From Natrinema mahii (GTDB lineage: Archaea; Halobacteriota; Halobacteria; Halobacteriales; Natrialbaceae): 64,000 bases of DNA. The notes beneath the pieces were generated by a model that made no database searches, was not told the origin of the DNA, and worked only from the letters and a program-made list of their open reading frames with translations. This document shows, piece by piece, positions 1-64,000 of this stretch; position 1 is the stretch's first letter, and the number at the start of each line of letters is the position of its first letter. The translations under genes and the position numbers were made by a program. Location: assembly GCA_000690595.2 (NCBI GenBank), contig JHUT02000006.1:62001-126000 (forward strand). Reading direction: 5' to 3'.

Positions 1-2
1 TC

Positions 3-506
3 GACTCGACGCGCACCCGTCTGGGCATCGTCGGCGTCACCGGCATCGCCCTGCTCGGCTGGGGTCTCCTGACGATCGCTTGGGGTGCGATGTCGTACAT
101 GGAACAGGTCGACATCCCCCTCGAGGCGGTGCTTGCGGTCGCGGCAGCAAGCGGCGTCGCGACGGTCGCGACCGCGCTCGCAGCGACCGCGACGAAGGTC
201 GGCGGCCGCGGAACGACGGTCGTCTTCGCCTACCCCTTCGCGATGACGGCGCTGTTCCTGCCGCCGGTCATCGCCGCCTTGGTCACGCCGTCGCTGCATC
301 CGTACATCCTCGACCCCAGCTACGAGTTCGCCGCCTGGGCGCTGGACAACGTGTTGGTCGTCGGCGGCCTCAACGAGTTCCTCCGGAGCAACTTCACGCT
401 CGAGGGGGCGGCCTACGCGGGGATGTGGCTCGGGATTTCGTTCCCGCTGGGCTGGTTCTTCGGAATCGTCGTCGCGCTGGCGAACCTCGTTCGGCCGTCG
501 CAGTAA
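3..506 (+). CDS. Membrane protein, 5' end cut by window edge
   Basis: The reading frame is open from base 3, so the start lies upstream of the window. An internal ATG at 90 would give 138 residues, but the codons before it encode a hydrophobic segment (GIVGVTGIALLGWGLL), so the true protein is longer. At least three further hydrophobic stretches follow (AVLAVAAASGVATVATALA, a segment around FAMTALFLPPVIAALV, and a C-terminal segment ending FFGIVVALANLV). It is probably an integral membrane protein of the cytoplasmic membrane. I recognise no family motif and assign no function. Confidence 0.75.
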   Translation, partial: DSTRTRLGIVGVTGIALLGWGLLTIAWGAMSYMEQVDIPLEAVLAVAAASGVATVATALAATATKVGGRGTTVVFAYPFAMTALFLPPVIAALVTPSLHPYILDPSYEFAAWALDNVLVVGGLNEFLRSNFTLEGAAYAGMWLGISFPLGWFFGIVVALANLVRPSQ

Positions 507-588
507 CGATTTTCGTTTTCTCGCCAACCGGCGTGAACGGACTGCCGATTCCCGATACCATTAGGTGCCCCCCTCCTAACGCCCGCAC

Positions 589-783
589 ATGGAGTTCGAT
601 CTGACGAAGACGGCGGTCGCATTTCTGGTGATAATCGCAGTCGGCGTCGGTGGCCTGGTCGCCGCGCCGATGATGGCGACTGACACCGTCCTGATGATGG
701 TCGCACCGTCGATGATCGTCTTCGGCCTGCTCATGCTCGCCATCGGCGTCAAACACGGCGAGTACCGCGCGGCGGGTCGATAA
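589..783 (+). CDS. Small two-segment membrane protein
   Basis: This is a 64-residue protein with two hydrophobic helices, one around residues 8-26 (AVAFLVIIAVGVGGLVAA) and one around 34-53, ending in a short basic tail (HGEYRAAGR). Small proteins of this shape are common and uncharacterised in haloarchaea. The ATG follows the upstream membrane gene by about 80 bp on the same strand, so the two could share a transcript. No catalytic motif is visible and no function is assigned. Confidence 0.75.
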   Translation: MEFDLTKTAVAFLVIIAVGVGGLVAAPMMATDTVLMMVAPSMIVFGLLMLAIGVKHGEYRAAGR

Positions 784-901
784 CGGACCGCTCGAGCCGT
801 ACTGCGTTCTCTCGACACCGGTTCTACCGTCAGCACACCTCAAGCCACGCGACCGAAAAGAATCGGTAATCAGCTGACGAGTGATCGTCGACGCCGACGG
901 C

Positions 902-1873
902 CTACATGTAGCCGAGGTCGCGCAGCCGCTCCATCAGGTCTTCCTTGTCCTGAGCGCGGCCAGCGCGTTCGGTCGTTCCCTCGAGGTCCTGGAGCCAGGC
1001 GGGGTCCTCGTCGGATTTCTCCGTACTCACTTCGCTGCCCAGCGAGCGGAAGCCGGCGAAGTACTTCGGCGAGATCGGGACGTCTTCCTGAGTGACGCCC
1101 TCGGGGAGGTCGTCGTCGGCCTCGGGGACGTAGCCCTCCTCGGGGAAGTCCTCGACCGTGTCCGGCACGACGAAGTTCCAGAAGGCGTCCCAGACGGCGG
1201 CCTCGTCGAACTGCAGGATGGGCTGGATGCGATCGTGGGGCGGGTAGATGTCGGGATCGTGTCGCGGCGAGAAGAACGTCTCGTCGGCGCGGGCCTCCTG
1301 CTCGTCCCAGCGAACGCCGGAGATGACGCCGTCGATGTCGTACTCTTCCAGGGCGTCGTTGAGCGCGACCGTCTTCAGCAGGTGGTTGCCGACGTAGGTA
1401 TCCAGCAGGAACGGGAAGGTGTCCTCCTCGTACTCGAGGATCTCCCGGACGTGATGTTGGTTGTGGTCGGAGAGTTCCGAAATGTCGATGTCGTCGCCGG
1501 GTTCGAGGCCGTGTTCGTCGACGTACGCGCCGACGTCCTCGTTGCGCGCGTAGATGACTTCGAGGTCCCACTCGTCGGCCCAGTGGTCGACGAAGTCGTG
1601 GATCCCGTCGAAGTGCTGGTAGTGGTCGATGAAGACCGCGGGCGGTACCTCGAGGTCGAAGCGGTCGGCGACCTCTTTGATGAAATACAGCGTGAGCGTC
1701 GAGTCCTTGCCACCGGTCCACATCACGGCCGGGTTCTCGTAGGCCTCGAGGCCCTCGCGGGTGACCTCGATGGCCTTCTCGATCTTGTCCTGAATGTGCT
1801 GGTAGTCCTCGGGGTCTTCGCCGTTGCCGTCGTCGTAATCGACGTCGACGTAGTCGGGGAAGTTGTCGGTCAT
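902..1873 (-). CDS. Phosphoadenosine phosphosulfate reductase family PP-loop protein
   Basis: A protein of 323 residues with the PP-loop nucleotide-binding motif TGGKDS at about residues 53-58, followed by an alpha/beta fold with FIDHYQHFDGIHDF, as in the PAPS reductase / CysD adenylyltransferase superfamily. Family members bind ATP or (P)APS and act in sulfur assimilation or sulfur transfer. The first 30 residues are very acidic. The C-terminal CG(I/L)H-type cysteine motif of true PAPS reductases is not present, so it may be an ATP pyrophosphatase of the same fold rather than a reductase. The gene stands alone and diverges from the gshA-like gene. The region around 1874-1905 (TAATTAG runs) likely holds its promoter. 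Confidence 0.85.
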   Translation of the reverse strand: MTDNFPDYVDVDYDDGNGEDPEDYQHIQDKIEKAIEVTREGLEAYENPAVMWTGGKDSTLTLYFIKEVADRFDLEVPPAVFIDHYQHFDGIHDFVDHWADEWDLEVIYARNEDVGAYVDEHGLEPGDDIDISELSDHNQHHVREILEYEEDTFPFLLDTYVGNHLLKTVALNDALEEYDIDGVISGVRWDEQEARADETFFSPRHDPDIYPPHDRIQPILQFDEAAVWDAFWNFVVPDTVEDFPEEGYVPEADDDLPEGVTQEDVPISPKYFAGFRSLGSEVSTEKSDEDPAWLQDLEGTTERAGRAQDKEDLMERLRDLGYM

Positions 1874-2103
1874 CTCGTGTAATTAGATGTAATTAGGAAC
1901 TGTAAATCCTTTGGGTCGGCGGAAACGCCTGTCGGGACTTCGGACCACGAGCGGCCGACCCGACGAGCTATCTGGCGAATATTTCCCGTCACGAAAGGTT
2001 CTTGCCATCGTTCGAGAGACGTTCTCACATCGAGTGTTAGCATAGGTCTGTGGCCGAGGACGGCGTCGCTCGGCCGCTCGAGCCGTGATCGCGACTACCA
2101 ACC

Positions 2104-3216
2104 GTGTCAGCACACGAATCCACGCCGATACGACGGAGCATCGAGGTCGAGTACTGGGTCGTCGACGACCGGGGCCGGCTCGTCGAACCGGGTGATCTCG
2201 TCGAGGCGTCGCCGGGTGCCGAACGGGAGTTCGTCGAGCCGCTGCTCGAGATCAAGACGACGCCCTGCGAGTCGACCGCCGAGTTGCGCGCGGAGCTATA
2301 CGAGCGACTCGGGGCCGTCCTCGAGCGGGCGGACGAACGCGGGCTGGGACTGGTCCCGCTCGCGACGCCGCTCAACCACGGCGAGGTCGCGGATCGGCCG
2401 AGCGATAGGACCCGCGTCCAGGCACAGGTCATCGGGTCGGACTTCGAGTACGTCCGCCACTGCGCGGGGACGCACATCCACGTCGAGCAACAGCCGGGGC
2501 GGACGATCGACCAGTTGAACACGTTCATCGCGCTCGACCCGGCCCTGGCGCTGGTCAACTCCGCGCCGTACTTCCGCGGTCGGACCCTCGCGACGGGCGC
2601 GCGCTCGAAGCTCTACCGCTGGATGGCCTACGACGACGTGCCCCATCAGGGCCGGCTCTGGCCCTACGCCGACGACACCGAGGAGTGGACGCGCCGCCTC
2701 GAGCGCCGATACGAGGACTTCGTGACGGCCGCCGTCGACGCGGGGATCGATCGGGCCACGATCCGGGCGCAGTTCGATCCCGAAAGCGCCGTCTGGACGC
2801 CGGTCCAGATCCGGGAGTCGTTCGAAACCGTCGAGTGGCGCTCGCCCGACACCGCCCTCCCGAGTCAGGTCGTCCGGCTGGCGGACCGGCTGGCCACCGT
2901 CGTCGACCGACTCCGCGGGGCCGAGGTCCGGATCGAGGGTGACACCGGCCGGGTGACCGACGAGGAAATCGTCCTGCCGACGTTCGATGCCGTCATCGAA
3001 CACGTCAACGCCGCGATCCGGGACGGACTGGCCGCGGACGCGGTGCGGTCCTACCTCGAGCGAATGGGGTTCGAGGTCGCGACCTACGAGCCGATCGCCC
3101 ACGACATCGGCGGCCGCGGCCCGGTCGACCGCGAGGCGGCACGCCGACTCCGCCTCGAGTACGCCGAGCGCCTCGAAACCGACGTTCGGCGGGCCGGACG
3201 GATACCCAGTGACTGA
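2104..3216 (+). CDS. gshA: Glutamate-cysteine ligase, GCS2 (YbdK-like) family
   Basis: A 370-residue protein with the GCS2 ligase layout: an N-terminal IEVEYWVVDDRGRL strand, ELEIKTTP-like metal/substrate positions (LLEIKTTPCES, about residues 47-58), and CAGTHIHVE around residue 120, which matches the conserved G-x-H-x-H core. The family couples ATP hydrolysis to formation of gamma-glutamylcysteine. Haloarchaea use gamma-glutamylcysteine itself as the main thiol, which fits with a glutaredoxin gene 3 kb downstream. The start is GTG at 2104. The call rests on motifs and length. Confidence 0.85.
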   Translation: MSAHESTPIRRSIEVEYWVVDDRGRLVEPGDLVEASPGAEREFVEPLLEIKTTPCESTAELRAELYERLGAVLERADERGLGLVPLATPLNHGEVADRPSDRTRVQAQVIGSDFEYVRHCAGTHIHVEQQPGRTIDQLNTFIALDPALALVNSAPYFRGRTLATGARSKLYRWMAYDDVPHQGRLWPYADDTEEWTRRLERRYEDFVTAAVDAGIDRATIRAQFDPESAVWTPVQIRESFETVEWRSPDTALPSQVVRLADRLATVVDRLRGAEVRIEGDTGRVTDEEIVLPTFDAVIEHVNAAIRDGLAADAVRSYLERMGFEVATYEPIAHDIGGRGPVDREAARRLRLEYAERLETDVRRAGRIPSD

Positions 3217-3311
3217 CCGCTCGACGATCGAACCGCGACTCGCTCGCCGCGGCCGGTTCGACCCGCCACGGGCGAACGTATTACTCGCTGGCCCCGTAAC
3301 CGATCGGTCAC

Positions 3312-4052
3312 ATGACCACACTCAATGACGAGACGATCATCGTCACCGGTGCGAGCAAGGGACTCGGACGCTCCATGGCGCTCGCCCTCTCCGACCGCGG
3401 CGCGAACGTCGTCCTCACGGCCCGCAGCGAGGCCGACCTCGAGGCCGTCGCCGACGAGGCGGCCGACAAGACGCTGGTGGTCCCGGCGGACGTCCGCGAG
3501 GCCGACGACGTCGACCGCGTCGTCGAAACGACCCTCGAGCGGTTCGGGCGCGTCGACACGCTCATCAACAACGCCGGCGTCTCGGGGCTCAGCTTCGGCG
3601 AGGAGCGCCGCTCGCTCGTCGAGACCGACGAGGAGGAGTGGGACACGATCATGGACGTCAACGTCAAAGGCGTCTACCTGTTCACGAAGCGGGTCCTCGA
3701 GGCGATGCTCGAGGCCGACCAGAACTCGGGCAACGTCGTCAACGTCTCCTCGGGACTGGGTCGGTACGCCATCCCCGACGCCGCGGCCTACATCACGTCG
3801 AAGTGGGGCCTCGAGGGCTTTACCCAGGCCGTCGCGCTCGAGGTCGAAGACGAGGGGATCAACGTCAATGCGATCGATCCCGGCGGCCGCGTCAACACGC
3901 GGATCTGGGAACACCTGCCCGACGACGAGCGCGAGGAGATCCTCCAGCCCGACGTGATGGACGACGCGGCCGCGCTGCTGGCGGCGCAGGGGCCAGCGGG
4001 CGTCACCGGGGAGTCGATGACCGCCGAGGAGTGGGAGGACCGGCTCGCCTAA
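3312..4052 (+). CDS. SDR family oxidoreductase
   Basis: A 246-residue classical short-chain dehydrogenase/reductase. The visible motifs in order are the TGASKGLG cofactor loop (residues 12-19), NNAG (86-89), the catalytic serine in NVSSG (about 146-147) and YITSK (Tyr160, Lys164). It should be a cytosolic NAD(P)-dependent oxidoreductase acting on an alcohol or carbonyl; the substrate cannot be read from sequence. Its stop codon overlaps by a few bases with the stop of the convergent gene at 4049, so the two transcripts meet tail to tail. Confidence 0.9.
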   Translation: MTTLNDETIIVTGASKGLGRSMALALSDRGANVVLTARSEADLEAVADEAADKTLVVPADVREADDVDRVVETTLERFGRVDTLINNAGVSGLSFGEERRSLVETDEEEWDTIMDVNVKGVYLFTKRVLEAMLEADQNSGNVVNVSSGLGRYAIPDAAAYITSKWGLEGFTQAVALEVEDEGINVNAIDPGGRVNTRIWEHLPDDEREEILQPDVMDDAAALLAAQGPAGVTGESMTAEEWEDRLA

Positions 4053-4555
4053 TAGTCGGCGGCACAGTCGTACGACACGTCCTGAATCGTTGTTTTCTGG
4101 TGGATGTAGACCGGCTCGGAAACGTCGACGAGAAGCGTGACGTCACCCGTTCCGTCGGCCGTAGTGGTCCCCGAACACGAGACCACGACATTGCGGGCCT
4201 CCCCTTCGGACAATGTTGTCGGTGCTTGGCTAACCTCGAGGGTGTCGTCAGACGCACCTCCGACGGTGTCGACTTCGACATTGAGGGTAGAGTAGTCGGT
4301 GACGTACCTGTTCTCGAGGGTAGCGACTGTCCGGGGTCTGTCGTATGAAAAACAGATGAAGATACAAAGATAGTTCCGCACAGTGCGCCCACCGTACTCA
4401 TCCTGTATCGAGAGATATGCCTCGTCCTCTTCGGCGACGCTCACGGAGGCGTCCCGTTCGGCGACGACCTGATCGAACGCGCCGAGTTGAGCGCTGCCGA
4501 GAGCGACGCCGAGAACGATTAACAGGAGACCGAACGCGGAGATGAGTCGGTTCAT
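4049..4555 (-). CDS. Exported or membrane-anchored protein of unknown function
   Basis: A 168-residue protein with an N-terminal hydrophobic segment (LISAFGLLLIVLGVALGSA) that reads as a signal peptide or anchor, followed by a beta-rich, Thr/Val-rich extracellular domain. Four cysteines are scattered, including LCIFICF and a C-terminal YDCAADY. It diverges from the signal-peptide protein at 4671, and such divergent pairs of small exported proteins are common in haloarchaea. I recognise no enzyme motif; it may be a surface or secreted structural protein. Confidence 0.7.
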   Translation of the reverse strand: MNRLISAFGLLLIVLGVALGSAQLGAFDQVVAERDASVSVAEEDEAYLSIQDEYGGRTVRNYLCIFICFSYDRPRTVATLENRYVTDYSTLNVEVDTVGGASDDTLEVSQAPTTLSEGEARNVVVSCSGTTTADGTGDVTLLVDVSEPVYIHQKTTIQDVSYDCAADY

Positions 4556-4670
4556 GCGAGGCTGTTTCCGGCTGTCCGTTCGCGCTCGCGAGCCGTTTTT
4601 CGGTCGATACAGAACGGTTATGTATCTATAGTATTAAAGATTGATAGGAGCGCTCGAGAGTGACCACCGA

Positions 4671-5237
4671 ATGAAACGACGCACGATTCTGGTCGGGTTG
4701 GGGGCTCTCACCGCCGGTGGTGGGGTGGCCTTCGGGACCGGTGCGTTCAGCCGGACTGAAGCCGAACGCGGTGTGACCGTGTCGACCGCAGTCGACGACG
4801 CCGCGCTGTTGCGGCTCGCACCTGGCTCCGGGGACGACGGCGGGTTCGTCACGGGCGAGAGCGACGGGACGATCACCGTCGAGATCTCCGAGGTCAATAC
4901 CGGTACTTCCGATCCGGGACTAGGTGTAAACGACGGCTCCGTTACCGGGTTTCCCAAACTCATCAAGGCGGAGAATCAGTCGGCCCACGAGATCGAGTTG
5001 TCCGCGACGGTTTCTCCGACCGGCGGCGTCGTTCTCTTTCCTGACGGCGGCTTCGACGGTCCCGAAGCGATTGATCGGCTCGACGAACCCGAAAATCATG
5101 TGCTTCTCTCGCAAGAAGAGTCGGCGGAATTGGGGCTCGCGCTCGATGCCGGGTACGGAACGAGCCAGATTCCCGGGACGGTCTCTGACGGGGACTCAGT
5201 CGACCTCGAGATCAGTGCGACCGACGCCGAGACCTGA
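4671..5237 (+). CDS. Signal-peptide protein resembling DUF1102 surface proteins
   Basis: A protein of 188 residues from the ATG at 4671 (MKRRTILVGLGALTAGG). An in-frame GTG lies 30 bp upstream, but only the internal ATG puts the KRR motif at the N-terminus of a signal peptide. After FGTGAFSRTEAERGV comes a beta-rich acidic domain (AALLRLAPGSG) of the kind found in haloarchaeal DUF1102-type secreted proteins. A TATA-like run (TAGTATTAAAG, about 4628-4638) lies about 35 bp before the ATG. It is probably exported; its function is unknown. Confidence 0.75.
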   Translation: MKRRTILVGLGALTAGGGVAFGTGAFSRTEAERGVTVSTAVDDAALLRLAPGSGDDGGFVTGESDGTITVEISEVNTGTSDPGLGVNDGSVTGFPKLIKAENQSAHEIELSATVSPTGGVVLFPDGGFDGPEAIDRLDEPENHVLLSQEESAELGLALDAGYGTSQIPGTVSDGDSVDLEISATDAET

Positions 5238-5343
5238 TTCGTCGCATCCGTACGGTGCGTATAGCCGTTACAGTTGCCACTTCGGGTTTCCGGCGAAGAG
5301 AACGGACCGACCAACGGCTCCGCTCCGTCGGGTCGAACCGAGT

Positions 5344-5928
5344 TCAGTCCGTGATGAACTTGTTGTCCCGCCAGTTGACGCCGCCTTGCCCCGAGCCGGT
5401 GTCGCGGGGCCCCTCGACGACTTCGATGTCCGCGGGACGGGGTTCGCCGTCGACGATCCGGGTCGCCTCGAGGTCGCCGTCGCGTTCCGAGATGGCCGTC
5501 AGCGTCCCCTTCTCGGCGGCCTCGGCGATCTCACAGAGGACGAGGAACATCTCGTATTGCAACAGCGAGTTCTGGAGGACCGTCTCCCGGTCGCCCTTGA
5601 ACGCGGCGAACTCGACGAGTTCGGACTCGATCTCCTCTTCCTCTTCCTCGTCCCAGCTGAACGACTTCTGTCGCCGCTCGTCGGGGTCTTCCTCGTAGAC
5701 CCGGTTTTCCGTGACGCTGGCTTTGAGCTGGGCCGTCGGCGTGTACTTGCTGACCGACTGATCCTCGGCGACGGCCTTGAGGATCAGCGTGTTGTTGCGT
5801 CGCGTGATCTCGACGTCGTTGATTCCGTCGGGATATCTCGCCTCGTCGATGTGTTCGCGAAGGTCTTCGAGGGGCAGTTCGAGGGTCGAATGCAGCCGAT
5901 ATACGTGTCTGGATTCCTCTGTTGACAT
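5344..5928 (-). CDS. Conserved acidic protein of unknown function
   Basis: A soluble 194-residue protein starting MSTEESRHVYRLHSTLELP, with a ferredoxin-like alternation of short strands and helices in the first 70 residues and a very acidic linker (SWDEEEEEEIESE) near residue 93. The second half (about 105-145) is helical. No signal peptide, metal site or catalytic motif is evident. The codon use matches its neighbours and the type looks core haloarchaeal. It stands alone, with a TATA-like box (CATATAAG on the minus strand near 5985) about 55 bp upstream. Confidence 0.7.
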   Translation of the reverse strand: MSTEESRHVYRLHSTLELPLEDLREHIDEARYPDGINDVEITRRNNTLILKAVAEDQSVSKYTPTAQLKASVTENRVYEEDPDERRQKSFSWDEEEEEEIESELVEFAAFKGDRETVLQNSLLQYEMFLVLCEIAEAAEKGTLTAISERDGDLEATRIVDGEPRPADIEVVEGPRDTGSGQGGVNWRDNKFITD

Positions 5929-6049
5929 TGTGGGAAGGTGTGTACGGCGATAGTCGTGATCTGCTACTACGAGGGCGTGACTTATATGAGCTGCTATTAA
6001 ATGCGTGAGGTATCAACTCGAGTATATGGGTCACGCCAGTGGGCCGGCC

Positions 6050-6394
6050 CTACGCGGTCTCGAGCGTCTCCGCGAGTTCGTCCCGTTCCTCGAGTTCCTC
6101 TAAGACGTCGGAGCCGCCGACGAACTCGCCGTCGACGAACGTCTGCGGGATCGTCTCCCAGCCGCTGTGTTCCGACAGCGCCTGTCGGTACTCGTCGAGC
6201 GAGTCGAGGACGTCGACGGTCTCGAACTCGTCGCGGTGCTGGTCGATCAGGCCCAGCGCCTTACGGGAGTAGCCACACTGGGGCATCAGCTCGGTCCCTT
6301 TCATGAAGAGGACGACCTCGTTTTCCGCGAGCGCCTCGGCGACCCGTTCGTCGACTTCGTCCTGATCGAGACCCTGGTTCGGTGGGAACTCCAT
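6050..6394 (-). CDS. Monothiol glutaredoxin (Grx4/GrxD type)
   Basis: A 114-residue protein starting at ATG 6394 (MEFPPNQGLDQDEV). Upstream in-frame codons exist, but they encode Arg/Ser-rich non-conserved sequence. It has VVLFMKGT followed by CGYS at residues 40-43, the monothiol glutaredoxin active site. IPQTFVDGEFVGGSDVLEEL matches the cis-proline TIPQ(T/I)F glutathione-binding loop and GG motif. Such proteins bind or transfer Fe-S clusters and reduce mixed thiols in the cytosol. In haloarchaea the partner thiol is likely gamma-glutamylcysteine, consistent with the gshA-like gene at 2104. Confidence 0.92.
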   Translation of the reverse strand: MEFPPNQGLDQDEVDERVAEALAENEVVLFMKGTELMPQCGYSRKALGLIDQHRDEFETVDVLDSLDEYRQALSEHSGWETIPQTFVDGEFVGGSDVLEELEERDELAETLETA

Positions 6395-6518
6395 ACCCGT
6401 CCATAGGACGGTAAGGGGGATATGCCTTGCGTCATCGGCACTCACGAACGGCCGGCCGCGGCGGTTCGAAGCAGCCGGACTCGCTCGGGCCAAGCGTCGA
6501 CGCGGATAACTGGGCGGC

Positions 6519-7316
6519 CTAATCGGCCGACGCCGGCGTCTCGAGGACGTCGAGTTTCTCGGCGGCGTAGCCGAAGACGTCCCGGTAGCCGTTCGGGGAC
6601 ATCAAGACGGGATAGAACGACTCGTCGGCGACCTGCTCGTCGCCGTCGGCGGCGGCGAAGGAATCGCCGGCCTCGACCTCGGTGAAGTTCTCGACGAACA
6701 CCTCGTAGGAGTCGGCCTGTTCCTTGCTGATGACGTCCGTGAGCCGATAGATCGGGAGATCGCGCCGGACCGTATCGCCGGGTAACACGCCGACGGCGGT
6801 CAGAAACGCCCGCGTCAGCCGGTCGGCGTTTTCGGCGGCCGTCTCCGAGCCCTGGAGTCCACACTCGACCTCGACCGTGTCGATCTCGGCGAACAGTCTC
6901 CCTTCCGCGAAGTTGCTCGTCTCGACCATCGCCGTCACGGGCAACTGTGGCACGATCTCCTCGGCCGTCTCGCTGACGCCGTTGACGACGGCGAACGGTT
7001 CGGCGTGGCTCTGGGTCGAGTGCATCGAGAAGGTCAGACAGCCCTCGAGTTCGTCGACCAGTTCGGTTGCGAGGCGGCCCTCGTGGGTCGTCGCGTCCGG
7101 ATCGCCGGGGAACGCACGGTTGAGGTCCTCGTCGATGAATCGAACCCGTCGCTCGAGCGCTTTCTCGTTGGCGACGATGAGCTTGACGGGCCGTTCGACG
7201 GTCGGGCGTTCGTCGAGCAGCCGTTCGACGGCCCGGACGCCACAGGGTTCGTCCCCGTGAACGCCCGCGACGACTGCGATCTCCGGCTCCCCCGACCCGA
7301 GCTGTGCGACTCTCAT
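6519..7316 (-). CDS. Succinylglutamate desuccinylase/aspartoacylase family hydrolase
   Basis: A 265-residue protein with the M14-type zinc-dependent amidohydrolase signature. GVHGDEPCG near residues 18-26 supplies the first His and Glu zinc ligands, NRAFPGD around 65-71 is a substrate loop, and FSMHST near residue 96 gives the second His. The family removes acyl groups from amino acids or cleaves small peptides in the cytosol. The C-terminal third forms a beta domain ending in NGYRDVFGY. The substrate is not deducible. The gene is monocistronic, about 120 bp from the glutaredoxin gene. Confidence 0.88.
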   Translation of the reverse strand: MRVAQLGSGEPEIAVVAGVHGDEPCGVRAVERLLDERPTVERPVKLIVANEKALERRVRFIDEDLNRAFPGDPDATTHEGRLATELVDELEGCLTFSMHSTQSHAEPFAVVNGVSETAEEIVPQLPVTAMVETSNFAEGRLFAEIDTVEVECGLQGSETAAENADRLTRAFLTAVGVLPGDTVRRDLPIYRLTDVISKEQADSYEVFVENFTEVEAGDSFAAADGDEQVADESFYPVLMSPNGYRDVFGYAAEKLDVLETPASAD

Positions 7317-7426
7317 TGCTAATTAGTTCGGCTGAAGAGCCAAAGGCGATTCGGTCTCTCACCTGGACTGACATGGTGTCATGTCTCATGACCGAGGCGG
7401 GGAGACGGAGCAGTCGGCGAGCGACC

Positions 7427-8173
7427 TTACTGGTACATCCGCAACGGCTGGGCTTGCGAACTCTCCTCCCGTGCGATCGCCTGCATCTGCTGGGCCAACT
7501 GCTCTCGCTTCGCCCGGATTTCCTCGGCGCGATCGACCAGTTCGCTCACGTCGATCTCGATGTCGGCGATCGGGGCGATAGCGTCCTCGAGGAGGACGCT
7601 CGCGGCCTCGGGGTCGGGGAACTGGTGGTCGCACTCGACGACGAAGCCGAGGCTGTCGTAGCCCTCGTGGGCGGCGCGGTTGAGCAGCGCGCCCGTCGGC
7701 CCGGTGATGACGCCGTCCTCCGGCGGGGTCGCCACGTCGGTCTCCGCGAGCCGGTCCCCGGCGTCTCCGGTCTCGATCCCGTAGAGATCGGGTCGCTCGC
7801 CGTTCTCGCGCTCCGCGGGGAGGCCGCTGAGATACAGCGGGGTCGCCTCTTGCTCGACGATCCAACCGGTCAGACACTCCGCGACGCTCTCGACGGCCTT
7901 GGCGCTGATCGGCGCGTCACTTCGCAGCGCTAGCAGGTCACGGTCCTCGTCGACGTAGAGCCGGACCGGCGGTCTGACGGTTCGATCACCCTCGCGGTAG
8001 ACGCCGATCCGCGGGAGCCCCTCGCAGTTGACGCTCGCGTAGTACTCCATCTCCAGTTGCTCGATGAGGTGGTCGGTCGCGATCTTGCCCACGAGGCCGA
8101 CGCCCGGAAACCCTTCGACGAGCGTGGGGTCCTCGAGAGTCACCGATTCGCCGTGGACGCGGATTCCCGTCAT
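7427..8173 (-). CDS. PAC2 family protein (proteasome-assembly-chaperone fold)
   Basis: A 248-residue protein from the ATG at 8173 (MTGIRVHGESVTL). A start at 8227 would add 18 residues, but a TTTTAAG box on the minus strand near 8201 lies 28 bp before 8173, which suits a leaderless transcript starting there. The domain opens with LVEGFPGVGLVGKIA, the hallmark of PAC2 proteins, and ends in an Arg/Gln/Glu-rich helix (about 215-240) typical of archaeal members. Archaeal PAC2 homologues are proposed to help proteasome assembly, but this is not shown for most. Confidence 0.88.
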   Translation of the reverse strand: MTGIRVHGESVTLEDPTLVEGFPGVGLVGKIATDHLIEQLEMEYYASVNCEGLPRIGVYREGDRTVRPPVRLYVDEDRDLLALRSDAPISAKAVESVAECLTGWIVEQEATPLYLSGLPAERENGERPDLYGIETGDAGDRLAETDVATPPEDGVITGPTGALLNRAAHEGYDSLGFVVECDHQFPDPEAASVLLEDAIAPIADIEIDVSELVDRAEEIRAKREQLAQQMQAIAREESSQAQPLRMYQ

Positions 8174-8256
8174 GCTCGGACCGATGCACGTCAGCGGCTT
8201 AAAATCGGGGGCAGGGTGTGCCGACACCGTCGGCGGATTCGTGCCCGTCGCCCGCT

Positions 8257-8266
8257 AATTTATATC
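8257..8266 (+). promoter_or_regulatory. TATA-like box for the gene at 8293
   Basis: The sequence AATTTATATC lies about 28-36 bp before the ATG at 8293. This is the spacing expected for an archaeal TBP box driving a leaderless transcript, and it supports 8293 over the in-frame GTG/ATG codons further upstream. Confidence 0.6.
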
Positions 8267-8292
8267 GATCGCCGCCGATGGTTCGTCCAACG

Positions 8293-8544
8293 ATGACGAC
8301 GACCGATCCGGAGTCGGGGAAGACACGGCGGGACCGCGACGCGATCGGCCGCTCCGCAGTCGCGGACGCGATCTTCGACGCCGTCGGAACCCTCTCGCTG
8401 CTGGGATTCTCGCTGCTGTTTCTAGCCGTCGGCGTGCGGGGCCTTCTCGTCGACGGATCGACGGCGGTTGCCGTCGCCGCGCTCGTCGCCAGCGTCGCGG
8501 TCGCCGGAGCGGCGTTCGAACTGGTCCCGCCGTTCCGGGACTGA
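8293..8544 (+). CDS. Small membrane protein with two hydrophobic helices
   Basis: A protein of 83 residues starting MTTTDPESGKTRRDRDAIG, a charged cytoplasmic N-terminus, followed by hydrophobic helices around residues 36-54 (LSLLGFSLLFLAVGVRGLL) and 60-77 (VAVAALVASVAVAGAAFEL). The start is chosen because it sits about 30 bp after the TATA-like box at 8257-8266. No family is recognised and its function is unknown. It diverges from the PAC2 gene. Confidence 0.7.
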   Translation: MTTTDPESGKTRRDRDAIGRSAVADAIFDAVGTLSLLGFSLLFLAVGVRGLLVDGSTAVAVAALVASVAVAGAAFELVPPFRD

Positions 8545-8602
8545 GCCGGTCGGGCCGGCCGCTTCGAAACCCACAAACGCCAGTCGCGCGAACCCGCAGT
8601 CG

Positions 8603-9511
8603 ATGGAGCCACTCGAGCGGTATCGACCGATCGTCGACGATTTCGAGGCGTTCATGGCGGCCTGTCGGCGGCCGCTCGGCAACGCCGTCCGCGTAAATAC
8701 GATCAAGGCCTCGGTCGACCGGGCCCTCGCGACGCTTGAGGAAGAGGGCCTCGCGTACGAACAGGCCGACTGGAACCCCCGCGTGTTGGACCTCGAGACC
8801 GACTCGCCGGGCTCGACGTGGGCCTCGTTTCACGGCTTTACCCACGGGCAGGAGGAGGTCTCGGCGGTGCCGCCGGTCGTCCTCGATCCCCAGCCCGGCG
8901 AGCGGGTCTGGGACTGCTGTGCCGCACCGGGCGGAAAGGCGACCCAACTCGCCGCGCTGATGGACGACCGGGGAACCGTCGTCGCCAACGACAACAACCT
9001 CGGGCGGATCTCGGCGCTGCGTTTTAACGCCGAACGGCTGGGTGCGACCAGCCTCGCGGTCACGAACGCGGACGCCCGGAACTACTCGCTGTCCCGCTTC
9101 GACTTCGACGAGTTCGACCGGACGCTCGTCGACGCGCCCTGTTCCTGCGAGGGGACGATCCGCAAGAACCCCGACGCGCTCGACAACTGGTCGCCGGACC
9201 ACATCTCCTCGGTCGCGGGGATCCAGAAGGGGATCATCCGTCGGGCGATCCAGGCGACCCGCGAGGGGGGGACGGTCGTCTACTCGACCTGTACTTTCGC
9301 CCCCGAGGAGAACGAGGCCGTCGTGCAACACGCCATGGACGAGGAGGACTGTCGCGTCGTCGACTTCGACCTCGAGCTGGACCACGCGCCCGGCCTGACC
9401 GAGTGGGACGGCCGGTCGTTCGACTCGAGCCTCGAGAAGGCGGCCCGGATCTATCCGCATCACAACGACACCGGCGGCTTCTTCGTCGCGAAACTGGAGG
9501 TGACCGCGTGA
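8603..9511 (+). CDS. RsmB/NOP/Sun family RNA (cytosine-5-)-methyltransferase
   Basis: A 302-residue protein starting MEPLERYRPIVDD. It shows the Nol1/Nop2/Sun fold: an N-terminal RNA-binding part with RVNTIKAS, the SAM motif CCAAPGGK at residues 105-112, DNNLGR at 130-135, motif IV DAPCSCEG (177-184, Cys180/Cys182) and motif VI YSTCTFAPEENE (Cys230, the catalytic nucleophile of the pair). The family makes m5C in rRNA or tRNA. The next gene begins inside the stop codon (TGATG), so the two are translationally coupled and likely act together. Confidence 0.93.
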   Translation: MEPLERYRPIVDDFEAFMAACRRPLGNAVRVNTIKASVDRALATLEEEGLAYEQADWNPRVLDLETDSPGSTWASFHGFTHGQEEVSAVPPVVLDPQPGERVWDCCAAPGGKATQLAALMDDRGTVVANDNNLGRISALRFNAERLGATSLAVTNADARNYSLSRFDFDEFDRTLVDAPCSCEGTIRKNPDALDNWSPDHISSVAGIQKGIIRRAIQATREGGTVVYSTCTFAPEENEAVVQHAMDEEDCRVVDFDLELDHAPGLTEWDGRSFDSSLEKAARIYPHHNDTGGFFVAKLEVTA

Positions 9512-10026
9512 TGAGTCACGACAACGACGGCCAGCGGTTCGATCGGCTGCCGGCCACGGCGGACGAGCGGACCGTCGAGGGCCGTGCAACTCGCGAGGAG
9601 GTCGTCGACTACTTCGCCGACCGGTTTGGGATCCCGCCCGAGACCTTCGACGCCTACACCTTCTGGGAGAAGGGCGCGGGCAAGATCTGGCTCTACGGCG
9701 GCGAGGCGTCGACGCCGCTCGAGATCGAGGCGATCGGAATGACCTGTCTCCGCACCCGCCAGGAACACTGGAAGCCCACGACCGACTTCGTCCAGCGGTT
9801 CGGCCGCGCGGCGACCGACTGCGTGATCGACCTCGAGCCCGCGGAGGCCCGCCGGTTCGCGGCCGGCGAGGATCAGGACCTGGAACGGTGGGACGGCGAC
9901 TGGGGATACCTGATCGCCGCCCACGAGATCGACGGCGAACGCGAGCCGATCGGCGTCGGCCTCTACGTCCACGGCGAACTCCGCTCGATGGTGCCGAAGG
10001 GCCGCCAGCGCGACCTCGAGCCGTAG
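9511..10026 (+). CDS. PUA-like protein coupled to the RNA methyltransferase
   Basis: A 171-residue protein whose ATG overlaps the methyltransferase stop by one base. FWEKGAGKIWLYGGEA and GMTCLRTRQEHWKPTTDF, followed by a small beta domain ending GVGLYVHGELRSMVPKG, resemble the C-terminal PUA-type RNA-binding domain found fused to the RsmF/YebU branch of Sun methyltransferases. Here it is a separate polypeptide. The inferred job is substrate RNA recognition for the upstream enzyme. The domain assignment is from layout and context, not from a database search. Confidence 0.8.
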   Translation: MSHDNDGQRFDRLPATADERTVEGRATREEVVDYFADRFGIPPETFDAYTFWEKGAGKIWLYGGEASTPLEIEAIGMTCLRTRQEHWKPTTDFVQRFGRAATDCVIDLEPAEARRFAAGEDQDLERWDGDWGYLIAAHEIDGEREPIGVGLYVHGELRSMVPKGRQRDLEP

Positions 10027-10083
10027 GCTGCCGGGCGGGTCGATCCGCGGCCGCAGTCGGGATCGGTCTCGACGACGACGGAG

Positions 10084-11730
10084 CTACGCGTCACGCGGCT
10101 GCGGTTCCGCAACGGTCGTGGCGACGTCGGAGACGACGAGTCGGATCCCGTCCCGGTACTCGGTGTCGATGTCGACGCGCCAGCCGTGTACCCGGACGAA
10201 CGACCGGAGCTTCGGGAGTTTCATTCCCGACTCGGCGTCGGGGACCGACTCCCCGAACTCGAAGTACCTGTCGACGGAATCCATCGGCGGCCGTCCGTCG
10301 TCGGTGATGGTGAACCCGTTCTCGCGGAGCGCGACGGTCACCGTCTGCGCCTCGTTGAGCTGCGCGAAGGCGATCGCGTCGCGCACGAGTTCGCGAAACC
10401 GCTGGGGATCCGCCTCGAGGCTCCCGTCGGTGTCGACGGTCAGCCTCAGATCGGCCGTCTCTTCGGTCGCCCAGACGCCCCTGATCTCCGCTCCGAAGTC
10501 GACCGTCTCGAGCCGTTCGACCGTCTGTCCGTGCTTGGTCAGCGTCGTGAAGTCCTCCACCAGTTCGGACAGCCGATCGTTGGCCTCCAGGGCCGCGTCG
10601 ACGGACTCGCGTTCGGTCGTTCCGGCCGAGAGCTGCCGGCGCGCGATCCCCAATCGGCCGTCGATGATCTGCAGCATGTTGCGCAGTTCGTGGGCGAGAG
10701 CGCCGGCAATCCCCTCGAGCTGGTCGTTGTGTCGCTCGAGTTCGCGCCGGCGTCGCTCCGCCTGCGTCACGTCGGTGATCCCGAGGACGCGACCGGTCGT
10801 TTCACCGAGCGTGACCGAACTGTTCGAGACCAGGTAATACCGTCGTTCGGTGCCCTCCTTGCGCTCTAAGAGTTGCTCGTCGCTCTCCGCGACGGCGGCC
10901 ACCGACGGGAGGGCGGTCGACAGTCGCTCGCCGTTGGCCCCCTCGAGCTCGGGGAACGCGGCCGTCGCAGCGGCGGAGTAGTCGCGGATCCGGCCGTCGT
11001 CGTCGAGGACGATCATCGCGTCGTCGTCCGAGCCGGTATACTGGGCCGCGAGGAATCGCCGCTCGAAGACGAACAGGACGCCGACGACGAAGGCGGCGAC
11101 GCCGATCGGCGCGTAAATGGCCTCGATCAGTTGCGGGACCGCGAGCGCGACCATGTCGAAGACGACCGGGACCCCGATCAGTACCGTCAGAACGGCGAGC
11201 GGACGGGTGTCGTACTCCGACTCGAGGTAGCGCTCGAACAGCATGAACAGCCCGGTCGCTGCGAGCGCGTAGGACAGTCCGGTCGCGGCCCAGTGGAGCG
11301 ACTGGTGTTCGATCGCGAGATGGACGAACGGCGTCGTCCGTTCCGTGGCGGTGAAGTAGAGCCCGTGCAGCGGGTTGGTGAGTTTGACCGCGACGACCCC
11401 GAGGAAGACGCCCGCACTGAGCCGTCGCAACGTGGTGTTGCGGTGGTAGTCCCGCCCCGTGTAAGCGGAACAGAAATAGAGCCACGCCCAGACCGTGGAG
11501 AAGCCGACGGCGAGGCCGACGATATACGACGGCTCGCGCAACGGGTCCGGAAGCACGAAGAACGCGCTCTTGAGCAGCGCCCAGATGCCGGTCGTCACCA
11601 GCAATCCGACGAGCCCCCGTCGGACCGCTTCGTCGCCGACCGTTCGCGCTCGCGGGACCGCGCCCAGACAGACGAGCCCGGTCACGAGGAAGACGCTCGC
11701 GTAGCCGAGTCCGATCGGGTTCACCGGCAT
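10084..11730 (-). CDS. Histidine kinase with N-terminal 7TM sensor and PAS domain
   Basis: A 548-residue protein. Residues 1-215 carry about seven membrane helices (the 7TM histidine-kinase N-terminal type), with no large extracellular sensor. A PAS domain follows (about 235-330; AMIVLDDDGRIRDYS...GITDVTQ). A HisKA-like segment has LAHELRNMLQIIDGR, in which the His near residue 347 is the phosphorylation site. The HATPase part is short and diverged; FTITDDGRPP holds a D-x-G ATP-lid motif. The response-regulator gene 90 bp upstream on the same strand is the likely partner. The signal is unknown. Confidence 0.88.
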   Translation of the reverse strand: MPVNPIGLGYASVFLVTGLVCLGAVPRARTVGDEAVRRGLVGLLVTTGIWALLKSAFFVLPDPLREPSYIVGLAVGFSTVWAWLYFCSAYTGRDYHRNTTLRRLSAGVFLGVVAVKLTNPLHGLYFTATERTTPFVHLAIEHQSLHWAATGLSYALAATGLFMLFERYLESEYDTRPLAVLTVLIGVPVVFDMVALAVPQLIEAIYAPIGVAAFVVGVLFVFERRFLAAQYTGSDDDAMIVLDDDGRIRDYSAAATAAFPELEGANGERLSTALPSVAAVAESDEQLLERKEGTERRYYLVSNSSVTLGETTGRVLGITDVTQAERRRRELERHNDQLEGIAGALAHELRNMLQIIDGRLGIARRQLSAGTTERESVDAALEANDRLSELVEDFTTLTKHGQTVERLETVDFGAEIRGVWATEETADLRLTVDTDGSLEADPQRFRELVRDAIAFAQLNEAQTVTVALRENGFTITDDGRPPMDSVDRYFEFGESVPDAESGMKLPKLRSFVRVHGWRVDIDTEYRDGIRLVVSDVATTVAEPQPRDA

Positions 11731-11820
11731 CGACGCTCCATGAGAACGTCCGAGACGTAGCAGTACGGGAGCAAAAACGTTCTGGCAGTCCGTCTCCGAC
11801 GGCGTTGCCGTTCCGTGTCC

Positions 11821-12273
11821 TCACCCGGGAACCGGCGGCAGCGTCGCTTCCTCGACCCAGAACGCCTCGACCGCGCGGCCGATGTCGGCGAACTCGTCTG
11901 GATCGGTCGGTTTCGTTAGGTAAGCGTTCGCACACAGCTCGTAGCTCCGGACGATGTCCTCGGTCGCCTCGGAACTCGTCAGGACCAACACCGGCAGCGA
12001 CGCGAGTTCCGGGTCGTCCTTGATCGTCTCGAGGACCTCGAACCCGCCGGTCCTGGGCAGGTTCAGATCGAGCAACATCAGGTCCACTTCGAGGCCCGCC
12101 TCGCCCGCCGCCCGTTCGTGAAGGAACTCGAGGGCGGCGTCGCCGTCGGCTTCCGTGTGCAAGCTGACATCGAACGACGTCGTCTTGAACGCCTCCTCGA
12201 TCAATCGCACGTCGCCGGGGTTGTCTTCGACGAGGAGGAGGGAAATCGATTCCGTGGAGGACTGAGGGGACAC
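11821..12273 (-). CDS. CheY-like response regulator (Rcp1 type)
   Basis: A 150-residue single-domain receiver with a GTG start. LLLVEDNPGDVRLIEEAF supplies the acidic pair, LMLLDLNLPRTGG the phospho-acceptor Asp (about residue 68), VLVLTSSEA the Thr/Ser switch and YLTKPTD the conserved Lys. There is no output domain, so it probably relays phosphate or works by protein contact. It lies directly upstream of and co-oriented with the 7TM histidine kinase, a standard haloarchaeal two-component arrangement. Confidence 0.92.
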   Translation of the reverse strand: MSPQSSTESISLLLVEDNPGDVRLIEEAFKTTSFDVSLHTEADGDAALEFLHERAAGEAGLEVDLMLLDLNLPRTGGFEVLETIKDDPELASLPVLVLTSSEATEDIVRSYELCANAYLTKPTDPDEFADIGRAVEAFWVEEATLPPVPG

Positions 12274-12343
12274 GTGACTGTGTCGGGGTAATGCCTATCG
12301 GGGATTAAGCGTGACCACTAAAGACGTTGGTATCGGCCCCGGA

Positions 12344-13312
12344 TCACGCCAGCGAGCGCCGAACGGCGGCGGCAGCACGCTCGAGTCCGTCCCGCTCGTC
12401 GGGGGCCAACTCCCACTCGACGATCTCGCCGACGCCGCCGGCGTCGAGTCGGACCGGGACGCTCACGCTGGCGTCTTCGAGCCCGTACTCGCCGGCAAGC
12501 GGGGTCGAGAGACAGACCGGCTCGTCGGTTCCGCCGTCGGCCAGTCGAGCGACGATCGTGGCGACGCCGCGGCTCGTGACCCACCGCGAGGAGTCCTCTG
12601 TGCCCCGTCGCTCGATGACGTCGTAGGGAACGTCGCGGACGTACTCGAGGACGGCCTCGCGCTCGGCCGCCGAGAGATCGATCGGCTCGCCGTCGACGGT
12701 CGCCCGCGAGAACGCGGGGACCATGTGTTCGCCGTGTTCGCCGAGGACCGGACAGGAGACGGCGGCGGGCGAGGTGTCGAACCGGCGGGCCAGTTCGTCC
12801 GCGATGCGGGCCGTCTCCGACAGGGAGTAGCCGAGGAACCGCTCGCGGGGCCAGCCGCTTGCCTCCCACAGGCGGTAGGTGACCCGATCGGTCGGGTTGG
12901 CCGCCACGACCGTCGGCGTCGGGGCGGCCTCGCCGAACCACTCGCCGATGTCGGCGGCGATCTCGAGGTTCCGCTCGAGGTTCGACAGTCGACCGCCCCG
13001 TTCGAAGCTGTCGGGGTCGCGCGCGGCACTCGCGGTGACGACGATCGCGTCGGCCGCGTCGATCGGATCGGGACCCGGGGCCGCGCTCGGATCGATCGCG
13101 GTGACGGTGCCGGGTGGGTCGTCGCCGAACGACGGGCGTCCAGCCGCGTGTGCGACGTGACACTGGGCGTGACGCAGATCCGTCGCGTGGCCCGCCGTGA
13201 CCTCGGTCTGGGGATCCGCGAGCGTGACGGTCGTCTCCGGACGCTGTAGCGCGAGCGTGTACGCGACGGTGCTGCCGATCGTCCCACCACCGCCGACGAC
13301 GAGGACGTTCAT
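12344..13312 (-). CDS. Lactate/malate dehydrogenase-like protein with altered active site
   Basis: A protein of 322 residues with the LDH/MDH fold: the Rossmann loop GGGGTIGSTVAY (residues 7-18), ANPTDRVTYRLWEASG, and GEHGEHMVP carrying the catalytic His. The stretch that normally reads L-D-S-A-R reads SETAR here, so the Asp that orients the catalytic His is Glu, while the substrate-binding Arg is kept. The mobile specificity loop (AARDPDSFERGGR) also departs from the usual malate or lactate forms. It is clearly a family member, but it may use another 2-hydroxyacid. The gene stands alone between a response regulator and bax1. Confidence 0.85.
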   Translation of the reverse strand: MNVLVVGGGGTIGSTVAYTLALQRPETTVTLADPQTEVTAGHATDLRHAQCHVAHAAGRPSFGDDPPGTVTAIDPSAAPGPDPIDAADAIVVTASAARDPDSFERGGRLSNLERNLEIAADIGEWFGEAAPTPTVVAANPTDRVTYRLWEASGWPRERFLGYSLSETARIADELARRFDTSPAAVSCPVLGEHGEHMVPAFSRATVDGEPIDLSAAEREAVLEYVRDVPYDVIERRGTEDSSRWVTSRGVATIVARLADGGTDEPVCLSTPLAGEYGLEDASVSVPVRLDAGGVGEIVEWELAPDERDGLERAAAAVRRSLA

Positions 13313-13374
13313 GGCCGGGCTATCGGCGCGGGCACTTGTAACTGGGCCGGGGCGTTGTCACCCGGCGGGAGCCG

Positions 13375-14937
13375 TCAGCGCTCGACGAGCGTCCCGCCGG
13401 CCAGCCCGTCCCACTCGACGCGATACCCCAGCCGCGAGAGGACGGCGCTCGCGTCGGCGATCCCGTGCCCCTCGAGGACCGCCTCGGCGTCCTCGAGGGC
13501 CATCCCGGCCTCGATCTCGTCGGCCAGCGACTCGAGGACGGCCGGTCGGACGAGCGTCCGGCCGACGCGCTCGTGGTCGGGCACGGCGATGTCCGCCAGC
13601 GCGTCCGCGCTGACGCCGTGGCGCTCGGCCAGTCGCTCGAGTGCGATCGCGTCCTCGTCGGGCCGGAGTTCGTCGGGCAGTCGGGCCGCGCTTTCGGCGA
13701 CCAGCTGGCGTTCGTACTCCCGGAGGACGCCGGCGACGTCTTTGACCCGCACCGTTCCCGAGTAAGGGATCGCCCGGTGGTCGCGGGCCGCGATCTCCTC
13801 GCCGACGCCCAGCGACTCGTCGACGGCCACGAGCATGTCCACGTCCTCGAGGTCGGCCAGCTGCGAGAGTTTCTTCTCGACGTATTCGGGGGTCCAAAAG
13901 CCCATGATCTCGAAGTAGAGCCGGAAGTCGCCGTAGGCGTAGTCGAACGCGAAGTCGGGGATCATCACCCGCGTCCCGGTCGCGAGCGGTTCGGGCTCGC
14001 GCACGAGGTCCCAGTCCAGATTCAGATTCGTGAAGCGGGCGGCGAAGTCCGCTTCGACGCCGCTGTCGAACGAGACCTCCGCGACCGGCTCGGCGTCGGG
14101 TACCCGAACGGGATCCTCGTGGGAGAGCGAGAGCGTCCGCTCGGTCCCGCGGTCGTCGACCGTCGCCTCGAGCGACCACCGCTCGCTTTTCGCGACGGTC
14201 CGTAACAGTCGCGCGAAACGGGTCCCGTACCGTCGCGTCGCCCGGAAGAGCCGGGTCGGGCCCGTCACGACGACCTCTCGTTCGGCGATCCCGTCCCCGT
14301 CCGCGAGATCGCCTCCCGTCGCGTCCCCGCTTGGCGCGGACTCGCCCTCGAGTCGCCGGATCTCGTACAGCAGGCGCAGGCGCTTGATCGCCGAGATCAG
14401 GGCCTTCGGATCGCTCGAGCGAACCCGGAGTTCGGTCGCGTCGAACAGCGCCGTCTGTGCCAGCGACAGGTTGTACTGGTCGAGCAGTCCGTCCGGCTCC
14501 CAGCGCGAGTCGACCGCGGTCAGGACCTGCCGCTCCTCGAGGTCGGCGTACAGCGCCGTCTCGAGATCGTCCGCCGAGACGTCCAGCGACTCGCCCGCGC
14601 GGATCAGCGCCATCGCCCGCTCGTCCTCGGTGACGACGCCGACCGCCTCGGCGGCCTCGAAGGCGGCCCGGCGGGCCCGCTCGGGGTCGATCGCCGCGTC
14701 GGTCTCGAACGTCGCCTCGCGCTCGAGCAGCGCCGAGAGGCCGCGAACGAGTTTGAAGTCGTCGGCCCCGTTCTCCAGGGTAGTCAGCGCGTCCTCGAGG
14801 TCGCCGCGGGGTTCGCCGACGTGGCCCTGATAGGTGCCGAGGACGCTCGCCGCGAGCGGGCGTTGGTCGCGGCCGGCGAACTGCGGGTGGTAGCCGCCGC
14901 CGGCCCGCGAGACGCGCAGCAGGTCCTTCGTCAGCAT
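13375..14937 (-). CDS. bax1: Bax1-like nuclease partner of XPB (DUF790 family)
   Basis: A 520-residue protein starting MLTKDLLRVSRAGGGYHPQF; the in-frame codons before 14937 are not conserved-looking. The N-terminal half is helical (DUF790). The second half has a nuclease-like core with MIPDFAFDYAYGDFRLYFEIMGF, matching the P-D-(D/E)xK-type metal site of Bax1, and a C-terminal helical/HhH-like tail. In archaea Bax1 binds XPB and acts as a structure-specific endonuclease in DNA repair. The XPB gene lies 0.8 kb away on the same strand, separated by the oppositely oriented cyclase gene at 15052. Confidence 0.88.
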   Translation of the reverse strand: MLTKDLLRVSRAGGGYHPQFAGRDQRPLAASVLGTYQGHVGEPRGDLEDALTTLENGADDFKLVRGLSALLEREATFETDAAIDPERARRAAFEAAEAVGVVTEDERAMALIRAGESLDVSADDLETALYADLEERQVLTAVDSRWEPDGLLDQYNLSLAQTALFDATELRVRSSDPKALISAIKRLRLLYEIRRLEGESAPSGDATGGDLADGDGIAEREVVVTGPTRLFRATRRYGTRFARLLRTVAKSERWSLEATVDDRGTERTLSLSHEDPVRVPDAEPVAEVSFDSGVEADFAARFTNLNLDWDLVREPEPLATGTRVMIPDFAFDYAYGDFRLYFEIMGFWTPEYVEKKLSQLADLEDVDMLVAVDESLGVGEEIAARDHRAIPYSGTVRVKDVAGVLREYERQLVAESAARLPDELRPDEDAIALERLAERHGVSADALADIAVPDHERVGRTLVRPAVLESLADEIEAGMALEDAEAVLEGHGIADASAVLSRLGYRVEWDGLAGGTLVER

Positions 14938-15019
14938 TCGTCCGATGTCGGCGCGGCACCGGCAAAAGTGACCCGGACGAAGACCCGGCGATCGCCCTCG
15001 CCGACGGGGCTCAGGCGCT

Positions 15020-15028
15020 GATATTACG
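15020..15028 (+). promoter_or_regulatory. TATA-like box for the diadenylate cyclase gene
   Basis: The sequence GATATTACG lies 24-32 bp before the ATG at 15052 and sits in the 114-bp gap between the divergent bax1 and cyclase genes. The spacing suggests a leaderless cyclase mRNA. Confidence 0.5.
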
Positions 15029-15051
15029 GCGGTTCGGTTCCACCCTCCGGT

Positions 15052-15633
15052 ATGGACGATTCGTCGCTCCGGATCGCGTACGAGACCCACGACGGGGTTC
15101 GGGAACTGGTCGACTGCCTGGTACACGCCCTCGAGTCGATCAGTATCGACTTCGATCGCTGGGACGAACAGTACGTCAAGGGCCCCGGGATGTACGTCGC
15201 CGTCGTCGTCGGCCCGTCGGTCGCGGAGTTCGCATACCCGATGGGCGACAACACGTGGCCGACGGACCGCTGTCGCGACGTCCGTCTCGACCTCGACGCC
15301 TTCTACGAGACGGCCCGGGAGGTCGCGAGGACCCGCGACGGGGCCGTCGTCGTCAGCGTCGACGGCGTCGTTCAGGAACAGCTGATCCGGTTTACCGACC
15401 TCTCACCCGACGAACTCGAGTGCGGGGGAGGGGACCCGGACGACCCCGGCTACGAGGACTGGATGGGGTCGCGCCACATGAGCGCGCTGGACACCTCGCG
15501 GCGGCCCGACGTGGTGTCGACGCTGACGCTGAGCGAGGAGACCGGCCGCGTGACCCGCTTCGAAGACGGCTCGTTCGTGACGACCGAGCGAGGGGACCTC
15601 GGCGGGGAGTGGAACGTGGACGATACCCACTGA
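15052..15633 (+). CDS. dacZ: Diadenylate cyclase (DAC domain), c-di-AMP synthase
   Basis: A protein of 193 residues. The second half carries the DisA_N/DAC signature: RDGAVVVSVDG (DGA at 96-98), GSRHMSAL (RHxxA at 141-145) and SEETG (161-165). These motifs bind ATP and make cyclic di-AMP from two ATP. Haloarchaea have a single cyclase, DacZ, which has been tied to osmotic homeostasis in Haloferax volcanii. The first about 75 residues are a non-catalytic alpha/beta part. No membrane segment is visible, so it acts in the cytosol. It sits on the opposite strand between bax1 and xpb. Confidence 0.88.
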   Translation: MDDSSLRIAYETHDGVRELVDCLVHALESISIDFDRWDEQYVKGPGMYVAVVVGPSVAEFAYPMGDNTWPTDRCRDVRLDLDAFYETAREVARTRDGAVVVSVDGVVQEQLIRFTDLSPDELECGGGDPDDPGYEDWMGSRHMSALDTSRRPDVVSTLTLSEETGRVTRFEDGSFVTTERGDLGGEWNVDDTH

Positions 15634-15766
15634 AGCGACGCGGCAAGAACACCCGGGCCGGATCGCGGGAGCGTGCCGCCTCGAGCGTGGGCCGATGTGG
15701 ACTCCAACGGTCTCGGAGTCGCTTGATTCGATCGGTGACGACCCGCCGCGGGGCCCCTTCGGCGCG

Positions 15767-17206
15767 TCACTCCCGCCGTCGGGCGGCGATCCGTTGCTCG
15801 CCGGTATCGGCTGTGATGACCTCGTAGAGGACCGCCCGGCCGCCGTCGGCCGTCGGGCGGAGGATCCGCCCGAGTCGCTGGACGAACTCCCGTTCGCTAC
15901 CGCTGCCCGAGAGGACGACCGCGACGTTCGCGTCGGGGACGTCGACGCCCTCGTCGAGGACGTTCGAGGTCGCGATCCGGGTATAGCTCCCATCGCGGAA
16001 CCGCTCTAGAATCTCGCGACGCTCCGCGGCCCCGGTCCGGTGGGTGATCGTTGGGATGAGGAACCGCTCGCTGACGTCGTATGCGAGGTCGTTGTGGGCC
16101 GTAAAGACGATGACCCGATCGTCCCGGTGGTCGTCGAGGATCCCCGACAGCGCCTCGAGTTTGGCCTCGCTGCTGAACATGATCTCCCGTGCGCGCTGGC
16201 GCGCGAGCAGCGCCTCGCGGGCCTCGGGGTCCGACCCCGACCGCTTGACCAGTTCCTGGTAGTCCGAGCCGCTTCGCATCTCGATGTTCGAGCTCGCGAG
16301 GTAGTCGGTGAACGTCTCCTGATTTCGTTCGTATTCCTCGCGCTCCTCGGGGGTGAGCGACACTGCGAGGCGCTTGAGGTCGTAGGCTGCGAGGTGGTCC
16401 CCGGCGAGGTCGTCCACGTCGACCTGGTGGACGAGCGGCCCGACGAGGTCCTCGACGACCTCGTGGGCACCGTCGGGGCGCTCGAAGGTCGCGGTCAGGC
16501 CCACGCGTGCGGGGGCGGCGAGCAGTCGCGCGATAGCGCGGTACCCCTCGCCACCGAGGTGGTGGGCCTCGTCGAAGACGGCAAATCCGAACCGGTCACC
16601 CACCGAATCGGCCTTCAGATACGCCGAATCGTACGTCGAAACGGTGAGCGGCTCGAGTCGCTGCTCACCGCCGCCGAAGCGTCCGATCGGCGTGTCGAAC
16701 TCGCGTTCGAGTTCCCGCTCCCACTGCTCGAGGAGGTCGATCGTCGGGACGACGACCAGCGTCGGGACCGAGAGCCGCTCGATCGCCTTCAGGGCGATGA
16801 CGGTCTTGCCGCTGCCGGTCGGGAGTTCGAGCACGCCGGCGGGCGCTCGAGCGGGCGACTCGAGGCCGGGGGCGGCGGCCCAGCGGTCGGTCTCGAGCCA
16901 CGCTTCGAGCGCCCGTTCCTGGTACGGCCGGAGTTCGTAGGCTGACGCGAGGTCTCCGACGGACTCGAGATCGAGGACCCGGTCATCGACCGCGGCGTCG
17001 GCCCGCCACAGCGCCGCCCGCAGGTCGGCGTAGCGGTAGGCAGGGACGCGCCAGCAGCCGGTTCGGGAATCGGCCTCGAGTTCGGGGACCGACTCCCGGA
17101 GCGACGACGGCGAGAGCGGTGCCGTCTCGAGGCCGTCGATCCGGACCGTCCCGTCTTCGTACCGGCACTCGATCGTGGTCGGGTCGTCGTTCGGACTCCG
17201 CGTCAC
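15767..17206 (-). CDS. xpb: XPB-type DNA repair helicase (Rad25)
   Basis: A superfamily 2 helicase of 479 residues counted from the GTG at 17206. The visible motifs are YQERALEAW (Q-like), ELPTGSGKT (Walker A, about 128-135), VVPTIDLLEQW (Ia), FDEAHH (II, about 211-216), LTATFERPDGAH (III), ATSNVLDEGVDVPDAN (V) and QRLGRILRP (VI). An N-terminal ECRYEDGTVRIDG part corresponds to the damage-recognition region. An in-frame ATG at 17233 would add nine residues, but a TATA-like GTATATG run overlaps it about 28 bp before the GTG, so I prefer 17206. It works with Bax1 in nucleotide excision repair. Confidence 0.92.
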   Translation of the reverse strand: MTRSPNDDPTTIECRYEDGTVRIDGLETAPLSPSSLRESVPELEADSRTGCWRVPAYRYADLRAALWRADAAVDDRVLDLESVGDLASAYELRPYQERALEAWLETDRWAAAPGLESPARAPAGVLELPTGSGKTVIALKAIERLSVPTLVVVPTIDLLEQWERELEREFDTPIGRFGGGEQRLEPLTVSTYDSAYLKADSVGDRFGFAVFDEAHHLGGEGYRAIARLLAAPARVGLTATFERPDGAHEVVEDLVGPLVHQVDVDDLAGDHLAAYDLKRLAVSLTPEEREEYERNQETFTDYLASSNIEMRSGSDYQELVKRSGSDPEAREALLARQRAREIMFSSEAKLEALSGILDDHRDDRVIVFTAHNDLAYDVSERFLIPTITHRTGAAERREILERFRDGSYTRIATSNVLDEGVDVPDANVAVVLSGSGSEREFVQRLGRILRPTADGGRAVLYEVITADTGEQRIAARRRE

Positions 17207-17329
17207 GCGTCCCAGTCGGGGGCAGATACACATATACGGTCGGGTACTCGCGCCGGCGAAAGCCAGGACGAGCCCGCTCGAGCGGGCGGGCCGCGACGAC
17301 GCCAGCGACTCCGACACGGGTACCTCAAC

Positions 17330-17339
17330 CCTTTTATTA
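17330..17339 (+). promoter_or_regulatory. TATA-like box for grpE
   Basis: CTTTTATTAC lies 22-31 bp upstream of the grpE ATG at 17361. The spacing fits a leaderless or near-leaderless transcript of the chaperone gene. Confidence 0.5.
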
Positions 17340-17360
17340 CCGCTGTTCGTTGACAGCCAT

Positions 17361-18500
17361 ATGAGCGAAGACGAGGGCACGGAGACGTCCGCCCAGGGTG
17401 TCCCGTCCGAGGAGGAATCCGACGACGGCGAGACGGCCGCGGCGGACCCCGACATCTCGACGGATGGGGAATCGGAGCCGGCTCCCGACGCCGAGGAGTC
17501 GGACGCGGAACCCGCGGAAACCGACGACGAGCGCCGGGCGACGACCGACGCCGACGGGGACGCTGCCGAGGGCGAGTCGGCCCCCGAGGCGGACGAGACC
17601 GGCGCGCCCGAGACCAGCGAGGACATCCAGCGACTCCTCGATCGGGTCACCGAGTACGACGACGACCTCGCACGCCAGGTCAGCTCGATCGTCGACGAGG
17701 CCCGCGACCTGAACGGCACCGTCAAACACCAGCGCGAGGAACTCGAGGACCTCGAGCAACGCATCGAGTCACAGGCCGAGACCATCGGCGAACTGCAGGA
17801 CGAACTCGAGGCCCGGGACGACCGACTCGAGGAATACGAGGAGGACGTCGAGGATTTGAAGAGCCGGCTCAAGCGCAAGCAGGCGGACTTCCAGAACTAC
17901 AAGAAACGCGCCAAGAAGCGCCAACAGCAGATCAAAGACCGCGCGACGGAGGATCTCGTCGAGCGGCTCATCACCGTCCGGGACAACCTCAAACGCGCCC
18001 TCGAGGAGGACAGCGACGACGTCGAGAGTCTGCAGGAGGGCGTCGAGATGACGCTCAAGGAGTTCGACCGCATCCTCGAGGACGAGAACGTCGCCGAGAT
18101 CGACCCCGAGCCCGGTACCGAGACCGATCCCCAGCGCCACGAGGTCATGATGCAGGTCGACAGCGACCAGCCCGAGGGGACGGTCGCCGACGTCTACACG
18201 CCCGGCTACGAGATGGGTGACAAGGTCATCCAGAACGCGCAGGTGACGGTCTCGAACGGGGAGTTCGCCGACGACGAGGCCTCGAGCGACGACACGGCCG
18301 CCGGTTCGGACGGCGATGCTGACGGCTCGAGCGACGACGCCGACGGGTCCGGGGCCGACGGGTCCGGGGCCGACGGGTCCGGGACCGACGAGGACCCGGC
18401 CGAGTCCGACGACGGGGCGGCCGACGACGGCGAAGACGACGACGCAGCGGCGATCGAACTCGGCGGCGAAGTCGCCGACGACGCGGCCGACGAGGAGTAA
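17361..18500 (+). CDS. grpE: GrpE nucleotide-exchange factor with long acidic ends
   Basis: A protein of 379 residues, about twice the bacterial length. An acidic low-complexity N-terminus (about 1-85) leads into a long coiled coil (about 105-205) and the GrpE beta domain with EPGTETDPQRHEVMMQV and GDKVIQNAQVTV. The C-terminal 80 residues are Asp/Gly/Ser-rich and include three perfect copies of a five-residue unit (ADGSG). GrpE dimerises and releases ADP from DnaK. The gene lies directly upstream of dnaK. The acidic extensions fit halophilic solubility rather than catalysis. Confidence 0.95.
   Translation: MSEDEGTETSAQGVPSEEESDDGETAAADPDISTDGESEPAPDAEESDAEPAETDDERRATTDADGDAAEGESAPEADETGAPETSEDIQRLLDRVTEYDDDLARQVSSIVDEARDLNGTVKHQREELEDLEQRIESQAETIGELQDELEARDDRLEEYEEDVEDLKSRLKRKQADFQNYKKRAKKRQQQIKDRATEDLVERLITVRDNLKRALEEDSDDVESLQEGVEMTLKEFDRILEDENVAEIDPEPGTETDPQRHEVMMQVDSDQPEGTVADVYTPGYEMGDKVIQNAQVTVSNGEFADDEASSDDTAAGSDGDADGSSDDADGSGADGSGADGSGTDEDPAESDDGAADDGEDDDAAAIELGGEVADDAADEE
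18339..18383 (+). repeat. Three perfect 15-bp tandem repeats inside grpE
   Basis: The unit GCCGACGGGTCCGGG occurs three times head to tail and encodes the ADGSG units in the acidic tail of GrpE. The copy number is likely to vary between strains through slippage. Confidence 0.9.
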
Positions 18501-18688
18501 CCCCACACTCCCGGATCGTCTCCGTTCCGACCCGACGTGTCGGCTCGGTAATTGGCTGTGTGTCGGTCGGTGCCGTTCTCACGACGGACCGACCGATCTC
18601 CCCGCTCGTTTTTACTGCGACCCAACTGACGCGAGCGAGCCGCTACGTCCCCGTATCGGGCTTTAATTCGACAGTCGCGCCCGGCTAG

Positions 18689-18700
18689 TAACCTTTAAAA
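18689..18700 (+). promoter_or_regulatory. TATA-like box for dnaK
   Basis: The run AACCTTTAAAAC lies 27-38 bp upstream of the dnaK ATG at 18727, inside a 226-bp gap after grpE. dnaK therefore probably has its own promoter, as expected for a heat-shock gene, rather than depending on grpE read-through. Confidence 0.55.
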
Positions 18701-18726
18701 CAAAGTGCGCACAATACCCCTCCACG

Positions 18727-20658
18727 ATGGCGAGCAACAAAATTCTCGGAATCGACCTCGGTACGACGAACAGCGCGTTCGCGGTGATGGAAGGCGGCGA
18801 TCCGGAGATCATCGTCAACTCCGAAGGCGAACGGACGACTCCGTCCGTCGTCGCCTTCTCCGACGACGAGCGACTCGTCGGGAAGCCGGCCAAGAACCAG
18901 GCCGTCCAGAACCCCGAAAAGACGATCCAGTCGATCAAGCGCCACATCGGCGAGGAAGATTACACCGTCGAGATCGACGACGAGGAGTACACGCCCGAGG
19001 AGATCTCGGCGATGATCCTCCAGAAGATCAAACGCGACGCCGAGGACTATCTGGGCGACGAAGTCGAGAAAGCCGTCATCACGGTCCCCGCCTACTTCTC
19101 CGACCGACAGCGCCAGGCGACCAAAGACGCCGGCGAGATCGCCGGCTTCGAGGTCGAGCGCATCATCAACGAGCCGACGGCCGCCTCGATGGCCTACGGC
19201 CTCGAGGACGATCAGGATCAGACCGTCCTCGTCTACGACCTCGGCGGGGGGACCTTCGACGTCTCGATCCTGGATCTCGGCGGCGGCGTCTACGAGGTCG
19301 TCGCGACCAACGGCGACAACGACCTCGGCGGTGACGACTGGGACGAGGCCATTATCGACTGGCTCGCCGCGGAGTTCGAGGACGAACACGGGATCGACCT
19401 CCGCGAGGACCGCCAGGCCCTCCAGCGGCTCAAAGACGCCGCCGAGGAGGCCAAGATCGAACTCTCCTCGCGCAAGGAGACCGAGATCAACCTGCCGTTC
19501 ATCACGGCGACCGACGACGGCCCGATCCACCTCGAGGAGTCGCTGACCCGCGCGAAGTTCGAGTCGCTGACCAGCGACCTCATCGAGCGGACCGTCGAGC
19601 CGACCGAGCAGGCCCTCGAGGACGCCGGCTACGAGAAAGACGAGATCGACGAGGTGCTGCTCGTCGGCGGCTCGACGCGGATGCCCCAGGTCGGCGAGAA
19701 GGTCGAAGAGCTGACCGGCAAGGAGCCCCAGAAGAACGTCAACCCCGACGAGGCCGTCTCGCTGGGCGCGGCGATTCAGGGCGGCGTGCTGGGCGGCGAA
19801 GTCGACGACATCGTCCTGCTGGACGTGACCCCGCTCTCGCTGGGGATCGAGGTCAAGGGCGGCCTCTTCGAGCGACTCATCGAGAAGAACACGACGATCC
19901 CGACCGAGGAGTCGAAGATCTTCACCACCGCGGCGGACAACCAGACCACGGTTCAGGTCCGGGTCTTCCAGGGCGAGCGCGAACTGGCCGAGGAAAACGA
20001 GATGCTCGGCGAGTTCCACCTGACCGGCATCCCGCCGGCCCCCGCCGGAACGCCCCAGATCGAGGTCACCTTCTCCATCGACGAGAACGGCATCGTCAAC
20101 GTCTCCGCCGAGGACAAAGGCAGCGGCACCACCGAGGAAATCACCATCGAGGGCGGTGCCGGCCTCTCCGACTCCGAGATCGAGAAGATGCAGCGCGAAG
20201 CCGAGAAACACGCCGAAGAGGACCAGCAAAAGCGCCAGCGCATCGAGGCCCGCAACAACGCCGAGGCGACGATCCAGCGCGCCGAGACGCTGCTCGAGGA
20301 GAACGACGAGCAGGTCGACGACGACCTGCGCGCCGACATCGAGGCCGAGATCGAGGAGCTCGAGGCGACGATCGACGACGACGAGGCCGACGCCGACGAC
20401 ATCGAGGCCGCGACCGAGAGCCTGAGCGAGGAACTGCAGGAGATCGGCAAGCAGGTCTACCAGCAGGAAGCCGGTGCGGGCGCTGCCGGCGCTGGCGGTG
20501 CGGCCGGCGGCGCAGCGGGTGCCGGCGGTGCCGGAATGGGCGGCATGGGCGGCGGTCCGAACCCCGGCCCTGATGCGGGTGCTGCCGGCGACGAGGGCGA
20601 GGAGTTCGTCGACGCCGACTTCGAGGACGTCGACTTCGAGGAAGACGACGAGGAGTAA
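18727..20658 (+). CDS. dnaK: Hsp70 chaperone DnaK
   Basis: A 643-residue Hsp70. [13 protein letters not shown] (about 8-20), the [14 protein letters not shown] phosphate-2 signature near 168-181 and [11 protein letters not shown] mark the actin-like ATPase domain. The linker [14 protein letters not shown] leads into the substrate-binding domain, with the helical lid around 490-590 and a Gly/Ala/Met-rich tail before an acidic end (VDFEEDDEE). It folds and protects proteins in the cytosol together with GrpE and DnaJ, both encoded here. Its length and all signatures are normal for the family. Confidence 0.98.
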
Positions 20659-20815
20659 CGAGCCTTCCTCACCTTTCGGGCGTGGTCTAACGACCCCGGG
20701 CTTGGTTCCGTGATTCCGTTGCTATCAGATCTGTTCGCCCCGTGCTGAGTGATGGATCTGTTTTGTAGTCCGGACTGTGATAATATTCTTATGTATATGC
20801 GGATTAGAATACGGT

Positions 20816-21244
20816 ATGAATACCCGTCGGTTGCTGCTCGCTTCGATAGGCGCTCTTGGCAGCGCTCCCCTCGGTGGTTGCTCTCTTCGCACGAGCAAAG
20901 ACACCAATCGGCACTACGTAGATATGCTAAACGGCAGTGACAAATCGCACACGTTCATAGTCACTGTTTCCAACGAAAGCGGCGAAGAAATCTTCGGCGA
21001 AGTATACGATCTAGAGCCGCTTACCGGCGACGAAAACCAGATAATCGAAGGTACTCCTGCAGAATTTTCTGTTGCTATCGATGATAATAAACCCGAGGTC
21101 TTCCACTGGGATCCGCAAGTGGGTACTGACCCTCATTCTGACGAGTGTTCCGAAGGAACATCTACAAGCTTAACAATCTATTACAATATGCAAGAAGGTG
21201 AAGGTCTGAAACCGAGCTACGGCTGTGAGACGGTTACTGATTAA
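20816..21244 (+). CDS. Small lipoprotein of unknown function
   Basis: A protein of 142 residues starting MNTRRLLLASIGALGSAPLGGC. Twin Arg, a hydrophobic stretch and the lipobox LGGC (Cys22) mark a Tat- or Sec-exported lipoprotein. The mature part is a short beta-rich domain (HTFIVTVSNESGEEIFGEVYDL). It is visibly AT-richer than dnaK and dnaJ around it and its codons are less GC-biased, which suggests acquisition. It separates dnaK from dnaJ. The preceding TATTCTTATGTATATG run is a plausible promoter. It has no recognised family. Confidence 0.75.
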   Translation: MNTRRLLLASIGALGSAPLGGCSLRTSKDTNRHYVDMLNGSDKSHTFIVTVSNESGEEIFGEVYDLEPLTGDENQIIEGTPAEFSVAIDDNKPEVFHWDPQVGTDPHSDECSEGTSTSLTIYYNMQEGEGLKPSYGCETVTD

Positions 21245-21361
21245 AAATGATCCCGACTACTTCGATTCAGCGGAGTTGTTTGTGATAGTGTCGCCTCGCA
21301 GGCAGCCTCTGAATTATCGCGAGCGAACTGAGTGAGCGAGCGGGCCGACGACCGATGTGAA

Positions 21362-21458
21362 GGCTCGCTATGCGAGCCGAAACGGAGGGTGGAGTGCTTT
21401 TGATCAACCTTTTGCCGAGCGACCGAGCGAAAGCGAGGGAGCGCAGAGCAAAAGGTTG
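21362..21458. repeat. Palindromic intergenic repeats upstream of dnaJ
   Basis: There are two inverted repeats: a 7-bp stem GGCTCGC/GCGAGCC with a 3-base loop (21362-21378), and an 11-bp pair CAACCTTTTGC/GCAAAAGGTTG (21405-21415 and 21448-21458) enclosing GAGCGA-rich sequence. Similar GAGCGA-rich palindromes are scattered in haloarchaeal intergenic DNA. It could be a decayed MITE or a regulatory structure. It lies in the 265-bp gene-free gap before dnaJ. Confidence 0.6.
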
Positions 21459-21509
21459 TGGTGGAACGGTCGTTTCAAGTGGTTCAGACGAGTATCGGTT
21501 GCACAACGA

Positions 21510-22694
21510 ATGAGCGAGGACTTCTACGACGTACTCGGCGTGAGCCCCGACGCCTCGACGGAGGAGATCAAGCAGGCGTATCGGACGAAAGCCACTGAGT
21601 ACCACCCCGACGTCAGCGACGACCCCGACGCCGAGGAGAAGTTCAAGAAGATCCAGAAGGCAAAGCAGGTCCTGACCGACGAGGAGAAACGCGAGGCCTA
21701 CGACCAGATGGGCCACGATCGCTACGAGCAGGCCGAGAAACACGGCTTCGACGCCAGCGAGTCCGGCGGCGCGGGCGGTATGGGCGGCGGCCCGTTCGGC
21801 GGCGGCATGGGCGGTGGCGGTATGGGTGGTATGGGCGGCGGTGGCGGCGGCCTCGGCGACCTCTTCGAACAGGTCTTCGGCGGCGGTGGCGGCGGTCGCG
21901 GCCGCCGTCGCCCCCGCAAGGGCCGCGACCTGCGAACCGAACTCGAGATCGACTTACAAGAGGCCTACGAGGGGGCAGAAAAGCAGTTCTCGCTCGAGCG
22001 GCCCGAGGAGTGTGACGTCTGCGAGGGCGAGGGCCACCCGCCGGAGGCCGACGCCGAGACCTGTCCGGAGTGTCAGGGCCGCGGGCAGGTGACCCAGGTC
22101 CAGCAGACGCCGCTCGGTCGGGTCCAGCAGACGACGGCCTGTCCCCGCTGTGAAGGCGAGGGGACGCTGTACTCCGAGACCTGCGGCGAGTGTCGCGGTG
22201 AGGGCTACGTCCGCACCGAGGCGACGCTGACCGTCGAGGTCCCGGCCGGCATTCAGGAGGGCCAGACGCTGCGGATGGAAGGCGAGGGCGCGCCCAGCCC
22301 CGACGGCGGCCCCCGCGGCGACCTGCTGATCGACGTCTCGATCCGCGACCACGAGGAGTTCGAACGCGAGGGCGACGACCTGCGCTACCGACTGCCCATC
22401 TCGTTCCCGCAGGCCACGTTCGGCGACACCGTCGAGGTCCCCACCCTCGAGGGCGGTGCCGAGTTCGAGATCCCCCAGGGAACCCAGAGCGGCGAGACCT
22501 TCCGCCTCGAGGGCAAGGGGATGCCCCGACTGCGCGGTCGCGGACAGGGCGACCTCTACGTCAAGGTGCAGGTCGTCACCCCCGAGAGCCTCAACGAGGA
22601 CCAGCGCGAGGCCCTCGAGGAGTTCGCGGAGGCCGGCGGCGACGAGATCGAGGTCAAGGAAGGCTTCTTCGAGAAGATCAAGCGGGCGTTCTGA
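21510..22694 (+). CDS. dnaJ: Hsp40 co-chaperone DnaJ
   Basis: A 394-residue type I J protein starting [16 protein letters not shown]. The J domain spans 1-70 (HPD appears in YHPDVSDDP), followed by a Gly/Met-rich linker (about 85-130), a zinc domain of four CxxCxGxG-type repeats ([36 protein letters not shown]; about 165-235) and two C-terminal beta-barrel domains. It delivers substrates to DnaK and stimulates its ATPase. The ORF is open upstream to 21357, but that part is repeat sequence and not conserved. Confidence 0.97.
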
Positions 22695-22972
22695 ACCGAC
22701 GACAGTCCGGTCGGGTCCTCGTCTCGAGTCGGACAGTAGCGGCGCGGGGTTCTCAGTCGACGCCGAGTTCGTCGAGCAGGGGGTGTACGGACCGAACGCT
22801 CCTCCGTCGATGGCTTCGGTATGTGAACTACCCCTCTCAGTGTCGGCGAGGTCGACGCGGTTATTCGGATCCGTTGGCCACTCGCTGCGGATATCCGTTC
22901 GGCCTGATGAGTGTCGTGATAACAACCAACACGTGTTATACTCATCGCGACCGAACGACCGCGTGGAATACC
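22695..22972. other. Intergenic stretch with probable promoter
   Basis: No gene is supported in these 278 bp. GTGTTATACTC (22933-22943) resembles a TATA box and lies about 30-40 bp before the DJ-1/PfpI start at 22973. I see nothing else in the rest. Confidence 0.4.
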
Positions 22973-23566
22973 ATGACAGAACAACGAATCTTGCTCCTCG
23001 CGGGCGACTTCGTCGAGGATTACGAGGTTATGGTCCCGTTTCAGGCGCTCGAGATGATCGGCCACGAGGTCCACGCCGTCTGTCCGGAGAAGGCGGCCGG
23101 CGACACCTGTCCGACGGCGGTCCACGACTTCGAGGGCGATCAAACGTACACCGAGAAACCGGGCCATCAGTTCGAACTGACCCACGACTTCGACGCGGTC
23201 GAGCCGTCCGAGTACGACGCGCTGGTGGTCCCGGGCGGGCGCGCGCCGGAGTACCTCCGGACCTACGACGAGGTCCTCGAGATCACGCGGCACTTCTTCG
23301 AGGCGGACAAACCCGTCGCGGCGCTGTGTCACGGCCTCCAGATCCTCGCCGCGGCGGACGTCCTCGAGGGTCGAACCTGTACCGGGTATCCGGCGCTCGA
23401 GGCCGACGTCCGGGGCGCCGGCGCGGAGTGGACCGGCGAGGTGACCCGCGACGGGAACCTCGTGACGGGACAGGCCTGGCCCGATCACCCCGAGTGGCTC
23501 GCCGAATTCCTCGAGGTCCTCGGGACCGACGTAGATCACGCCGAGCCGGCGGCCGCCGACGACTGA
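22973..23566 (+). CDS. DJ-1/PfpI family protein
   Basis: A 197-residue protein starting [18 protein letters not shown]. Glu in GDFVEDYE and the nucleophile elbow [10 protein letters not shown] (Cys about residue 120) match the conserved Glu/Cys of the DJ-1/PfpI superfamily. [17 protein letters not shown] and [14 protein letters not shown] are further family blocks. Members include deglycases, glyoxalase-III-like enzymes and cysteine peptidases; the exact activity cannot be decided here. It is cytosolic and follows the dnaJ region with its own promoter. Confidence 0.9.
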
Positions 23567-23586
23567 GCCGGAGTATTGTCGCTGTT

Positions 23587-23625
23587 TACCGGTGTCCCCG
23601 CAGGACGGTCGCGGGTACACCGGTA
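23587..23625 (-). repeat. Intergenic hairpin, copy 1 of a three-member family
   Basis: A long stem (14 of 15 pairs; arms 23587-23601 and 23611-23625) with a 9-base loop that reads GACCGTCCT on the minus strand. The same loop occurs in copy 3 at 34577, and a related one in copy 2 at 25851, on stems of different sequence. It lies between the DJ-1 and AMP-binding-like genes. Confidence 0.8.
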
Positions 23626-23749
23626 CTGACTGACGGGAAACCGGATGAGGCGGGCGACGCGACCGAACCCCGCCGTATAGCGGGAGTCGAAGGCGAGACG
23701 GACGACGCGAGTCGGCGTGCTTTTTCCCCCGCGGTCCCCAGTCTCGAGC

Positions 23750-24502
23750 ATGAACGTTGGGACGGTCGACGACCTGCTCACCCGCGAACTGCGGGACGAC
23801 CGGATCGCCCTCGTCGACGCGACGGGGCGGGAGTACGACTACCACTGGCTGTGTACGACCGCGTGGAAGGCCGGCAACTTCCTGCGCCACTCGGGCGTTC
23901 GCGAGGGCGTCACCGTCGGCGTCGTCGGCGACGGCCCCCTCGCCCTGCTGGCCTGCTTGGGCACGACGCTGCTCGAGGGGACCACCCGATTCGACCCCCC
24001 GACCGACCTCGCGGGCGAGGACGACTTCCGGACGCTCGTCGCGCCCGTCAGCGCGCTCGAGTCCTACGACCTCCCACAGGGGGCCCAGCGGGTCGGGTAC
24101 GGTGACGAGCCCGACGCCCCGGACGTCCATCACTTCGACGCGGGACTGTGGAGCGAGAACCCGTCGTTCCCGCCGCTCTCGATCGACCCGAACACCGCGA
24201 TCCTGACCGACGGCGAACGGACGGTCACGCACGGGCAGGCCCTCGAGGCCGCACACGGCGTCCTCGAGGAGTCCGACCTCGCGGCCGACGACCGCGTCGT
24301 GATCCGAGAACCGCTGTCTGACCCCCGGACCGTCGTCGCGGGCGTGATCGCGCCACTGCTCGCGAAGGCCGTGATCGTGCTGCCGGGCGACGCAAACGGC
24401 GGTGAGAAACTGGGCGACTACGCCGTCTCGAGCGCCGCCGACGCGTCGGTTCCGGAGTCGGGTCGGATCGATCTCGAGTCGGTGTCGCTCCGCGAGGACT
24501 GA
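23750..24502 (+). CDS. AMP-binding-like protein, shortened and probably non-catalytic
   Basis: A protein of 250 residues starting MNVGTVDDLLTREL. The order of elements (LVDATGREYDYHWLCTTAWKAGNFL, GVTVGVVGDGPLALLACLGTTLLE) mimics the N-terminal subdomain of acyl-CoA/acetyl-CoA synthetases. The Ser/Thr/Gly-rich AMP-binding loop (SSGTTG-PKG) is missing and replaced by AILTDGERTVTHGQALEAA. The full enzymes have over 500 residues. It is best read as a reduced haloarchaeal paralogue that cannot adenylate; a regulatory or carrier role is speculation. Its stop directly abuts the stop of the convergent gene at 24503. Confidence 0.65.
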   Translation: MNVGTVDDLLTRELRDDRIALVDATGREYDYHWLCTTAWKAGNFLRHSGVREGVTVGVVGDGPLALLACLGTTLLEGTTRFDPPTDLAGEDDFRTLVAPVSALESYDLPQGAQRVGYGDEPDAPDVHHFDAGLWSENPSFPPLSIDPNTAILTDGERTVTHGQALEAAHGVLEESDLAADDRVVIREPLSDPRTVVAGVIAPLLAKAVIVLPGDANGGEKLGDYAVSSAADASVPESGRIDLESVSLRED

Positions 24503-25249
24503 TCACGGGACGTTCGACAGCCGATCATCGAGTTCCGCCGTCGTGGTCCACGAAAAGCACCGGTTCAGCGATTCGAGGTGAACGAGCGAATCGGTTATCA
24601 CGCCGCTGTACGACGGCGTCCGACCGCCGAGTTCGGTCTCTAGATACGACTCGAGATCTCGTACAGAGATGGCCAGTCCTCGATCGCAAGCGCGTTCAGC
24701 GAGCGCGGCGAGTTCCCCGTCGAGATCGTCGGCGTGATAGGCCAGTTCGACGGCTCGAGCGAGGACCGCGTCTCGCGTCGTGAGTAGTGACTCGTCGTCG
24801 TACCGTTCCTCCCGCGCCCGAGGGAAGAGATACGTGCGCTCGAGCAGCGTCGGGCGTTCGACGCGTCCGAACTCGGCGACCGCCCCGCCGGTGTCGTGTT
24901 CGAGAACCAGCGGAATCGAGTCCGCGTAGAGGGCGTGGAGGAAGAAATTCACTTTGAGAGCTGGCACGTCGTCCGACACGTTCAGATCAGGCTGCGTGGC
25001 GAGCAGGTACGCGTAGGCGTCGTGCCGATGATTCAGCACGTCGAGTACCTCGTCGAGACGGTACTTGAACGGCGACTCGTAACTGCCCAGCACGAAATAC
25101 GTCGAATGCGGACCGAAGAGGTGTTCGTGTCGCTCTCGCATATACGAGAGGAGTCGTTCGCCGTCCGCCGGATCGAGTTCGACTCCGTAGAGGACGTCGT
25201 TCAGAACGAAGTCCGTGAGTTCGTCGGTGCGCTCCGGTATTTTATCCAT
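24503..25249 (-). CDS. Unknown protein with possible nucleotide-processing alpha/beta fold
   Basis: A protein of 248 residues starting MDKIPERTDELTDFVLNDVL; the codons before 25249 do not look coding. The core has STYFVLGSYESPFKYRLDEVL, an AYAYLLATQPDL strand and IPLVLEHDTGGAVAEFGRV. Buried strands followed by a Gly/Glu-rich loop recall TIR-like or nucleoside-deoxyribosyltransferase-like sandwiches, but no family is certain. The C-terminus is helical. It diverges from the winged-helix gene at 25350 across a 100-bp gap, and the two probably form one module. The fold suggestion is inference. Confidence 0.6.
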   Translation of the reverse strand: MDKIPERTDELTDFVLNDVLYGVELDPADGERLLSYMRERHEHLFGPHSTYFVLGSYESPFKYRLDEVLDVLNHRHDAYAYLLATQPDLNVSDDVPALKVNFFLHALYADSIPLVLEHDTGGAVAEFGRVERPTLLERTYLFPRAREERYDDESLLTTRDAVLARAVELAYHADDLDGELAALAERACDRGLAISVRDLESYLETELGGRTPSYSGVITDSLVHLESLNRCFSWTTTAELDDRLSNVP

Positions 25250-25349
25250 GCAGACCGGTATGGGAAAAGAATCTAATAACCATACTGGTCTAACGTAGGG
25301 AAGTCTATCCCGTGTTCTTATGTGAGCCGGCATCGTACATCTGGATACC

Positions 25350-25823
25350 ATGGCCGATATCTCCGCGCGGTCGGACGCCGACCGCGAGGAAAACCCCTTG
25401 GAGCGACAGCGAGAGCTGATGGCGTTGCTGTCACAGGAAACGCGACACGGCATCGTTCAGGCGCTTCTGGGGCATCCGGAGCATCTCGCGTCGGTGGACG
25501 AAATCAACCACTTCGTCCCGAGTAAATCGAAAAAGACCGTCGAAGAGCAGATAGACGTACTCGTCGACGCTGACATTCTCGAGAGCTACGAGTACCCCCC
25601 GAACAGGGACCGGCGCGGCCTGCCGTGGAAGTTCTACGGCTTTACCGAGTACGGTACCGGTGTCCTCGGGGACTTCAACTACCTGAAGGGCGTCCCGATG
25701 GCGAGAGCCGTTCACCGGAAAACGCGAACGCCCGAGAAGATCGAGCGCCACGAAACGGCCCCGCGACCGCCGCTCCCGGCACCGGTCCGTGCGACGTTCC
25801 GACTCGACGAGGAAGCGGACTGA
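25350..25823 (+). CDS. ArsR-like winged-helix regulator
   Basis: A 157-residue protein with a winged helix at about residues 25-95: LMALLSQETRHGIVQALLGH, SVDEINHFVPSKSKKTVEEQIDVL (recognition helix) and ADILESYEYPP, followed by a wing that runs into KFYGFTEYGTGVL. The tail is Arg/Pro-rich. It is likely a DNA-binding repressor or activator. It diverges from the unknown gene at 24503-25249, so autoregulation and control of that partner are the simplest reading. The effector is unknown. Confidence 0.8.
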   Translation: MADISARSDADREENPLERQRELMALLSQETRHGIVQALLGHPEHLASVDEINHFVPSKSKKTVEEQIDVLVDADILESYEYPPNRDRRGLPWKFYGFTEYGTGVLGDFNYLKGVPMARAVHRKTRTPEKIERHETAPRPPLPAPVRATFRLDEEAD

Positions 25824-25850
25824 GACGGGCTACTGTACGTCATTTTCGGG

Positions 25851-25876
25851 GCGACCGCGACACGGCCTGCGGTCGC
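25851..25876 (+). repeat. Intergenic hairpin, copy 2 of a three-member family
   Basis: A perfect 8-bp stem GCGACCGC/GCGGTCGC closes a 10-base loop GACACGGCCT. The loop shares GAC at one end and CCT at the other with copies 1 and 3. The bases after it (ACCGGTACATCGGTAC) match the downstream flank of copy 3 at most positions. It lies 27 bp after the winged-helix stop. Confidence 0.75.
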
Positions 25877-25907
25877 ACCGGTACATCGGTACGGCAAACC
25901 GTATGAG

Positions 25908-26397
25908 TCACAGCTGCCGGTACAGCAGTCCCTCGAGGGCCGGTCCCGAGAGGACCTCGTTCCGGACCTGCCCGACGTCGTCCAGCGAGGCGGCGGTAGG
26001 TGTAGGCCGGCGTCCGGCGGACGTCACAGTCGACGCCCAGCGCCTCGACACGCCGTTCGACCGTCTCGATTGCCGCTTCGTTCGCCGCGGCGTACTGGCG
26101 CGCTTTCTCCGTCCCGAACTGCGAGACGAGCCGGTCGTAGCACAGCCCGTGCTGGACGGTGAGCTTCGCCGTCGTGTGTCCGGTCGTCCCCTCGGCGATC
26201 CGGTCGGCCTCGAGGACGGCGACCGATCGGCCGGCGTCCTGTAGTTCGATCGCGGCGCTCAGGCCGGTGATCCCGCCGCCGACGACGGCCGCGTCGACGG
26301 TGAGTCCGTCCTCGAGCGGGCCGTACTCGGTCGTCGGGGTCGTGGCGAGCCACAGCGACTCGGGACGCGGGGACTCGGTTGGGTTCGGGTTCGACAT
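25908..26397 (-). pseudogene. FAD-dependent oxidoreductase remnant (DAO family)
   Basis: From ATG 26397 the frame encodes the N-terminal about 140 residues of a DAO-type flavoprotein. The dinucleotide-binding loop is VVGGGITGLSAAIEL and the family block EGTTGHTTAKLTVQHGL follows. After RRTPAYTY the frame degenerates into Arg/Gly-rich nonsense. In another frame the same DNA continues as ASLDDVGQVRNEVLSGPALE and stops at 25908. Intact members have about 400-500 residues with a substrate-binding domain, which is absent. It is therefore a frameshifted, 3'-truncated gene, possibly joined to the end of another gene. Confidence 0.75.
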
Positions 26398-26454
26398 CGG
26401 GATGCGGATCGGGCTCTCCACACCCAGACAAAAGGACTGGGGGTGGGCGCGGGG

Positions 26455-27666
26455 TCAGGTCAGGACGACGCCGCGGAGCCGACTGGTCCCGAGACCGACG
26501 GCGGCGAGGCCGGCGATTGCCGCGGCGGCGACGAAGACGCCCTCGACGCCAGCCAGGGGGACGAGCGTCCCGAACAGGACCGGCGAGAGGAACTGCCCGG
26601 TGTAGCCGAAGGAGGCGACGTAGGAACTGAACTGTCCCTGTCGGTCCGGCGGTGCGAGGGCTTCGACCCACGCGAACGTCGACGGGAAGACCAGTCCGAT
26701 CCCGAGTCCGAACAGGACCACCGGTAGGGCCGCGCCCGCGGCGGTCTCGACGATCGTCGCGGTCGCGAGCCCGCCGGCCCAGAGGCCGAAGGCCGCGAGG
26801 ACGAGCGTCGACCGGTCGGCGTAGCCGAGCAGTCGGTCGTAGGCGATCGCCGAGACGCCGCCCGCGGCGCCGTTGGCGGCCAGATAGAGGCTGATCCGGA
26901 GCGACGAGGTCACGCCGATACCGGAGAGCAGCTGGGGGTAGTAGACGACGATCACGTACAGCAAGGCGTTCGCCCCGAAGTACAGCAGGTAGACCAGTGG
27001 AAGCGCCGGCCGGTCGCGGAAGACCGCGAGGACGCCCCCGGTTCCCGTTCCGGTCTCGCCGTCCCGGCCGCTCCCGTTCGCGGCCGTCTCGGGGTCGTCG
27101 CTCGAGGCCGCCACCTCGGGAACCGTCGCCGCGGCCAGCAGGCCAAGCGGCACCGCGACGAGATAAATGCCGAACGGGGCGTTCCACGCGAGGGTCCCGA
27201 CGGCGCCGCCGACGAGCGGCCAGACCGCCGCGCCGGCGCTGTTCGCGCTGCTGCGATAGCCCAGCGCGCGCTCCATCGCCTGCCCTTCGTAGAGATCGTA
27301 GATGAGGACGGTCACCGACGTGTACACCGCGGCGGTCCCGAGCCCGAGGACGACGCGGGAGGCAAGCAGCGGGACGAACGAATCGACGAGCAGCCCCGCG
27401 CCGCCGCCGAGACCGTAGACGAACAGGCCGCCGACGAAGGGGCGACGCGGCCCGATCCGGTCGACGAGCGATCCCACGAGCGGGCTCGCGAGGACGATCA
27501 CGCCGCCGTGGGTGGTGATGATCAGTCCGGCCGCGGACCCCGACACCCCGAGTTCGTCCCGTATCTGGGGGACGATCGGGCCGAGGATCGCCCCGGCCAT
27601 GACCGTCAGCGTCGCCGCAGCCACCACGACCCAGAGCGTCCGTCGGCGCTGTGTCGACGTTGCCAC
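26455..27666 (-). CDS. MFS transporter (12 TM)
   Basis: A protein of 403 residues, GTG start, with about twelve hydrophobic helices in two halves separated by an acidic/Gly-rich central loop (about 190-215). The loop between helices 2 and 3 has GSLVDRIGPRRPFVGG, the MFS motif A (G-x-x-x-D-R-x-G-R-R). Members are secondary carriers for drugs, sugars or organic ions in the cytoplasmic membrane. The substrate is unknown. It ends 57 bp from the start of the broken oxidoreductase on the same strand, and the two may once have formed an operon. Confidence 0.9.
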   Translation of the reverse strand: MATSTQRRRTLWVVVAAATLTVMAGAILGPIVPQIRDELGVSGSAAGLIITTHGGVIVLASPLVGSLVDRIGPRRPFVGGLFVYGLGGGAGLLVDSFVPLLASRVVLGLGTAAVYTSVTVLIYDLYEGQAMERALGYRSSANSAGAAVWPLVGGAVGTLAWNAPFGIYLVAVPLGLLAAATVPEVAASSDDPETAANGSGRDGETGTGTGGVLAVFRDRPALPLVYLLYFGANALLYVIVVYYPQLLSGIGVTSSLRISLYLAANGAAGGVSAIAYDRLLGYADRSTLVLAAFGLWAGGLATATIVETAAGAALPVVLFGLGIGLVFPSTFAWVEALAPPDRQGQFSSYVASFGYTGQFLSPVLFGTLVPLAGVEGVFVAAAAIAGLAAVGLGTSRLRGVVLT

Positions 27667-27862
27667 TGGTCGGCTCTCCGAAGGGAGCGCCCAACAGGAT
27701 TGTGATCGCGGCCGGCGCTGCCGGCGGGACGGCGTCGACTCGACGGTGACGGGCTTCGGCCACGAGCAGTCCCGAACGATCCCACGGTGTCAGGACAGGT
27801 TCGTGACGTCGCTCGCCGCTCGGCCCGTCGATTTCAAGGTCCGCCCCGTCGAACGGAGTGGC

Positions 27863-28144
27863 GTGCAACTCGAGTGCGTCTTCTTCGGCCCCTTCCGCGA
27901 CGCGGTCGGCGAGAAGACCGTTCGCTACGAGACCGAAGCCGAGACCGTCGGCGATCTCCTGACCGACCTCGAGGCGGCGTTTCCGGGCCTCGAGGGGGAA
28001 CTCGTCGCCGACGACGGAGCGGGGCTGGCCGGGGACACGGTCGTCACGAAAGCGGGGCGCAACGTCGTCCACCTCGAGGGGCTCGAGACCGAACTCGAGC
28101 CCGACGCGGTGATCCGGCTGGTGCCGTCGGTTTACGGCGGCTGA
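27863..28144 (+). CDS. Ubiquitin-like MoaD/SAMP family protein
   Basis: A protein of 93 residues with a GTG start (VQLECVFFGPFRDAVGEKTV). The beta-grasp pattern and the C-terminal diglycine (PSVYGG) are those of MoaD/SAMP proteins, which carry sulfur as a thiocarboxylate for molybdopterin synthesis or modify proteins through an isopeptide bond. It converges on the tungsten-type AOR gene 32 bp away, as MoaD-like genes often do. A role in making the pterin cofactor of that enzyme is the likely reading. The upstream open frame is not conserved. Confidence 0.88.
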   Translation: MQLECVFFGPFRDAVGEKTVRYETEAETVGDLLTDLEAAFPGLEGELVADDGAGLAGDTVVTKAGRNVVHLEGLETELEPDAVIRLVPSVYGG

Positions 28145-28176
28145 CGGAGGCCGGCAAAAGTCCGTACAGCGACGGC

Positions 28177-29847
28177 TCAGTCGGCCGACGGTGCGGGCGG
28201 CGACTCGATCGCGCGGGTCGGTACCGTCCCGTCGTCGTTCCAGCCACGGGCCGCGTAGTACTCGTCGATCGCGTCCTCGAGGTCGGGGATCTCGTAGGGG
28301 AGACTGTCGTCCGCCCGGTCGAACCCCCGCCGGTTGTTGAAGTGGCGCTCGAGTTCGACGGTGCGGGCCCCCACCTCGAGCAGGCGCTCGTAGTCGGCGT
28401 CGAACAGCGCCTCGAGGCGCTCGGGGGTGGCGTAGTCGCGCCCGAAGACGCAGACGATGCCGGTGTCGAGGAAGGCGGCGAGATCCTCCCGCTCGACGAG
28501 GCGCTCGGCCTTTCCGAGCGTCCCCTGCGGGTCGAGTTCGCCGCTGTACTCCAGCGAGAGCATGCTGGCGTAGAGGTGGTCGGCGCCGCGGTTCGCGACG
28601 GCGTAGGACAGCCCCTGGCCGTGGAGGACGCGGCCGTCGTGGGCGGCGAACTCCATGCCCTTCACGGTATAGTTCTCGACCCCCAGCTCGTCGTGGGCGC
28701 GGTCGACCCCCTCCGCGAGCAGGTCGCCGATCCCCTCCCGGTGGGCGATCTTGTCGGTGATCTCGTGGGCGAGATCGGCGTCGCCGAACGCGTCCTCGCT
28801 CTCGAGGTAGGCCGCGACCGTGACGCCCGCGGAGATGGTGTCCATCCCCAGCGTGTCACAGAGTTCGTTCGACTGCATGACGTCGACGATATCGTCGACC
28901 CCCTGCATGGAGCCGAAGGCGTAGATCGTCTCGAACTCCGGCCCCTCGGTCTCGAGGCCGGTCTCCTCGTCGCGGGTCGGGAGCTTGCAGGCGTAGGCAC
29001 AGGCCGAGCAGGCCCCTTTCTTGTACTTCTTCGCCTCGACGGCGTCGCCGCCGATGTCGGCGGCCCCCTCGAACTCGTACTCGCGGAAGTACCGCGTCGG
29101 TAGCGCGAAGTTGTCGTTGATGAACTCGGTGCCGCCCGCGGTGCCTTGACTGCGCATCCGGTCGTCAGCCGTCGCGGCCTCGCGGTGGATCTCCGACTCC
29201 GGCGGGTCCGGGATCTCGACCGGTGGCTCGGCGTCGCCCGCGAAGGTGACGCACTTGACGTTTTTCGCGCCCAGTATCGCGCCGAGGCCGCCGCGGCCGA
29301 AGGCCCGCGAGTCGAAGGTCATTACCGAGGCGAATCGCACCCGATTCTCCCCTGCCGGCCCGATCGCGATGCAGTGTTCCGGACCCAGATCGTGATGCTC
29401 GTTCATGTACTCGGACGTCTCGGGGACCGTGGCCCCTTCGAGGTCGGGCACCGGCTCGAACTCGACGCCCGAGTCCGTGACGTGGACGGCGAGCAGTTCG
29501 TCGCTCTCGCCGACGACCTCGAGCGCGCTGATCCCGGTCCCGACGAAGTTCCGCGAGAGATACCCCCCGGCGTTGGCCGAGACGAGGCCGTCGGTCAACG
29601 GCGAGAGCCCGGTCATGTTCATCCGACCGGTAAAGGACATCCGCGACTGCTGGAGCGGGCCGGTCGACACGTAGACCCGGTTCTCCGGACCGAACGGGTC
29701 GGCGTCGAAGGGGATCCGTTCGTGTGCAAGCGCCGTCGCGGCCGCTCGACCCCCGATCGCGTCCGCGAGCAGTTCGTCGATTGCCGTCCGGTGTGCGGTC
29801 CGCTCGCCCACGTCGACGGTGAGCAGCGGGCCTTCAGCGTGAAGCAT
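28177..29847 (-). CDS. aor: Tungsten-dependent aldehyde ferredoxin oxidoreductase family enzyme
   Basis: A 556-residue protein from ATG 29847. The N-terminal AOR domain has GRMNMTGLSPLTDG and the conserved RFASVMTFDSRAFGRGGLGA loop. The Fe-S domain has CxxCxxxC (Cys280, Cys283, Cys287) and a distant Cys in DTGIVCVFGRD that completes the [4Fe-4S] site next to the tungstopterin. AOR enzymes oxidise aldehydes to acids with ferredoxin as acceptor. The natural substrate is unknown. The convergent MoaD-like gene supports a pterin-dependent enzyme. It is cytosolic and of family-typical length, slightly short. Confidence 0.93.
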   Translation of the reverse strand: MLHAEGPLLTVDVGERTAHRTAIDELLADAIGGRAAATALAHERIPFDADPFGPENRVYVSTGPLQQSRMSFTGRMNMTGLSPLTDGLVSANAGGYLSRNFVGTGISALEVVGESDELLAVHVTDSGVEFEPVPDLEGATVPETSEYMNEHHDLGPEHCIAIGPAGENRVRFASVMTFDSRAFGRGGLGAILGAKNVKCVTFAGDAEPPVEIPDPPESEIHREAATADDRMRSQGTAGGTEFINDNFALPTRYFREYEFEGAADIGGDAVEAKKYKKGACSACAYACKLPTRDEETGLETEGPEFETIYAFGSMQGVDDIVDVMQSNELCDTLGMDTISAGVTVAAYLESEDAFGDADLAHEITDKIAHREGIGDLLAEGVDRAHDELGVENYTVKGMEFAAHDGRVLHGQGLSYAVANRGADHLYASMLSLEYSGELDPQGTLGKAERLVEREDLAAFLDTGIVCVFGRDYATPERLEALFDADYERLLEVGARTVELERHFNNRRGFDRADDSLPYEIPDLEDAIDEYYAARGWNDDGTVPTRAIESPPAPSAD

Positions 29848-29958
29848 GATACGCAATAGCAGGGGCGGCCTCTTAGCTTTGGGTCGTCGTGACACGACGG
29901 TTCGACCGATTCGGATCGGACAGATTTAGGATCCCCGAGCGGACACCGTTCGAGACGA

Positions 29959-30168
29959 ATGCAATACGACGCGGTCCTGTTCGACTTCGACGGCGTCGTC
30001 GTCGAGACGCCCTCGCGCCGGCGACTGGCCGTCGACGTGCGGGCGGCCGACAACGCGGGGATCGATTCGGCGCTGCTCTCGCGGTCCGGCACGGACTCGG
30101 CGGACGCGGCCGTCGACCCGACCTCTCGTCTCTCGTCGCTCGCGGCCGTGCCCTCGATCGTCGACTGA
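29959..30168 (+). pseudogene. HAD-family hydrolase remnant with in-frame internal deletion
   Basis: This 69-codon frame begins with the HAD motif I (YDAVLFDFDGVVVETP, residues 3-18) and then jumps directly to a motif-IV-like DVRAADNAGIDSALLSR and a normal-looking C-terminus. Intact enzymes have over 200 residues. The cap domain and motifs II and III are missing, so the product cannot be an active phosphatase. The join keeps the frame open, which suggests a recent deletion. It diverges from the AOR gene. Confidence 0.75.
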
Positions 30169-30246
30169 CTCCCGGCGATCGCTCGCCGCGACGCCGGTGG
30201 CAGATTCGTGGCCGCGCTTTTTCAGCCCCGTCCACGTAGCCGGCGT

Positions 30247-31173
30247 ATGGAACCCGACGACACCTGGACGAGCCTCCGGCGACAGTGCGAGGCCCTCGAG
30301 CCGGGTGCGGAGCTGCTGACGCCGGTCTCCGAGCGGCCTTTCGGGATCGAGCGCACCGACGACGATCGGCTCGTCGTCCGATTCGGTGACAGCGGCGAGA
30401 CGCGGCCGCTCTGGCGCGAGCAGTTCGTCGTCTTCCTCGAGGAACTCGACGAGGGAGCGGTCCCGCTCGAGGGGCTCCAGCCGGGCGTCGAGCCCTACGC
30501 CAGCGTCCTGACGCTGGCCGCGGCGTACACGGCCGACGGTGACGCGATCCGGTACGATCCCGACGCCGCCGGCGGGGAGAGCCCGTTTCTCGTCTCGGCG
30601 GCGGCCGCGCGGGACCCGCCCGAGCGCGTCCACGACGACGCCCTCTTGCTCGCCGCCGTCCTCGAGCGGATCGACGCCGACGATCCGGCCGCCCTCGACA
30701 CCGAGGCGCTGACCGACCTCTACGTGCTGGCCTCCGACGCCCAGCATGGGGCCGACCGCCTGCGGCGCTCGGCACGGGAGCCGCTGCTCGAGCGACTCGG
30801 GCCGGACCAGCGGCTGCACGGCCGCTACGGCACCGTCCGCCGGACGACGCGGGAGCGCCAGCGCCCGAAAGACGAGGCGACGATCTTCGAGGCCCTCGAC
30901 GCCCACGGCATCCCCCGCGAGTGGATCACCGGCATCGACCGGGACAAACTCGACGTCGTGCTGGCCGTGACCGACCTCGAGGAAGACGATGTCTACGACG
31001 TCGACGAGGACGTCTACGTTCAGAAGGTCGGCGTCGACGAGGACGAGAAGTACACCCGCCTGCAGGGGTTGGCCGACCGGATCGACGACCTCGCTGACGC
31101 GGAGGGCGGGGAGCTACGCGCGGAACTCGACGCGATCGAAGATCGGCTCGAGGAGGCGCTGTCGGCGGGGTAG
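30247..31173 (+). CDS. Conserved acidic protein of unknown function
   Basis: A soluble protein of 308 residues starting MEPDDTWTSLRRQCEALEPG. It has a beta-rich N-terminal half (RPFGIERTDDDRLVVRFGDSG) and a helical C-terminal half with a basic loop (HGRYGTVRRTTRERQRPKD, about 195-213) followed by a segment reading IPREWITGIDRDKLDVVLAV. The tail forms an acidic coiled coil. The basic loop and wing-like middle could bind nucleic acid, but I recognise no domain. It appears monocistronic. Confidence 0.7.
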   Translation: MEPDDTWTSLRRQCEALEPGAELLTPVSERPFGIERTDDDRLVVRFGDSGETRPLWREQFVVFLEELDEGAVPLEGLQPGVEPYASVLTLAAAYTADGDAIRYDPDAAGGESPFLVSAAAARDPPERVHDDALLLAAVLERIDADDPAALDTEALTDLYVLASDAQHGADRLRRSAREPLLERLGPDQRLHGRYGTVRRTTRERQRPKDEATIFEALDAHGIPREWITGIDRDKLDVVLAVTDLEEDDVYDVDEDVYVQKVGVDEDEKYTRLQGLADRIDDLADAEGGELRAELDAIEDRLEEALSAG

Positions 31174-31293
31174 TGTCGGCGTGACGGCGTCACGGCGCTC
31201 GCCGGGGCGATCGGGCGCCGGCGAGTGACGACGATCGCTCGGGCCGTCCCGATATCCGTTTCAATCGGCCGCCCCTACACGCGACCGACAACG

Positions 31294-32256
31294 ATGTCCG
31301 TCCCTCGAGCGGGAAGCGGGACCCGGCTCCTGATGGCGCTCGTCGGCCTCGCCGTCCTGGTGTGGTACCTCGCGCTGGCCGCGGTCAGCTACTGGGTGCT
31401 GTCGGTCCTTCGGGTGACTGCACCTGGCCCCCTCGGCACGCTCGCGTTGATCGTCACTGTCGCCGTCGTCGGCGGCGTACTGAGCTACCGCTTTGGCACG
31501 TCGCAACTGCTCTCGAGCCTCGAGGCGGTCGAACTCCCCCGATCGCACGCGCCCGCCCTCTTCCGGCGACTCGATCGCCTCGAGTCGCGGATGGATGTCG
31601 ACTCGCCGACGATACTGCTCGCGCAATTGCCGATGCCCAACGCCTTCGCGCTGGGCACGGCGCGCAACGGGACGATCGTCCTCGATCGGTCGCTGTTTCG
31701 ACTGCTCTCGCCCGACGAACTCGAGGCGCTGGTGGCCCACGAACTCGCCCACCTCGAGCGCTACGACGCGTTCGTGCAGACGCTTGCCTACAGCGGCTTC
31801 CGGACGCTCGCCGGGCTCGGCTTTCTCGTGTTGGCCCCGGTCCTGTTACCGATCGCGGGGATCGCTCGGGCGGTCGCGTGGCTCCGTGGGCGGCCGGGAT
31901 CGTGGCAGCGAACGGCGTTCGGTCGGCTGCTGGTGGGACTCGAGTCCGGCGCGGTGTTCGCGTTCCTCGCGGTGACGCTGCTGGTCCGGGCCCACTCGCG
32001 TCGCCGGGAGTACGCCGCCGACGATCGGGCCGCCGCGGTGACCGGCAAGCCGGTCGCGCTGGCCCGCGCGCTCCGGACGATCCAGCGGGCCGCGGAGCCA
32101 CCGCGCGGACTGCTCGCTCCGCTGTACGTCACCACCGACGACGAGGACGCACTGACCCGGCTGCTGTCGACCCATCCCTCGACGGACGACCGGGTCGAAC
32201 GGCTGCTCGAGCGCGCTCGAGACCCCGACGAGACCGTCAGCGCGACGGCGGGGTAA
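31294..32256 (+). CDS. M48 family membrane metalloprotease (HtpX-like)
   Basis: A protein of 320 residues starting MSVPRAGSGTRLLM. Two N-terminal membrane helices (about 11-36 and 46-64) precede the catalytic part with VAHELAHLER (HExxH, residues 149-153) and a later SRRREYAADDRAAA supplying the third zinc ligand Glu. Two more hydrophobic segments lie between. HtpX-type proteases degrade misfolded membrane proteins with the active site facing the cytosol. An in-frame start 69 bp upstream is possible but less likely. Confidence 0.92.
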   Translation: MSVPRAGSGTRLLMALVGLAVLVWYLALAAVSYWVLSVLRVTAPGPLGTLALIVTVAVVGGVLSYRFGTSQLLSSLEAVELPRSHAPALFRRLDRLESRMDVDSPTILLAQLPMPNAFALGTARNGTIVLDRSLFRLLSPDELEALVAHELAHLERYDAFVQTLAYSGFRTLAGLGFLVLAPVLLPIAGIARAVAWLRGRPGSWQRTAFGRLLVGLESGAVFAFLAVTLLVRAHSRRREYAADDRAAAVTGKPVALARALRTIQRAAEPPRGLLAPLYVTTDDEDALTRLLSTHPSTDDRVERLLERARDPDETVSATAG

Positions 32257-32259
32257 CGC

Positions 32260-32979
32260 TCACAGGTGGTCCATGCGGGCGATCACGTCGTCGACGATAG
32301 GGGGTCGTTCCGTCCAGAAGCCGTAGAACCGATTCGGGCCGCGCTCCTGGGCGAGCAAGACGAGTTTCTCCTCGTCGTCGCCGGCACCGTCATAGGCGAC
32401 CCACCAGTGGCGGCGGGCCTCCGCGTCGGTGCTGGCGTGGGTCGTCAGGTCGACGTCCGGTCGCGGTCGACGGTCGGGCTCGCCGTAGACGTGAACGTCG
32501 ACGTCCGACGTCGCCAGATCACGGTACACCTCCGGCTGGTGGTCGATCTTCGACAGTTGCTGGAACCCCGCGTGGAGTTCGCCCTCGCCCCCGTTCCAGG
32601 CCCGGAACTCGACGGTCCGGGAAGCCATGATCATCCGCTGCTTGTCGTAGGACTCGAAGTAGTTGTCCCGGAGTCCCGTGACCACGGCCGGCGGGTCGGC
32701 CCGCAACCCGACCGCCATCGACTCCTCCCAGGCCCGGGCGTACCGACGGACCGCCGCAAGCGGACTCGATTCGATCCGGCGACCGTCCGCGAGCAGGTCG
32801 ACTACGTCCGCCGGGCGATCCGGCGCATCGACGAACTCGAGGTCGACGTCGTGGGGTTCGAAGAACGCCTCGAGCGCGTCGTCGTTGCTTCGGTCGGACA
32901 CGTTGCAGAACCGGACGGTCTTGCGGTCGGTCTCGATGCGTTCGATGCAGTCCGAGAGGGAAACGGTGGAGACGTTCAC
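32260..32979 (-). CDS. DICT sensory domain protein
   Basis: A 239-residue protein made of a single alpha/beta domain. SRTVEFRAWNGGEGELHAGFQ and DVDVHVYGEPDRRPRPDVD, followed by HWWVAYDGAGDDEEKLVLLAQE and FYGFWTERPPIVDDVI, match the DICT sensory domain that accompanies signalling proteins in bacteria and archaea. No output domain is attached. A role in sensing light, redox or small molecules upstream of an unknown partner is inferred. It converges on the M48 gene within 3 bp and diverges from the GNAT gene. Confidence 0.8.
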   Translation of the reverse strand: MNVSTVSLSDCIERIETDRKTVRFCNVSDRSNDDALEAFFEPHDVDLEFVDAPDRPADVVDLLADGRRIESSPLAAVRRYARAWEESMAVGLRADPPAVVTGLRDNYFESYDKQRMIMASRTVEFRAWNGGEGELHAGFQQLSKIDHQPEVYRDLATSDVDVHVYGEPDRRPRPDVDLTTHASTDAEARRHWWVAYDGAGDDEEKLVLLAQERGPNRFYGFWTERPPIVDDVIARMDHL

Positions 32980-33074
32980 TACGCATGAGTAGTTAGCTCG
33001 GCTATTCGTCGACCGGGCTACGTTGTTAGGGGAACCGCCCCCGCAATCCTGTGGACTCGTCGGTCGGCTATCGG

Positions 33075-33124
33075 TTGGTGGTCCACCAATGGGTTAGGTG
33101 GTGTCTTTTGGAGCTAATACCACC
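33075..33124. promoter_or_regulatory. Palindromic operator-like sites between divergent genes
   Basis: TTGGTGGTCCACCAA (33075-33089) is a perfect odd palindrome. It is followed by a second inverted pair, GGTGGT (33097-33102) and ACCACC (33119-33124). Both use the half-site GGTGG. They lie in the 290-bp gap between the divergent DICT gene and GNAT gene, about 95 bp from the DICT start. The rest of the gap has AT-rich promoter-like sequence near 33133-33150 and no gene. The operator role is inferred. Confidence 0.5.
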
Positions 33125-33269
33125 CAAACATTCGAATTATAGCTGTATGATTGACTGAATGAGAATCTGCCTGGGCTATCGTCCGTCCAGCCCGTTCACC
33201 AACGAGTTCCGCCGGGACAATCCTGCCAACCCACAAACGCTTTTGGCCGCACGTCGCCTACGTCGAGGC

Positions 33270-33854
33270 ATGTACGTGCGGGACGCGAAAAACAGGGAAG
33301 AGGTCTGGCTGCTCGACCACATCGAGTCGATGGGGCTCGACGAAACGGCGTTCCGCTCGCGCGACTACGTCGTCGCGATCGACGAGGCGTCCGGCGAGAA
33401 GGCCGGCTTCGGCCGCATTCGGGTTCACAAGCCCGACGACGGCGACGACGTCTGTGAACTGACCAGCATCGGCGTCCTCGAGGGCTGGCGCGGGCAGGGC
33501 GTCGGCGCACACGTCGTCGAGCGGCTCGTGGAGTACGCCGGCGACGAGGGGTTCGACGCCGTCTACGCCCTGACCGGCGAGGGTGCCTACCTCGCCCAGT
33601 TCGGCTTCCAGCGGGTCGACGAGTCGGCGCTGCCGGCGGTCCTCCGGGAGCGACTCGAGGCCAAGCGCGAGGGATCGGATCCGGACGCGAAGCCGCTGGC
33701 GATCGACGTCGCCGAGTTCCGGGTGCCCGACCGGCTCCGCGAGGCGTTCAAACGCGCCCCCGAGGGCCGGGCCGAAGCCGACGACGACGAGTCGCCCGAG
33801 GACTTCGGCATCGATCCCGAGTCGGCGACGTACAAGTACGACACGGGTCGATGA
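33270..33854 (+). CDS. GNAT family N-acetyltransferase
   Basis: A 194-residue protein from ATG 33270 (MYVRDAKNREEVWLLDHIES). The acetyl-CoA site is LTSIGVLEGWRGQGVGAHVVERL (the Q/R-x-x-G-x-G/A motif is RGQGVG, about residues 77-82), followed by FDAVYALTGEGAYLAQFGF. A long charged C-terminal extension (about 135-194) goes beyond the domain. The substrate is unknown, either a small molecule or a protein N-terminus. The start is chosen because the upstream frame is not conserved-looking. Confidence 0.88.
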   Translation: MYVRDAKNREEVWLLDHIESMGLDETAFRSRDYVVAIDEASGEKAGFGRIRVHKPDDGDDVCELTSIGVLEGWRGQGVGAHVVERLVEYAGDEGFDAVYALTGEGAYLAQFGFQRVDESALPAVLRERLEAKREGSDPDAKPLAIDVAEFRVPDRLREAFKRAPEGRAEADDDESPEDFGIDPESATYKYDTGR

Positions 33855-33874
33855 GTCGGATGGCGACGCTCCCG

Positions 33875-34138
33875 TCAGCGACTCGAGCCCGGCCGGCCGG
33901 CGCGCTCGTGGAACCCGTGGCGGAACGCGACCCAGCAGATCCCACAGAGGAAGACGATCGGCGGCGCGACGGCGAAGGCCCACAGCGGGTCCAGTCCCCA
34001 CACCAGCAAGAGCAGGAGGTGTCCGACCCCGATCGCCAGAAACGGCGCGACGTAGCGGGCCGCGCGACGACGGTCGCCACCGCCGCGGGCCGGCGTCGAC
34101 GCCTCGGCGGACTCCTCGAGCGAGCGCTCGTCGGACAT
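33875..34138 (-). CDS. Small two-helix membrane protein
   Basis: A protein of 87 residues: a charged N-terminus (about 1-27), two hydrophobic helices (about 28-47 and 50-70, the latter with FLCGICWVAF) and a short basic tail. The layout is typical of uncharacterised haloarchaeal membrane proteins. It ends 20 bp from the GNAT stop (convergent) and diverges from the small acidic gene at 34195. Confidence 0.7.
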   Translation of the reverse strand: MSDERSLEESAEASTPARGGGDRRRAARYVAPFLAIGVGHLLLLLVWGLDPLWAFAVAPPIVFLCGICWVAFRHGFHERAGRPGSSR

Positions 34139-34194
34139 ACGCGTGCCGTCGACGCCGCGAAAGATAAGTGGCGGTTGCGACGCAAGTGACTCTC

Positions 34195-34554
34195 ATGGAG
34201 ACGAACGGATCCGACGAGACGGCGGGCCGAACCGACGCGGCTGGGACGACCGATCAGGCCGACCCAAGCGAGTCGTCCGACGACGACGGGGTCCGCGTCT
34301 GGCTCGTCGAGCGGACCTACGGCGACGACGAACTCAACATCGTCATCCTCGTGTACGCGACCGAGGACGGCCGGCAGTATCACCGACGCGAGCGGGCCCT
34401 GACGAGCTTCGGCGGCCCCGCCCGGGAGACGAAGGCCAGTCTGGTCGTCCCGCCGAACTCGCTTGGCACCGTCGACGACGCGGCGACCCGGGAGCGCTAC
34501 GCCGAAGAAGCCGCGCGGATGGCCGCCCGACACGACCCCGACGACAGCGTGTGA
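34195..34554 (+). CDS. Small acidic cytosolic protein of unknown function
   Basis: A 119-residue protein from the ATG at 34195 (METNGSDETAG). A TATA-like AAAGATAAG lies about 28-36 bp upstream, which favours this start over the GTG at 34168. The first 40 residues are disordered and acidic. The rest is a compact beta-alpha domain (VRVWLVERTYGDDELNIVILVYATEDGRQYH) with a helical end. No function can be assigned. Confidence 0.7.
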   Translation: METNGSDETAGRTDAAGTTDQADPSESSDDDGVRVWLVERTYGDDELNIVILVYATEDGRQYHRRERALTSFGGPARETKASLVVPPNSLGTVDDAATRERYAEEAARMAARHDPDDSV

Positions 34555-34576
34555 GACGGTCCACCGTCCGGCAATA

Positions 34577-34611
34577 CCGGCGGGACCGCGACCGTCCTGC
34601 GGTCCCACCGG
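34577..34611 (+). repeat. Intergenic hairpin, copy 3 of a three-member family
   Basis: Arms 34577-34589 and 34599-34611 form 12 of 13 pairs around the 9-base loop GACCGTCCT, identical to the loop of copy 1 in the opposite orientation. The flank CACCGGGACATCGGGAC resembles the flank of copy 2. It lies in the 168-bp gap before the methylmalonyl-CoA mutase gene. Confidence 0.8.
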
Positions 34612-34722
34612 GACATCGGGACAGGACCCCCTCTGAGCCGTCGGCGACGCGACCGCGTCGCCGGCCGCAGATCTCGCCGTGTTCATCAAACTTCAAGCCC
34701 CGGCCGGTCCTCGGTAATCATA

Positions 34723-36405
34723 ATGTTCGATCCCGACGAACTCGAGGAGATCCGTGCCAGCAAGGAGGAGTGGCACGAGGCGGAAGTCGAACCGGTCCTC
34801 GAGCGCTTCGGCGAGCGCAAGGAAACGTTTACGACCGACACGGGGGGCCAGGAGGTCGATCGGCTCTATACGCCCGACGACGTGGGCGATCTCGACTACG
34901 AGGACGATCTCGGCAATCCGGGCGAGCCGCCGTATACGCGCGGCGTCTACTCGACGGGCTACCGCGGCCGGCTCTGGACGATGCGCCAGTACGCCGGGTT
35001 CTCAACGCCGGAAGACACCAACGAGCGCTACCACTACCTGCTCGACGAGGGCCAGACGGGGCTGTCGATGGCGTTCGACCTGCCGACCCAGATGGGCTAC
35101 GACTCCGACGCCGACATGGCCGCCGGCGAGGTCGGGAAGGCCGGCGTCGCGATCGACTCGCTCGAGGACATGGAGACCGTCTTCGACGGCATCCCGCTGG
35201 ACGAGGTCTCGACCTCGATGACGATCAACGCGCCCGCGTCGGTGCTGTTGGCGATGTACATCGCGGTCGGCGACCAGCAGGGGGTCGACCGCTCGGAGCT
35301 GCGGGGGACGATTCAAAACGACCTCCTCAAGGAGTACATCGCGCGGAACACGTACATCTACCCGCCGGAGCCCTCGATGCGGATCATCACGGACATCTTC
35401 GAGTTCTGTGCCGAGGAGACGCCGAAGTTCAACACCATCTCGATCTCGGGGTATCACATCCGCGAGGCCGGCTCGACGGCTGCTCAGGAGCTGGCGTTCA
35501 CGCTCGGTAACGGCATCGAGTACGTCGAGACGGCGATCGAGGCCGGCCTCGACGTCGACGACTTCGCGCCACAGCTTTCCTTTTTCTTCAACGGGCACAA
35601 CAACATCTTCGAGGAGGTCGCGAAGTTCCGTGCGGCCCGTCGGATGTGGCACGACATCATCGACGAGCGATTCGACCCCGACGACCCCAAGTCCAAACAG
35701 CTCAAGTTCCACACCCAGACGGCCGGCTCGATGCTGACCGCCCAGCAGATCGAGAACAACGTCGTCCGCGTCGCCTATCAGGCGCTGGCGGCCGTCCTCG
35801 GCGGCACGCAGAGCCTCCACACCAACGGGAAAGACGAGGCGCTTGCCCTCCCGACCGAGGAATCGGTCCGGACGGCGCTGCGCACCCAGCAGATCCTCGC
35901 CCACGAGTCCGGCGCGGCCGACACCATCGACCCGCTTGCGGGCAGCTACTACGTCGAATCCCTGACCGACGAGGTCGAGGCGGAGGCCTACGAAATCATG
36001 GACGAGGTCGAGGACCGGGGCGGCATGTTAGAGGCCGTCGAGCAGCAGTGGGTCCAGCGCCAGATTCAGGACACCGCATTCGACCGCCAGAAGGAGATCG
36101 AGGAGAAAGAGCGCGTCATCGTCGGGGTCAACGAGTTCGAGATGGAGGACGAAGAGCCCGAGATGGACGTCGAGGAGGTCACCGAGGAGGACCAGCAGCG
36201 CCAGATCGACAGCCTCGAGCAGACCCGCGAGCGCCGGGACGACGAAGCCGTCGACGCGGCCCTCGAGGCGCTGCGGGACGCGGCCCAAAGCGACCGGAAC
36301 CTGATGCCGTACATCATCGACGCCGTCAAGGCCTACGCGACGGTCGGCGAGATCTGTAACGTCATGCGCGACGAGTTCGGCGAGTACCAGCCCGGCGCGG
36401 TCTGA
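34723..36405 (+). CDS. mcmA1: Methylmalonyl-CoA mutase large (catalytic) subunit
   Basis: A protein of 560 residues holding the TIM-barrel catalytic domain only. [63 protein letters not shown] and [16 protein letters not shown] are standard mutase blocks, and the substrate site H/Q residues ([17 protein letters not shown]) are present. The B12-binding domain (D-x-H-x-x-G) is absent, so a separate small subunit must be encoded elsewhere, as is usual in archaea. It converts (R)-methylmalonyl-CoA to succinyl-CoA for propionate, odd-chain or branched substrates. The epimerase gene follows. Confidence 0.96.
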
Positions 36406-36565
36406 CGGCGCTCGAATCGTCGACTGCGACCGAACGAACCGTCGTCCCGATATCCCGTTTTCCGTGGTCGATGTCCGACTGGGGGCCAGCCTCCCGGTCC
36501 GTGCGGGCTCGAAACGCCACGAAAAATCACAACAGTAACACGGCCATCGGCCGGAGTACAGGCCG

Positions 36566-36949
36566 ATGCACTTCGATCACGCCGGCATCGCAACCGACGA
36601 CGCACAGGGACTCGCAACGCTGTACGGCGATCTCTTCGGTCTCGAGGTCGCCCACGAGGAGGTGTTCGACGGCATGCGCGTCGTCTTCCTCGACTGTGGC
36701 GACGGCTATGTCGAACTGCTCGAGCCGATCGAGGAGGGGACGATCGCGCGCTATCTCGAGGACAACGGTGCCGGGATCCACCACCTCGCGCTCGCGACAG
36801 ACGACATCGAGGGGGCCCTCGAGACGGTCCGGGAACACGACGTGGCGCTGATCGACGAGGAGCCCCGCCCGGGTGCGTGGGGCCATTCGGTCGCGTTTCT
36901 CCACCCAAAGGACACCGGCGGGATCCTGATCGAACTCGTCGAACACTGA
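36566..36949 (+). CDS. mce: Methylmalonyl-CoA epimerase
   Basis: A 127-residue vicinal-oxygen-chelate protein with MHFDHAGIATDD (metal-binding His5), FLDCGDGYVELLEP (Glu ligand), IHHLALATDDIEGAL (second His) and FLHPKDTGGILIELVEH (C-terminal Glu). This set matches methylmalonyl-CoA epimerase, which interconverts the (S) and (R) forms. It lies 160 bp downstream of the mutase gene on the same strand, completing two steps of the propionyl-CoA to succinyl-CoA route. Confidence 0.95.
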   Translation: MHFDHAGIATDDAQGLATLYGDLFGLEVAHEEVFDGMRVVFLDCGDGYVELLEPIEEGTIARYLEDNGAGIHHLALATDDIEGALETVREHDVALIDEEPRPGAWGHSVAFLHPKDTGGILIELVEH

Positions 36950-36983
36950 GACGGAACGACGGCCCGTCCGAGCGGCCGCCGGG

Positions 36984-37919
36984 CTACTCGGCGTCGTACT
37001 CGGCCGTGGCGATCTGTTGCCGTTGGTCGCCGGTCGCGTGGAAAACCGCAACCTGGGCGGGATACCGCCCCTCGAGATCGACCCGTGCCTCGTAGTCGGC
37101 GGCCCCGAGACAGTCGATGCAGGTCTCGGCCTCTTGCTTGCCGACGGCGACGTTGACTGCCAGCAGGTCGCGGGTCTCGTGGTAGGTCGCGTCGGCTAAC
37201 TCGAGGGTGTGACACGGCGTCGGGATGCGGATCGACCCCTCGACCAGCACACGCTCGTTTTCGAACTCGACGGTCGCGTCGTCGCCGTCGGTCCGGCCCG
37301 CACACGCCCGGTCGCCGACCGCGAGCGATGCGTCCGTTACCTCGGGCACCGGACAGGGGATCGACGACGACGTCGACTCCGTCTCCGTGCCGGATTCGGA
37401 GAGCGTGACGGTCGTCCGAGAGCGGGTGCAATCGAACGGCCGACGGCCGATTCCGTCGGTAACGGTCGACTCGCCCGTCCCGCCGTCGCGGCGCGACGTG
37501 ACCGTGACCGTATACGACCGCGGCTCGACGAGGACGATCGGCCGTTCCTCGCCGACTCCGAGATCGAGATCGCGCTCGAGCAGCGGCTCGTCCCGTTCGT
37601 CCTCCCCGTCGCCGTCGATCGGGTCACTGCCGTCAGCGTCGTCGGCCGAAACGACCACGTCGACCGTCCGCTCGGTCTCGTCGTCGTTGCGGAGGATAAC
37701 CTCGTGTGGTGGGTGTGCCTCGAGGAACGGCACCGCCGCCGGGTCCCCGACGACGATCGCGTCGGACCCAGCGGACTCGCTGCCCCGCCGATCGGCGTCG
37801 TCGCTCGAGCCGTCGATGTCGGGCCGCTCGGACTGTAACCGCTCGAACCGCGAGTCGGCACAGCCGGCCAGGCCACACGCCGCTCCGGTCGTGAGCGCGA
37901 GGAGGTCGCGGCGTCGCAT
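36984..37919 (-). CDS. Secreted lipoprotein of unknown function
   Basis: A protein of 311 residues from ATG 37919 (MRRRDLLALTTGAACGLAGC). RRRDLLAL is a Tat-type motif and LAGC (Cys20) a lipobox, so the protein is probably exported and lipid-anchored. The mature part is acidic and Asp/Ser-rich, with beta-sandwich-like repeats (VILRNDDETERTVDVVVS) and paired cysteines, including CIDCLG near residue 275. No enzyme motif is seen. It converges on the epimerase gene. Confidence 0.75.
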   Translation of the reverse strand: MRRRDLLALTTGAACGLAGCADSRFERLQSERPDIDGSSDDADRRGSESAGSDAIVVGDPAAVPFLEAHPPHEVILRNDDETERTVDVVVSADDADGSDPIDGDGEDERDEPLLERDLDLGVGEERPIVLVEPRSYTVTVTSRRDGGTGESTVTDGIGRRPFDCTRSRTTVTLSESGTETESTSSSIPCPVPEVTDASLAVGDRACAGRTDGDDATVEFENERVLVEGSIRIPTPCHTLELADATYHETRDLLAVNVAVGKQEAETCIDCLGAADYEARVDLEGRYPAQVAVFHATGDQRQQIATAEYDAE

Positions 37920-38117
37920 ACGCGGTCCCACAACGAAGCGGGATAAACACCTTTGTCACGGCTTCGTACCTGTGCTATCGACGGACTTTCAGTTTCGAAG
38001 AGAGGCAACTGTTGCGGCCGGACTGACCCCACTCGAGGGGATCGGCGTCACGTTATCAACGGAGTCGCGGGAGTGACGGCGTCGCCACCTCGAGTCGGTG
38101 GCCGGTGAACCGGTCGA

Positions 38118-38756
38118 TTACCCGAAGTTCTCGATCAGCGCGTCGTCGGGGTCGCCGCCCGCGGCCTCGATCGCGTCCGCGACGGCGGTGACGAAGCCGT
38201 CGAAGCCGAAGGCGTAGACCTGGCCGTCCCCGCGGTGGGTCGCGACCGCGTCGGCCAGTTCCTCGCCCGTGCCGTCGTCGACGAAGACGACGGTCGCGCC
38301 CGCCTCGGACAGCGCCTCGAGTCGATCGGTGTGGGCGGGCTCGTCGGCCTGATAGATCACGGTGGCGTCGTGGCCGGCCTCGTGGGCGGCCTCGGCGACC
38401 GCGACCCCCGCACCGACCCCCGGGCCGCCGGCGGCGGCGACGACGTCGCCGTCGTCGTCGTAGGTGATCCGGCCGAACGGGCCCTCGACGTGGACGGTCT
38501 CCCCGCCCTCGAGGCCCGCGAGCCACGGCGAGAGGTCGCCCTCGGGATCGATTCCGACGGTGAGTTCGAACGTCTCGCCGACCGACGGCGAGGAGAGCGT
38601 GTAGTGGCGAGCGATCTCCTCGTCTTCGGGGGCGGCCCGCAACAGAACGAACTGCCCGGGGCGGGCGTCGAACCCGTCGGGCGTCTCGAGTTCGAGCGCG
38701 ACGGTGTCGGGACCGACCTCGCTGACCGATGCGACCGTGACTGGCGTCCCATCCAT
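38118..38756 (-). CDS. FAD-binding ferredoxin/NAD(P)H reductase-like oxidoreductase
   Basis: A 212-residue protein from ATG 38756 (MDGTPVTVASVSEVG). An FAD-binding barrel has RHYTLSSPSVGETF (the R-x-Y-S/T motif) and PGQFVLLRA, then a nucleotide-binding domain with AAAGGPGVGAGVAVAEAA and a C-terminal FGFDGFVTAVADAIEAAGGD. This is the ferredoxin-NADP+ reductase superfamily. It moves electrons between NAD(P)H and a small acceptor. The electron partner is not visible; the korAB genes start 267 bp away on the other strand and use ferredoxin, so a link is possible but unproven. Confidence 0.88.
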   Translation of the reverse strand: MDGTPVTVASVSEVGPDTVALELETPDGFDARPGQFVLLRAAPEDEEIARHYTLSSPSVGETFELTVGIDPEGDLSPWLAGLEGGETVHVEGPFGRITYDDDGDVVAAAGGPGVGAGVAVAEAAHEAGHDATVIYQADEPAHTDRLEALSEAGATVVFVDDGTGEELADAVATHRGDGQVYAFGFDGFVTAVADAIEAAGGDPDDALIENFG

Positions 38757-39023
38757 GTCGAACCCGTTCGTCGGCGGATTGAAAAGGCGTTCCGTTCGCC
38801 GCGACCCTCGCGAGCGCCCGTTTCGATGGGGCCGATATCGTGTGTTTTTCACAAACACATTCACTCGGTTCCGTGTTTCTTTCTCTCGTAAACTCTCGCC
38901 GTGTAATTCTTAACGATTAATAACCAACTGTCCCGCCGTCCCGAACATATCCACCACCGATGCGGTGGTCCGCTTGGGGTTTCAGAAGCCTTTTCATTTA
39001 TCGGGGGCAAGGGGCCTCATAAC
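38757..39023. promoter_or_regulatory. Divergent promoter region before korA
   Basis: This gap between the reductase-like gene and korA holds AT-rich runs (GTAATTCTTAACGATTAATAACC near 38900). TTCATTTATC (38993-39002) lies about 22-31 bp before the korA ATG at 39024, giving a TATA box for a leaderless transcript. No gene is supported here. Confidence 0.5.
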
Positions 39024-40778
39024 ATGGCTGAGGATCTCAACTGGGCGATCGGAGGCGAAGCCGGCGACGGTATCGACTCCACCGGTAAAATCTTCGCCCA
39101 GGCACTGTCCCGGGCCGGAAGACACGTATTCACCTCCAAAGACTTCGCGTCGCGGATCCGTGGCGGCTACACGGCCTACAAGATTCGCACGTCCGTCGAG
39201 CAGGTTCAAAGCGTCGTGGACCGCCTCGACATTCTCGTCGCCCTGACCCAGCGGACCATCGACGAGAACCTGGACGAACTTCACGAGGGCAGCGCCATCA
39301 TCTACGACGGCGAGCGCTCGTGGGACGCGGAGATTCCAGACGAGATGACCGCGGTCGACGTCCCGCTGAAATCGCTGGCCGAGGAAGCCGGCGGCGCGAT
39401 CATGCGAAACATCGTCGCGCTGGGCGCGGCGTGTACGATCACCGGCTTCGACGTCGAGTACCTAGACGAGGCCCTCGAGAAGCGCTTCGGCGGCAAGGGC
39501 TCGAAGATCGTCGAGAACAACAAGGAAGCCGCTCGAGCGGGCCAGGAGTACGTCGAGGAGAACTACGACCTGAGCCACCTCGGCTACAACGTCGAGACGA
39601 CCGACAACGACTACGTCCTGCTCAACGGCAACGAAGCCATCGGCATGGGCGCGCTCGCGGCCGGCTGCCGGTTCTACGCCGGCTATCCGATCACGCCCGC
39701 GACCTCGATCATGGAGTATCTGACCGGGCGCATCGAGGACTACGGCGGCCACGTCGTCCAGGCCGAGGACGAGCTGTCGGCGATCAACATGGCGCTTGGC
39801 GGCGCACGCGCCGGCGCTCGAGCCATGACCGCCACGTCGGGGGCCGGAATCGACCTGATGACCGAAACCTTCGGGCTGGTCGCGACGAGCGAGACGCCGC
39901 TGGTCATCGCCGACGTCCAGCGCTCCGGTCCCTCGACCGGGATGCCGACGAAGCAGGAACAGGGCGACCTCAACATGGCGCTGTACGGCGGCCACGGCGA
40001 GGTCCCGCGGTTCGTCGTCGCTCCGACATCGATCACCGAGTGTTTCTGGAAGACCGTCGAGGCGTTCAACCTCGCCGAGAAGTACCAGACGCCGGTCTTC
40101 CTGGTCTCCGATCTGGCGATGTCGGTCACCGAACAGACGTTCCCACCGGAGGCTTTCGACATGAGCGAGGTCGAGATCGACCGCGGCAAGCTCGTCGACG
40201 AGGACGAGGTCGACGAGTGGCTCGACGCCCAGGGTCACTTCCGCGCCCACGCCGTCACCGAGGACGGCGTCAGCCCGCGAGCCATCCCCGGCACGACCGA
40301 CGCCGCCCACATGTCCACCGGCCTCGAACACGACGAACTCGGTCGCCGGACCGAGGAAGAGGACGAGCGCGTCCAGCAGGTCGACAAGCGCAACCGCAAG
40401 GTCGAGACCGCACGCGAGCAAGAAGACTGGGACTACCGCGAGTTCGGCGATCCGGACGCGGACAACCTCGTCATCTCGTGGGGCTCGAACGAGGGCGCAC
40501 TCGTCGAGGCGCTGGAGTACCTCGAGGCGGACGGGATCGACGTCCGCGTGATCTCGGTACCGTACATTTTCCCGCGGCCCGACCTGACCGAGGAAATCGA
40601 AGCCGCCGACGAGACGATCGTCGTCGAGTGTAACGCGAACGGTCAGTTCGCGGACGTGATCGAACACGACGTGTTGACCCGCGTCAAGCGCATCAACAAG
40701 TACACCGGCGTGCGATTCAAGGCCGACGAACTCGCAGACGACATCACCGACAAACTCTCCGAGGAGGTACCCGCATAA
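39024..40778 (+). CDS. korA: 2-oxoacid:ferredoxin oxidoreductase alpha subunit (fused gamma-alpha)
   Basis: A protein of 584 residues. The gamma domain comes first (GEAGDGIDSTGKIFAQALSR, DFASRIRGGYTAYKIR), followed by the alpha domain (NGNEAIGMGALAAGCRFYAGYPITPATSIMEYL, about 200-232, with the YPITP motif) and the C-terminal transketolase-like part. With the beta subunit it oxidatively decarboxylates a 2-oxoacid, reducing ferredoxin and forming acyl-CoA. In haloarchaea this type serves as the 2-oxoglutarate enzyme of the citrate cycle; a pyruvate role cannot be excluded from sequence. The korB ATG overlaps its stop by one base. Confidence 0.92.
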   Translation: MAEDLNWAIGGEAGDGIDSTGKIFAQALSRAGRHVFTSKDFASRIRGGYTAYKIRTSVEQVQSVVDRLDILVALTQRTIDENLDELHEGSAIIYDGERSWDAEIPDEMTAVDVPLKSLAEEAGGAIMRNIVALGAACTITGFDVEYLDEALEKRFGGKGSKIVENNKEAARAGQEYVEENYDLSHLGYNVETTDNDYVLLNGNEAIGMGALAAGCRFYAGYPITPATSIMEYLTGRIEDYGGHVVQAEDELSAINMALGGARAGARAMTATSGAGIDLMTETFGLVATSETPLVIADVQRSGPSTGMPTKQEQGDLNMALYGGHGEVPRFVVAPTSITECFWKTVEAFNLAEKYQTPVFLVSDLAMSVTEQTFPPEAFDMSEVEIDRGKLVDEDEVDEWLDAQGHFRAHAVTEDGVSPRAIPGTTDAAHMSTGLEHDELGRRTEEEDERVQQVDKRNRKVETAREQEDWDYREFGDPDADNLVISWGSNEGALVEALEYLEADGIDVRVISVPYIFPRPDLTEEIEAADETIVVECNANGQFADVIEHDVLTRVKRINKYTGVRFKADELADDITDKLSEEVPA

Positions 40779-41644
40779 TGAGCTCCGACGTCCGATTCAC
40801 CGACTTCAAATCCGACAAGCAGCCAACGTGGTGTCCCGGCTGCGGCGACTTCGGGACGATGAACGGCATGATGAAAGCGCTGGCCAACACCGGCAACGAC
40901 CCCGACAACACGTTCGTCGTCGCCGGGATCGGCTGTTCCGGCAAGATCGGGACCTACATGCACAGCTACGCCCTCCACGGGGTTCACGGCCGTGCGCTTC
41001 CGGTCGGCACCGGCGTCAAGATGGCCCGCCCCGACGTCGAGGTCATGGTCGCCGGCGGCGACGGCGACGGCTACTCGATCGGTGCCGGCCACTTCGTTCA
41101 CGCCGTCCGCCGGAACGTCGACATGACCTACGTGGTCATGGACAACCGCATCTACGGCCTGACGAAAGGCCAGGCGTCGCCAACCTCGCGGTCGGACTTC
41201 GAGACCTCGACGACCCCCGAAGGGCCCAAGCAGCCCCCGGTCAACCCGCTGGCGCTGGCGCTGGCCTCCGGTGCGAGCTTCATCGCTCAGTCCTTTAGCT
41301 CGGACGCGATGCGCCACGCCGAGATCGTCGAGAAGGCCATCGAACACGACGGCTTCGGCTTCGTCAACGTCTTCAGCCCCTGTGTCACGTTCAACGACGT
41401 CGACACCTACGACTACTTCCGCGACAGCCTCGTCGACCTGCAGGAAGACGAGGACCACGACCCCACCGACTACGAGGCCGCCAAAGAAGTCATCCTCGAC
41501 AGCGAGAAGGAGTACCAGGGCGTCATGTATCAAGACGAGAACTCGGTCCCGTACCACGAGAAACACGGCGTCACCGAGGACATGTCCGAGATCCCCGACG
41601 GTGCGCCCGAGGACGCGATGGATCTCGTCCGCGAGTTCTACTGA
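40778..41644 (+). CDS. korB: 2-oxoacid:ferredoxin oxidoreductase beta subunit
   Basis: A 288-residue ThDP-binding subunit. WCPGCGDFGTMNGMMKAL (about 14-31) and GIGCSGKIGTYM supply Fe-S/ThDP contacts, and VAGGDGDGYSIGAGHFVHAVRRNVDMTYVVMDNRIYGLTKGQ is the GDG...N ThDP-Mg2+ motif with the conserved Y-G-x-T-x-G-Q. It forms the catalytic half of the complex with the overlapping korA gene. A T5 run at 41673-41677 shortly after the stop could serve as terminator. Confidence 0.93.
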   Translation: MSSDVRFTDFKSDKQPTWCPGCGDFGTMNGMMKALANTGNDPDNTFVVAGIGCSGKIGTYMHSYALHGVHGRALPVGTGVKMARPDVEVMVAGGDGDGYSIGAGHFVHAVRRNVDMTYVVMDNRIYGLTKGQASPTSRSDFETSTTPEGPKQPPVNPLALALASGASFIAQSFSSDAMRHAEIVEKAIEHDGFGFVNVFSPCVTFNDVDTYDYFRDSLVDLQEDEDHDPTDYEAAKEVILDSEKEYQGVMYQDENSVPYHEKHGVTEDMSEIPDGAPEDAMDLVREFY

Positions 41645-41672
41645 GGTCGCCACCGCCTCCGACTGAGCGCGC

Positions 41673-41677
41673 TTTTT
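41673..41677 (+). terminator. Possible oligo-T terminator after korB
   Basis: Five T residues follow the GC-rich GAGCGCGC about 30 bp past the korB stop. Archaeal termination often uses such runs. The signal is short and unverified. Confidence 0.3.
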
Positions 41678-41756
41678 GCCCAGGTCCCGTCGGTGGACCT
41701 GAGATCCTCTCACGCCCGCCATAGCTTTTTGATCGTCAAGCCCACTACGGGCCGGT

Positions 41757-42341
41757 ATGTTTCCCGAATCCCTCGAGACGGACGCCCTCGTCCTCGAGCA
41801 GTTCCGCGAGGAGCGGGTCGATGTCTTCGAGTTGTACGACCGCTTTGCGGAGGGCAGTGAGGGAACGGAAGACGTGTTCGAGTACGTCCCTCAAGAGCCA
41901 TACACGTCGGTGAAGGCGGCCCGTGATCCACTCATCGAGGCGGAACGTTCGTGGGACGAGGCGGAAGCAGCCCAATACGCGGTCTATACGGCCGACGATA
42001 CGCTCGCGGGCTATACGGGGCTCTTTCCTGAGTGGGACCGTCGAATGGCGAGGATCGGGTTTCTTCTCGGCAAACAGTACTGGGGGAACGGCTACGCGGG
42101 CGAGTGTGCCACAGCATTGATCGATCTCGCGCTCGACCGTCTCGACCTCGAAGTGGTAGCGATCGACCATGCAGCGGGAAACGAACGGTCGAAACGAGCC
42201 ATCGAGAAGGTCATCGATGTCCGGGGCGGGCAGTACGATGGCGTCTTACGAAATTGGCTGCCTATCGGCGACGAGGTCGCTGACCACCACCGGTATACAA
42301 TCACGCGAGAGCAGTACCAGCGAACGGGACGCGATGAGTAG
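41757..42341 (+). CDS. GNAT acetyltransferase, RimJ/RimL type
   Basis: A protein of 194 residues with the RimJ/RimL layout: LETDALVLEQFREERVDVFELY, an AAQYAVYTADDTLAGYTGLFPEW strand pair, ARIGFLLGKQYWGNGYAGECATALIDLALDRL (acetyl-CoA loop, about 98-128) and VAIDHAAGNERSKRAIEKV. Related enzymes acetylate ribosomal-protein N-termini or small amines. The target is unknown. The DNA is slightly AT-richer than in neighbours. It is monocistronic after korB. Confidence 0.88.
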   Translation: MFPESLETDALVLEQFREERVDVFELYDRFAEGSEGTEDVFEYVPQEPYTSVKAARDPLIEAERSWDEAEAAQYAVYTADDTLAGYTGLFPEWDRRMARIGFLLGKQYWGNGYAGECATALIDLALDRLDLEVVAIDHAAGNERSKRAIEKVIDVRGGQYDGVLRNWLPIGDEVADHHRYTITREQYQRTGRDE

Positions 42342-42445
42342 GGCCCGGTCTTTGCTGGTTCGGTCGTCCCAGTCTGAACCCCCGTTCCCTGCCGGACGGC
42401 CTCCACAACCGGCCCACAGTAGCCGACCGGCCAGGGCGACGATCG

Positions 42446-43108
42446 TCAGGCCGGATGTTCGACGGACTCGAGCAGGACTTCGGCGTTGGCCGACTCCTCG
42501 GTGAGCAGTTTCGGATAGGTGCCAAGGAGGACGAGCAGATCGCCCTCGTGATCGAACGAGGTGAGTTTGATCTCGACGTCGATCGGTTCGCCGCCGAGTT
42601 CCGACTCGCCGAGGAAGCGATCGACCTCGCGGTCGTCCCCGAGGATCTCGAGGCCGAACGTCTCCTGGTGGCGGATGTTACTGATATCGCCTTGCCCGCC
42701 CTCGAACTCGCTGAGGAACCGGTCGATCAGTTCCTCGTTGGAGAGATCGTCCAGCGGATTCAGCGATCGGCCCGCGACCTTCATCCCCGGGATCGAGACG
42801 GCGGCGAAGGCGGCCCCGTCGCGTTTTTCGCCCTGATACTCGACGGCTTTCGAGTAGACGGCTGTCGCGATCGACGCCTCGACCCGACGCTCGACGCCGC
42901 CGGGGAGGTCGACCGAGCGCTCGATCGTCTGCTCGCCGACGTCGTCTTCGGCGTAGCCGGTCTCCTCGAGCGCGTCGTCGGTCGGCCGAACGGCATCCGA
43001 ATCGAACGCGAGCGGTTCGTTCCCGAGGACGACGTCGATACAGCCGGCGGTGAGCGCGATCGTCCCGGTCGCGCCCGCGGCAAGCAGCGATCGTCGAGAG
43101 AGAGTCAT
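42446..43108 (-). CDS. Haloarchaeal lipoprotein (DUF6517-like)
   Basis: A 220-residue protein from ATG 43108 (MTLSRRSLLAAGATGTIALT). SRRSLLAAG is a Tat motif and LTAGC (Cys23) a lipobox, so it should be exported and lipid-anchored. The mature domain (ETGYAEDDVGEQTIERSVDLPG, AAFAAVSIPGMKVAGRSLNPL) matches a family seen widely in haloarchaea that I remember as DUF6517; the number is from memory. Its function is unknown. It diverges from the aminotransferase gene. Confidence 0.78.
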   Translation of the reverse strand: MTLSRRSLLAAGATGTIALTAGCIDVVLGNEPLAFDSDAVRPTDDALEETGYAEDDVGEQTIERSVDLPGGVERRVEASIATAVYSKAVEYQGEKRDGAAFAAVSIPGMKVAGRSLNPLDDLSNEELIDRFLSEFEGGQGDISNIRHQETFGLEILGDDREVDRFLGESELGGEPIDVEIKLTSFDHEGDLLVLLGTYPKLLTEESANAEVLLESVEHPA

Positions 43109-43254
43109 TACAGGTGGGTACGTTACGAGCGGCATATTCCTTGTGGCTTCTTCAGTTTCGCAGACAAGACTATCAGGCCTCGTTGAACGTCGAGAGCGGA
43201 TGATAGCGGACAGACACATCAAGAGTTATCGGGGTCGGCATCCCCCGTCTAGCC

Positions 43255-44376
43255 ATGACTGACTTTGCAGACCGAGTCGAGCAGGTGTCGATCAGCGGTA
43301 TCCGGGAGGTCTTCGAGGCCGCTGGCGAGGACGCCATCAACCTCGGCCTCGGCCAGCCGGACTTCCCCACCCCGGCCCACGCCCGGCGCGGGGCTATCGA
43401 GGCCATCGAGTCGGGGCAGGCCGACGCCTACACCTCGAACAAGGGGACCGAACAGCTCCGGGAAGCGATTTCCGCGAAGTACGACCGCGACTACGGCCTC
43501 GCGGTCGATCCCGCCGACGTGATCGCGACCTCCGGGGGGAGCGAGGCCCTGCATATCGCGCTCGAGGCCCACGTGAACCCCGGCGAGGAGGTCATCTTCC
43601 CCGATCCGGGCTTCGTCTCCTACGACGCGTTGACTCACATCGCCGACGGCACGCCAAAGCCGGTCGGGCTCCGCGACGACCTCACCCTCGATCCCGCGAC
43701 CGTCGAGGACGCCATCACCGAAGAGACCGCGGCGTTCATCGTCAACAGCCCCGCGAACCCGACCGGGGCCGTCCAGAGCGAGGCCGACATGCGCGAGTTC
43801 GCCCGCATCGCCGACGAACACGACGTCCTCTGTATTTCCGACGAGGTCTACGAACACATCGTCTTCGAGGGCGCACATCACTCGCCGCTCGAGTTCGCCG
43901 AGACGGACAACGTCGTCGTCGTCAGCGCCTGCTCGAAGACCTACTCGATGACCGGCTGGCGGCTCGGCTGGGTCCTCGGCTCCAATCGTCGCATCGAGCG
44001 GATGCTGCGGGTCCACCAGTACGGACAGGCCTGTGCCTCCGCGCCCGCCCAGTACGCCGCCGAGGCCGCCCTGACCGGCCCCCAGGACCAGGTCACGGAG
44101 ATGGTCGAGACCTTCGAACAGCGCCGCGACCTCGTCCTCGACGGGCTCACCGACGCCGGCCTCGAGGTGCCAACCCCGGAAGGCGCGTTCTACGCGATGC
44201 CGAAGGTCCCCGACGGCTGGTGTGACGAAGTGCTGGATCGGGGCGTCGTCGTCGTCCCCGGGAACGCCTTCGGCGCGAACGGCGAGGGCTACGCGCGGCT
44301 CTCGTACGCGACCGGGACGGAGGAACTGAAGGAGGCGCTCGAGATCATCGACGACGCGACGCGGGCGGTTCGATAG
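43255..44376 (+). CDS. PLP-dependent class I/II aminotransferase (AspC-like)
   Basis: A protein of 373 residues. It has LGLGQPDFPTP (about 30-40), the NSPANPTG PLP-contact motif (164-171), SDEVYEHIVF with Asp196 and Tyr199, and the Schiff-base Lys228 in SACSKTYSMTGWRLGW. It transfers amino groups between an amino acid (aspartate or aromatic type) and 2-oxoglutarate. A TATA-like AGTTATCG lies about 27-34 bp before the start. The last 69 bp of the gene are duplicated at 45143-45211, on the far side of a toxin-antitoxin cassette. Confidence 0.93.
   Translation: MTDFADRVEQVSISGIREVFEAAGEDAINLGLGQPDFPTPAHARRGAIEAIESGQADAYTSNKGTEQLREAISAKYDRDYGLAVDPADVIATSGGSEALHIALEAHVNPGEEVIFPDPGFVSYDALTHIADGTPKPVGLRDDLTLDPATVEDAITEETAAFIVNSPANPTGAVQSEADMREFARIADEHDVLCISDEVYEHIVFEGAHHSPLEFAETDNVVVVSACSKTYSMTGWRLGWVLGSNRRIERMLRVHQYGQACASAPAQYAAEAALTGPQDQVTEMVETFEQRRDLVLDGLTDAGLEVPTPEGAFYAMPKVPDGWCDEVLDRGVVVVPGNAFGANGEGYARLSYATGTEELKEALEIIDDATRAVR
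44308..44376 (+). repeat. Direct repeat, host copy: aminotransferase 3' end
   Basis: These 69 bp are the functional last 23 codons, including the stop, of the aminotransferase gene. They match 45143-45211 at 63 of 69 positions without gaps. Most differences are silent third-position changes. Confidence 0.9.
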
Positions 44377-44400
44377 CTGGCGGGAGCGGTTCGGATCCGG

Positions 44401-44736
44401 TCACGACCAGTCGCCGATGTTCGTTACGCGCGGGAGATCGGACGGGTCGGGAACGTACTGACTCGCACGGTCGACTTGATCCGCGATGTCGTAGCTGTCC
44501 CTCGTATCGCTCGAGTAGTAGAGAATTCGGACCTCACGGCGATGCTCGGGTCGAAGGAAATCGTCGTCGTGAGTCAACACGAGATAGTCGTTGGCACTGG
44601 CAAACGCAGTAATCCGCCGATCCGTGACACCTTCCTCGAGCGCGTCGTGGACGTGAATCGCGTCGTGGCCCTTTCCGCGAAGGAGTTCGGCGACACGAGG
44701 ACTGGTGTTTTCGTCGACAAGAACCCGGTATCCCAT
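44401..44736 (-). CDS. DUF5615 PIN-like toxin
   Basis: A 111-residue protein starting MGYRVLVDENTSPRVAELLR. VDEN near the N-terminus and YLVLTHDDDFLRPEHR around residue 50 give the acidic residues of the PIN/Mut7-C-like nuclease fold typical of DUF5615 toxins. The start codon directly abuts the stop of the upstream DUF433 gene, the standard partner. It probably cleaves RNA when free. Its stop lies 24 bp from the aminotransferase stop, tail to tail. The cassette is flanked by the duplicated aminotransferase end. Confidence 0.88.
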   Translation of the reverse strand: MGYRVLVDENTSPRVAELLRGKGHDAIHVHDALEEGVTDRRITAFASANDYLVLTHDDDFLRPEHRREVRILYYSSDTRDSYDIADQVDRASQYVPDPSDLPRVTNIGDWS

Positions 44737-45036
44737 TTACGCCTCGTCTCGCTCGGTCCGAAGCTCGGTCAGTGATTTCGCGCCCGCTTGGCGCGCGTCG
44801 CGCTCTCGAGACTGCCGGCGTTTCTGGGCTCGCTCCATCTCCTGAGGGTGGGAGTGGTAGTACTGGAGGGCAGCGTAGACATCGGCGACCTCGAGGTCGA
44901 ACTCGTCGGCGACGTCGGCAGCCGACCGTCCGGCGTCCTCGACCAGTCCCTGCAGCCGACGGACGGTCACGCGACGGCCCTCGAGGTGGGGCTCGTCGTG
45001 GAGTTCCGTGACGATTCGGCGAGCGGCCTGTGCCAT
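44737..45036 (-). CDS. DUF433 antitoxin
   Basis: A 99-residue protein. HLEGRRVTVRRLQGLVEDAG and SAADVADEFDLEVADVYAALQYYHSHPQEME form the DUF433 helix-turn-helix, which binds DNA and likely neutralises the DUF5615 partner encoded immediately downstream with no gap. The C-terminal basic/charged helix (about 70-99) would wrap the toxin. Autorepression of the operon is expected for the family. The gene is the promoter-proximal member of the cassette. Confidence 0.88.
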   Translation of the reverse strand: MAQAARRIVTELHDEPHLEGRRVTVRRLQGLVEDAGRSAADVADEFDLEVADVYAALQYYHSHPQEMERAQKRRQSRERDARQAGAKSLTELRTERDEA

Positions 45037-45142
45037 ACTAACTCATTACCATGCGTTCAGTAAAACTCTGTTCCTCGTCCGCACGTCGACCCGACCGCGG
45101 TACCGATATATGATCGAACCGTCGAGACGAACGAGGCTCCGC

Positions 45143-45211
45143 GCGACCGTGACGGGGGAACTGAAGGAGGCACTCGAGATCATCGACGACGCGACTCGAG
45201 CCGTTCGATAG
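45143..45211 (+). repeat. Direct repeat, displaced copy of the aminotransferase 3' end
   Basis: This orphan fragment translates in frame to ATVTGELKEALEIIDDATRAVR and a stop, versus ATGTEELKEALEIIDDATRAVR in the real gene. It has no start or upstream coding part beyond weak similarity for about 20 bp. It marks the far border of the toxin-antitoxin insertion, 835 bp from the host copy. Confidence 0.9.
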
Positions 45212-45283
45212 GCCGTCGTCTCCGGCGTCTCGTCTGCCGTCACGTGTACCGTTTTAGGGTCTCGGTCCGTGTTCCCGAACGAG

Positions 45284-46249
45284 ATGAGAGCTGTACGCCT
45301 TCGGGAACACGGCGACGCGGACGTACTGCAGGTCGAGGAGATCGACCGGCCCGACCCGGCCGCCGACGAGCTGCTCGTCGAGGTCGCCTCGGCGGGGGTC
45401 AACCCCGTCGACACCTACTTCCGTGACGGCTCGTACGAACCGGTCGGCCTGCCCTTTACGCCCGGCGTCGACGTCGCGGGGACCGTCGCAGCGACCGGCG
45501 AGGCCGTCGCGGACTTCGACGAGGGCGACCGCGTCTACGGCACCGGCATCGGCAACGGCGGCTCCCAGGGCGCCTACGCCGAGTACGCGACGATCCCGAC
45601 TGATCGGGTGGTTCACCTCCCCGACGGTGCGGATCTGACCGAGGCCGGCGGAGCCGGCGTCGCCGCCGTCACCGCCTGGCGCGCGCTGATCGACCACGCC
45701 GACCTCGAGCCTGCGGAGTACTGTCTGGTCCACGGCGGCTCCGGCGGCGTCGGTCACGCGGCCGTCCAGATCGCGGCTGCCGTCAGCGCGCGAGTGATCA
45801 CGACCGCGTCCGCGGAGTACCACGACGACCTGGCCGAGTACGGTGCCGAGACGGTGCTTGACTACGGCCGCGACGACCTGGCCGACGCCGTCCGCGAGGC
45901 TTCCGACGGCGGGGTCGACGCCGTCCTCGACCACCGCCTCGACGACTACCTGCAGTTCGACGCCGACGTCGCCGCGACGGGCTGTCGGGTCGTCGGCATC
46001 GGCGAGAACAGCCCCGATCCGGGCTTTACGAACGACGGCGCGGCCCGGTCGAAGGACGTCTTCTACCAGTTCATGAGCATGTTCAACACGCCGGACCTGC
46101 GCGTGCCGCTTCGCGGGGTCGCCCACCTCATGGACACCGGTGCTCTCTCGATCGACGTGGCTCGAAGCTACGACCTCGAGGAGGCGGCCGCGGCCCAGCG
46201 CGCGGTCATGGGGGACAGTTTCCTCGGCAAGCTCGTGATCGAGCCGTAA
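45284..46249 (+). CDS. Zinc-independent MDR family NADPH:quinone oxidoreductase
   Basis: A protein of 321 residues starting MRAVRLREHGDADVLQVEEI. PAADELLVEVASAGVNPVDTY, PFTPGVDVAGTV and VHGGSGGVGHAAVQIAAAV (the NADP-binding A/G-x-G-x-x-G loop, about 147-165) identify a quinone oxidoreductase/zeta-crystallin-type medium-chain dehydrogenase. No zinc-binding cysteines are present. It reduces quinones or activated alkenes with NADPH in the cytosol. A TTTTAGGG box lies about 26-33 bp before the start. It appears monocistronic. Confidence 0.92.
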   Translation: MRAVRLREHGDADVLQVEEIDRPDPAADELLVEVASAGVNPVDTYFRDGSYEPVGLPFTPGVDVAGTVAATGEAVADFDEGDRVYGTGIGNGGSQGAYAEYATIPTDRVVHLPDGADLTEAGGAGVAAVTAWRALIDHADLEPAEYCLVHGGSGGVGHAAVQIAAAVSARVITTASAEYHDDLAEYGAETVLDYGRDDLADAVREASDGGVDAVLDHRLDDYLQFDADVAATGCRVVGIGENSPDPGFTNDGAARSKDVFYQFMSMFNTPDLRVPLRGVAHLMDTGALSIDVARSYDLEEAAAAQRAVMGDSFLGKLVIEP

Positions 46250-46288
46250 CGGACCGCGGTTCTCGGTGAAAACAGCGCCGGCGGCCGG

Positions 46289-46678
46289 TCAGTCGGGGCC
46301 CTCAACCGCGTCCGCCCGCTCGAGCAGGGTCCGCCCGCGGTCGGTGAGCGTGACTGTCTCGGTCGCCGTGTCGTAGTCCACGACGTCAGCGGTCGTCAGC
46401 TTCGGGACGTGAGTGTGATGGAGCGAGATCCGGACGGCGCGGCGCTCCCGCGAGGGGACGCCGCCGTGGTCCGAGATCGCGTTCGGCTCCGCGTCGGCCT
46501 CCCGAGCGGCGATCTCGACCGCCAGTTCCGTGAGCGTGGCGTCGCCGCCCGTCTCCGCCAGGTACTGTAACGCCGCGCGGCGACGGCCGTCGGCCAGCAG
46601 ATCCATCGCCGTATCGACGGCATCGGGGGGCTCGCCGAACGCGGTGAGGCTCTCGGGCGAACCCAACAGTGGGATCAT
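46289..46678 (-). CDS. Winged-helix regulator, DUF7344 type
   Basis: A 129-residue protein starting MIPLLGSPESLTAFGEPPD. LLADGRRRAALQYLAETGGDATLTELAVEIAAREA and RRAVRISLHHTHVPKLTTADVVDYD, followed by a VTLTDRGRTLLERA wing, match the haloarchaeal winged-helix proteins now grouped as DUF7344. It likely acts as a transcription regulator. A clear TATA box (CATATATAC, minus strand at 46701-46709) lies 28 bp upstream, giving a leaderless mRNA. The protein resembles the regulator at 63361, but without membrane helices. Confidence 0.85.
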   Translation of the reverse strand: MIPLLGSPESLTAFGEPPDAVDTAMDLLADGRRRAALQYLAETGGDATLTELAVEIAAREADAEPNAISDHGGVPSRERRAVRISLHHTHVPKLTTADVVDYDTATETVTLTDRGRTLLERADAVEGPD

Positions 46679-46699
46679 ACCCCCGATAGTCGCCGGACC

Positions 46700-46709
46700 G
46701 TATATATGC
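46700..46709 (-). promoter_or_regulatory. TATA box for the DUF7344-type regulator
   Basis: On the minus strand the run GCATATATAC is centred about 27 bp upstream of the ATG at 46678. It is one of the clearest archaeal promoters in the window. Confidence 0.65.
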
Positions 46710-46808
46710 AACCTGTGAGTCCGATCGAACCACCACGTCGACTGTCACGTCGACTCCAGCGGTGCCCGCTCGAGGCGGGTGGGTCGCGAGGACCCAACGA
46801 ACCGGCGA

Positions 46809-47816
46809 TCAGGCGAGGTCGGCGACCGCTTCCATCGTCGTCCGCTTGTCGTCCTCGCTCATCCCGTCGACGAACCCGACGCGGACGGCGTCGACGCCCT
46901 CGATGGCGGCGTACTCCGCGAGCCACTCGCGGACCTCGTCGGGGGTGCCCGCGAACGCGAGTTCGTCGAGGACCTTGTCGGGCAGGGCCGCGGCCATCGC
47001 GTCGGTGTCCCGATCGTCCCAGGCGGCGCGGATCTCCTCGACGACGTCCGGATACCCTTGCTCGGCGACCGAGTTGCCGTAGTAGGGGCCGTAGGCTCCG
47101 AGCATGAACGCGATCGTGCCGCGGGCCTTCTCGCGGGCGGCCTCGCGGTCCTCGCTGGCGATCCCGCGGACGATCGGCGCGACCCGCAGGTCCGAGAGGT
47201 CCTTGCCGCCGAGTTCCGCGCCGCGCTCTAAGTCCTCGAGGCGGTCGCGCAGGCCGTCTTTCGTGAACATCTGCGGGGCCCAGCCGTCGCCGAAGCGGCC
47301 GGCCATCTCCGTGGCCTTTGGGCCGAGGGTGCCGACGTCGATCGGCGGCGGGTTCTCCGAGGGACCGCGCTCGTAGCCCAGCCCGGCGATGTCGAAGATC
47401 TCGCCGTCGTAGGCGGGGTTGCCCTCCTCGTAGACGTTGCGCATGATCTCGATCACTTCGCGGGTGCGCCGGAGCGGCCGGTCGAACTCCTGGCCGTGCC
47501 AGCGCTCGGTGATCGCGGGCGAACTCGGGCCGATCCCGAACCGGAAGCGGCCGTCGGCGGCCGCCTGCATCGTCAGCGCGGTCTGAGCGAGCATCGACGG
47601 CGTCCGGCCGTACGGCGAGATGACGTCGTTGGAGATGCCGAGTTCGTCGGTCCGGTCGGCCGCCAGCGTCAGCGGCGGCACGATGTTCCAGCCGGTCGTC
47701 TCGCCGACCGTGATCCGGTCGAAGCCCAGTTCCTCGGCCTGGACGGCGCGTTCGGCGACGCCCTGTGGCTTGTCGTAGTCGCCGAGCCGTACCAGCAAGT
47801 CGAGTTCGGCGTTCAT
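46809..47816 (-). CDS. F420-dependent LLM class oxidoreductase
   Basis: A protein of 335 residues from ATG 47816 (MNAELDLLVRLGDYDKPQG). The luciferase-like barrel shows AEELGFDRITVGET, PLTLAADRTDELGISNDVISPYGRTPSMLAQTALTMQ and FRFGIGPSSPAITERWHG, the pattern of coenzyme F420-dependent reductases and dehydrogenases. It matches a haloarchaeal subfamily that I remember as TIGR04024. Such enzymes transfer hydride to or from F420; the substrate is unknown. Haloarchaea make F420. It is monocistronic. Confidence 0.88.
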   Translation of the reverse strand: MNAELDLLVRLGDYDKPQGVAERAVQAEELGFDRITVGETTGWNIVPPLTLAADRTDELGISNDVISPYGRTPSMLAQTALTMQAAADGRFRFGIGPSSPAITERWHGQEFDRPLRRTREVIEIMRNVYEEGNPAYDGEIFDIAGLGYERGPSENPPPIDVGTLGPKATEMAGRFGDGWAPQMFTKDGLRDRLEDLERGAELGGKDLSDLRVAPIVRGIASEDREAAREKARGTIAFMLGAYGPYYGNSVAEQGYPDVVEEIRAAWDDRDTDAMAAALPDKVLDELAFAGTPDEVREWLAEYAAIEGVDAVRVGFVDGMSEDDKRTTMEAVADLA

Positions 47817-47995
47817 CGGGCACCCCTCCGCGTCGGCCGTCGAGTCGTGGTTCGGTCTGCCATCACCGCACACCGCGTCACGGACTCACATAAATCTGTA
47901 GCGTTTCCGTCCAGTCACGTGCGCGACCGATCACCGGCGATGGGGGATCGCCACATCTCCGGCGAACCGCTCGCGGCGATCCACCCACTGTGTGC

Positions 47996-49723
47996 CTACA
48001 GTTCCGTGAGGGACGGGTCGCCGTCCGGGATGCGATATCGGGCGACGGTCGACCGCTCGGCATCCCGTGGGTCCGCATCTTTGTCGACGCCGTACACGGT
48101 GTAGGTACAGTGATCGCGAGTGAACTCGACGACGGCGTAGCCGTGCTGATGCCAGTCGACGTACTCGAGGTGGTCGTTTTGGTCCTTGGTCAACTCCGCG
48201 AGCGCGTCGTCGTCCCAGTCACTCGGGAAATCGACTACGTCGGCGGCGTTGACGCTCGTAACGGCGGGAGTCATCAGCTCGACACCGATTCGATCGTACG
48301 TCTCGAACGGCTCGATTTCGCCATAGCCGGCTTTCACGTGGCCGGCAAGCGACGCGTGGAGGTCGCCGGTCAGGACGACGAAGTTGCGTGGATCGACGTC
48401 CGCGACGTGTTGCATGAGTTCCCAGCGTTCGTGCTGGAAGCCGTCCCACGAGTCGTGGAGCAGTTCGATCTGCGACCAGTTGTCGCCGATGGTCAGGGGC
48501 ATCGTCAGCACCTCATTGGCCCAGACCGACCAGACGGCATCGGACTCGCTGACCCAGTCCGTGAAGTACTGTTTCTGTTCGTGGCCGAGCATCGTCCGCC
48601 CCTGCGCTTCCTCATCCGTGCAGGTGATCCGTGCGTCGCCACAGGGTGGCCCGTCGCGATAGAGGCGTTCGTCGGTGACGGTCAGATCGACGAGGTCGCC
48701 GAACTGGAGATCCCGCCACAATCGGAGCTGGTCCTGCAGTGCCGACTCGTTCGGATCGAACTCGACGCGGGCAGGAACGTACTCGACCCACGCCTGAATG
48801 CCGTCGGCCGTGATCTCCATCGCCCGCTCGGGCTGCTCGCCGCCGTCCGTATCCGGCAACACCGGCGCGTTCGCTTCCTCGTCCCAGTATCGATTGTTCC
48901 CGATCTCGTGGTCGTCCCAGCCGTGAATAACGGTGTGTTGCTCGAGTCCCTCCTGGAGGAATTCGTTCCCCTTGTAGGTTCGATACAGCGTCCGGAAGTC
49001 GGCCAGGGACTCCGCCAGACCGGCGCCGCTGGGGAGGTCGATGTCGCGCCCGTCCTTGATATCCGTCGTCGGCGAGGTGTAGGCACCGTCGGCTGACTCG
49101 TAAATGAAGTCGCCGAGGTGGACGACGAAGTCGACGTCTTCGGCCGCGAGATGGCGATAGGCTCCGTAGTACCCGTTCTGGTAGTCCTGACACGTAAGGA
49201 CCGCGAACGACAGCGAATCGGGGCTCGCGCCGGCTGCCGGCAGCGTCCGACAGCGACCGGTCCGTGTCGCGACGCCGTCGTAGACGAACTGGTAGTAGTA
49301 GCGCCGATCCGACTCGAGAACGCCGTCGAGATCGACTTTGACCGTGTAATCGTGTGTACTCGAGAGTCGATCGGCGGGGACCGTTCCCTCGTAGACCGGG
49401 TCCACGAAGTCGTCGTCGGTCGCGACCTGGACACCGATCGGCTCCTCGGGGACGACCGCACTGGGGGCGATCCGCGTCCAGAGAATAGCGCCGCTCGAGG
49501 TCGGTCCGCCGCTGGTGACCGACTGCGGAAACGTCGCGTCGGGATCGGCTGTCCCGTCGATGTCGAAGACGCTTCGATCGGTCGCCGACGCCGCGGCGAC
49601 CGGCTGGACGATATCGCGCTGGGCGAGAACCGTCGCGAGGCCGCCAGCGACCGAGGTGGTGCCGATGCTCTCGAGAAAGCCGCGCCGATTCGGCCGGTTC
49701 CGTGTGCCATTTTGCTCTGGCAT
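47996..49723 (-). CDS. phoD: PhoD-like alkaline phosphatase, Tat-exported
   Basis: A protein of 575 residues from ATG 49723 (MPEQNGTRNRPNRRGFLESI). NRRGFLESIGTT is a twin-arginine motif ahead of a hydrophobic stretch. The phosphatase part has an N-terminal fibronectin-like segment, LSFAVLTCQDYQNGYYGAYRHLAAEDVDFVVHLGDFIYE (metal ligands, about 180-220), HGWDDHEIGNNRYW and VVLTGDLHASLAGHV. PhoD enzymes hydrolyse phosphodiesters and monoesters outside the cell, using Fe3+/Ca2+. It diverges from the GlcD-like gene across an AT-rich 171-bp promoter region. Confidence 0.93.
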   Translation of the reverse strand: MPEQNGTRNRPNRRGFLESIGTTSVAGGLATVLAQRDIVQPVAAASATDRSVFDIDGTADPDATFPQSVTSGGPTSSGAILWTRIAPSAVVPEEPIGVQVATDDDFVDPVYEGTVPADRLSSTHDYTVKVDLDGVLESDRRYYYQFVYDGVATRTGRCRTLPAAGASPDSLSFAVLTCQDYQNGYYGAYRHLAAEDVDFVVHLGDFIYESADGAYTSPTTDIKDGRDIDLPSGAGLAESLADFRTLYRTYKGNEFLQEGLEQHTVIHGWDDHEIGNNRYWDEEANAPVLPDTDGGEQPERAMEITADGIQAWVEYVPARVEFDPNESALQDQLRLWRDLQFGDLVDLTVTDERLYRDGPPCGDARITCTDEEAQGRTMLGHEQKQYFTDWVSESDAVWSVWANEVLTMPLTIGDNWSQIELLHDSWDGFQHERWELMQHVADVDPRNFVVLTGDLHASLAGHVKAGYGEIEPFETYDRIGVELMTPAVTSVNAADVVDFPSDWDDDALAELTKDQNDHLEYVDWHQHGYAVVEFTRDHCTYTVYGVDKDADPRDAERSTVARYRIPDGDPSLTEL

Positions 49724-49894
49724 ACGATTGTGCTGACAGAATTCAGTAAAAGGCAATTATAATTCAGATACGTTAGACATTGTTATTATACCGTCGGATA
49801 CGAGGGATATATACCCGAGCCACGGGGGCGTCTCGAGCGATCCGCGTACGACCCAGTGGGAAACGTTGATACTGTCAGTGTCTAACATGCACGC

Positions 49895-51316
49895 ATGACA
49901 CACGATTGTTCGTTCCTCGAGGCCCTCGACCTCGAGGACGACCAGCTGTCGTTCGCGGACGGCCGACGCGAATCGCACGCGACGGACTGGGGGACTGAGG
50001 AATCGGACGGAGTCATGCCCGATGCCGTCGTCTGGCCCGAGCGTACCGCGGACGTCTCGGCGGTGGTGGCGGCGGCGACCGACCGCGGCGTGCCCGTCAC
50101 ACCCTACGCGGCCGGGACGGGCCTCGAGGGCGCGGCCGTCCCGGCCCACGGCGGGATCAGCCTCGATCTGACCCGGATGGACGCGGTGGTCGACTATCGG
50201 CCCGACGATTTCCAGATCGACGTGGGGCCGGGGATCATCGGCGCCGACATCGACGAGTACGTCGCGTCCGACGGCCTCTTTTTCCCGCCGTTGCCCTCGT
50301 CGGGCGATATCTCGACGATCGGCGGGATGATCGCGACCGACGCCAGCGGGATGGGGACGGTCCGGTACGGCGAGATCGCCGACTGGGTCCTCGGGCTCGA
50401 GGCCGTCCTCGCGGACGGCACCGTCGTCCAGACGGGGTCGCGGGCGATCAAGACCTCGAGCGGCTACAACCTGACCGACCTGCTGGTCGGCAGCGAGGGA
50501 ACGCTGGCGGTGGTCACCGAGGCGACCCTCGAACTGGCCGGCCGGCCGGAGCAGATCCGGGGCGGGCGGGCGATCTTCGAGACGCTCGACGACGCCGCCG
50601 AGGCGGTCTTCGACGCGGTCCGGACCGAGGTCGACGTCGCCAAGATCGAACTCGTCGACGGGCTGAGCGCCCGGATGGCCAACGACTACCTCGACACCGA
50701 CCTGCCCGACGCGCCGATGGTCTTTCTGGAGTTCCACGCCAACCACGGGATCGAGACGGAGATCGATCTCTGCCGAACGATCTTCGAGGACCACGACGTC
50801 GCCCGCTTCGAGATGAGCGAGGACGACGACGAGATGGCCTCGCTCTGGGAGGCCCGGCGGGAACTGGCCTTCGCCGTCAGGAGCTACGATCCCGACCTCG
50901 AGTCGCTCCACCCGGGCGACGTGACGGTGCCGATCAGCGCCTACCCCGAGGTCGTCCACGAGACGAAGCGACTCGCCGACGAGTACGACCTGCTGGTCCC
51001 CTGTTTCGGCCACGCGGGCGACGGCAACCTCCACTACAGCGTCCTCGCGGACCCGAACGATCCCGACCAACTCGAGCGCGGCGAGGCCCTCTACCGGGAG
51101 ATCGTCGAACTCGCGATCGAACTGGGCGGCACGGCGACCGGCGAACACGGCATCGGCGAGGGGAAACAAAAGTACCTCGAGCCGGAACACGGCGCGGGCG
51201 CGGTCGAGGCCATGCGGTCGGTCAAGCGGGCGCTGGACCCGATGGACACGCTCAACCCGGGGAAGGTCTTCCCGGAGACGGCCGACGGCGAGCGGGTTCG
51301 GAAACCGGACCGCTGA
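49895..51316 (+). CDS. FAD-linked oxidase, GlcD/D-lactate dehydrogenase-like
   Basis: A 473-residue protein with the PCMH-type FAD domain: VPVTPYAAGTGLEGAAVPAHGGISLDL (about 68-93), FQIDVGPGI, FFPPLPSSGDISTIGGMIATDASGMGTVRYGE. The C-terminal cap has PCFGHAGDGNLHYSVL, GEHGIGEGKQKYL and DPMDTLNPGKVF, as in glycolate oxidase GlcD and D-lactate dehydrogenases. It oxidises a 2-hydroxyacid and passes electrons to quinone or another acceptor. No Fe-S subunit is adjacent, so it may act alone. The substrate is undecided. Confidence 0.92.
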   Translation: MTHDCSFLEALDLEDDQLSFADGRRESHATDWGTEESDGVMPDAVVWPERTADVSAVVAAATDRGVPVTPYAAGTGLEGAAVPAHGGISLDLTRMDAVVDYRPDDFQIDVGPGIIGADIDEYVASDGLFFPPLPSSGDISTIGGMIATDASGMGTVRYGEIADWVLGLEAVLADGTVVQTGSRAIKTSSGYNLTDLLVGSEGTLAVVTEATLELAGRPEQIRGGRAIFETLDDAAEAVFDAVRTEVDVAKIELVDGLSARMANDYLDTDLPDAPMVFLEFHANHGIETEIDLCRTIFEDHDVARFEMSEDDDEMASLWEARRELAFAVRSYDPDLESLHPGDVTVPISAYPEVVHETKRLADEYDLLVPCFGHAGDGNLHYSVLADPNDPDQLERGEALYREIVELAIELGGTATGEHGIGEGKQKYLEPEHGAGAVEAMRSVKRALDPMDTLNPGKVFPETADGERVRKPDR

Positions 51317-51367
51317 GTGCGGCCGATCGTCGTCACGGACAGCCACTCCCGAAGCCGGAAGGACGAT

Positions 51368-52264
51368 ATGGCGGCTCGTTCATCGTTCCCTACGATGCCT
51401 TCGCGCCGCCGCGTCCTCGCGTGTGCCTGTACCGCCCTCGGGACCACTGCCGTCGCCGGGGTCGGCTCGGCCACCGCCGGCGACGGCGAGTTGACCCTCG
51501 AGATCGTTCGCCACACCTCGGTCGAGCCCGACGGGGACGCGCTGGCCCCGGTCCGCGAGGGCGTCGATCTGTTCGCCGAAACGTGGACGGACGTGACGCC
51601 GGGCACGGCCGAGGTGACCGTCGAGACGGACGCCGTCGCCGACTTCGGGATCGAACCCGCACACGGCGAGACGTTGGACGCCCTGGAGGCCGACGACGCC
51701 CTGCGAGGCGGTCGAACGGCGACAACGGTGACGCTGGTCGTCGTCGCCGACGGCGTGACGACGGCCGGGGCGATGCGTGGGTACGCGGGCCGCAGTGACG
51801 GTCGCTCCCGCGAACCCGGCGCGTACGGCTACGTCAATACCGAACTCGCCGCGCTCTTCGGCGCGGGGGTCGGGACCCCCCGCGACCTGCTCCGAAACTT
51901 CGCGGCCCACGAGTGCGGCCACGCGGTCGTCGGCTGGACCGACTTTCCGCACTACCCCGTCGAGGCGACCGAATCCGATTCCGACCCGGTGCGTCGGGCC
52001 CACAGCTGCGGCGCGCAGGACCACCCCGACGCGCGGGGTCGGTTCGTCCGCCACGGCATCACCCCGATGGCGACGGGCTATTCGGCGATCGAGAGCCGGA
52101 ACACGCCGCGCGATCACCCCTTTGCGACCGAACGGGGCCCGATCGACGACTACGCCGAGCCGGTCACCGAGTTCCCGTTCTCCCTCACCATGGACTACGT
52201 CCCCGCCTTCTCCGACACCGCTCGAGCGGCGATGGCCCACCACTACGAGCGGGTCTTCGCGTAG
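51368..52264 (+). CDS. Secreted putative zinc metalloprotease (HExxH)
   Basis: A protein of 298 residues from ATG 51368; ATG 51395 is an alternative. SRRRVLACACTALGTTAVAG is a Tat-like signal. The mature part has an alpha/beta metzincin-like core with LLRNFAAHECGHAVVGWTDF (HECGH, the zinc-binding HExxH), then HSCGAQDHPDARGRFVRHG and a late FSLTMDYVPAFSDTARAAMAHHYERVF. I recognise no named family. The export signal and HExxH suggest an extracellular peptidase, but substrate and fold class are inference. It follows glcD by 51 bp on the same strand. Confidence 0.72.
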   Translation: MAARSSFPTMPSRRRVLACACTALGTTAVAGVGSATAGDGELTLEIVRHTSVEPDGDALAPVREGVDLFAETWTDVTPGTAEVTVETDAVADFGIEPAHGETLDALEADDALRGGRTATTVTLVVVADGVTTAGAMRGYAGRSDGRSREPGAYGYVNTELAALFGAGVGTPRDLLRNFAAHECGHAVVGWTDFPHYPVEATESDSDPVRRAHSCGAQDHPDARGRFVRHGITPMATGYSAIESRNTPRDHPFATERGPIDDYAEPVTEFPFSLTMDYVPAFSDTARAAMAHHYERVFA

Positions 52265-52379
52265 TCGAGCCCCGGGACGCGATCCGGTTCCGAGACGGTG
52301 TCTTTATTATGTTCTCTTGAATCACTCGAACTAGTTACCGTTCGGTACCGGACCGCAGTTTCGCGGATCGCTACGAGCC

Positions 52380-53927
52380 ATGACACGCACGATTCACGTC
52401 GACGCCCGCTCGAGTCTCAGTCTCCTCGGTACCGTCCTGAAGTACCTCTCCCCGACGCTACTCGTCCCGACCGTGGTCGCGCTACTCTACCGGGAGAGCC
52501 CGCTGCCGTTTCTGGTCGCGCTGGTCGTCGCGATCACCGTCGGAACGGGCCTCGAGCGTCTCGAGCCCGAACCGGATCTCGAACACCGCGAAGCGTTCCT
52601 GATGGTGTCGCTGACGTGGCTGGTCGTCCCGCTGGTTGGGACGATCCCGTATCTCGTCGCCGGGACCGGGACGATCGCCGACCCGGTCAACGCCCTCTTC
52701 GAGAGCATGAGCGGCTTCACGACGACCGGCGCGACGGTCATGGGCGAAATCTCCGTCGAGACACACTCCCACTCGATCATGCTGTGGCGACAGCTCACCC
52801 AGTGGCTCGGCGGCATGGGGATCATCGTCCTCATGGTCGCGATCCTCTCGGAGCTGTCGGTCGGTGGGACACAACTCATCCGGGAGGAATCGCCGGGCAT
52901 TCAGGTCGAGAAGCTGACGCCCCGGATCACGCAGACGGCCCGGGCGCTGTGGGAGATCTACGCGGTGTTTACGCTCGCGGCCGTCGCCGTCTACTACGGG
53001 CTCCACCTCGCGGGACTGGCCCCGAACATGACGTTTTACAACGCCGTCTCGCACGCGCTGACGACGCTGCCGACCGGCGGCTTCTCGCCGGAAGGCCGCA
53101 GCGCCGAGGCGTTCGCTCCGATCGTCCAGTGGGCGTTCGTGCCGTTCATGGCGGCCGCCGGCGCGAACTTCGCGCTCTACTGGTACGCCTGGAACGGCCA
53201 GCTCGAGCGACTGACGGGCAACGCCGAATTCAGGTGGTATCTCCTCTCGATGGGCATCGTCGGTACCCTCCTCTCCGTGCTGCTCTTTCTCGGCGTCGGG
53301 CTCGCGACGATCCCCGAGAACGTCGCCGCGATTCCGGCCCACCTCGAACACTCGCTGCGCCACGGGGTCTTCCAGACCGTCGCGATCGTGACGACGACCG
53401 GCTACGCCAGCATGGACTTTAATACGTGGAGCGAGTCGGCACAGCTGATCCTGCTGTTCGCGATGTTCCTCGGCGGCTCCGCGGGGTCCGCGGCCGGGTC
53501 GATCAAGATCGTGCGCTGGTACGTCGCCGGGAAGTCGATACGGCGGGAGCTGTTCCGGATGGTTCACCCGCATGCGGTCCAGCCGGTTCGTATGGGCGGC
53601 ACGGACGAAATCATCGACGAGAACACCGTCCGCAGTATCTTCGTCTTCATCCTCCTCTTTCTGACGCTGTTTGCGGTCTCGACGGTCCTGCTCTTTCTCG
53701 ACGCCTACCGCACGCCCGGCCTCGAGCTGACGGCCCTCGAGGCGATCAGCGCGACCATCGCGACGCTGGGCAACGTCGGGCCCGGCGTCGGCGTCGTCGG
53801 CCCGATGAACAGCTACGAGCCGTTTTCCGGAGCCGCGAAGCTGTACATGACTTTCCTGATGTGGATCGGCCGGCTCGAGATCCTCTCCGTGCTGGTGATC
53901 CTGACGCCGGCCTACTGGCGGTCCTGA
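52380..53927 (+). CDS. trkH: TrkH family potassium uptake protein
   Basis: A 515-residue membrane protein with about ten helices and the four-fold repeated P-loop motifs of Trk/Ktr/HKT channels: SGFTTTGATVMGE (about 116-128), ALTTLPTGGFSPEG (about 223-236), IVTTTGYASMDFN (about 340-352) and ATLGNVGPGVGVVGP (about 460-474). It takes up K+ across the cytoplasmic membrane, the basis of the salt-in strategy. A separate TrkA regulatory subunit is needed and not found here. c-di-AMP commonly controls K+ uptake in bacteria; the cyclase gene lies 37 kb away. Confidence 0.95.
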   Translation: MTRTIHVDARSSLSLLGTVLKYLSPTLLVPTVVALLYRESPLPFLVALVVAITVGTGLERLEPEPDLEHREAFLMVSLTWLVVPLVGTIPYLVAGTGTIADPVNALFESMSGFTTTGATVMGEISVETHSHSIMLWRQLTQWLGGMGIIVLMVAILSELSVGGTQLIREESPGIQVEKLTPRITQTARALWEIYAVFTLAAVAVYYGLHLAGLAPNMTFYNAVSHALTTLPTGGFSPEGRSAEAFAPIVQWAFVPFMAAAGANFALYWYAWNGQLERLTGNAEFRWYLLSMGIVGTLLSVLLFLGVGLATIPENVAAIPAHLEHSLRHGVFQTVAIVTTTGYASMDFNTWSESAQLILLFAMFLGGSAGSAAGSIKIVRWYVAGKSIRRELFRMVHPHAVQPVRMGGTDEIIDENTVRSIFVFILLFLTLFAVSTVLLFLDAYRTPGLELTALEAISATIATLGNVGPGVGVVGPMNSYEPFSGAAKLYMTFLMWIGRLEILSVLVILTPAYWRS

Positions 53928-53941
53928 CTGCACGGGGGTCG

Positions 53942-55729
53942 TCACTCGGCCGCTTCGGCCCCGGCGGCCGTCCCGTCGGACCGATCGTCGGTCGCCGTCT
54001 CGCGGCGCTCGACGCCGGTGATCTCGAACCGTGCGCCCCCGTCTGTCCCCTCGGTCGCGGTCACCGCCCACCCGTGTCCCTCACAGATGTCCGCCACGAT
54101 CGAGAGCCCGAGACCCGTCCCGCGTTCGCTCGTCGTATAGCCGGATTCGAAAACCGCGTCCGGATCGCCGTCGAACCCCGTCCCCGAGTCGGCGACGAAG
54201 AACCCGCCCTCGAGCGCGCCGACGGTGACGGTCAGGTCGCGGTCGTCGGTGTCGGCCCCCGAGCGGCTCCCGTGCTCGACCGCGTTTCTGAACAGGTTCT
54301 CGAGTACCTGCCGGAACTGGGTCCGATCCGCGACGATCGATCGCTCGTCGACGACCGACAGCGTCGCGCCGGCGGTATCGACCGTCGACCACGCCGCTCT
54401 CGCGGCGTCTTCGAGCGCGACCGGCTCGGGATCCAGCCCGCGTTGCCCCTGTCGAGCGAGCGTCAGCACGTCGTCGATCAGCGCTTCCATCCGCTCGTGG
54501 GACTCGGCGACGGTCCGTACGTACGCCGGATCGTACTCCTCCTCGAGCAGTTCGAGATACCCCTTCGAGACGGTCAACGGGTTCCGCAGGTCGTGGCTGA
54601 CCACGCTCGCGAACTCGTCGAGTTTGCGGTTCTTGCGCTCGAGTTCGCGTTCGCGACGGACCCGCTCGGTCACGTCGTGGACGACGATCGTCCAGCCGGC
54701 CGGGTACCCACGCCCGTCGTCGATCGGCGAGATCGAGAGGTCGTAGTAGGACTGCCCATCGTCGAGCGAGAACTGTGTCGTTTCGGCGTCACCCGCCGGT
54801 GGCGCGGCGTCCCCGCGGTCTCGGTCGTGGGAGCCGGCGAGTATCGAGTCGACATCGGTCGGTATCACGTCGTCGATCGTTTCCCCGACGAGATTGTTTC
54901 GATTGTGAGCGAAAATCTCCCGCGCGACCGGATTGCTGTCGACGATCCGGCGATCGGCGTCGGCGACCAGCACGCCGTCCTCGAGGTTCGTCACGACTTC
55001 GCTGCGGGCGATGGGGGCGATCTCGAGGAGCCGATACCGGTAGAGGCCGAAGGTGATCGCGAGGCCGGAGACGGTAAAGCCGATCGGCGTCACGCCGATA
55101 ATCTCGAGCGACGACGCCGAGAGAACGGCCGTCCCCCAGGGGACCGTGATCGCGACGAACACGGCGGCCCCCTGCCAGCGGTAGAGCCGCTCGGTCCGCG
55201 CGATCAGCCGGAAGACGAGGACCGACGTGATCGCCAGACAGAGCGTCGCGTACCCCAGGTGAACGAACAGGCCGATCCGCGGTTCCGACGTCGCGACCGT
55301 CACGGACGACGCCCACCAACTGCCGAGTGAGATCGGCTCCTCGACCGGCGGCCCCCACAGCACGAACGTGCGGTCGTTAACAGCCAACGCGCCGATCATG
55401 GCGAGGGGTTCGATCGACAACAGCCCCAGTCGGGACCGGGTGAGCCAGCGGTCCTCGCCCGTGTACCGGAGCGCGAAGACGAGAAACAGCGTCGGAATCA
55501 CGGCGGCGCACACCCACTGGAGGTCGGCCCACAGAAGTTTCGCGGCCAACGTCGTCGATTCGATCTCGAGGACGTGCGCACCGAGCCAGACGGCGACGGT
55601 CGTCATGAGCGCGGCGAGGGCGCTCGAGCCGGCGGCCGGTCGCGTCCGCCACGCCGCGGCCGCGGTCCCGGCGGCGACGACGAGCGAAAGCGACAACACG
55701 GCACTGTAGGGAGAGACGGCCCAACCCAC
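53942..55729 (-). CDS. Histidine kinase with 7TM sensor and PAS domain
   Basis: A protein of 595 residues, GTG start. Seven membrane helices (about 1-225) precede a PAS domain (about 240-345; GVLVADADRRIVDSNPVAREIF...VIVVHDVTERV). HisKA has ASVVSHDLRNPLTVSKGYLEL, with the phospho-acceptor His near residue 374. A complete HATPase has LENLFRNAVEHGSRSG (N box), VADSGTGFDGD (G1) and TSERGTGLGLSIV (G2). Unlike the kinase at 10084, no response regulator lies nearby. The TrkH gene ends 14 bp from its stop (convergent). The signal is unknown. Confidence 0.92.
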   Translation of the reverse strand: MGWAVSPYSAVLSLSLVVAAGTAAAAWRTRPAAGSSALAALMTTVAVWLGAHVLEIESTTLAAKLLWADLQWVCAAVIPTLFLVFALRYTGEDRWLTRSRLGLLSIEPLAMIGALAVNDRTFVLWGPPVEEPISLGSWWASSVTVATSEPRIGLFVHLGYATLCLAITSVLVFRLIARTERLYRWQGAAVFVAITVPWGTAVLSASSLEIIGVTPIGFTVSGLAITFGLYRYRLLEIAPIARSEVVTNLEDGVLVADADRRIVDSNPVAREIFAHNRNNLVGETIDDVIPTDVDSILAGSHDRDRGDAAPPAGDAETTQFSLDDGQSYYDLSISPIDDGRGYPAGWTIVVHDVTERVRRERELERKNRKLDEFASVVSHDLRNPLTVSKGYLELLEEEYDPAYVRTVAESHERMEALIDDVLTLARQGQRGLDPEPVALEDAARAAWSTVDTAGATLSVVDERSIVADRTQFRQVLENLFRNAVEHGSRSGADTDDRDLTVTVGALEGGFFVADSGTGFDGDPDAVFESGYTTSERGTGLGLSIVADICEGHGWAVTATEGTDGGARFEITGVERRETATDDRSDGTAAGAEAAE

Positions 55730-55814
55730 AGGTAGTAATCGGCAACGGGATGCAAGTGTCTACCGGCCGAATCCCGGGCGGCGGTCCTCCCTCGACACGT
55801 TCGCGGCCGCCGTC

Positions 55815-57503
55815 TCAGTCCTGTACCAACACGTCCAGCACGTCCGGCCCCGCACGGTCCAGCGCCGCCTCGAGCGCGCCCTCGATTCCGTCGGGTGTCT
55901 CGATACGCTCGGCCCGCGCGCCGTGGCTCTCGGCGTTTTTCACGAGGTCGACGTTCGGCTCGAAGTCCATGCCGACGAAGTCGTAGTCGTCTTCCTCGCC
56001 GCCCATGATGGCGAGCGTGTTGTCCTTGAGGATGCGATAGTTGCGGTTGTCCGAGATCACCACGGTCAGGTCGAGATCGTAGCGGGCGGCGCTGTAGATC
56101 GAGTGGGGGTAGTACTGGTAGGAGCCGTCGCCGATGAACCCGACCACGTCCCGGGGATCGTCGTGCTGTTCCTCGGCGACCGCGGCGCCGACTGCGGCGG
56201 GTAGCCCGTAGCCGAGCCCGCCGCCCTTGTTCGAGATGTACTGCTCGGGGCCGAGGTCCCACCGCGTCAGCATGGCGTACTTCGAGGTGACGCCCTCGTC
56301 GACGATCGCGGCGTCGCCCGCGACTCGCTCCATTGCGTCGACTAACTGGGCCTTCGAGGCCCGCGGGTCGTCGCCGTCGGCCTCGCCGTAGCCGGCCATC
56401 TGGGACTCGACCATCTCCTTGACTTCGGCGACGCCCTCGAGGCGGTCGGCCACGACGTCCTCGGAGAGTTTCCCCTGGACGCGCTCGGCGAGCCCCTGCA
56501 TGACCAGTCCCGGATCGCCGATCACGGCCGCGTCGGCGGGCTGGTTCTTCCCGACCTGCCAACTGTCGTCGGAGAGGTGGATGCAGGTCGTGTCGGGATC
56601 GACCAGCGCCTCCTCGTGGCGGGTCAGGGTCGTGTTGGTCGAACAGCCAGCGAAGACGATCGTATCGGTGTCCATCAGCATCGCGGCCAGGTCCTCGTTG
56701 GTCGGCAGGTACGAGACCCACTGCTCGTGGTCGGTCGGGAAGTCCACCTCGCAGGCCAGTATTTCGCCGTGGACGCGGGCCCCCGTCGCCTCCGCGAGGT
56801 CGACCGCCGCGGCGACGGCGTCGGCCCCCGACCGGGCGACGTGGTCGCCGACGACGATCACCGGATCGTCCGCCTCGGCCAGCAGTTCCGCCGCGTGCTC
56901 GAGTTGTCCGGGATCGCCGCCGCCGGCGTTGGGAATCGGGCCCAGCCGTTCCGGCTCGGCGTCGGTTTCGGCCAGCATCACGTCCAGCGGCAGCCCGAGA
57001 AAGACCGGCCCCGTCGGCGGGGTCATCGCGACGCGGAACGCCCGCCGGAGCATCGTCGGCAGCGCCGACACGTCGAGTACCTCGTCGGACCACTTGCAGT
57101 ACTCGCGGGCCATGTCCGCGAGCCGGCCCGAGAGGATCGGCTCCTCGTGGCGGAAGTCGGTGCTGTGATTGCCCGCCGTCACGACCAGCGGTGCGCCGGT
57201 GATCTTGGCCGCATAGAGGTTCCCCAGCCCGTGGGCCAGCCCCGGCGCGATGTGGAGGTTCGCGACGCCGACCGGCGTGATCGAGTCGTCGTGGTGGGCG
57301 TGATACCGCCGGCGCTGGGCGTAGCCGCCGGCCATCCCCACCGCGATGTCCTCGTGGAGCCCGAGCCGGTATTCGAGGTCGCTGTCGCCGATCGCGTCCA
57401 TGATCGGGAGTTCGGTCGTCCCCGGGTTGCCGAAGACGTAGTCGACGCCGTAGGTCTCGAGAGCGTCAGTGAAGAGATCCGCGCCGGTATACTCGTCTGT
57501 CAT
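55815..57503 (-). CDS. ThDP-dependent enzyme, acetolactate synthase/benzoylformate decarboxylase-like
   Basis: A protein of 562 residues from ATG 57503 (MTDEYTGADLFTDALETYGV). The catalytic Glu51 is in LGLHEDIAVGMAGGYAQ, the central domain has a DHVARSGADAVAAAV region, and the ThDP/Mg motif GDGSYQYYPHSIYSAARYDLDLTVVISDNRNYR starts near residue 435. It is a 2-oxoacid decarboxylase or synthase. Which substrate is used is not clear, and it lacks the usual companions of branched-chain synthesis. It diverges from the UbiA-like gene. Confidence 0.88.
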   Translation of the reverse strand: MTDEYTGADLFTDALETYGVDYVFGNPGTTELPIMDAIGDSDLEYRLGLHEDIAVGMAGGYAQRRRYHAHHDDSITPVGVANLHIAPGLAHGLGNLYAAKITGAPLVVTAGNHSTDFRHEEPILSGRLADMAREYCKWSDEVLDVSALPTMLRRAFRVAMTPPTGPVFLGLPLDVMLAETDAEPERLGPIPNAGGGDPGQLEHAAELLAEADDPVIVVGDHVARSGADAVAAAVDLAEATGARVHGEILACEVDFPTDHEQWVSYLPTNEDLAAMLMDTDTIVFAGCSTNTTLTRHEEALVDPDTTCIHLSDDSWQVGKNQPADAAVIGDPGLVMQGLAERVQGKLSEDVVADRLEGVAEVKEMVESQMAGYGEADGDDPRASKAQLVDAMERVAGDAAIVDEGVTSKYAMLTRWDLGPEQYISNKGGGLGYGLPAAVGAAVAEEQHDDPRDVVGFIGDGSYQYYPHSIYSAARYDLDLTVVISDNRNYRILKDNTLAIMGGEEDDYDFVGMDFEPNVDLVKNAESHGARAERIETPDGIEGALEAALDRAGPDVLDVLVQD

Positions 57504-57598
57504 GCTCGCTCGTGGTACGGCACACCACATCAAATTGTGTGTTTCGGAACCGCGGTGCCCGCCCGAGGTATTATCCGTCGGTTCGTTGTCGTCCGGGT

Positions 57599-58459
57599 AT
57601 GGCTCTCGCGAGAGACGGGACGGGTTCGGGCGCGGTCGCTCGAGCGTACTGGTCGCAGGTCCATCCCGTCTTCATGACGCCGCCGATCGCCGCGTCGCTG
57701 TTCGGCGCGATCCTCGCGGGGAGCGTCGACCCGGTTCTCGCAGCGGTCCACGTCGTCGCGATGTTCGCGGCAGTTTACACGGCCCACGTCAAAGACGGCT
57801 ACGTCGACTTCCACGTCCGCGGGGAGGACGACGACCACCCGCTGACCGCCCGAGGTTGTCGGCTCGGGCTCGCGGCGTCGACGGCGGTGTTCGCGGGCTG
57901 TTGTCTCCTGCTGGCAGCGCTGGTCGACGCCCTCGTGCTGGCGGTCGTCGTCCCGACGTGGCTGATCGCCTACCATCACGCACCCCAACTCGACACCAAC
58001 CCCGTGACGGCGACGACCGGCTATCCGCTGGGCATCGCCCTCTCGATTCTCGGCGGGTTCTACGTCCAGGCCGGGACGATCACCCCCGTCTCGTTCGGCT
58101 TCGCCGTCGTCTTCCTGATCCTGCTGTCGGGCGTCAAGGTGATCGACGACGCACAGGACTACGCGTACGACCGCTCGATTCGGAAGCGAACGGTCGCGGT
58201 CGTCGTCGGCCCCGACCGCGCTTACGCCGTCGCCTACGGCCTGATGACCGCGGCGCTGATCGCCGTCGCTGCGTTCGCCGTCCTCCGGATCTTCCCGCTG
58301 ACCGCGCTGCTGGCGGCGCTGGCCTTCGCCGCGGTCGCTGGCGTCGCGCGCCGGGCCGACCCGGAACTCGCGACCATGCTGCTCGTTCGGGGCTCGTACG
58401 TCTTCCTGGCGGTCCTCGTCGCAGCCGTCCGGTTCGATCCGCTCGGCCGACTCCTCTGA
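57599..58459 (+). CDS. UbiA-like prenyltransferase family membrane protein
   Basis: A protein of 286 residues starting MALARDGTGSG, with about eight to nine hydrophobic helices. The Asp-rich loops are present: VYTAHVKDGYVDFHVRGEDDDHP (about 61-83) and VKVIDDAQDYAYDRSIRKR (about 178-196), matching the two D-x-x-x-D prenyl-diphosphate sites of the UbiA superfamily, though the first is atypical (KDGYVDF rather than N-D-x-x-D). It joins a prenyl chain to a ring or sugar in the membrane; the product is unknown. A TATTATCC box lies 25-32 bp before the ATG, giving a leaderless mRNA. Confidence 0.85.
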   Translation: MALARDGTGSGAVARAYWSQVHPVFMTPPIAASLFGAILAGSVDPVLAAVHVVAMFAAVYTAHVKDGYVDFHVRGEDDDHPLTARGCRLGLAASTAVFAGCCLLLAALVDALVLAVVVPTWLIAYHHAPQLDTNPVTATTGYPLGIALSILGGFYVQAGTITPVSFGFAVVFLILLSGVKVIDDAQDYAYDRSIRKRTVAVVVGPDRAYAVAYGLMTAALIAVAAFAVLRIFPLTALLAALAFAAVAGVARRADPELATMLLVRGSYVFLAVLVAAVRFDPLGRLL

Positions 58460-58496
58460 AGGCTCGATCGGCGGGACTGTCCGCGACTCGAGCGCC

Positions 58497-58748
58497 CTAC
58501 AGCGACTCTTGGAAGCCACAGCGAGGACAGTACATGCAGCCGTCCCTGACCAGCGTATAGCTCTCGTCACAGCGACTGCACTGACAGCCCAGCGAGCGGC
58601 CGACCTCGCGGGCCAGCCCGGCGACCGTGGTCCGAAGCAGGCGCTGTTGGCGCTCGGCCGCCTCGAGTCGCTCCTCGAGGGCGGCCAACTGTGCCGCCAT
58701 CGCCCGGTCGCGTCGGGACTCGGAAACGCCCGTGTGTCGTGGGGTCAT
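58497..58748 (-). CDS. Small coiled-coil zinc-ribbon protein
   Basis: A protein of 83 residues with a coiled coil (about 17-45: AAQLAALEERLEAAERQQRLLRTTVAGLA) followed by a zinc ribbon, CQCSRCDESYTLVRDGCMYCPRCGF, in which CxxC pairs at about 57/60 and 74/77 would bind one zinc. Such small archaeal zinc-finger proteins act in nucleic-acid or protein binding. The partner is unknown. It converges on the UbiA-like gene within 40 bp. Confidence 0.78.
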   Translation of the reverse strand: MTPRHTGVSESRRDRAMAAQLAALEERLEAAERQQRLLRTTVAGLAREVGRSLGCQCSRCDESYTLVRDGCMYCPRCGFQESL

Positions 58749-58857
58749 GTGGGGCGTAGGTCACCGTTGGAGAAAAGCACGACCCTACCCGACAGCGGCC
58801 GCGATAGTCCGCGCTGTCGTCGGTATCGGCCGCCCGGAGAATCCGACCAGAGCGCCG

Positions 58858-59133
58858 CTACTCGGCTTCGCTCTCTTCGGTTCCCTCCGTGGTTTTCGGC
58901 GGCTTCCAGTCGAGTTTGACCGTGACCGTCTCGCGCTGGCCGCGCAGGATTGAGGAGCGCTCGCGGACGCCGACCTCGTAGGCGATCGACTCCGAGGGCG
59001 TGAGATCGACCGTTTTGTTCCCCGTTCGAACCGATGTTGCTCCCGCCCCATCGATCTCGTCGGCCAGCGCTCGCAGTCGTTCGGCGGCCTCTTCGCGGGT
59101 GACTTCGTCGGCGGAAAGGGTCTTGTCCACCAT
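58858..59133 (-). CDS. Amphi-Trp domain protein
   Basis: A 91-residue protein from ATG 59133 (MVDKTLSADEVTREEAAERL). A TATTTAT box lies about 29 bp upstream (59158-59165, minus strand), which fits a leaderless start and argues against the ATG at 59190. The helix AAERLRALADEIDGAG, followed by KTVDLTPSESIAYEVGV and a C-terminal beta strand with VTVKLDWKPP, matches the amphi-Trp domain (TIGR04354-like, from memory), a small domain of unknown role often found as a single protein in haloarchaea. Confidence 0.8.
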   Translation of the reverse strand: MVDKTLSADEVTREEAAERLRALADEIDGAGATSVRTGNKTVDLTPSESIAYEVGVRERSSILRGQRETVTVKLDWKPPKTTEGTEESEAE

Positions 59134-59190
59134 ATCGGACCCAACCACGTTTCGCGGGATAAATAGCACACCCAATGGCGTATCGGTCAT

Positions 59191-59852
59191 AGATGTACAA
59201 AATACATAATAAAACTGTATTCACACCCACTCGATTAATTCACGACCGACTATCAGTTCCCGACGGACTGACTCCGAACCGACCCGACGATACCCGGTCC
59301 GATCCGACCCGGTTCGCTACAGCGGTAGCGAGGCGAACGCCGACGGCGTTCGCCGCGGAAGAGCAATACCGTTCTATATGGAAAGCAGCGCGAGTTCTCC
59401 GCCCCACCGTGGGCGGGGGTGAAGCGCGTACGCTCGGCTGCGTCCCTGTTTTTAAGTACTGGGACGCCCTACCACGGTTTGGAACCCACGTTATCGGCCT
59501 CGCAAAACCCGCGCACCCACTTCGGGGTAAGACGCGGTGTCGTGCGAAAGACGAAGTCTTTCGTGATCACGAAAATCTCCGATTTTCGAACGACACCGGG
59601 CCTGTGTCGCGCCCACGTGAGGGGGCGGACGCCCACGGACACACCCGCCACGGCAGCAACAGACGACCTCTGTTGCGGTGGCACTCTCGGTGTGTTCGGG
59701 TGTTACCGGTTCCACGCAAGTCTCTCCAGAGACGAGCGCGGGCGGAATTAAATTCGCCACCGGTCGTTTCGCTGGCTCCACGCCAGAGACCACGGCGAAG
59801 CCACGGGCCACCGTGCCCGTGGTACTTCACCTACGCCGGTTTCGTCTCTCCG
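59191..59852. ncRNA. Hairpin-dense gene-free region, possible structured RNA or decayed element
   Basis: No convincing gene fits; the open frames here are Arg/Pro-rich and lack any family signal. The DNA from 59333 on holds at least six perfect stem-loops: 59333-59353 (9 bp), 59399-59416 (6 bp), a three-way junction at 59536-59597, 59656-59676 (8 bp, within a larger stem), 59772-59786 (5 bp) and 59801-59822 (8 bp). TTCTATATGG at 59372-59381 could start a transcript near 59400. The hairpin at 59399 resembles the right end of IS200/IS605 elements, so a decayed transposon is an alternative. Strand and role are undetermined. Confidence 0.4.
59536..59597. repeat. Three-way-junction palindrome
   Basis: The outer stem GGTGTCGT (59536-59543) pairs with ACGACACC (59590-59597). 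Inside are two perfect 8-bp hairpins with 3-base loops: CGAAAGAC/GTCTTTCG (59545-59563) and CGAAAATC/GATTTTCG (59570-59588). Every pair is Watson-Crick. Confidence 0.8.
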
Positions 59853-59878
59853 TCAGTTGGTACTCACGATCTTGATCA
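59853..59878 (-). repeat. Direct repeat, displaced copy of the YchF/OBG GTPase 3' end
   Basis: These 26 bp repeat the end of the GTPase gene at 60647-60672 with one mismatch in 26. Read on the minus strand they encode LIKIVSTN and a stop, against VIKIVSTN in the gene. They border the Fic/Doc cassette on the side away from the gene. Confidence 0.85.
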
Positions 59879-59970
59879 GTACTTTTGCGTACACAACGGA
59901 TAGATACAGCCAGACTCCGTGCGCTGCAATAGCAAGGATTACCTCGGGTGCAGTCTGATTGAACGAACGA

Positions 59971-60459
59971 ATGGCAGACTCGCTCTGGTATCCGTCAGTG
60001 GGCGACGTTCTCGCCATCCACGACGACATCGTCTCGGAGTACTCTGACACGCATGCTGGCGTCCAGAATCGTGGCGATATCGAGTTTGCCCTGAACTACA
60101 TCGAGAGTGGGTGTTTCGGGACGGTGCCCGAAACGATTCACGAGAAATCATTTCACCTCCTCAGACTGTTAGTGGCGAACCATCCGTTCGTCGATGCGAA
60201 CAAACGCACCGCGCTCAACACGACGGTCGTGTTCTACTTCCTCAACGGATATCGGTTCACGTACGACAACGAGATCAGGACGATCCTCAAGCAGTTCGGC
60301 ACTGATCAGACGACCGTCGAAGAAGCAGGAACCATCGAATACCTTCGTTCTCATACTGAAGAAATCGACCTCGTCGGAGAGATCGAACAGTGGCGTGATG
60401 ATCTCATCCAGTACGGACTGGACGAACTGACCGGTGATTCGTCTAACCCGAACGATTAA
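59971..60459 (+). CDS. Fic/Doc-type toxin (death on curing)
   Basis: A 162-residue protein from ATG 59971 (MADSLWYPSVGDVLAIHDDI). The Fic core HPFVDANKRTAL (His71, Asp75, Lys78, Arg79) is the Doc form (HxFxDANKR) of the motif, which transfers phosphate to elongation factor EF-Tu in the P1 Doc toxin. An N-terminal helical part and a C-terminal acidic helix complete the normal Doc length. It leads a two-gene cassette, followed 25 bp later by a 46-codon ORF. The cassette is flanked by the duplicated tail of the YchF GTPase gene. Confidence 0.9.
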   Translation: MADSLWYPSVGDVLAIHDDIVSEYSDTHAGVQNRGDIEFALNYIESGCFGTVPETIHEKSFHLLRLLVANHPFVDANKRTALNTTVVFYFLNGYRFTYDNEIRTILKQFGTDQTTVEEAGTIEYLRSHTEEIDLVGEIEQWRDDLIQYGLDELTGDSSNPND

Positions 60460-60484
60460 CCGCAGTCGGGGCGATACACCAGAT

Positions 60485-60625
60485 ATGGCGACCGAGGAAA
60501 GTTCAGAGTCCGATTCTCCCCTCGATGAAGTAATGGACGACATCCGACGAGAACTCGTCCAGCGGGTGGCAGCAGCTGACCGGGACGCGAACCGCGAGAT
60601 CTACGACGCCCTCGAAAACGAGTAA
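60485..60625 (+). CDS. Small acidic protein, possible antitoxin of the Fic/Doc gene
   Basis: A 46-residue protein starting MATEESSESDSPLDEVMDDI. It is acidic with one amphipathic helix (LDEVMDDIRRELVQRVAAADRD). It lies 25 bp after the Doc gene on the same strand and ends 21 bp from the GTPase stop, tail to tail. In most Phd/Doc pairs the antitoxin comes first; here the order would be reversed, as in some haloarchaeal pairs. Its identity as antitoxin rests only on context. No DNA-binding motif is recognised. Confidence 0.65.
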   Translation: MATEESSESDSPLDEVMDDIRRELVQRVAAADRDANREIYDALENE

Positions 60626-60646
60626 CGCGCTTCGACTCTACTGTTA

Positions 60647-60672
60647 TCAGTTCGTACTCACGATCTTGATCA
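60647..60672 (-). repeat. Direct repeat, host copy: GTPase 3' end
   Basis: This 26-bp end of the GTPase gene, covering the last eight codons and the stop, is repeated at 59853-59878 with one difference, a silent change in a Thr codon. The two copies are 794 bp apart. Confidence 0.85.
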
Positions 60673-61825
60673 CGTCGCCCTCCTCGAGTTCGTACTCCTC
60701 GCTGATCTCGCGGTTCGATTTCGCATTCACGGCGTGGAGGTAGCCGTCGCCGATGTCGGAGTGGACGCTGTAGGCGAGGTCGACCGGCGTCGAGCCCTCG
60801 GGAAGGAGGAAGGCGTCGGGCAAGACGTTGCCGCTGCCGTCGGACCACTTCGAGGCGTCCTCGACCGGGTAGGCGGTGAGGTGATCCAGCAGGTCGTAGA
60901 CGGCGTGGTCCAGCGCCGCCTGCACGCCGGTGCCGCCCCACTCGGCCATGGTGTCCGCGAGGCCCTCGAGGGCCTCCCGTTGGGCGTCGTTGACGTCGTC
61001 GCCGATCTCGAGGGTCTCGTCGCCGGGATCGTAGTCGACGAGGCCGTTCTCGGCGGCCCGGCGCAAGGCGAGTTCGCCCTCCGCCGTGGTCGGGATCACG
61101 GGCTTGTCGAGCTCGAGCAGGCGCTCGACGTTTTCCTCGGGCGCGACGTCGATCTTGTTGGCCGCGACGACGATCGGCTTCGTTCGCTCGCGGACCAGTC
61201 GTGCGAGTTCCTCGCGGTGGTCGTCGTCCCACTGGATCGGGTCGTCGGGATAGTCCAGTTCCCGCAGGACCGTCGCGATCTGTTTGGGAGAGGCACCGAA
61301 ACCCGAGAGCATGTCCGCTAAGGCGTCGTCGATGTCGAAGTCGGGCGAGCGCGATTTCCGCTCGACGGACTCCCAGTTGCGGTCGACGATGCCGGCCAGC
61401 CAGAGGTCCATCTCCTCCTCGATGAAGTCGATGTCCTCGAGCGGGTCGTGGTCGCCGATATCGACCGGTTCGCCCTTCTCGTTGGTGCCGCCGGAGGCGT
61501 CGACGACGTTGACGATCACGTCCGCGTTCGTCAGCTCGTCGAGGAACTGATTGCCCAGTCCCTTCCCCTCGTGAGCGCCGGGGACCAGTCCCGCCACGTC
61601 GAGCAGTTCGATCGGGACGTAGCGCTTGCCGTCTTCGCAGTTCTCGGCGTTACAACGGTCCTCGCGCTCGAGGCAGGGACACTCGGTCCGGACGTAGCTC
61701 ACCCCGCGGTTGGCGTCGATCGTCGTGAACGGGTAGTTGGCGACGTCGACCTCCGCCATCGTCGCCGCAGTGTAGAACGTGGACTTGCCGGCGTTCGGTT
61801 TCCCGGCAAGCGCGATCGAAAGCAT
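60647..61825 (-). CDS. YchF/OBG family P-loop GTPase/ATPase
   Basis: A protein of 392 residues. GKPNAGKST (Walker A, about 8-16), TTID (switch I), DVAGLVPGAHEG (switch II) and NKID (about 223-226) define the P-loop domain. A Cys-rich loop (YVRTECPCLEREDRCNAENC, about 44-63) could bind zinc and is a redox-sensitive feature. A C-terminal TGS domain ends EYELEEGDVIKIVSTN. These translation-associated NTPases bind ribosomes. The gene's last 26 bp are duplicated at 59853-59878, beyond the Fic/Doc cassette. Confidence 0.93.
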   Translation of the reverse strand: MLSIALAGKPNAGKSTFYTAATMAEVDVANYPFTTIDANRGVSYVRTECPCLEREDRCNAENCEDGKRYVPIELLDVAGLVPGAHEGKGLGNQFLDELTNADVIVNVVDASGGTNEKGEPVDIGDHDPLEDIDFIEEEMDLWLAGIVDRNWESVERKSRSPDFDIDDALADMLSGFGASPKQIATVLRELDYPDDPIQWDDDHREELARLVRERTKPIVVAANKIDVAPEENVERLLELDKPVIPTTAEGELALRRAAENGLVDYDPGDETLEIGDDVNDAQREALEGLADTMAEWGGTGVQAALDHAVYDLLDHLTAYPVEDASKWSDGSGNVLPDAFLLPEGSTPVDLAYSVHSDIGDGYLHAVNAKSNREISEEYELEEGDVIKIVSTN

Positions 61826-61973
61826 GCCTCCGGATAGCGCCGTCCGGAGGAATTGTCTTTCGATTCGACCGACCTCGGCGGTCGTTCGCGTCGCTCGAGC
61901 ACTATCTCGTCTCTGGTTCGAACGACTCGAGCGGGACGGGTTCGGGGACGCTCACGTCCATCGAACCGTCAAC

Positions 61974-62702
61974 TCAGAGTTCGACGGCCATCATCACCTC
62001 GTCGACGTAGTGGCCGTTGAGTTTGTAGTGGTCCTCGCGGACGGCTTCCGTCTCCCAGTCGTGGCCCTCGAGGAAGGCGATCGCCTCCTCGTTGGTCGAG
62101 GGAACGCTCTGGTAGAGCTTCTCGTAGCCGTTCGAACCGGCCCACTCGAGCCCCCGGGAGAGGAGATGCGAGCCGATGCCGTGGCCGCGGTACTCCTCTA
62201 AGACGCCGACGGTGAGCTCGGCGGTGTGGCTCAGTTTGTCGATTTCGGGCGCGTAGAGGTGGACCCAGCCGACGACGTCGCCCTCGACGGTGGCGACGAA
62301 GAACATCCGCGACTCGAGTTCGTTGTGGCGCAAGAGCGCCTCCTCGTGGTCGATCTCGTCGGCGACGCTCTCGGCTTCGATGTAGGTCCGCTCCTCGGCG
62401 ACCTGCCGGATCGCGCCGACGATCCCCGTCAGGTCCTCCTGCCGGGCGGGCCGGATGTGGAACTCGAGGTCCGCCGAGACGTACTCCTCCTCGGCGCCGG
62501 CGTCGATCGTCACCCGGAGTTTGCCCTCGCCCTTCTCGAGTCGCCCGTCGCGTTTGAGGATCGCGACGTGGTGTCGGAAGCCGCTCGGGTCGATCCCCAA
62601 CCGCTCTCGCGCGTCGTCGGGATCGACCGCGCCGTGTCGCTCGACGTACTCGTAGATTCGTTTGCGGTCCTCGTGACCGAACTCGAGTGTCTCACTGACC
62701 AT
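61974..62702 (-). CDS. Winged-helix plus GNAT acetyltransferase fusion
   Basis: A protein of 242 residues from ATG 62702 (MVSETLEFGHEDRKRIYEYV). Residues 1-70 form a winged helix (HEDRKRIYEYVERHGAVDPDDARERLGIDPSGFRHHVAIL). The rest is a GNAT domain with TAELTVGVLEEYRGHGIGSHLLSRGLEWA (acetyl-CoA loop, about 163-191). It may be a DNA-targeted or effector-linked acetyltransferase, such as one modifying proteins. An ATTAAGTATT TATA box lies about 22-31 bp before the start. The GTPase gene is downstream on the same strand, 149 bp away. Confidence 0.88.
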   Translation of the reverse strand: MVSETLEFGHEDRKRIYEYVERHGAVDPDDARERLGIDPSGFRHHVAILKRDGRLEKGEGKLRVTIDAGAEEEYVSADLEFHIRPARQEDLTGIVGAIRQVAEERTYIEAESVADEIDHEEALLRHNELESRMFFVATVEGDVVGWVHLYAPEIDKLSHTAELTVGVLEEYRGHGIGSHLLSRGLEWAGSNGYEKLYQSVPSTNEEAIAFLEGHDWETEAVREDHYKLNGHYVDEVMMAVEL

Positions 62703-62882
62703 GGCACTCGCTACCACGAACCAATACTTAATCCTTGCCTGGCGGACACGATGCGGTCCCCGGCGTGACCTTAAGGCGGCGACTGGTACAGCCGGGGTCC
62801 CTTGCACCGGTGGTCCATCGATCCGATCGCGCGAGACGATCGCCGCCGGTTCGACCGGCGGCAGGCGTGTCGCGCGTTCCCC

Positions 62883-63332
62883 ATGATCGGATCGGACGTG
62901 GTGGTTGCTGGACCGGCCCTCGCGATCGCGATAGCGGTCGGGCTGGTCGCCCACGAGTGGTCACACGCCGCGGTCCTGCGGCTCGCACGCGTCGAGTACG
63001 CCGTCTCCTACTTTCCCGGTCGTGCCGACGGCCTGCTCGCGCTGGTCACGACGCGGCCCTGGGCCGCCGTCCACCCCCGACCGACCGGTACCGAACCGCC
63101 CTGGGCACTCCGCCTCGCGGCGCTCGCGCCCGCCCTGCTTGCCGTGCCCGTCTTCGGACTGGGACTGACCGGCCACCTGACCGCGGAGACCCCCGTCGTC
63201 GCCGCGGCGGCGATCGGGTGGCTCGCCTGTGCCCTGCCCAGCCCGCAGGACTTCTCGGTCGCCTTTCACGCCGGCCGGCTCCTCGAGCGGTCCCGAGAGC
63301 GGACCGGAACGGCCCCCTCCCGCGCCGACTGA
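62883..63332 (+). CDS. Small membrane metalloprotease-like protein (HEWSH)
   Basis: A protein of 149 residues starting MIGSDVVVAGPALAIAIAVG, with about four hydrophobic helices. The first ends in VGLVAHEWSHAAVLRL, an HExxH zinc motif inside a membrane segment, as in site-2 proteases and DUF3267-like proteins. A late LPSPQDFSVAFHAGRL could provide the third ligand Asp. Classical S2P enzymes are over 200 residues with an LDG motif, so this is a reduced form. The peptidase role is inferred. It converges on the DUF7344-type regulator. Confidence 0.7.
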   Translation: MIGSDVVVAGPALAIAIAVGLVAHEWSHAAVLRLARVEYAVSYFPGRADGLLALVTTRPWAAVHPRPTGTEPPWALRLAALAPALLAVPVFGLGLTGHLTAETPVVAAAAIGWLACALPSPQDFSVAFHAGRLLERSRERTGTAPSRAD

Positions 63333-63360
63333 CGGTCGTCGCCGGGCCGTTCCCGTCGCG

Positions 63361-63915
63361 TTAGTCGGTCCACGCGTGTGCGGCCGTCACGGCCGCGAAC
63401 GACCCCAAAACGAGTCCCGCAACGACGAGTCCGTCGATCGGAACGAACCCGATCGCCACCGCACCGAGGACCGCAGTACAGAGCCCGACGGTCGCCCCGT
63501 ACCGGCGGGGCCACGGGTCGCTCGAGGCCGTTTCGGTGGCCCCCTCGAGATACGGCTCGAGCTGGGCGGTCTGGGGTGTCGAGTCGACCCGGCCGCGGTC
63601 CTTGTCGTACTCGATGAGACCGTGGTTGTCGAGCTTCGGGAGGTGGGACTGGTACAGCGAGATGTAGACGCGCTGGCGCTCGTCGGACCGGAGCTCCTCG
63701 ACGGTTGTCCCCTGCTCCCAGGCGGCGACCTGTTCGGCGAGTTCGCGCAGCCGGACCGGCTCCTCCGCGTCCCGCAGGTACCGCAGGACGTCCCGGCGAC
63801 GCTTCGTCTGGAGGAGGTGGTGGACGTCGTCCAGTGATAGTTCGGCGGGGATCGCCTGCACGTCCGCGTCTCGGGCGGCGTCACCGGGATCGTCGGTCCG
63901 ACCGCGATCGATCAC
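63361..63915 (-). CDS. Membrane-anchored winged-helix regulator, DUF7344 type
   Basis: A 184-residue protein with a GTG start (MIDRGRTDDPG...). The winged helix runs from about residue 25 to 115: LSLDDVHHLLQTKRRRDVLRYLRDAEEPVRLRELAEQVAAWE and RQRVYISLYQSHLPKLDNHGLIEYDKDRGRV. Two hydrophobic helices (about 140-178; GLCTAVLGAVAIGFV and GLVVAGLVLGSFAAVTAA) anchor it. This haloarchaeal type is expected to sense envelope or membrane state and bind DNA. The TATTTATCC box at about 63945-63953 lies about 30-38 bp upstream. Confidence 0.85.
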   Translation of the reverse strand: MIDRGRTDDPGDAARDADVQAIPAELSLDDVHHLLQTKRRRDVLRYLRDAEEPVRLRELAEQVAAWEQGTTVEELRSDERQRVYISLYQSHLPKLDNHGLIEYDKDRGRVDSTPQTAQLEPYLEGATETASSDPWPRRYGATVGLCTAVLGAVAIGFVPIDGLVVAGLVLGSFAAVTAAHAWTD

Positions 63916-64000
63916 GTTCGTGTGATAGTATACCAGACGGACGGATAAATATACTGACCCCGACGGTGTGTCTCGGTGATGGACGGCAAAATTGGGTGCT
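63916..64000. promoter_or_regulatory. Promoter region at window end
   Basis: The 85 bp hold two AT-rich runs, GGTATACTATC (63922-63932) and GTATATTTATCC on the minus strand (about 63943-63955), consistent with a promoter for the regulator gene at 63361-63915. No coding start is visible before the window ends. Confidence 0.45.

Follow-up and report, generated by a model that had tools for sequence, protein, structure and literature searches.

The hairpin-dense, gene-free block at 59333-59822 of the window (the whole 64-kb stretch of Natrinema mahii DNA analysed here) is, with a probability of about 94%, a palindrome-associated transposable element (PATE) that bears neither a gene nor a transposase, possesses both of its ends, carries an omega-RNA scaffold and a nested palindrome, and would be mobilised by a transposase acting in trans. 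PATEs were described in Haloquadratum walsbyi (Dyall-Smith et al. 2011, PMC3119063), and the block matches this published class, mobilised in trans by the TnpA of IS200/IS605 elements; each of the features by which the class is defined in PMC3119063 was tested and is present. A PATE as such is ordinary for haloarchaea. Its recognition here accounts for a conspicuous gene-free gap, removes a candidate RNA gene and yields a delimited family with clear ends, a target (TCTAW), empty sites and parent elements. Moreover, an element devoid of transposase and nuclease keeps a covarying omega-RNA scaffold, and its would-be guide matches an empty site, thus making the idea of guide-only elements used by TnpB in trans directly testable.

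The block contains perfectly paired stems of 7 bp or more, with loops of 3-8 nt, at 59333-59353, 59545-59563, 59570-59588, 59656-59676 and 59801-59822. These five stems represent the highest count among 260 half-overlapping slices of the window, and 300 dinucleotide shuffles of the block gave a mean of 0.26 stems and never more than two, so that the high hairpin density claimed in a preliminary description of this DNA is real. Its figure of at least six perfect hairpins is reached once shorter ones, such as that at 59399-59416, are counted too. Folding of both strands, which it had proposed, gave RNA structures stronger than expected on each of them (z-scores of -4.6 on the + strand and -5.1 on the - strand). 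The absence of a coding ORF is also borne out, as the ORFs that cross the block are not kept as ORFs in the copies, between which indels, among them a 54-bp insert, are found. Searches of the block returned no Rfam family at gathering score and no tRNA or tmRNA, and a phage origin was rejected upon finding no matches in phage records. The region first delimited is thus hairpin-rich, but the true unit is 59378-59830, which contains four of the five perfect stems, while the first hairpin (59333-59353) belongs to a host flank that is common to the congeners G004 and G020 (loci L008, in G020, and L009), where the element is missing. A "TATA-like" TTCTATATGG had also been pointed out; its reading as a promoter was rejected, since the sequence is the junction between the target TTCTAT and the left end of the element, ATGG.

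The limits of the unit emerge from a search with 59240-59860 against 100 haloarchaeal genomes, in which the matches all begin and end at the same points (59372/59373 and 59830 in the window). The copies are 97% (G006), 94% (G041), 93% (G069) and 92% (G057) identical to that of the window and 73-83% identical elsewhere, and on a Natronococcus occultus plasmid identity reaches 91.7% across the full length of the element. In the alignment of the flanks, the left end always lies after TCTA followed by A or T, with unrelated sequence further out, and the right end always consists of a hairpin followed by TACTTCAC, after which the flank is again unrelated. Since the ends of the copies coincide in this alignment, the unit in the window can be delimited as indicated in Table 1, 3' of TCTAT; TTCTAT is native sequence, being present in the relatives L008 and L009. 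Terminal inverted repeats are absent, as the left end, ATATGGAAAGCAGCGC, does not match the reverse complement of the right end, GTGAAGTACCACGGGC, and palindromes conserved in the copies are located near both termini. The one near 59399, which had been likened to a right-end structure, is actually the left-end (LE) hairpin, also kept in the full-length tnpB elements L014, L031 and L046; the right-end (RE) hairpin is that at 59801-59822, next to the terminus TACTTCAC. No similarity to TnpB or TnpA was detected by tblastn in the window, and an element of 453 bp is too short for a transposase. Lacking a gene for the Y1 transposase TnpA, it is a non-autonomous derivative and not an autonomous member of IS200/IS605.

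Table 1. Features of the element and of its junctions with host DNA (window positions)
Feature	Position	Strand	Basis or remark
Target pentanucleotide TCTAT	59373..59377	+	Host DNA, 5' of the element; intact copies all begin 3' of TCTA(A/T)
Complete PATE, IS200/IS605-type, non-autonomous, 453 bp	59378..59830	+	Sharp ends common to copies in other genomes
LE hairpin CCGCCC-cacngt-GGGCGG	59399..59416	+	Kept in all copies with an LE
Former C-terminal coding tail of tnpB, now non-coding (palindrome insert excluded)	59498..59640	+	Alignment to L109, L044 and L025
Nested 54-bp palindrome, two hairpins, centre GTGATCAC	59540..59593	+	Inserted at GGTG^CGCC
Internal hairpin GCAACAGA/TCTGTTGC	59656..59676	+	Compensatory changes in L037/L012: GCACTAGA/TCTAGTGC
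Omega-RNA (sotRNA)-like scaffold with TTCGGGTGTTA and GGAATTAAA motifs and covarying helices	59696..59830	+	Covariation; covariance model R1
GAAG, candidate RE guide sequence	59797..59800	+	Complementary to CTTC (59825-59828) across the RE hairpin
RE hairpin CCACGGGC/GCCCGTGG	59801..59822	+	Perfect 8-bp stem; kept in all copies with an RE
RE terminus TTCAC	59826..59830	+	Last conserved bases in all copies; flank diverges right after
Host flank, would-be omega-RNA guide	59831..59850	+	Matches the empty allele L009 after TCTAA

By analogy with IS200/IS605, the terminal TTCAC is a candidate cleavage site. The GAAG/CTTC pairs on either side of the RE hairpin are invariant in PATEs (A2 alignment, columns 109-112 with 137-140), whereas the tnpB elements L031 and L014 have AAAAG opposite GTTTAC. 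The complementarity fits a pair formed by a guide and its cleavage site, with TCTAW and TTCAC as candidate positions for cleavage by TnpA.

The preliminary description had considered the remains of an IS200/IS605 (tnpB) element as an option, and as regards ancestry this was correct, given that left end, right end and 3' region are common with tnpB elements. In particular, the loci that bear the LE and not the PATE interior are tnpB-only elements of about 1.4 kb (L014, L046 and, in the genome of the window itself, L031); the LE is about 90% identical to theirs, including that of L031. Their protein is TnpB by Pfam PF07282 (Cas12f1-like TNB domain), and their RE terminus is GTTTAC. A full-length tnpB element with the right end TACTTCAC, as in the PATE, is represented by L109 and L056, which are the same element. 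Its TnpB ORF stops 39 nt short of that end. An alignment of its C-terminal coding region to the PATE, made directly and also via L044 and L025, covers the 3'-most 290 nt of the latter. The relationship to IS605-type ends is therefore found at both termini, with the LE common to L014, L031 and L046 and the RE common to L056 and L109. These alignments indicate that the PATE consists of an LE, the terminal 3' portion of tnpB together with the omega-RNA region overlapping it, and an RE. Another route to short elements is seen in L073/L113 (G150), a core-deleted tnpB element in which the N-terminus of tnpB is joined to the right end.

The 3' part of the element, homologous to the C-terminus of tnpB and the overlapping omega-RNA, is a candidate scaffold for transcription and TnpB binding. 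Covariation in homologues, another check put forward at the outset, is present on the + strand. When 19 right ends, transposase-less or unassigned, were aligned with the tnpB element L056, 18 pairs displayed two-sided changes, with a score of 0.358 compared with 0.181 +/- 0.012 upon shuffling (0/500) and at most 0.107 in a slide control; the latter weighs more because related sequences inflate the shuffle control. PATE copies alone retain 9 two-sided pairs (score 0.186 vs 0.121). A covariance model, R1, built from 16 PATE right ends only, gives 51 bits with the tnpB element L056 and 19-25 bits with tnpB elements that are more distant (L038-L040, L050, L014, L031 and L046), every match falling at the 3' end of the element, and its sole match in the 64-kb window is the present element. 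The only Rfam lead is sot2652 (RF02657; 59771-59828, + strand) at 17.4 bits and an E value of 0.16, below the gathering score of 61; sotRNAs are haloarchaeal omega-RNAs (PMC12558985).

The covarying structure could also serve at the DNA level only, for the recognition of the ends by TnpA, with no omega-RNA being made. As the LE and RE hairpins and the GAAG/CTTC pairing are what IS200/IS605 ends need, this alternative deserves serious consideration, although we regard it as the less probable one. However, the covarying helices are located farther inward than the subterminal hairpin, at 50-135 nt from the right end, and coincide with the tnpB/omega-RNA region of full-length elements. Moreover, G-U pairs are kept on the + strand, several conserved pairs being U-G there and A-C if read on the other strand, and strong transcription has been reported for the 3' part of a 489-bp PATE in Halorubrum lacusprofundi (PMC10544981).

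Complete LE-RE pairs number 20, with sizes from 54 to 559 bp, and are distributed over at least 15 haloarchaeal genomes. Genome G157 harbors three 404-bp copies with few differences (~99% identical) at unrelated sites, all of them lying between TCTAA on the left and flanks that follow TTCAC on the right. When the flanks of two of these copies were joined and searched in the genus, uninterrupted sites were found in G160 and G158, the empty site having GAATCTAA directly followed by CGCAAGTGTACG and the occupied one having the element between AAATCTAA and TGCAAGTGTACG. In the empty sites L188 and L189, TCTAA is kept exactly and is continuous with the flank, and target duplication is absent; the L182 site is uninterrupted as well, but its target is altered (TTCAT instead of TCTAA).

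The locus of the window copy is more complex. In the relative L009, the left flank runs from TTCTAT into TGGTGGC, and the right flank, CTACGCC, is preceded by GTGTCTAA and lies 381 bp further on. In the window, the element stands between TTCTAT and CTACGCC and thus replaces 381 bp between two TCTAW sites of L009 rather than occupying a simple empty site. Such an arrangement is what would remain if two copies had inserted in the same orientation and had then recombined with each other. In the own genome (G000, 99.7% complete), six TnpB-domain loci are present (L175-L180), one of which is the L031 element, and no TnpA (PF01797) was detected, because of which the PATE copy is probably stranded and its present mobility doubtful.

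The missing TnpA, the non-coding state of the tnpB part and the deletion that accompanies the window copy would all suit a dead remnant, i.e., a tnpB transposon that decayed at its present site and was never a mobile unit in this form. Yet both ends are intact, the same deletion derivative recurs at 92-97% identity in unrelated positions of other genera, and one genome has three nearly identical copies, a family pattern that decay in situ cannot give; we consider this explanation very improbable. The idea of tnpB remains has accordingly to be amended, as the element is complete, with two intact ends, and mobile though devoid of a transposase, a view based on the three ~99% copies and the empty sites. 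Finally, strong folding and covariation might point to a long, structured RNA that is encoded by an independent gene and serves a function of the host. This can be dismissed, as the block occurs sporadically, regardless of position, and has transposon ends as well as empty sites; it is missing from congeners in which the flanks are the same (L008, L009), and homology to tnpB elements explains the structure. What stands of the structured non-coding RNA initially proposed is thus a covarying omega-RNA (sotRNA)-like scaffold in the 3' part of a transposon and not a separate RNA gene.

For the transposase-less PATE, a plausible mechanism would start from a Y1 transposase TnpA supplied in trans, which would recognise the LE and RE hairpins in single-stranded DNA and cut on the left after TCTAW and on the right after TTCAC. 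The element would then leave as a single-stranded circle and re-insert 3' of another TCTAW, with no target duplication. The 135-nt scaffold, if transcribed on the + strand, would represent an omega-RNA that takes as its guide the host sequence following TTCAC. In the empty allele L009, this guide, CTACGCCGGTTTCG, comes immediately after TCTAA, and the omega-RNA would direct TnpB made elsewhere to the empty site. The 54-bp palindrome would have been inserted later into the tnpB relic.

Several known systems share part of this organization. Like the PATEs of Haloquadratum, the element has near-terminal palindromes and no terminal inverted repeats, target duplication or transposase gene; it also has IS605-related ends, gives rise to deletion derivatives, of which the most reduced keep only the termini (here L055, 54 bp), and is likewise a target for smaller mobile repeats. 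Unlike them, it belongs to another sequence family, another host genus (Natrinema and relatives) and another target (TCTAW), and its omega-RNA scaffold is documented by covariation and a covariance model. Two further elements can be likened by description, namely the PATE of Halorubrum lacusprofundi and virus HRTV-DL1 and the PATE-like element of Halanaerobium hydrogeniformans, in which the LE hairpin, the whole RE and 58 nt from the 3' end of tnpB are retained (PMC7290912). They have a similar size and a 3' part that is active or retained; expression was shown for the Halorubrum PATE. IS1341-type (tnpB-only) IS200/IS605 elements with their omega-RNA/sotRNA (RF02656, RF02657) have the same LE, RE hairpin and 3' scaffold, but they keep tnpB, which is deleted in the PATE, where the sot2652 score is 17.4 vs 61 bits.

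The least expected part of the finding is the recurrent in-frame palindrome, which merits study of its own. The nested copy is missing from L034, L066, L068 and L007, where GGTG and CGCC meet in a clean junction, and separate copies occur in about 50 genomes, including within tnpA and tnpB. In the tnpB elements L013, L018, L019, L021 and L038 it is found at the homologous C-terminal position, in frame and with a central TGA. In tnpA it follows EILS and precedes LHISPDHVHL, again in frame, in at least 15 genomes (loci L125-L137, L140 and L026); its centre is TGA in most of them and GGA in L127, L135 and L137, and both halves are otherwise mostly open. In a tree of 43 tnpA sequences, the presence of the palindrome needs 13 changes, no fewer than with shuffled labels (mean 12.7), which indicates that it was gained or lost many times at a single tnpA site. 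Downstream of the tnpA stop, dN/dS is 0.07 in TGA-bearing copies. Bypass of the stop, with tnpA being maintained, nonetheless found no support, since the copies are scattered over the tree; this implies that the insertions are recent and that the low dN/dS only reflects functional ancestors. An archaeal intron (bulge-helix-bulge) was rejected by inspection, as the ends of the palindrome pair without bulges. Insertion at the centre of a dyad would account for CGGTG^CGCCG in the PATE and for GAGAT...ATCTC in tnpA, but not for the tnpB site.

The palindrome resembles the small mobile repeats SMR-A of Haloquadratum (PMC3119063) in having inverted ends, in lacking target duplication and in residing in PATEs and IS605-type elements. 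It differs from them in both size and insertion site, as SMR-A are ~110 bp long and lie in near-terminal palindromes, while the nested palindrome is 54 bp long, always a whole number of codons, and has inserted into the tnpB relic and, within tnpA and tnpB, at fixed positions of the coding sequence. A speculative reading, to which we attach little credence, is that the palindrome represents a separate haloarchaeal mobile unit with site specificity. It would insert repeatedly without shifting the frame and mostly with a stop codon in the middle, using in tnpA a single fixed codon boundary immediately ahead of the catalytic HUH motif and in tnpB a single one in the region of the C-terminus and omega-RNA. 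IS200/IS605 elements would thereby be switched off, and on again upon loss or mutation (TGA to GGA) of the palindrome; the present PATE would combine such a switch with a guide-only omega-RNA that TnpB could use in trans. In Haloquadratum, IS605-type elements move although nearly all tnpA genes are disrupted (PMC3119063), and a removable in-frame hairpin, found as a palindrome at the same tnpA codon boundary in unrelated haloarchaea, would bear on this puzzle.

Additional small variations are associated with the palindrome and its surroundings. The 3-nt loops of both of its hairpins occur in either orientation (GAA/TTC, GGA/TCC), as if flipping. In the tnpA of L136, L137, L140 and L147, a second small in-frame insert (SSKAKLCVPRGIEDPA, then a stop or Q) follows CPK, and L145 has yet another insert close by. 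A small palindromic insert is located in the loop of the left-end hairpin in L006 and L062, and L006 has one at the centre of the 54-bp palindrome as well.

Rearrangements are also visible around the locus. The 3' end of the GTPase gene (GTACTCACGATCTTGAT) is duplicated at 59860-59876 and 60654-60670. Between the duplicates lie a Fic/Doc gene (PF02661) at 59959-60459 and, at 60485-60625, a small ORF; the empty site in L052 is likewise adjoined by one copy of this 3' end. At the same locus in G020 (L008/L053), a small membrane-protein ORF is fused directly to the Fic gene and the surroundings of the displaced tail are lost. In G023 (L071/L115, C2 1095482-1095519), a lone PATE right end is joined to the 3' part of another Fic-like gene.
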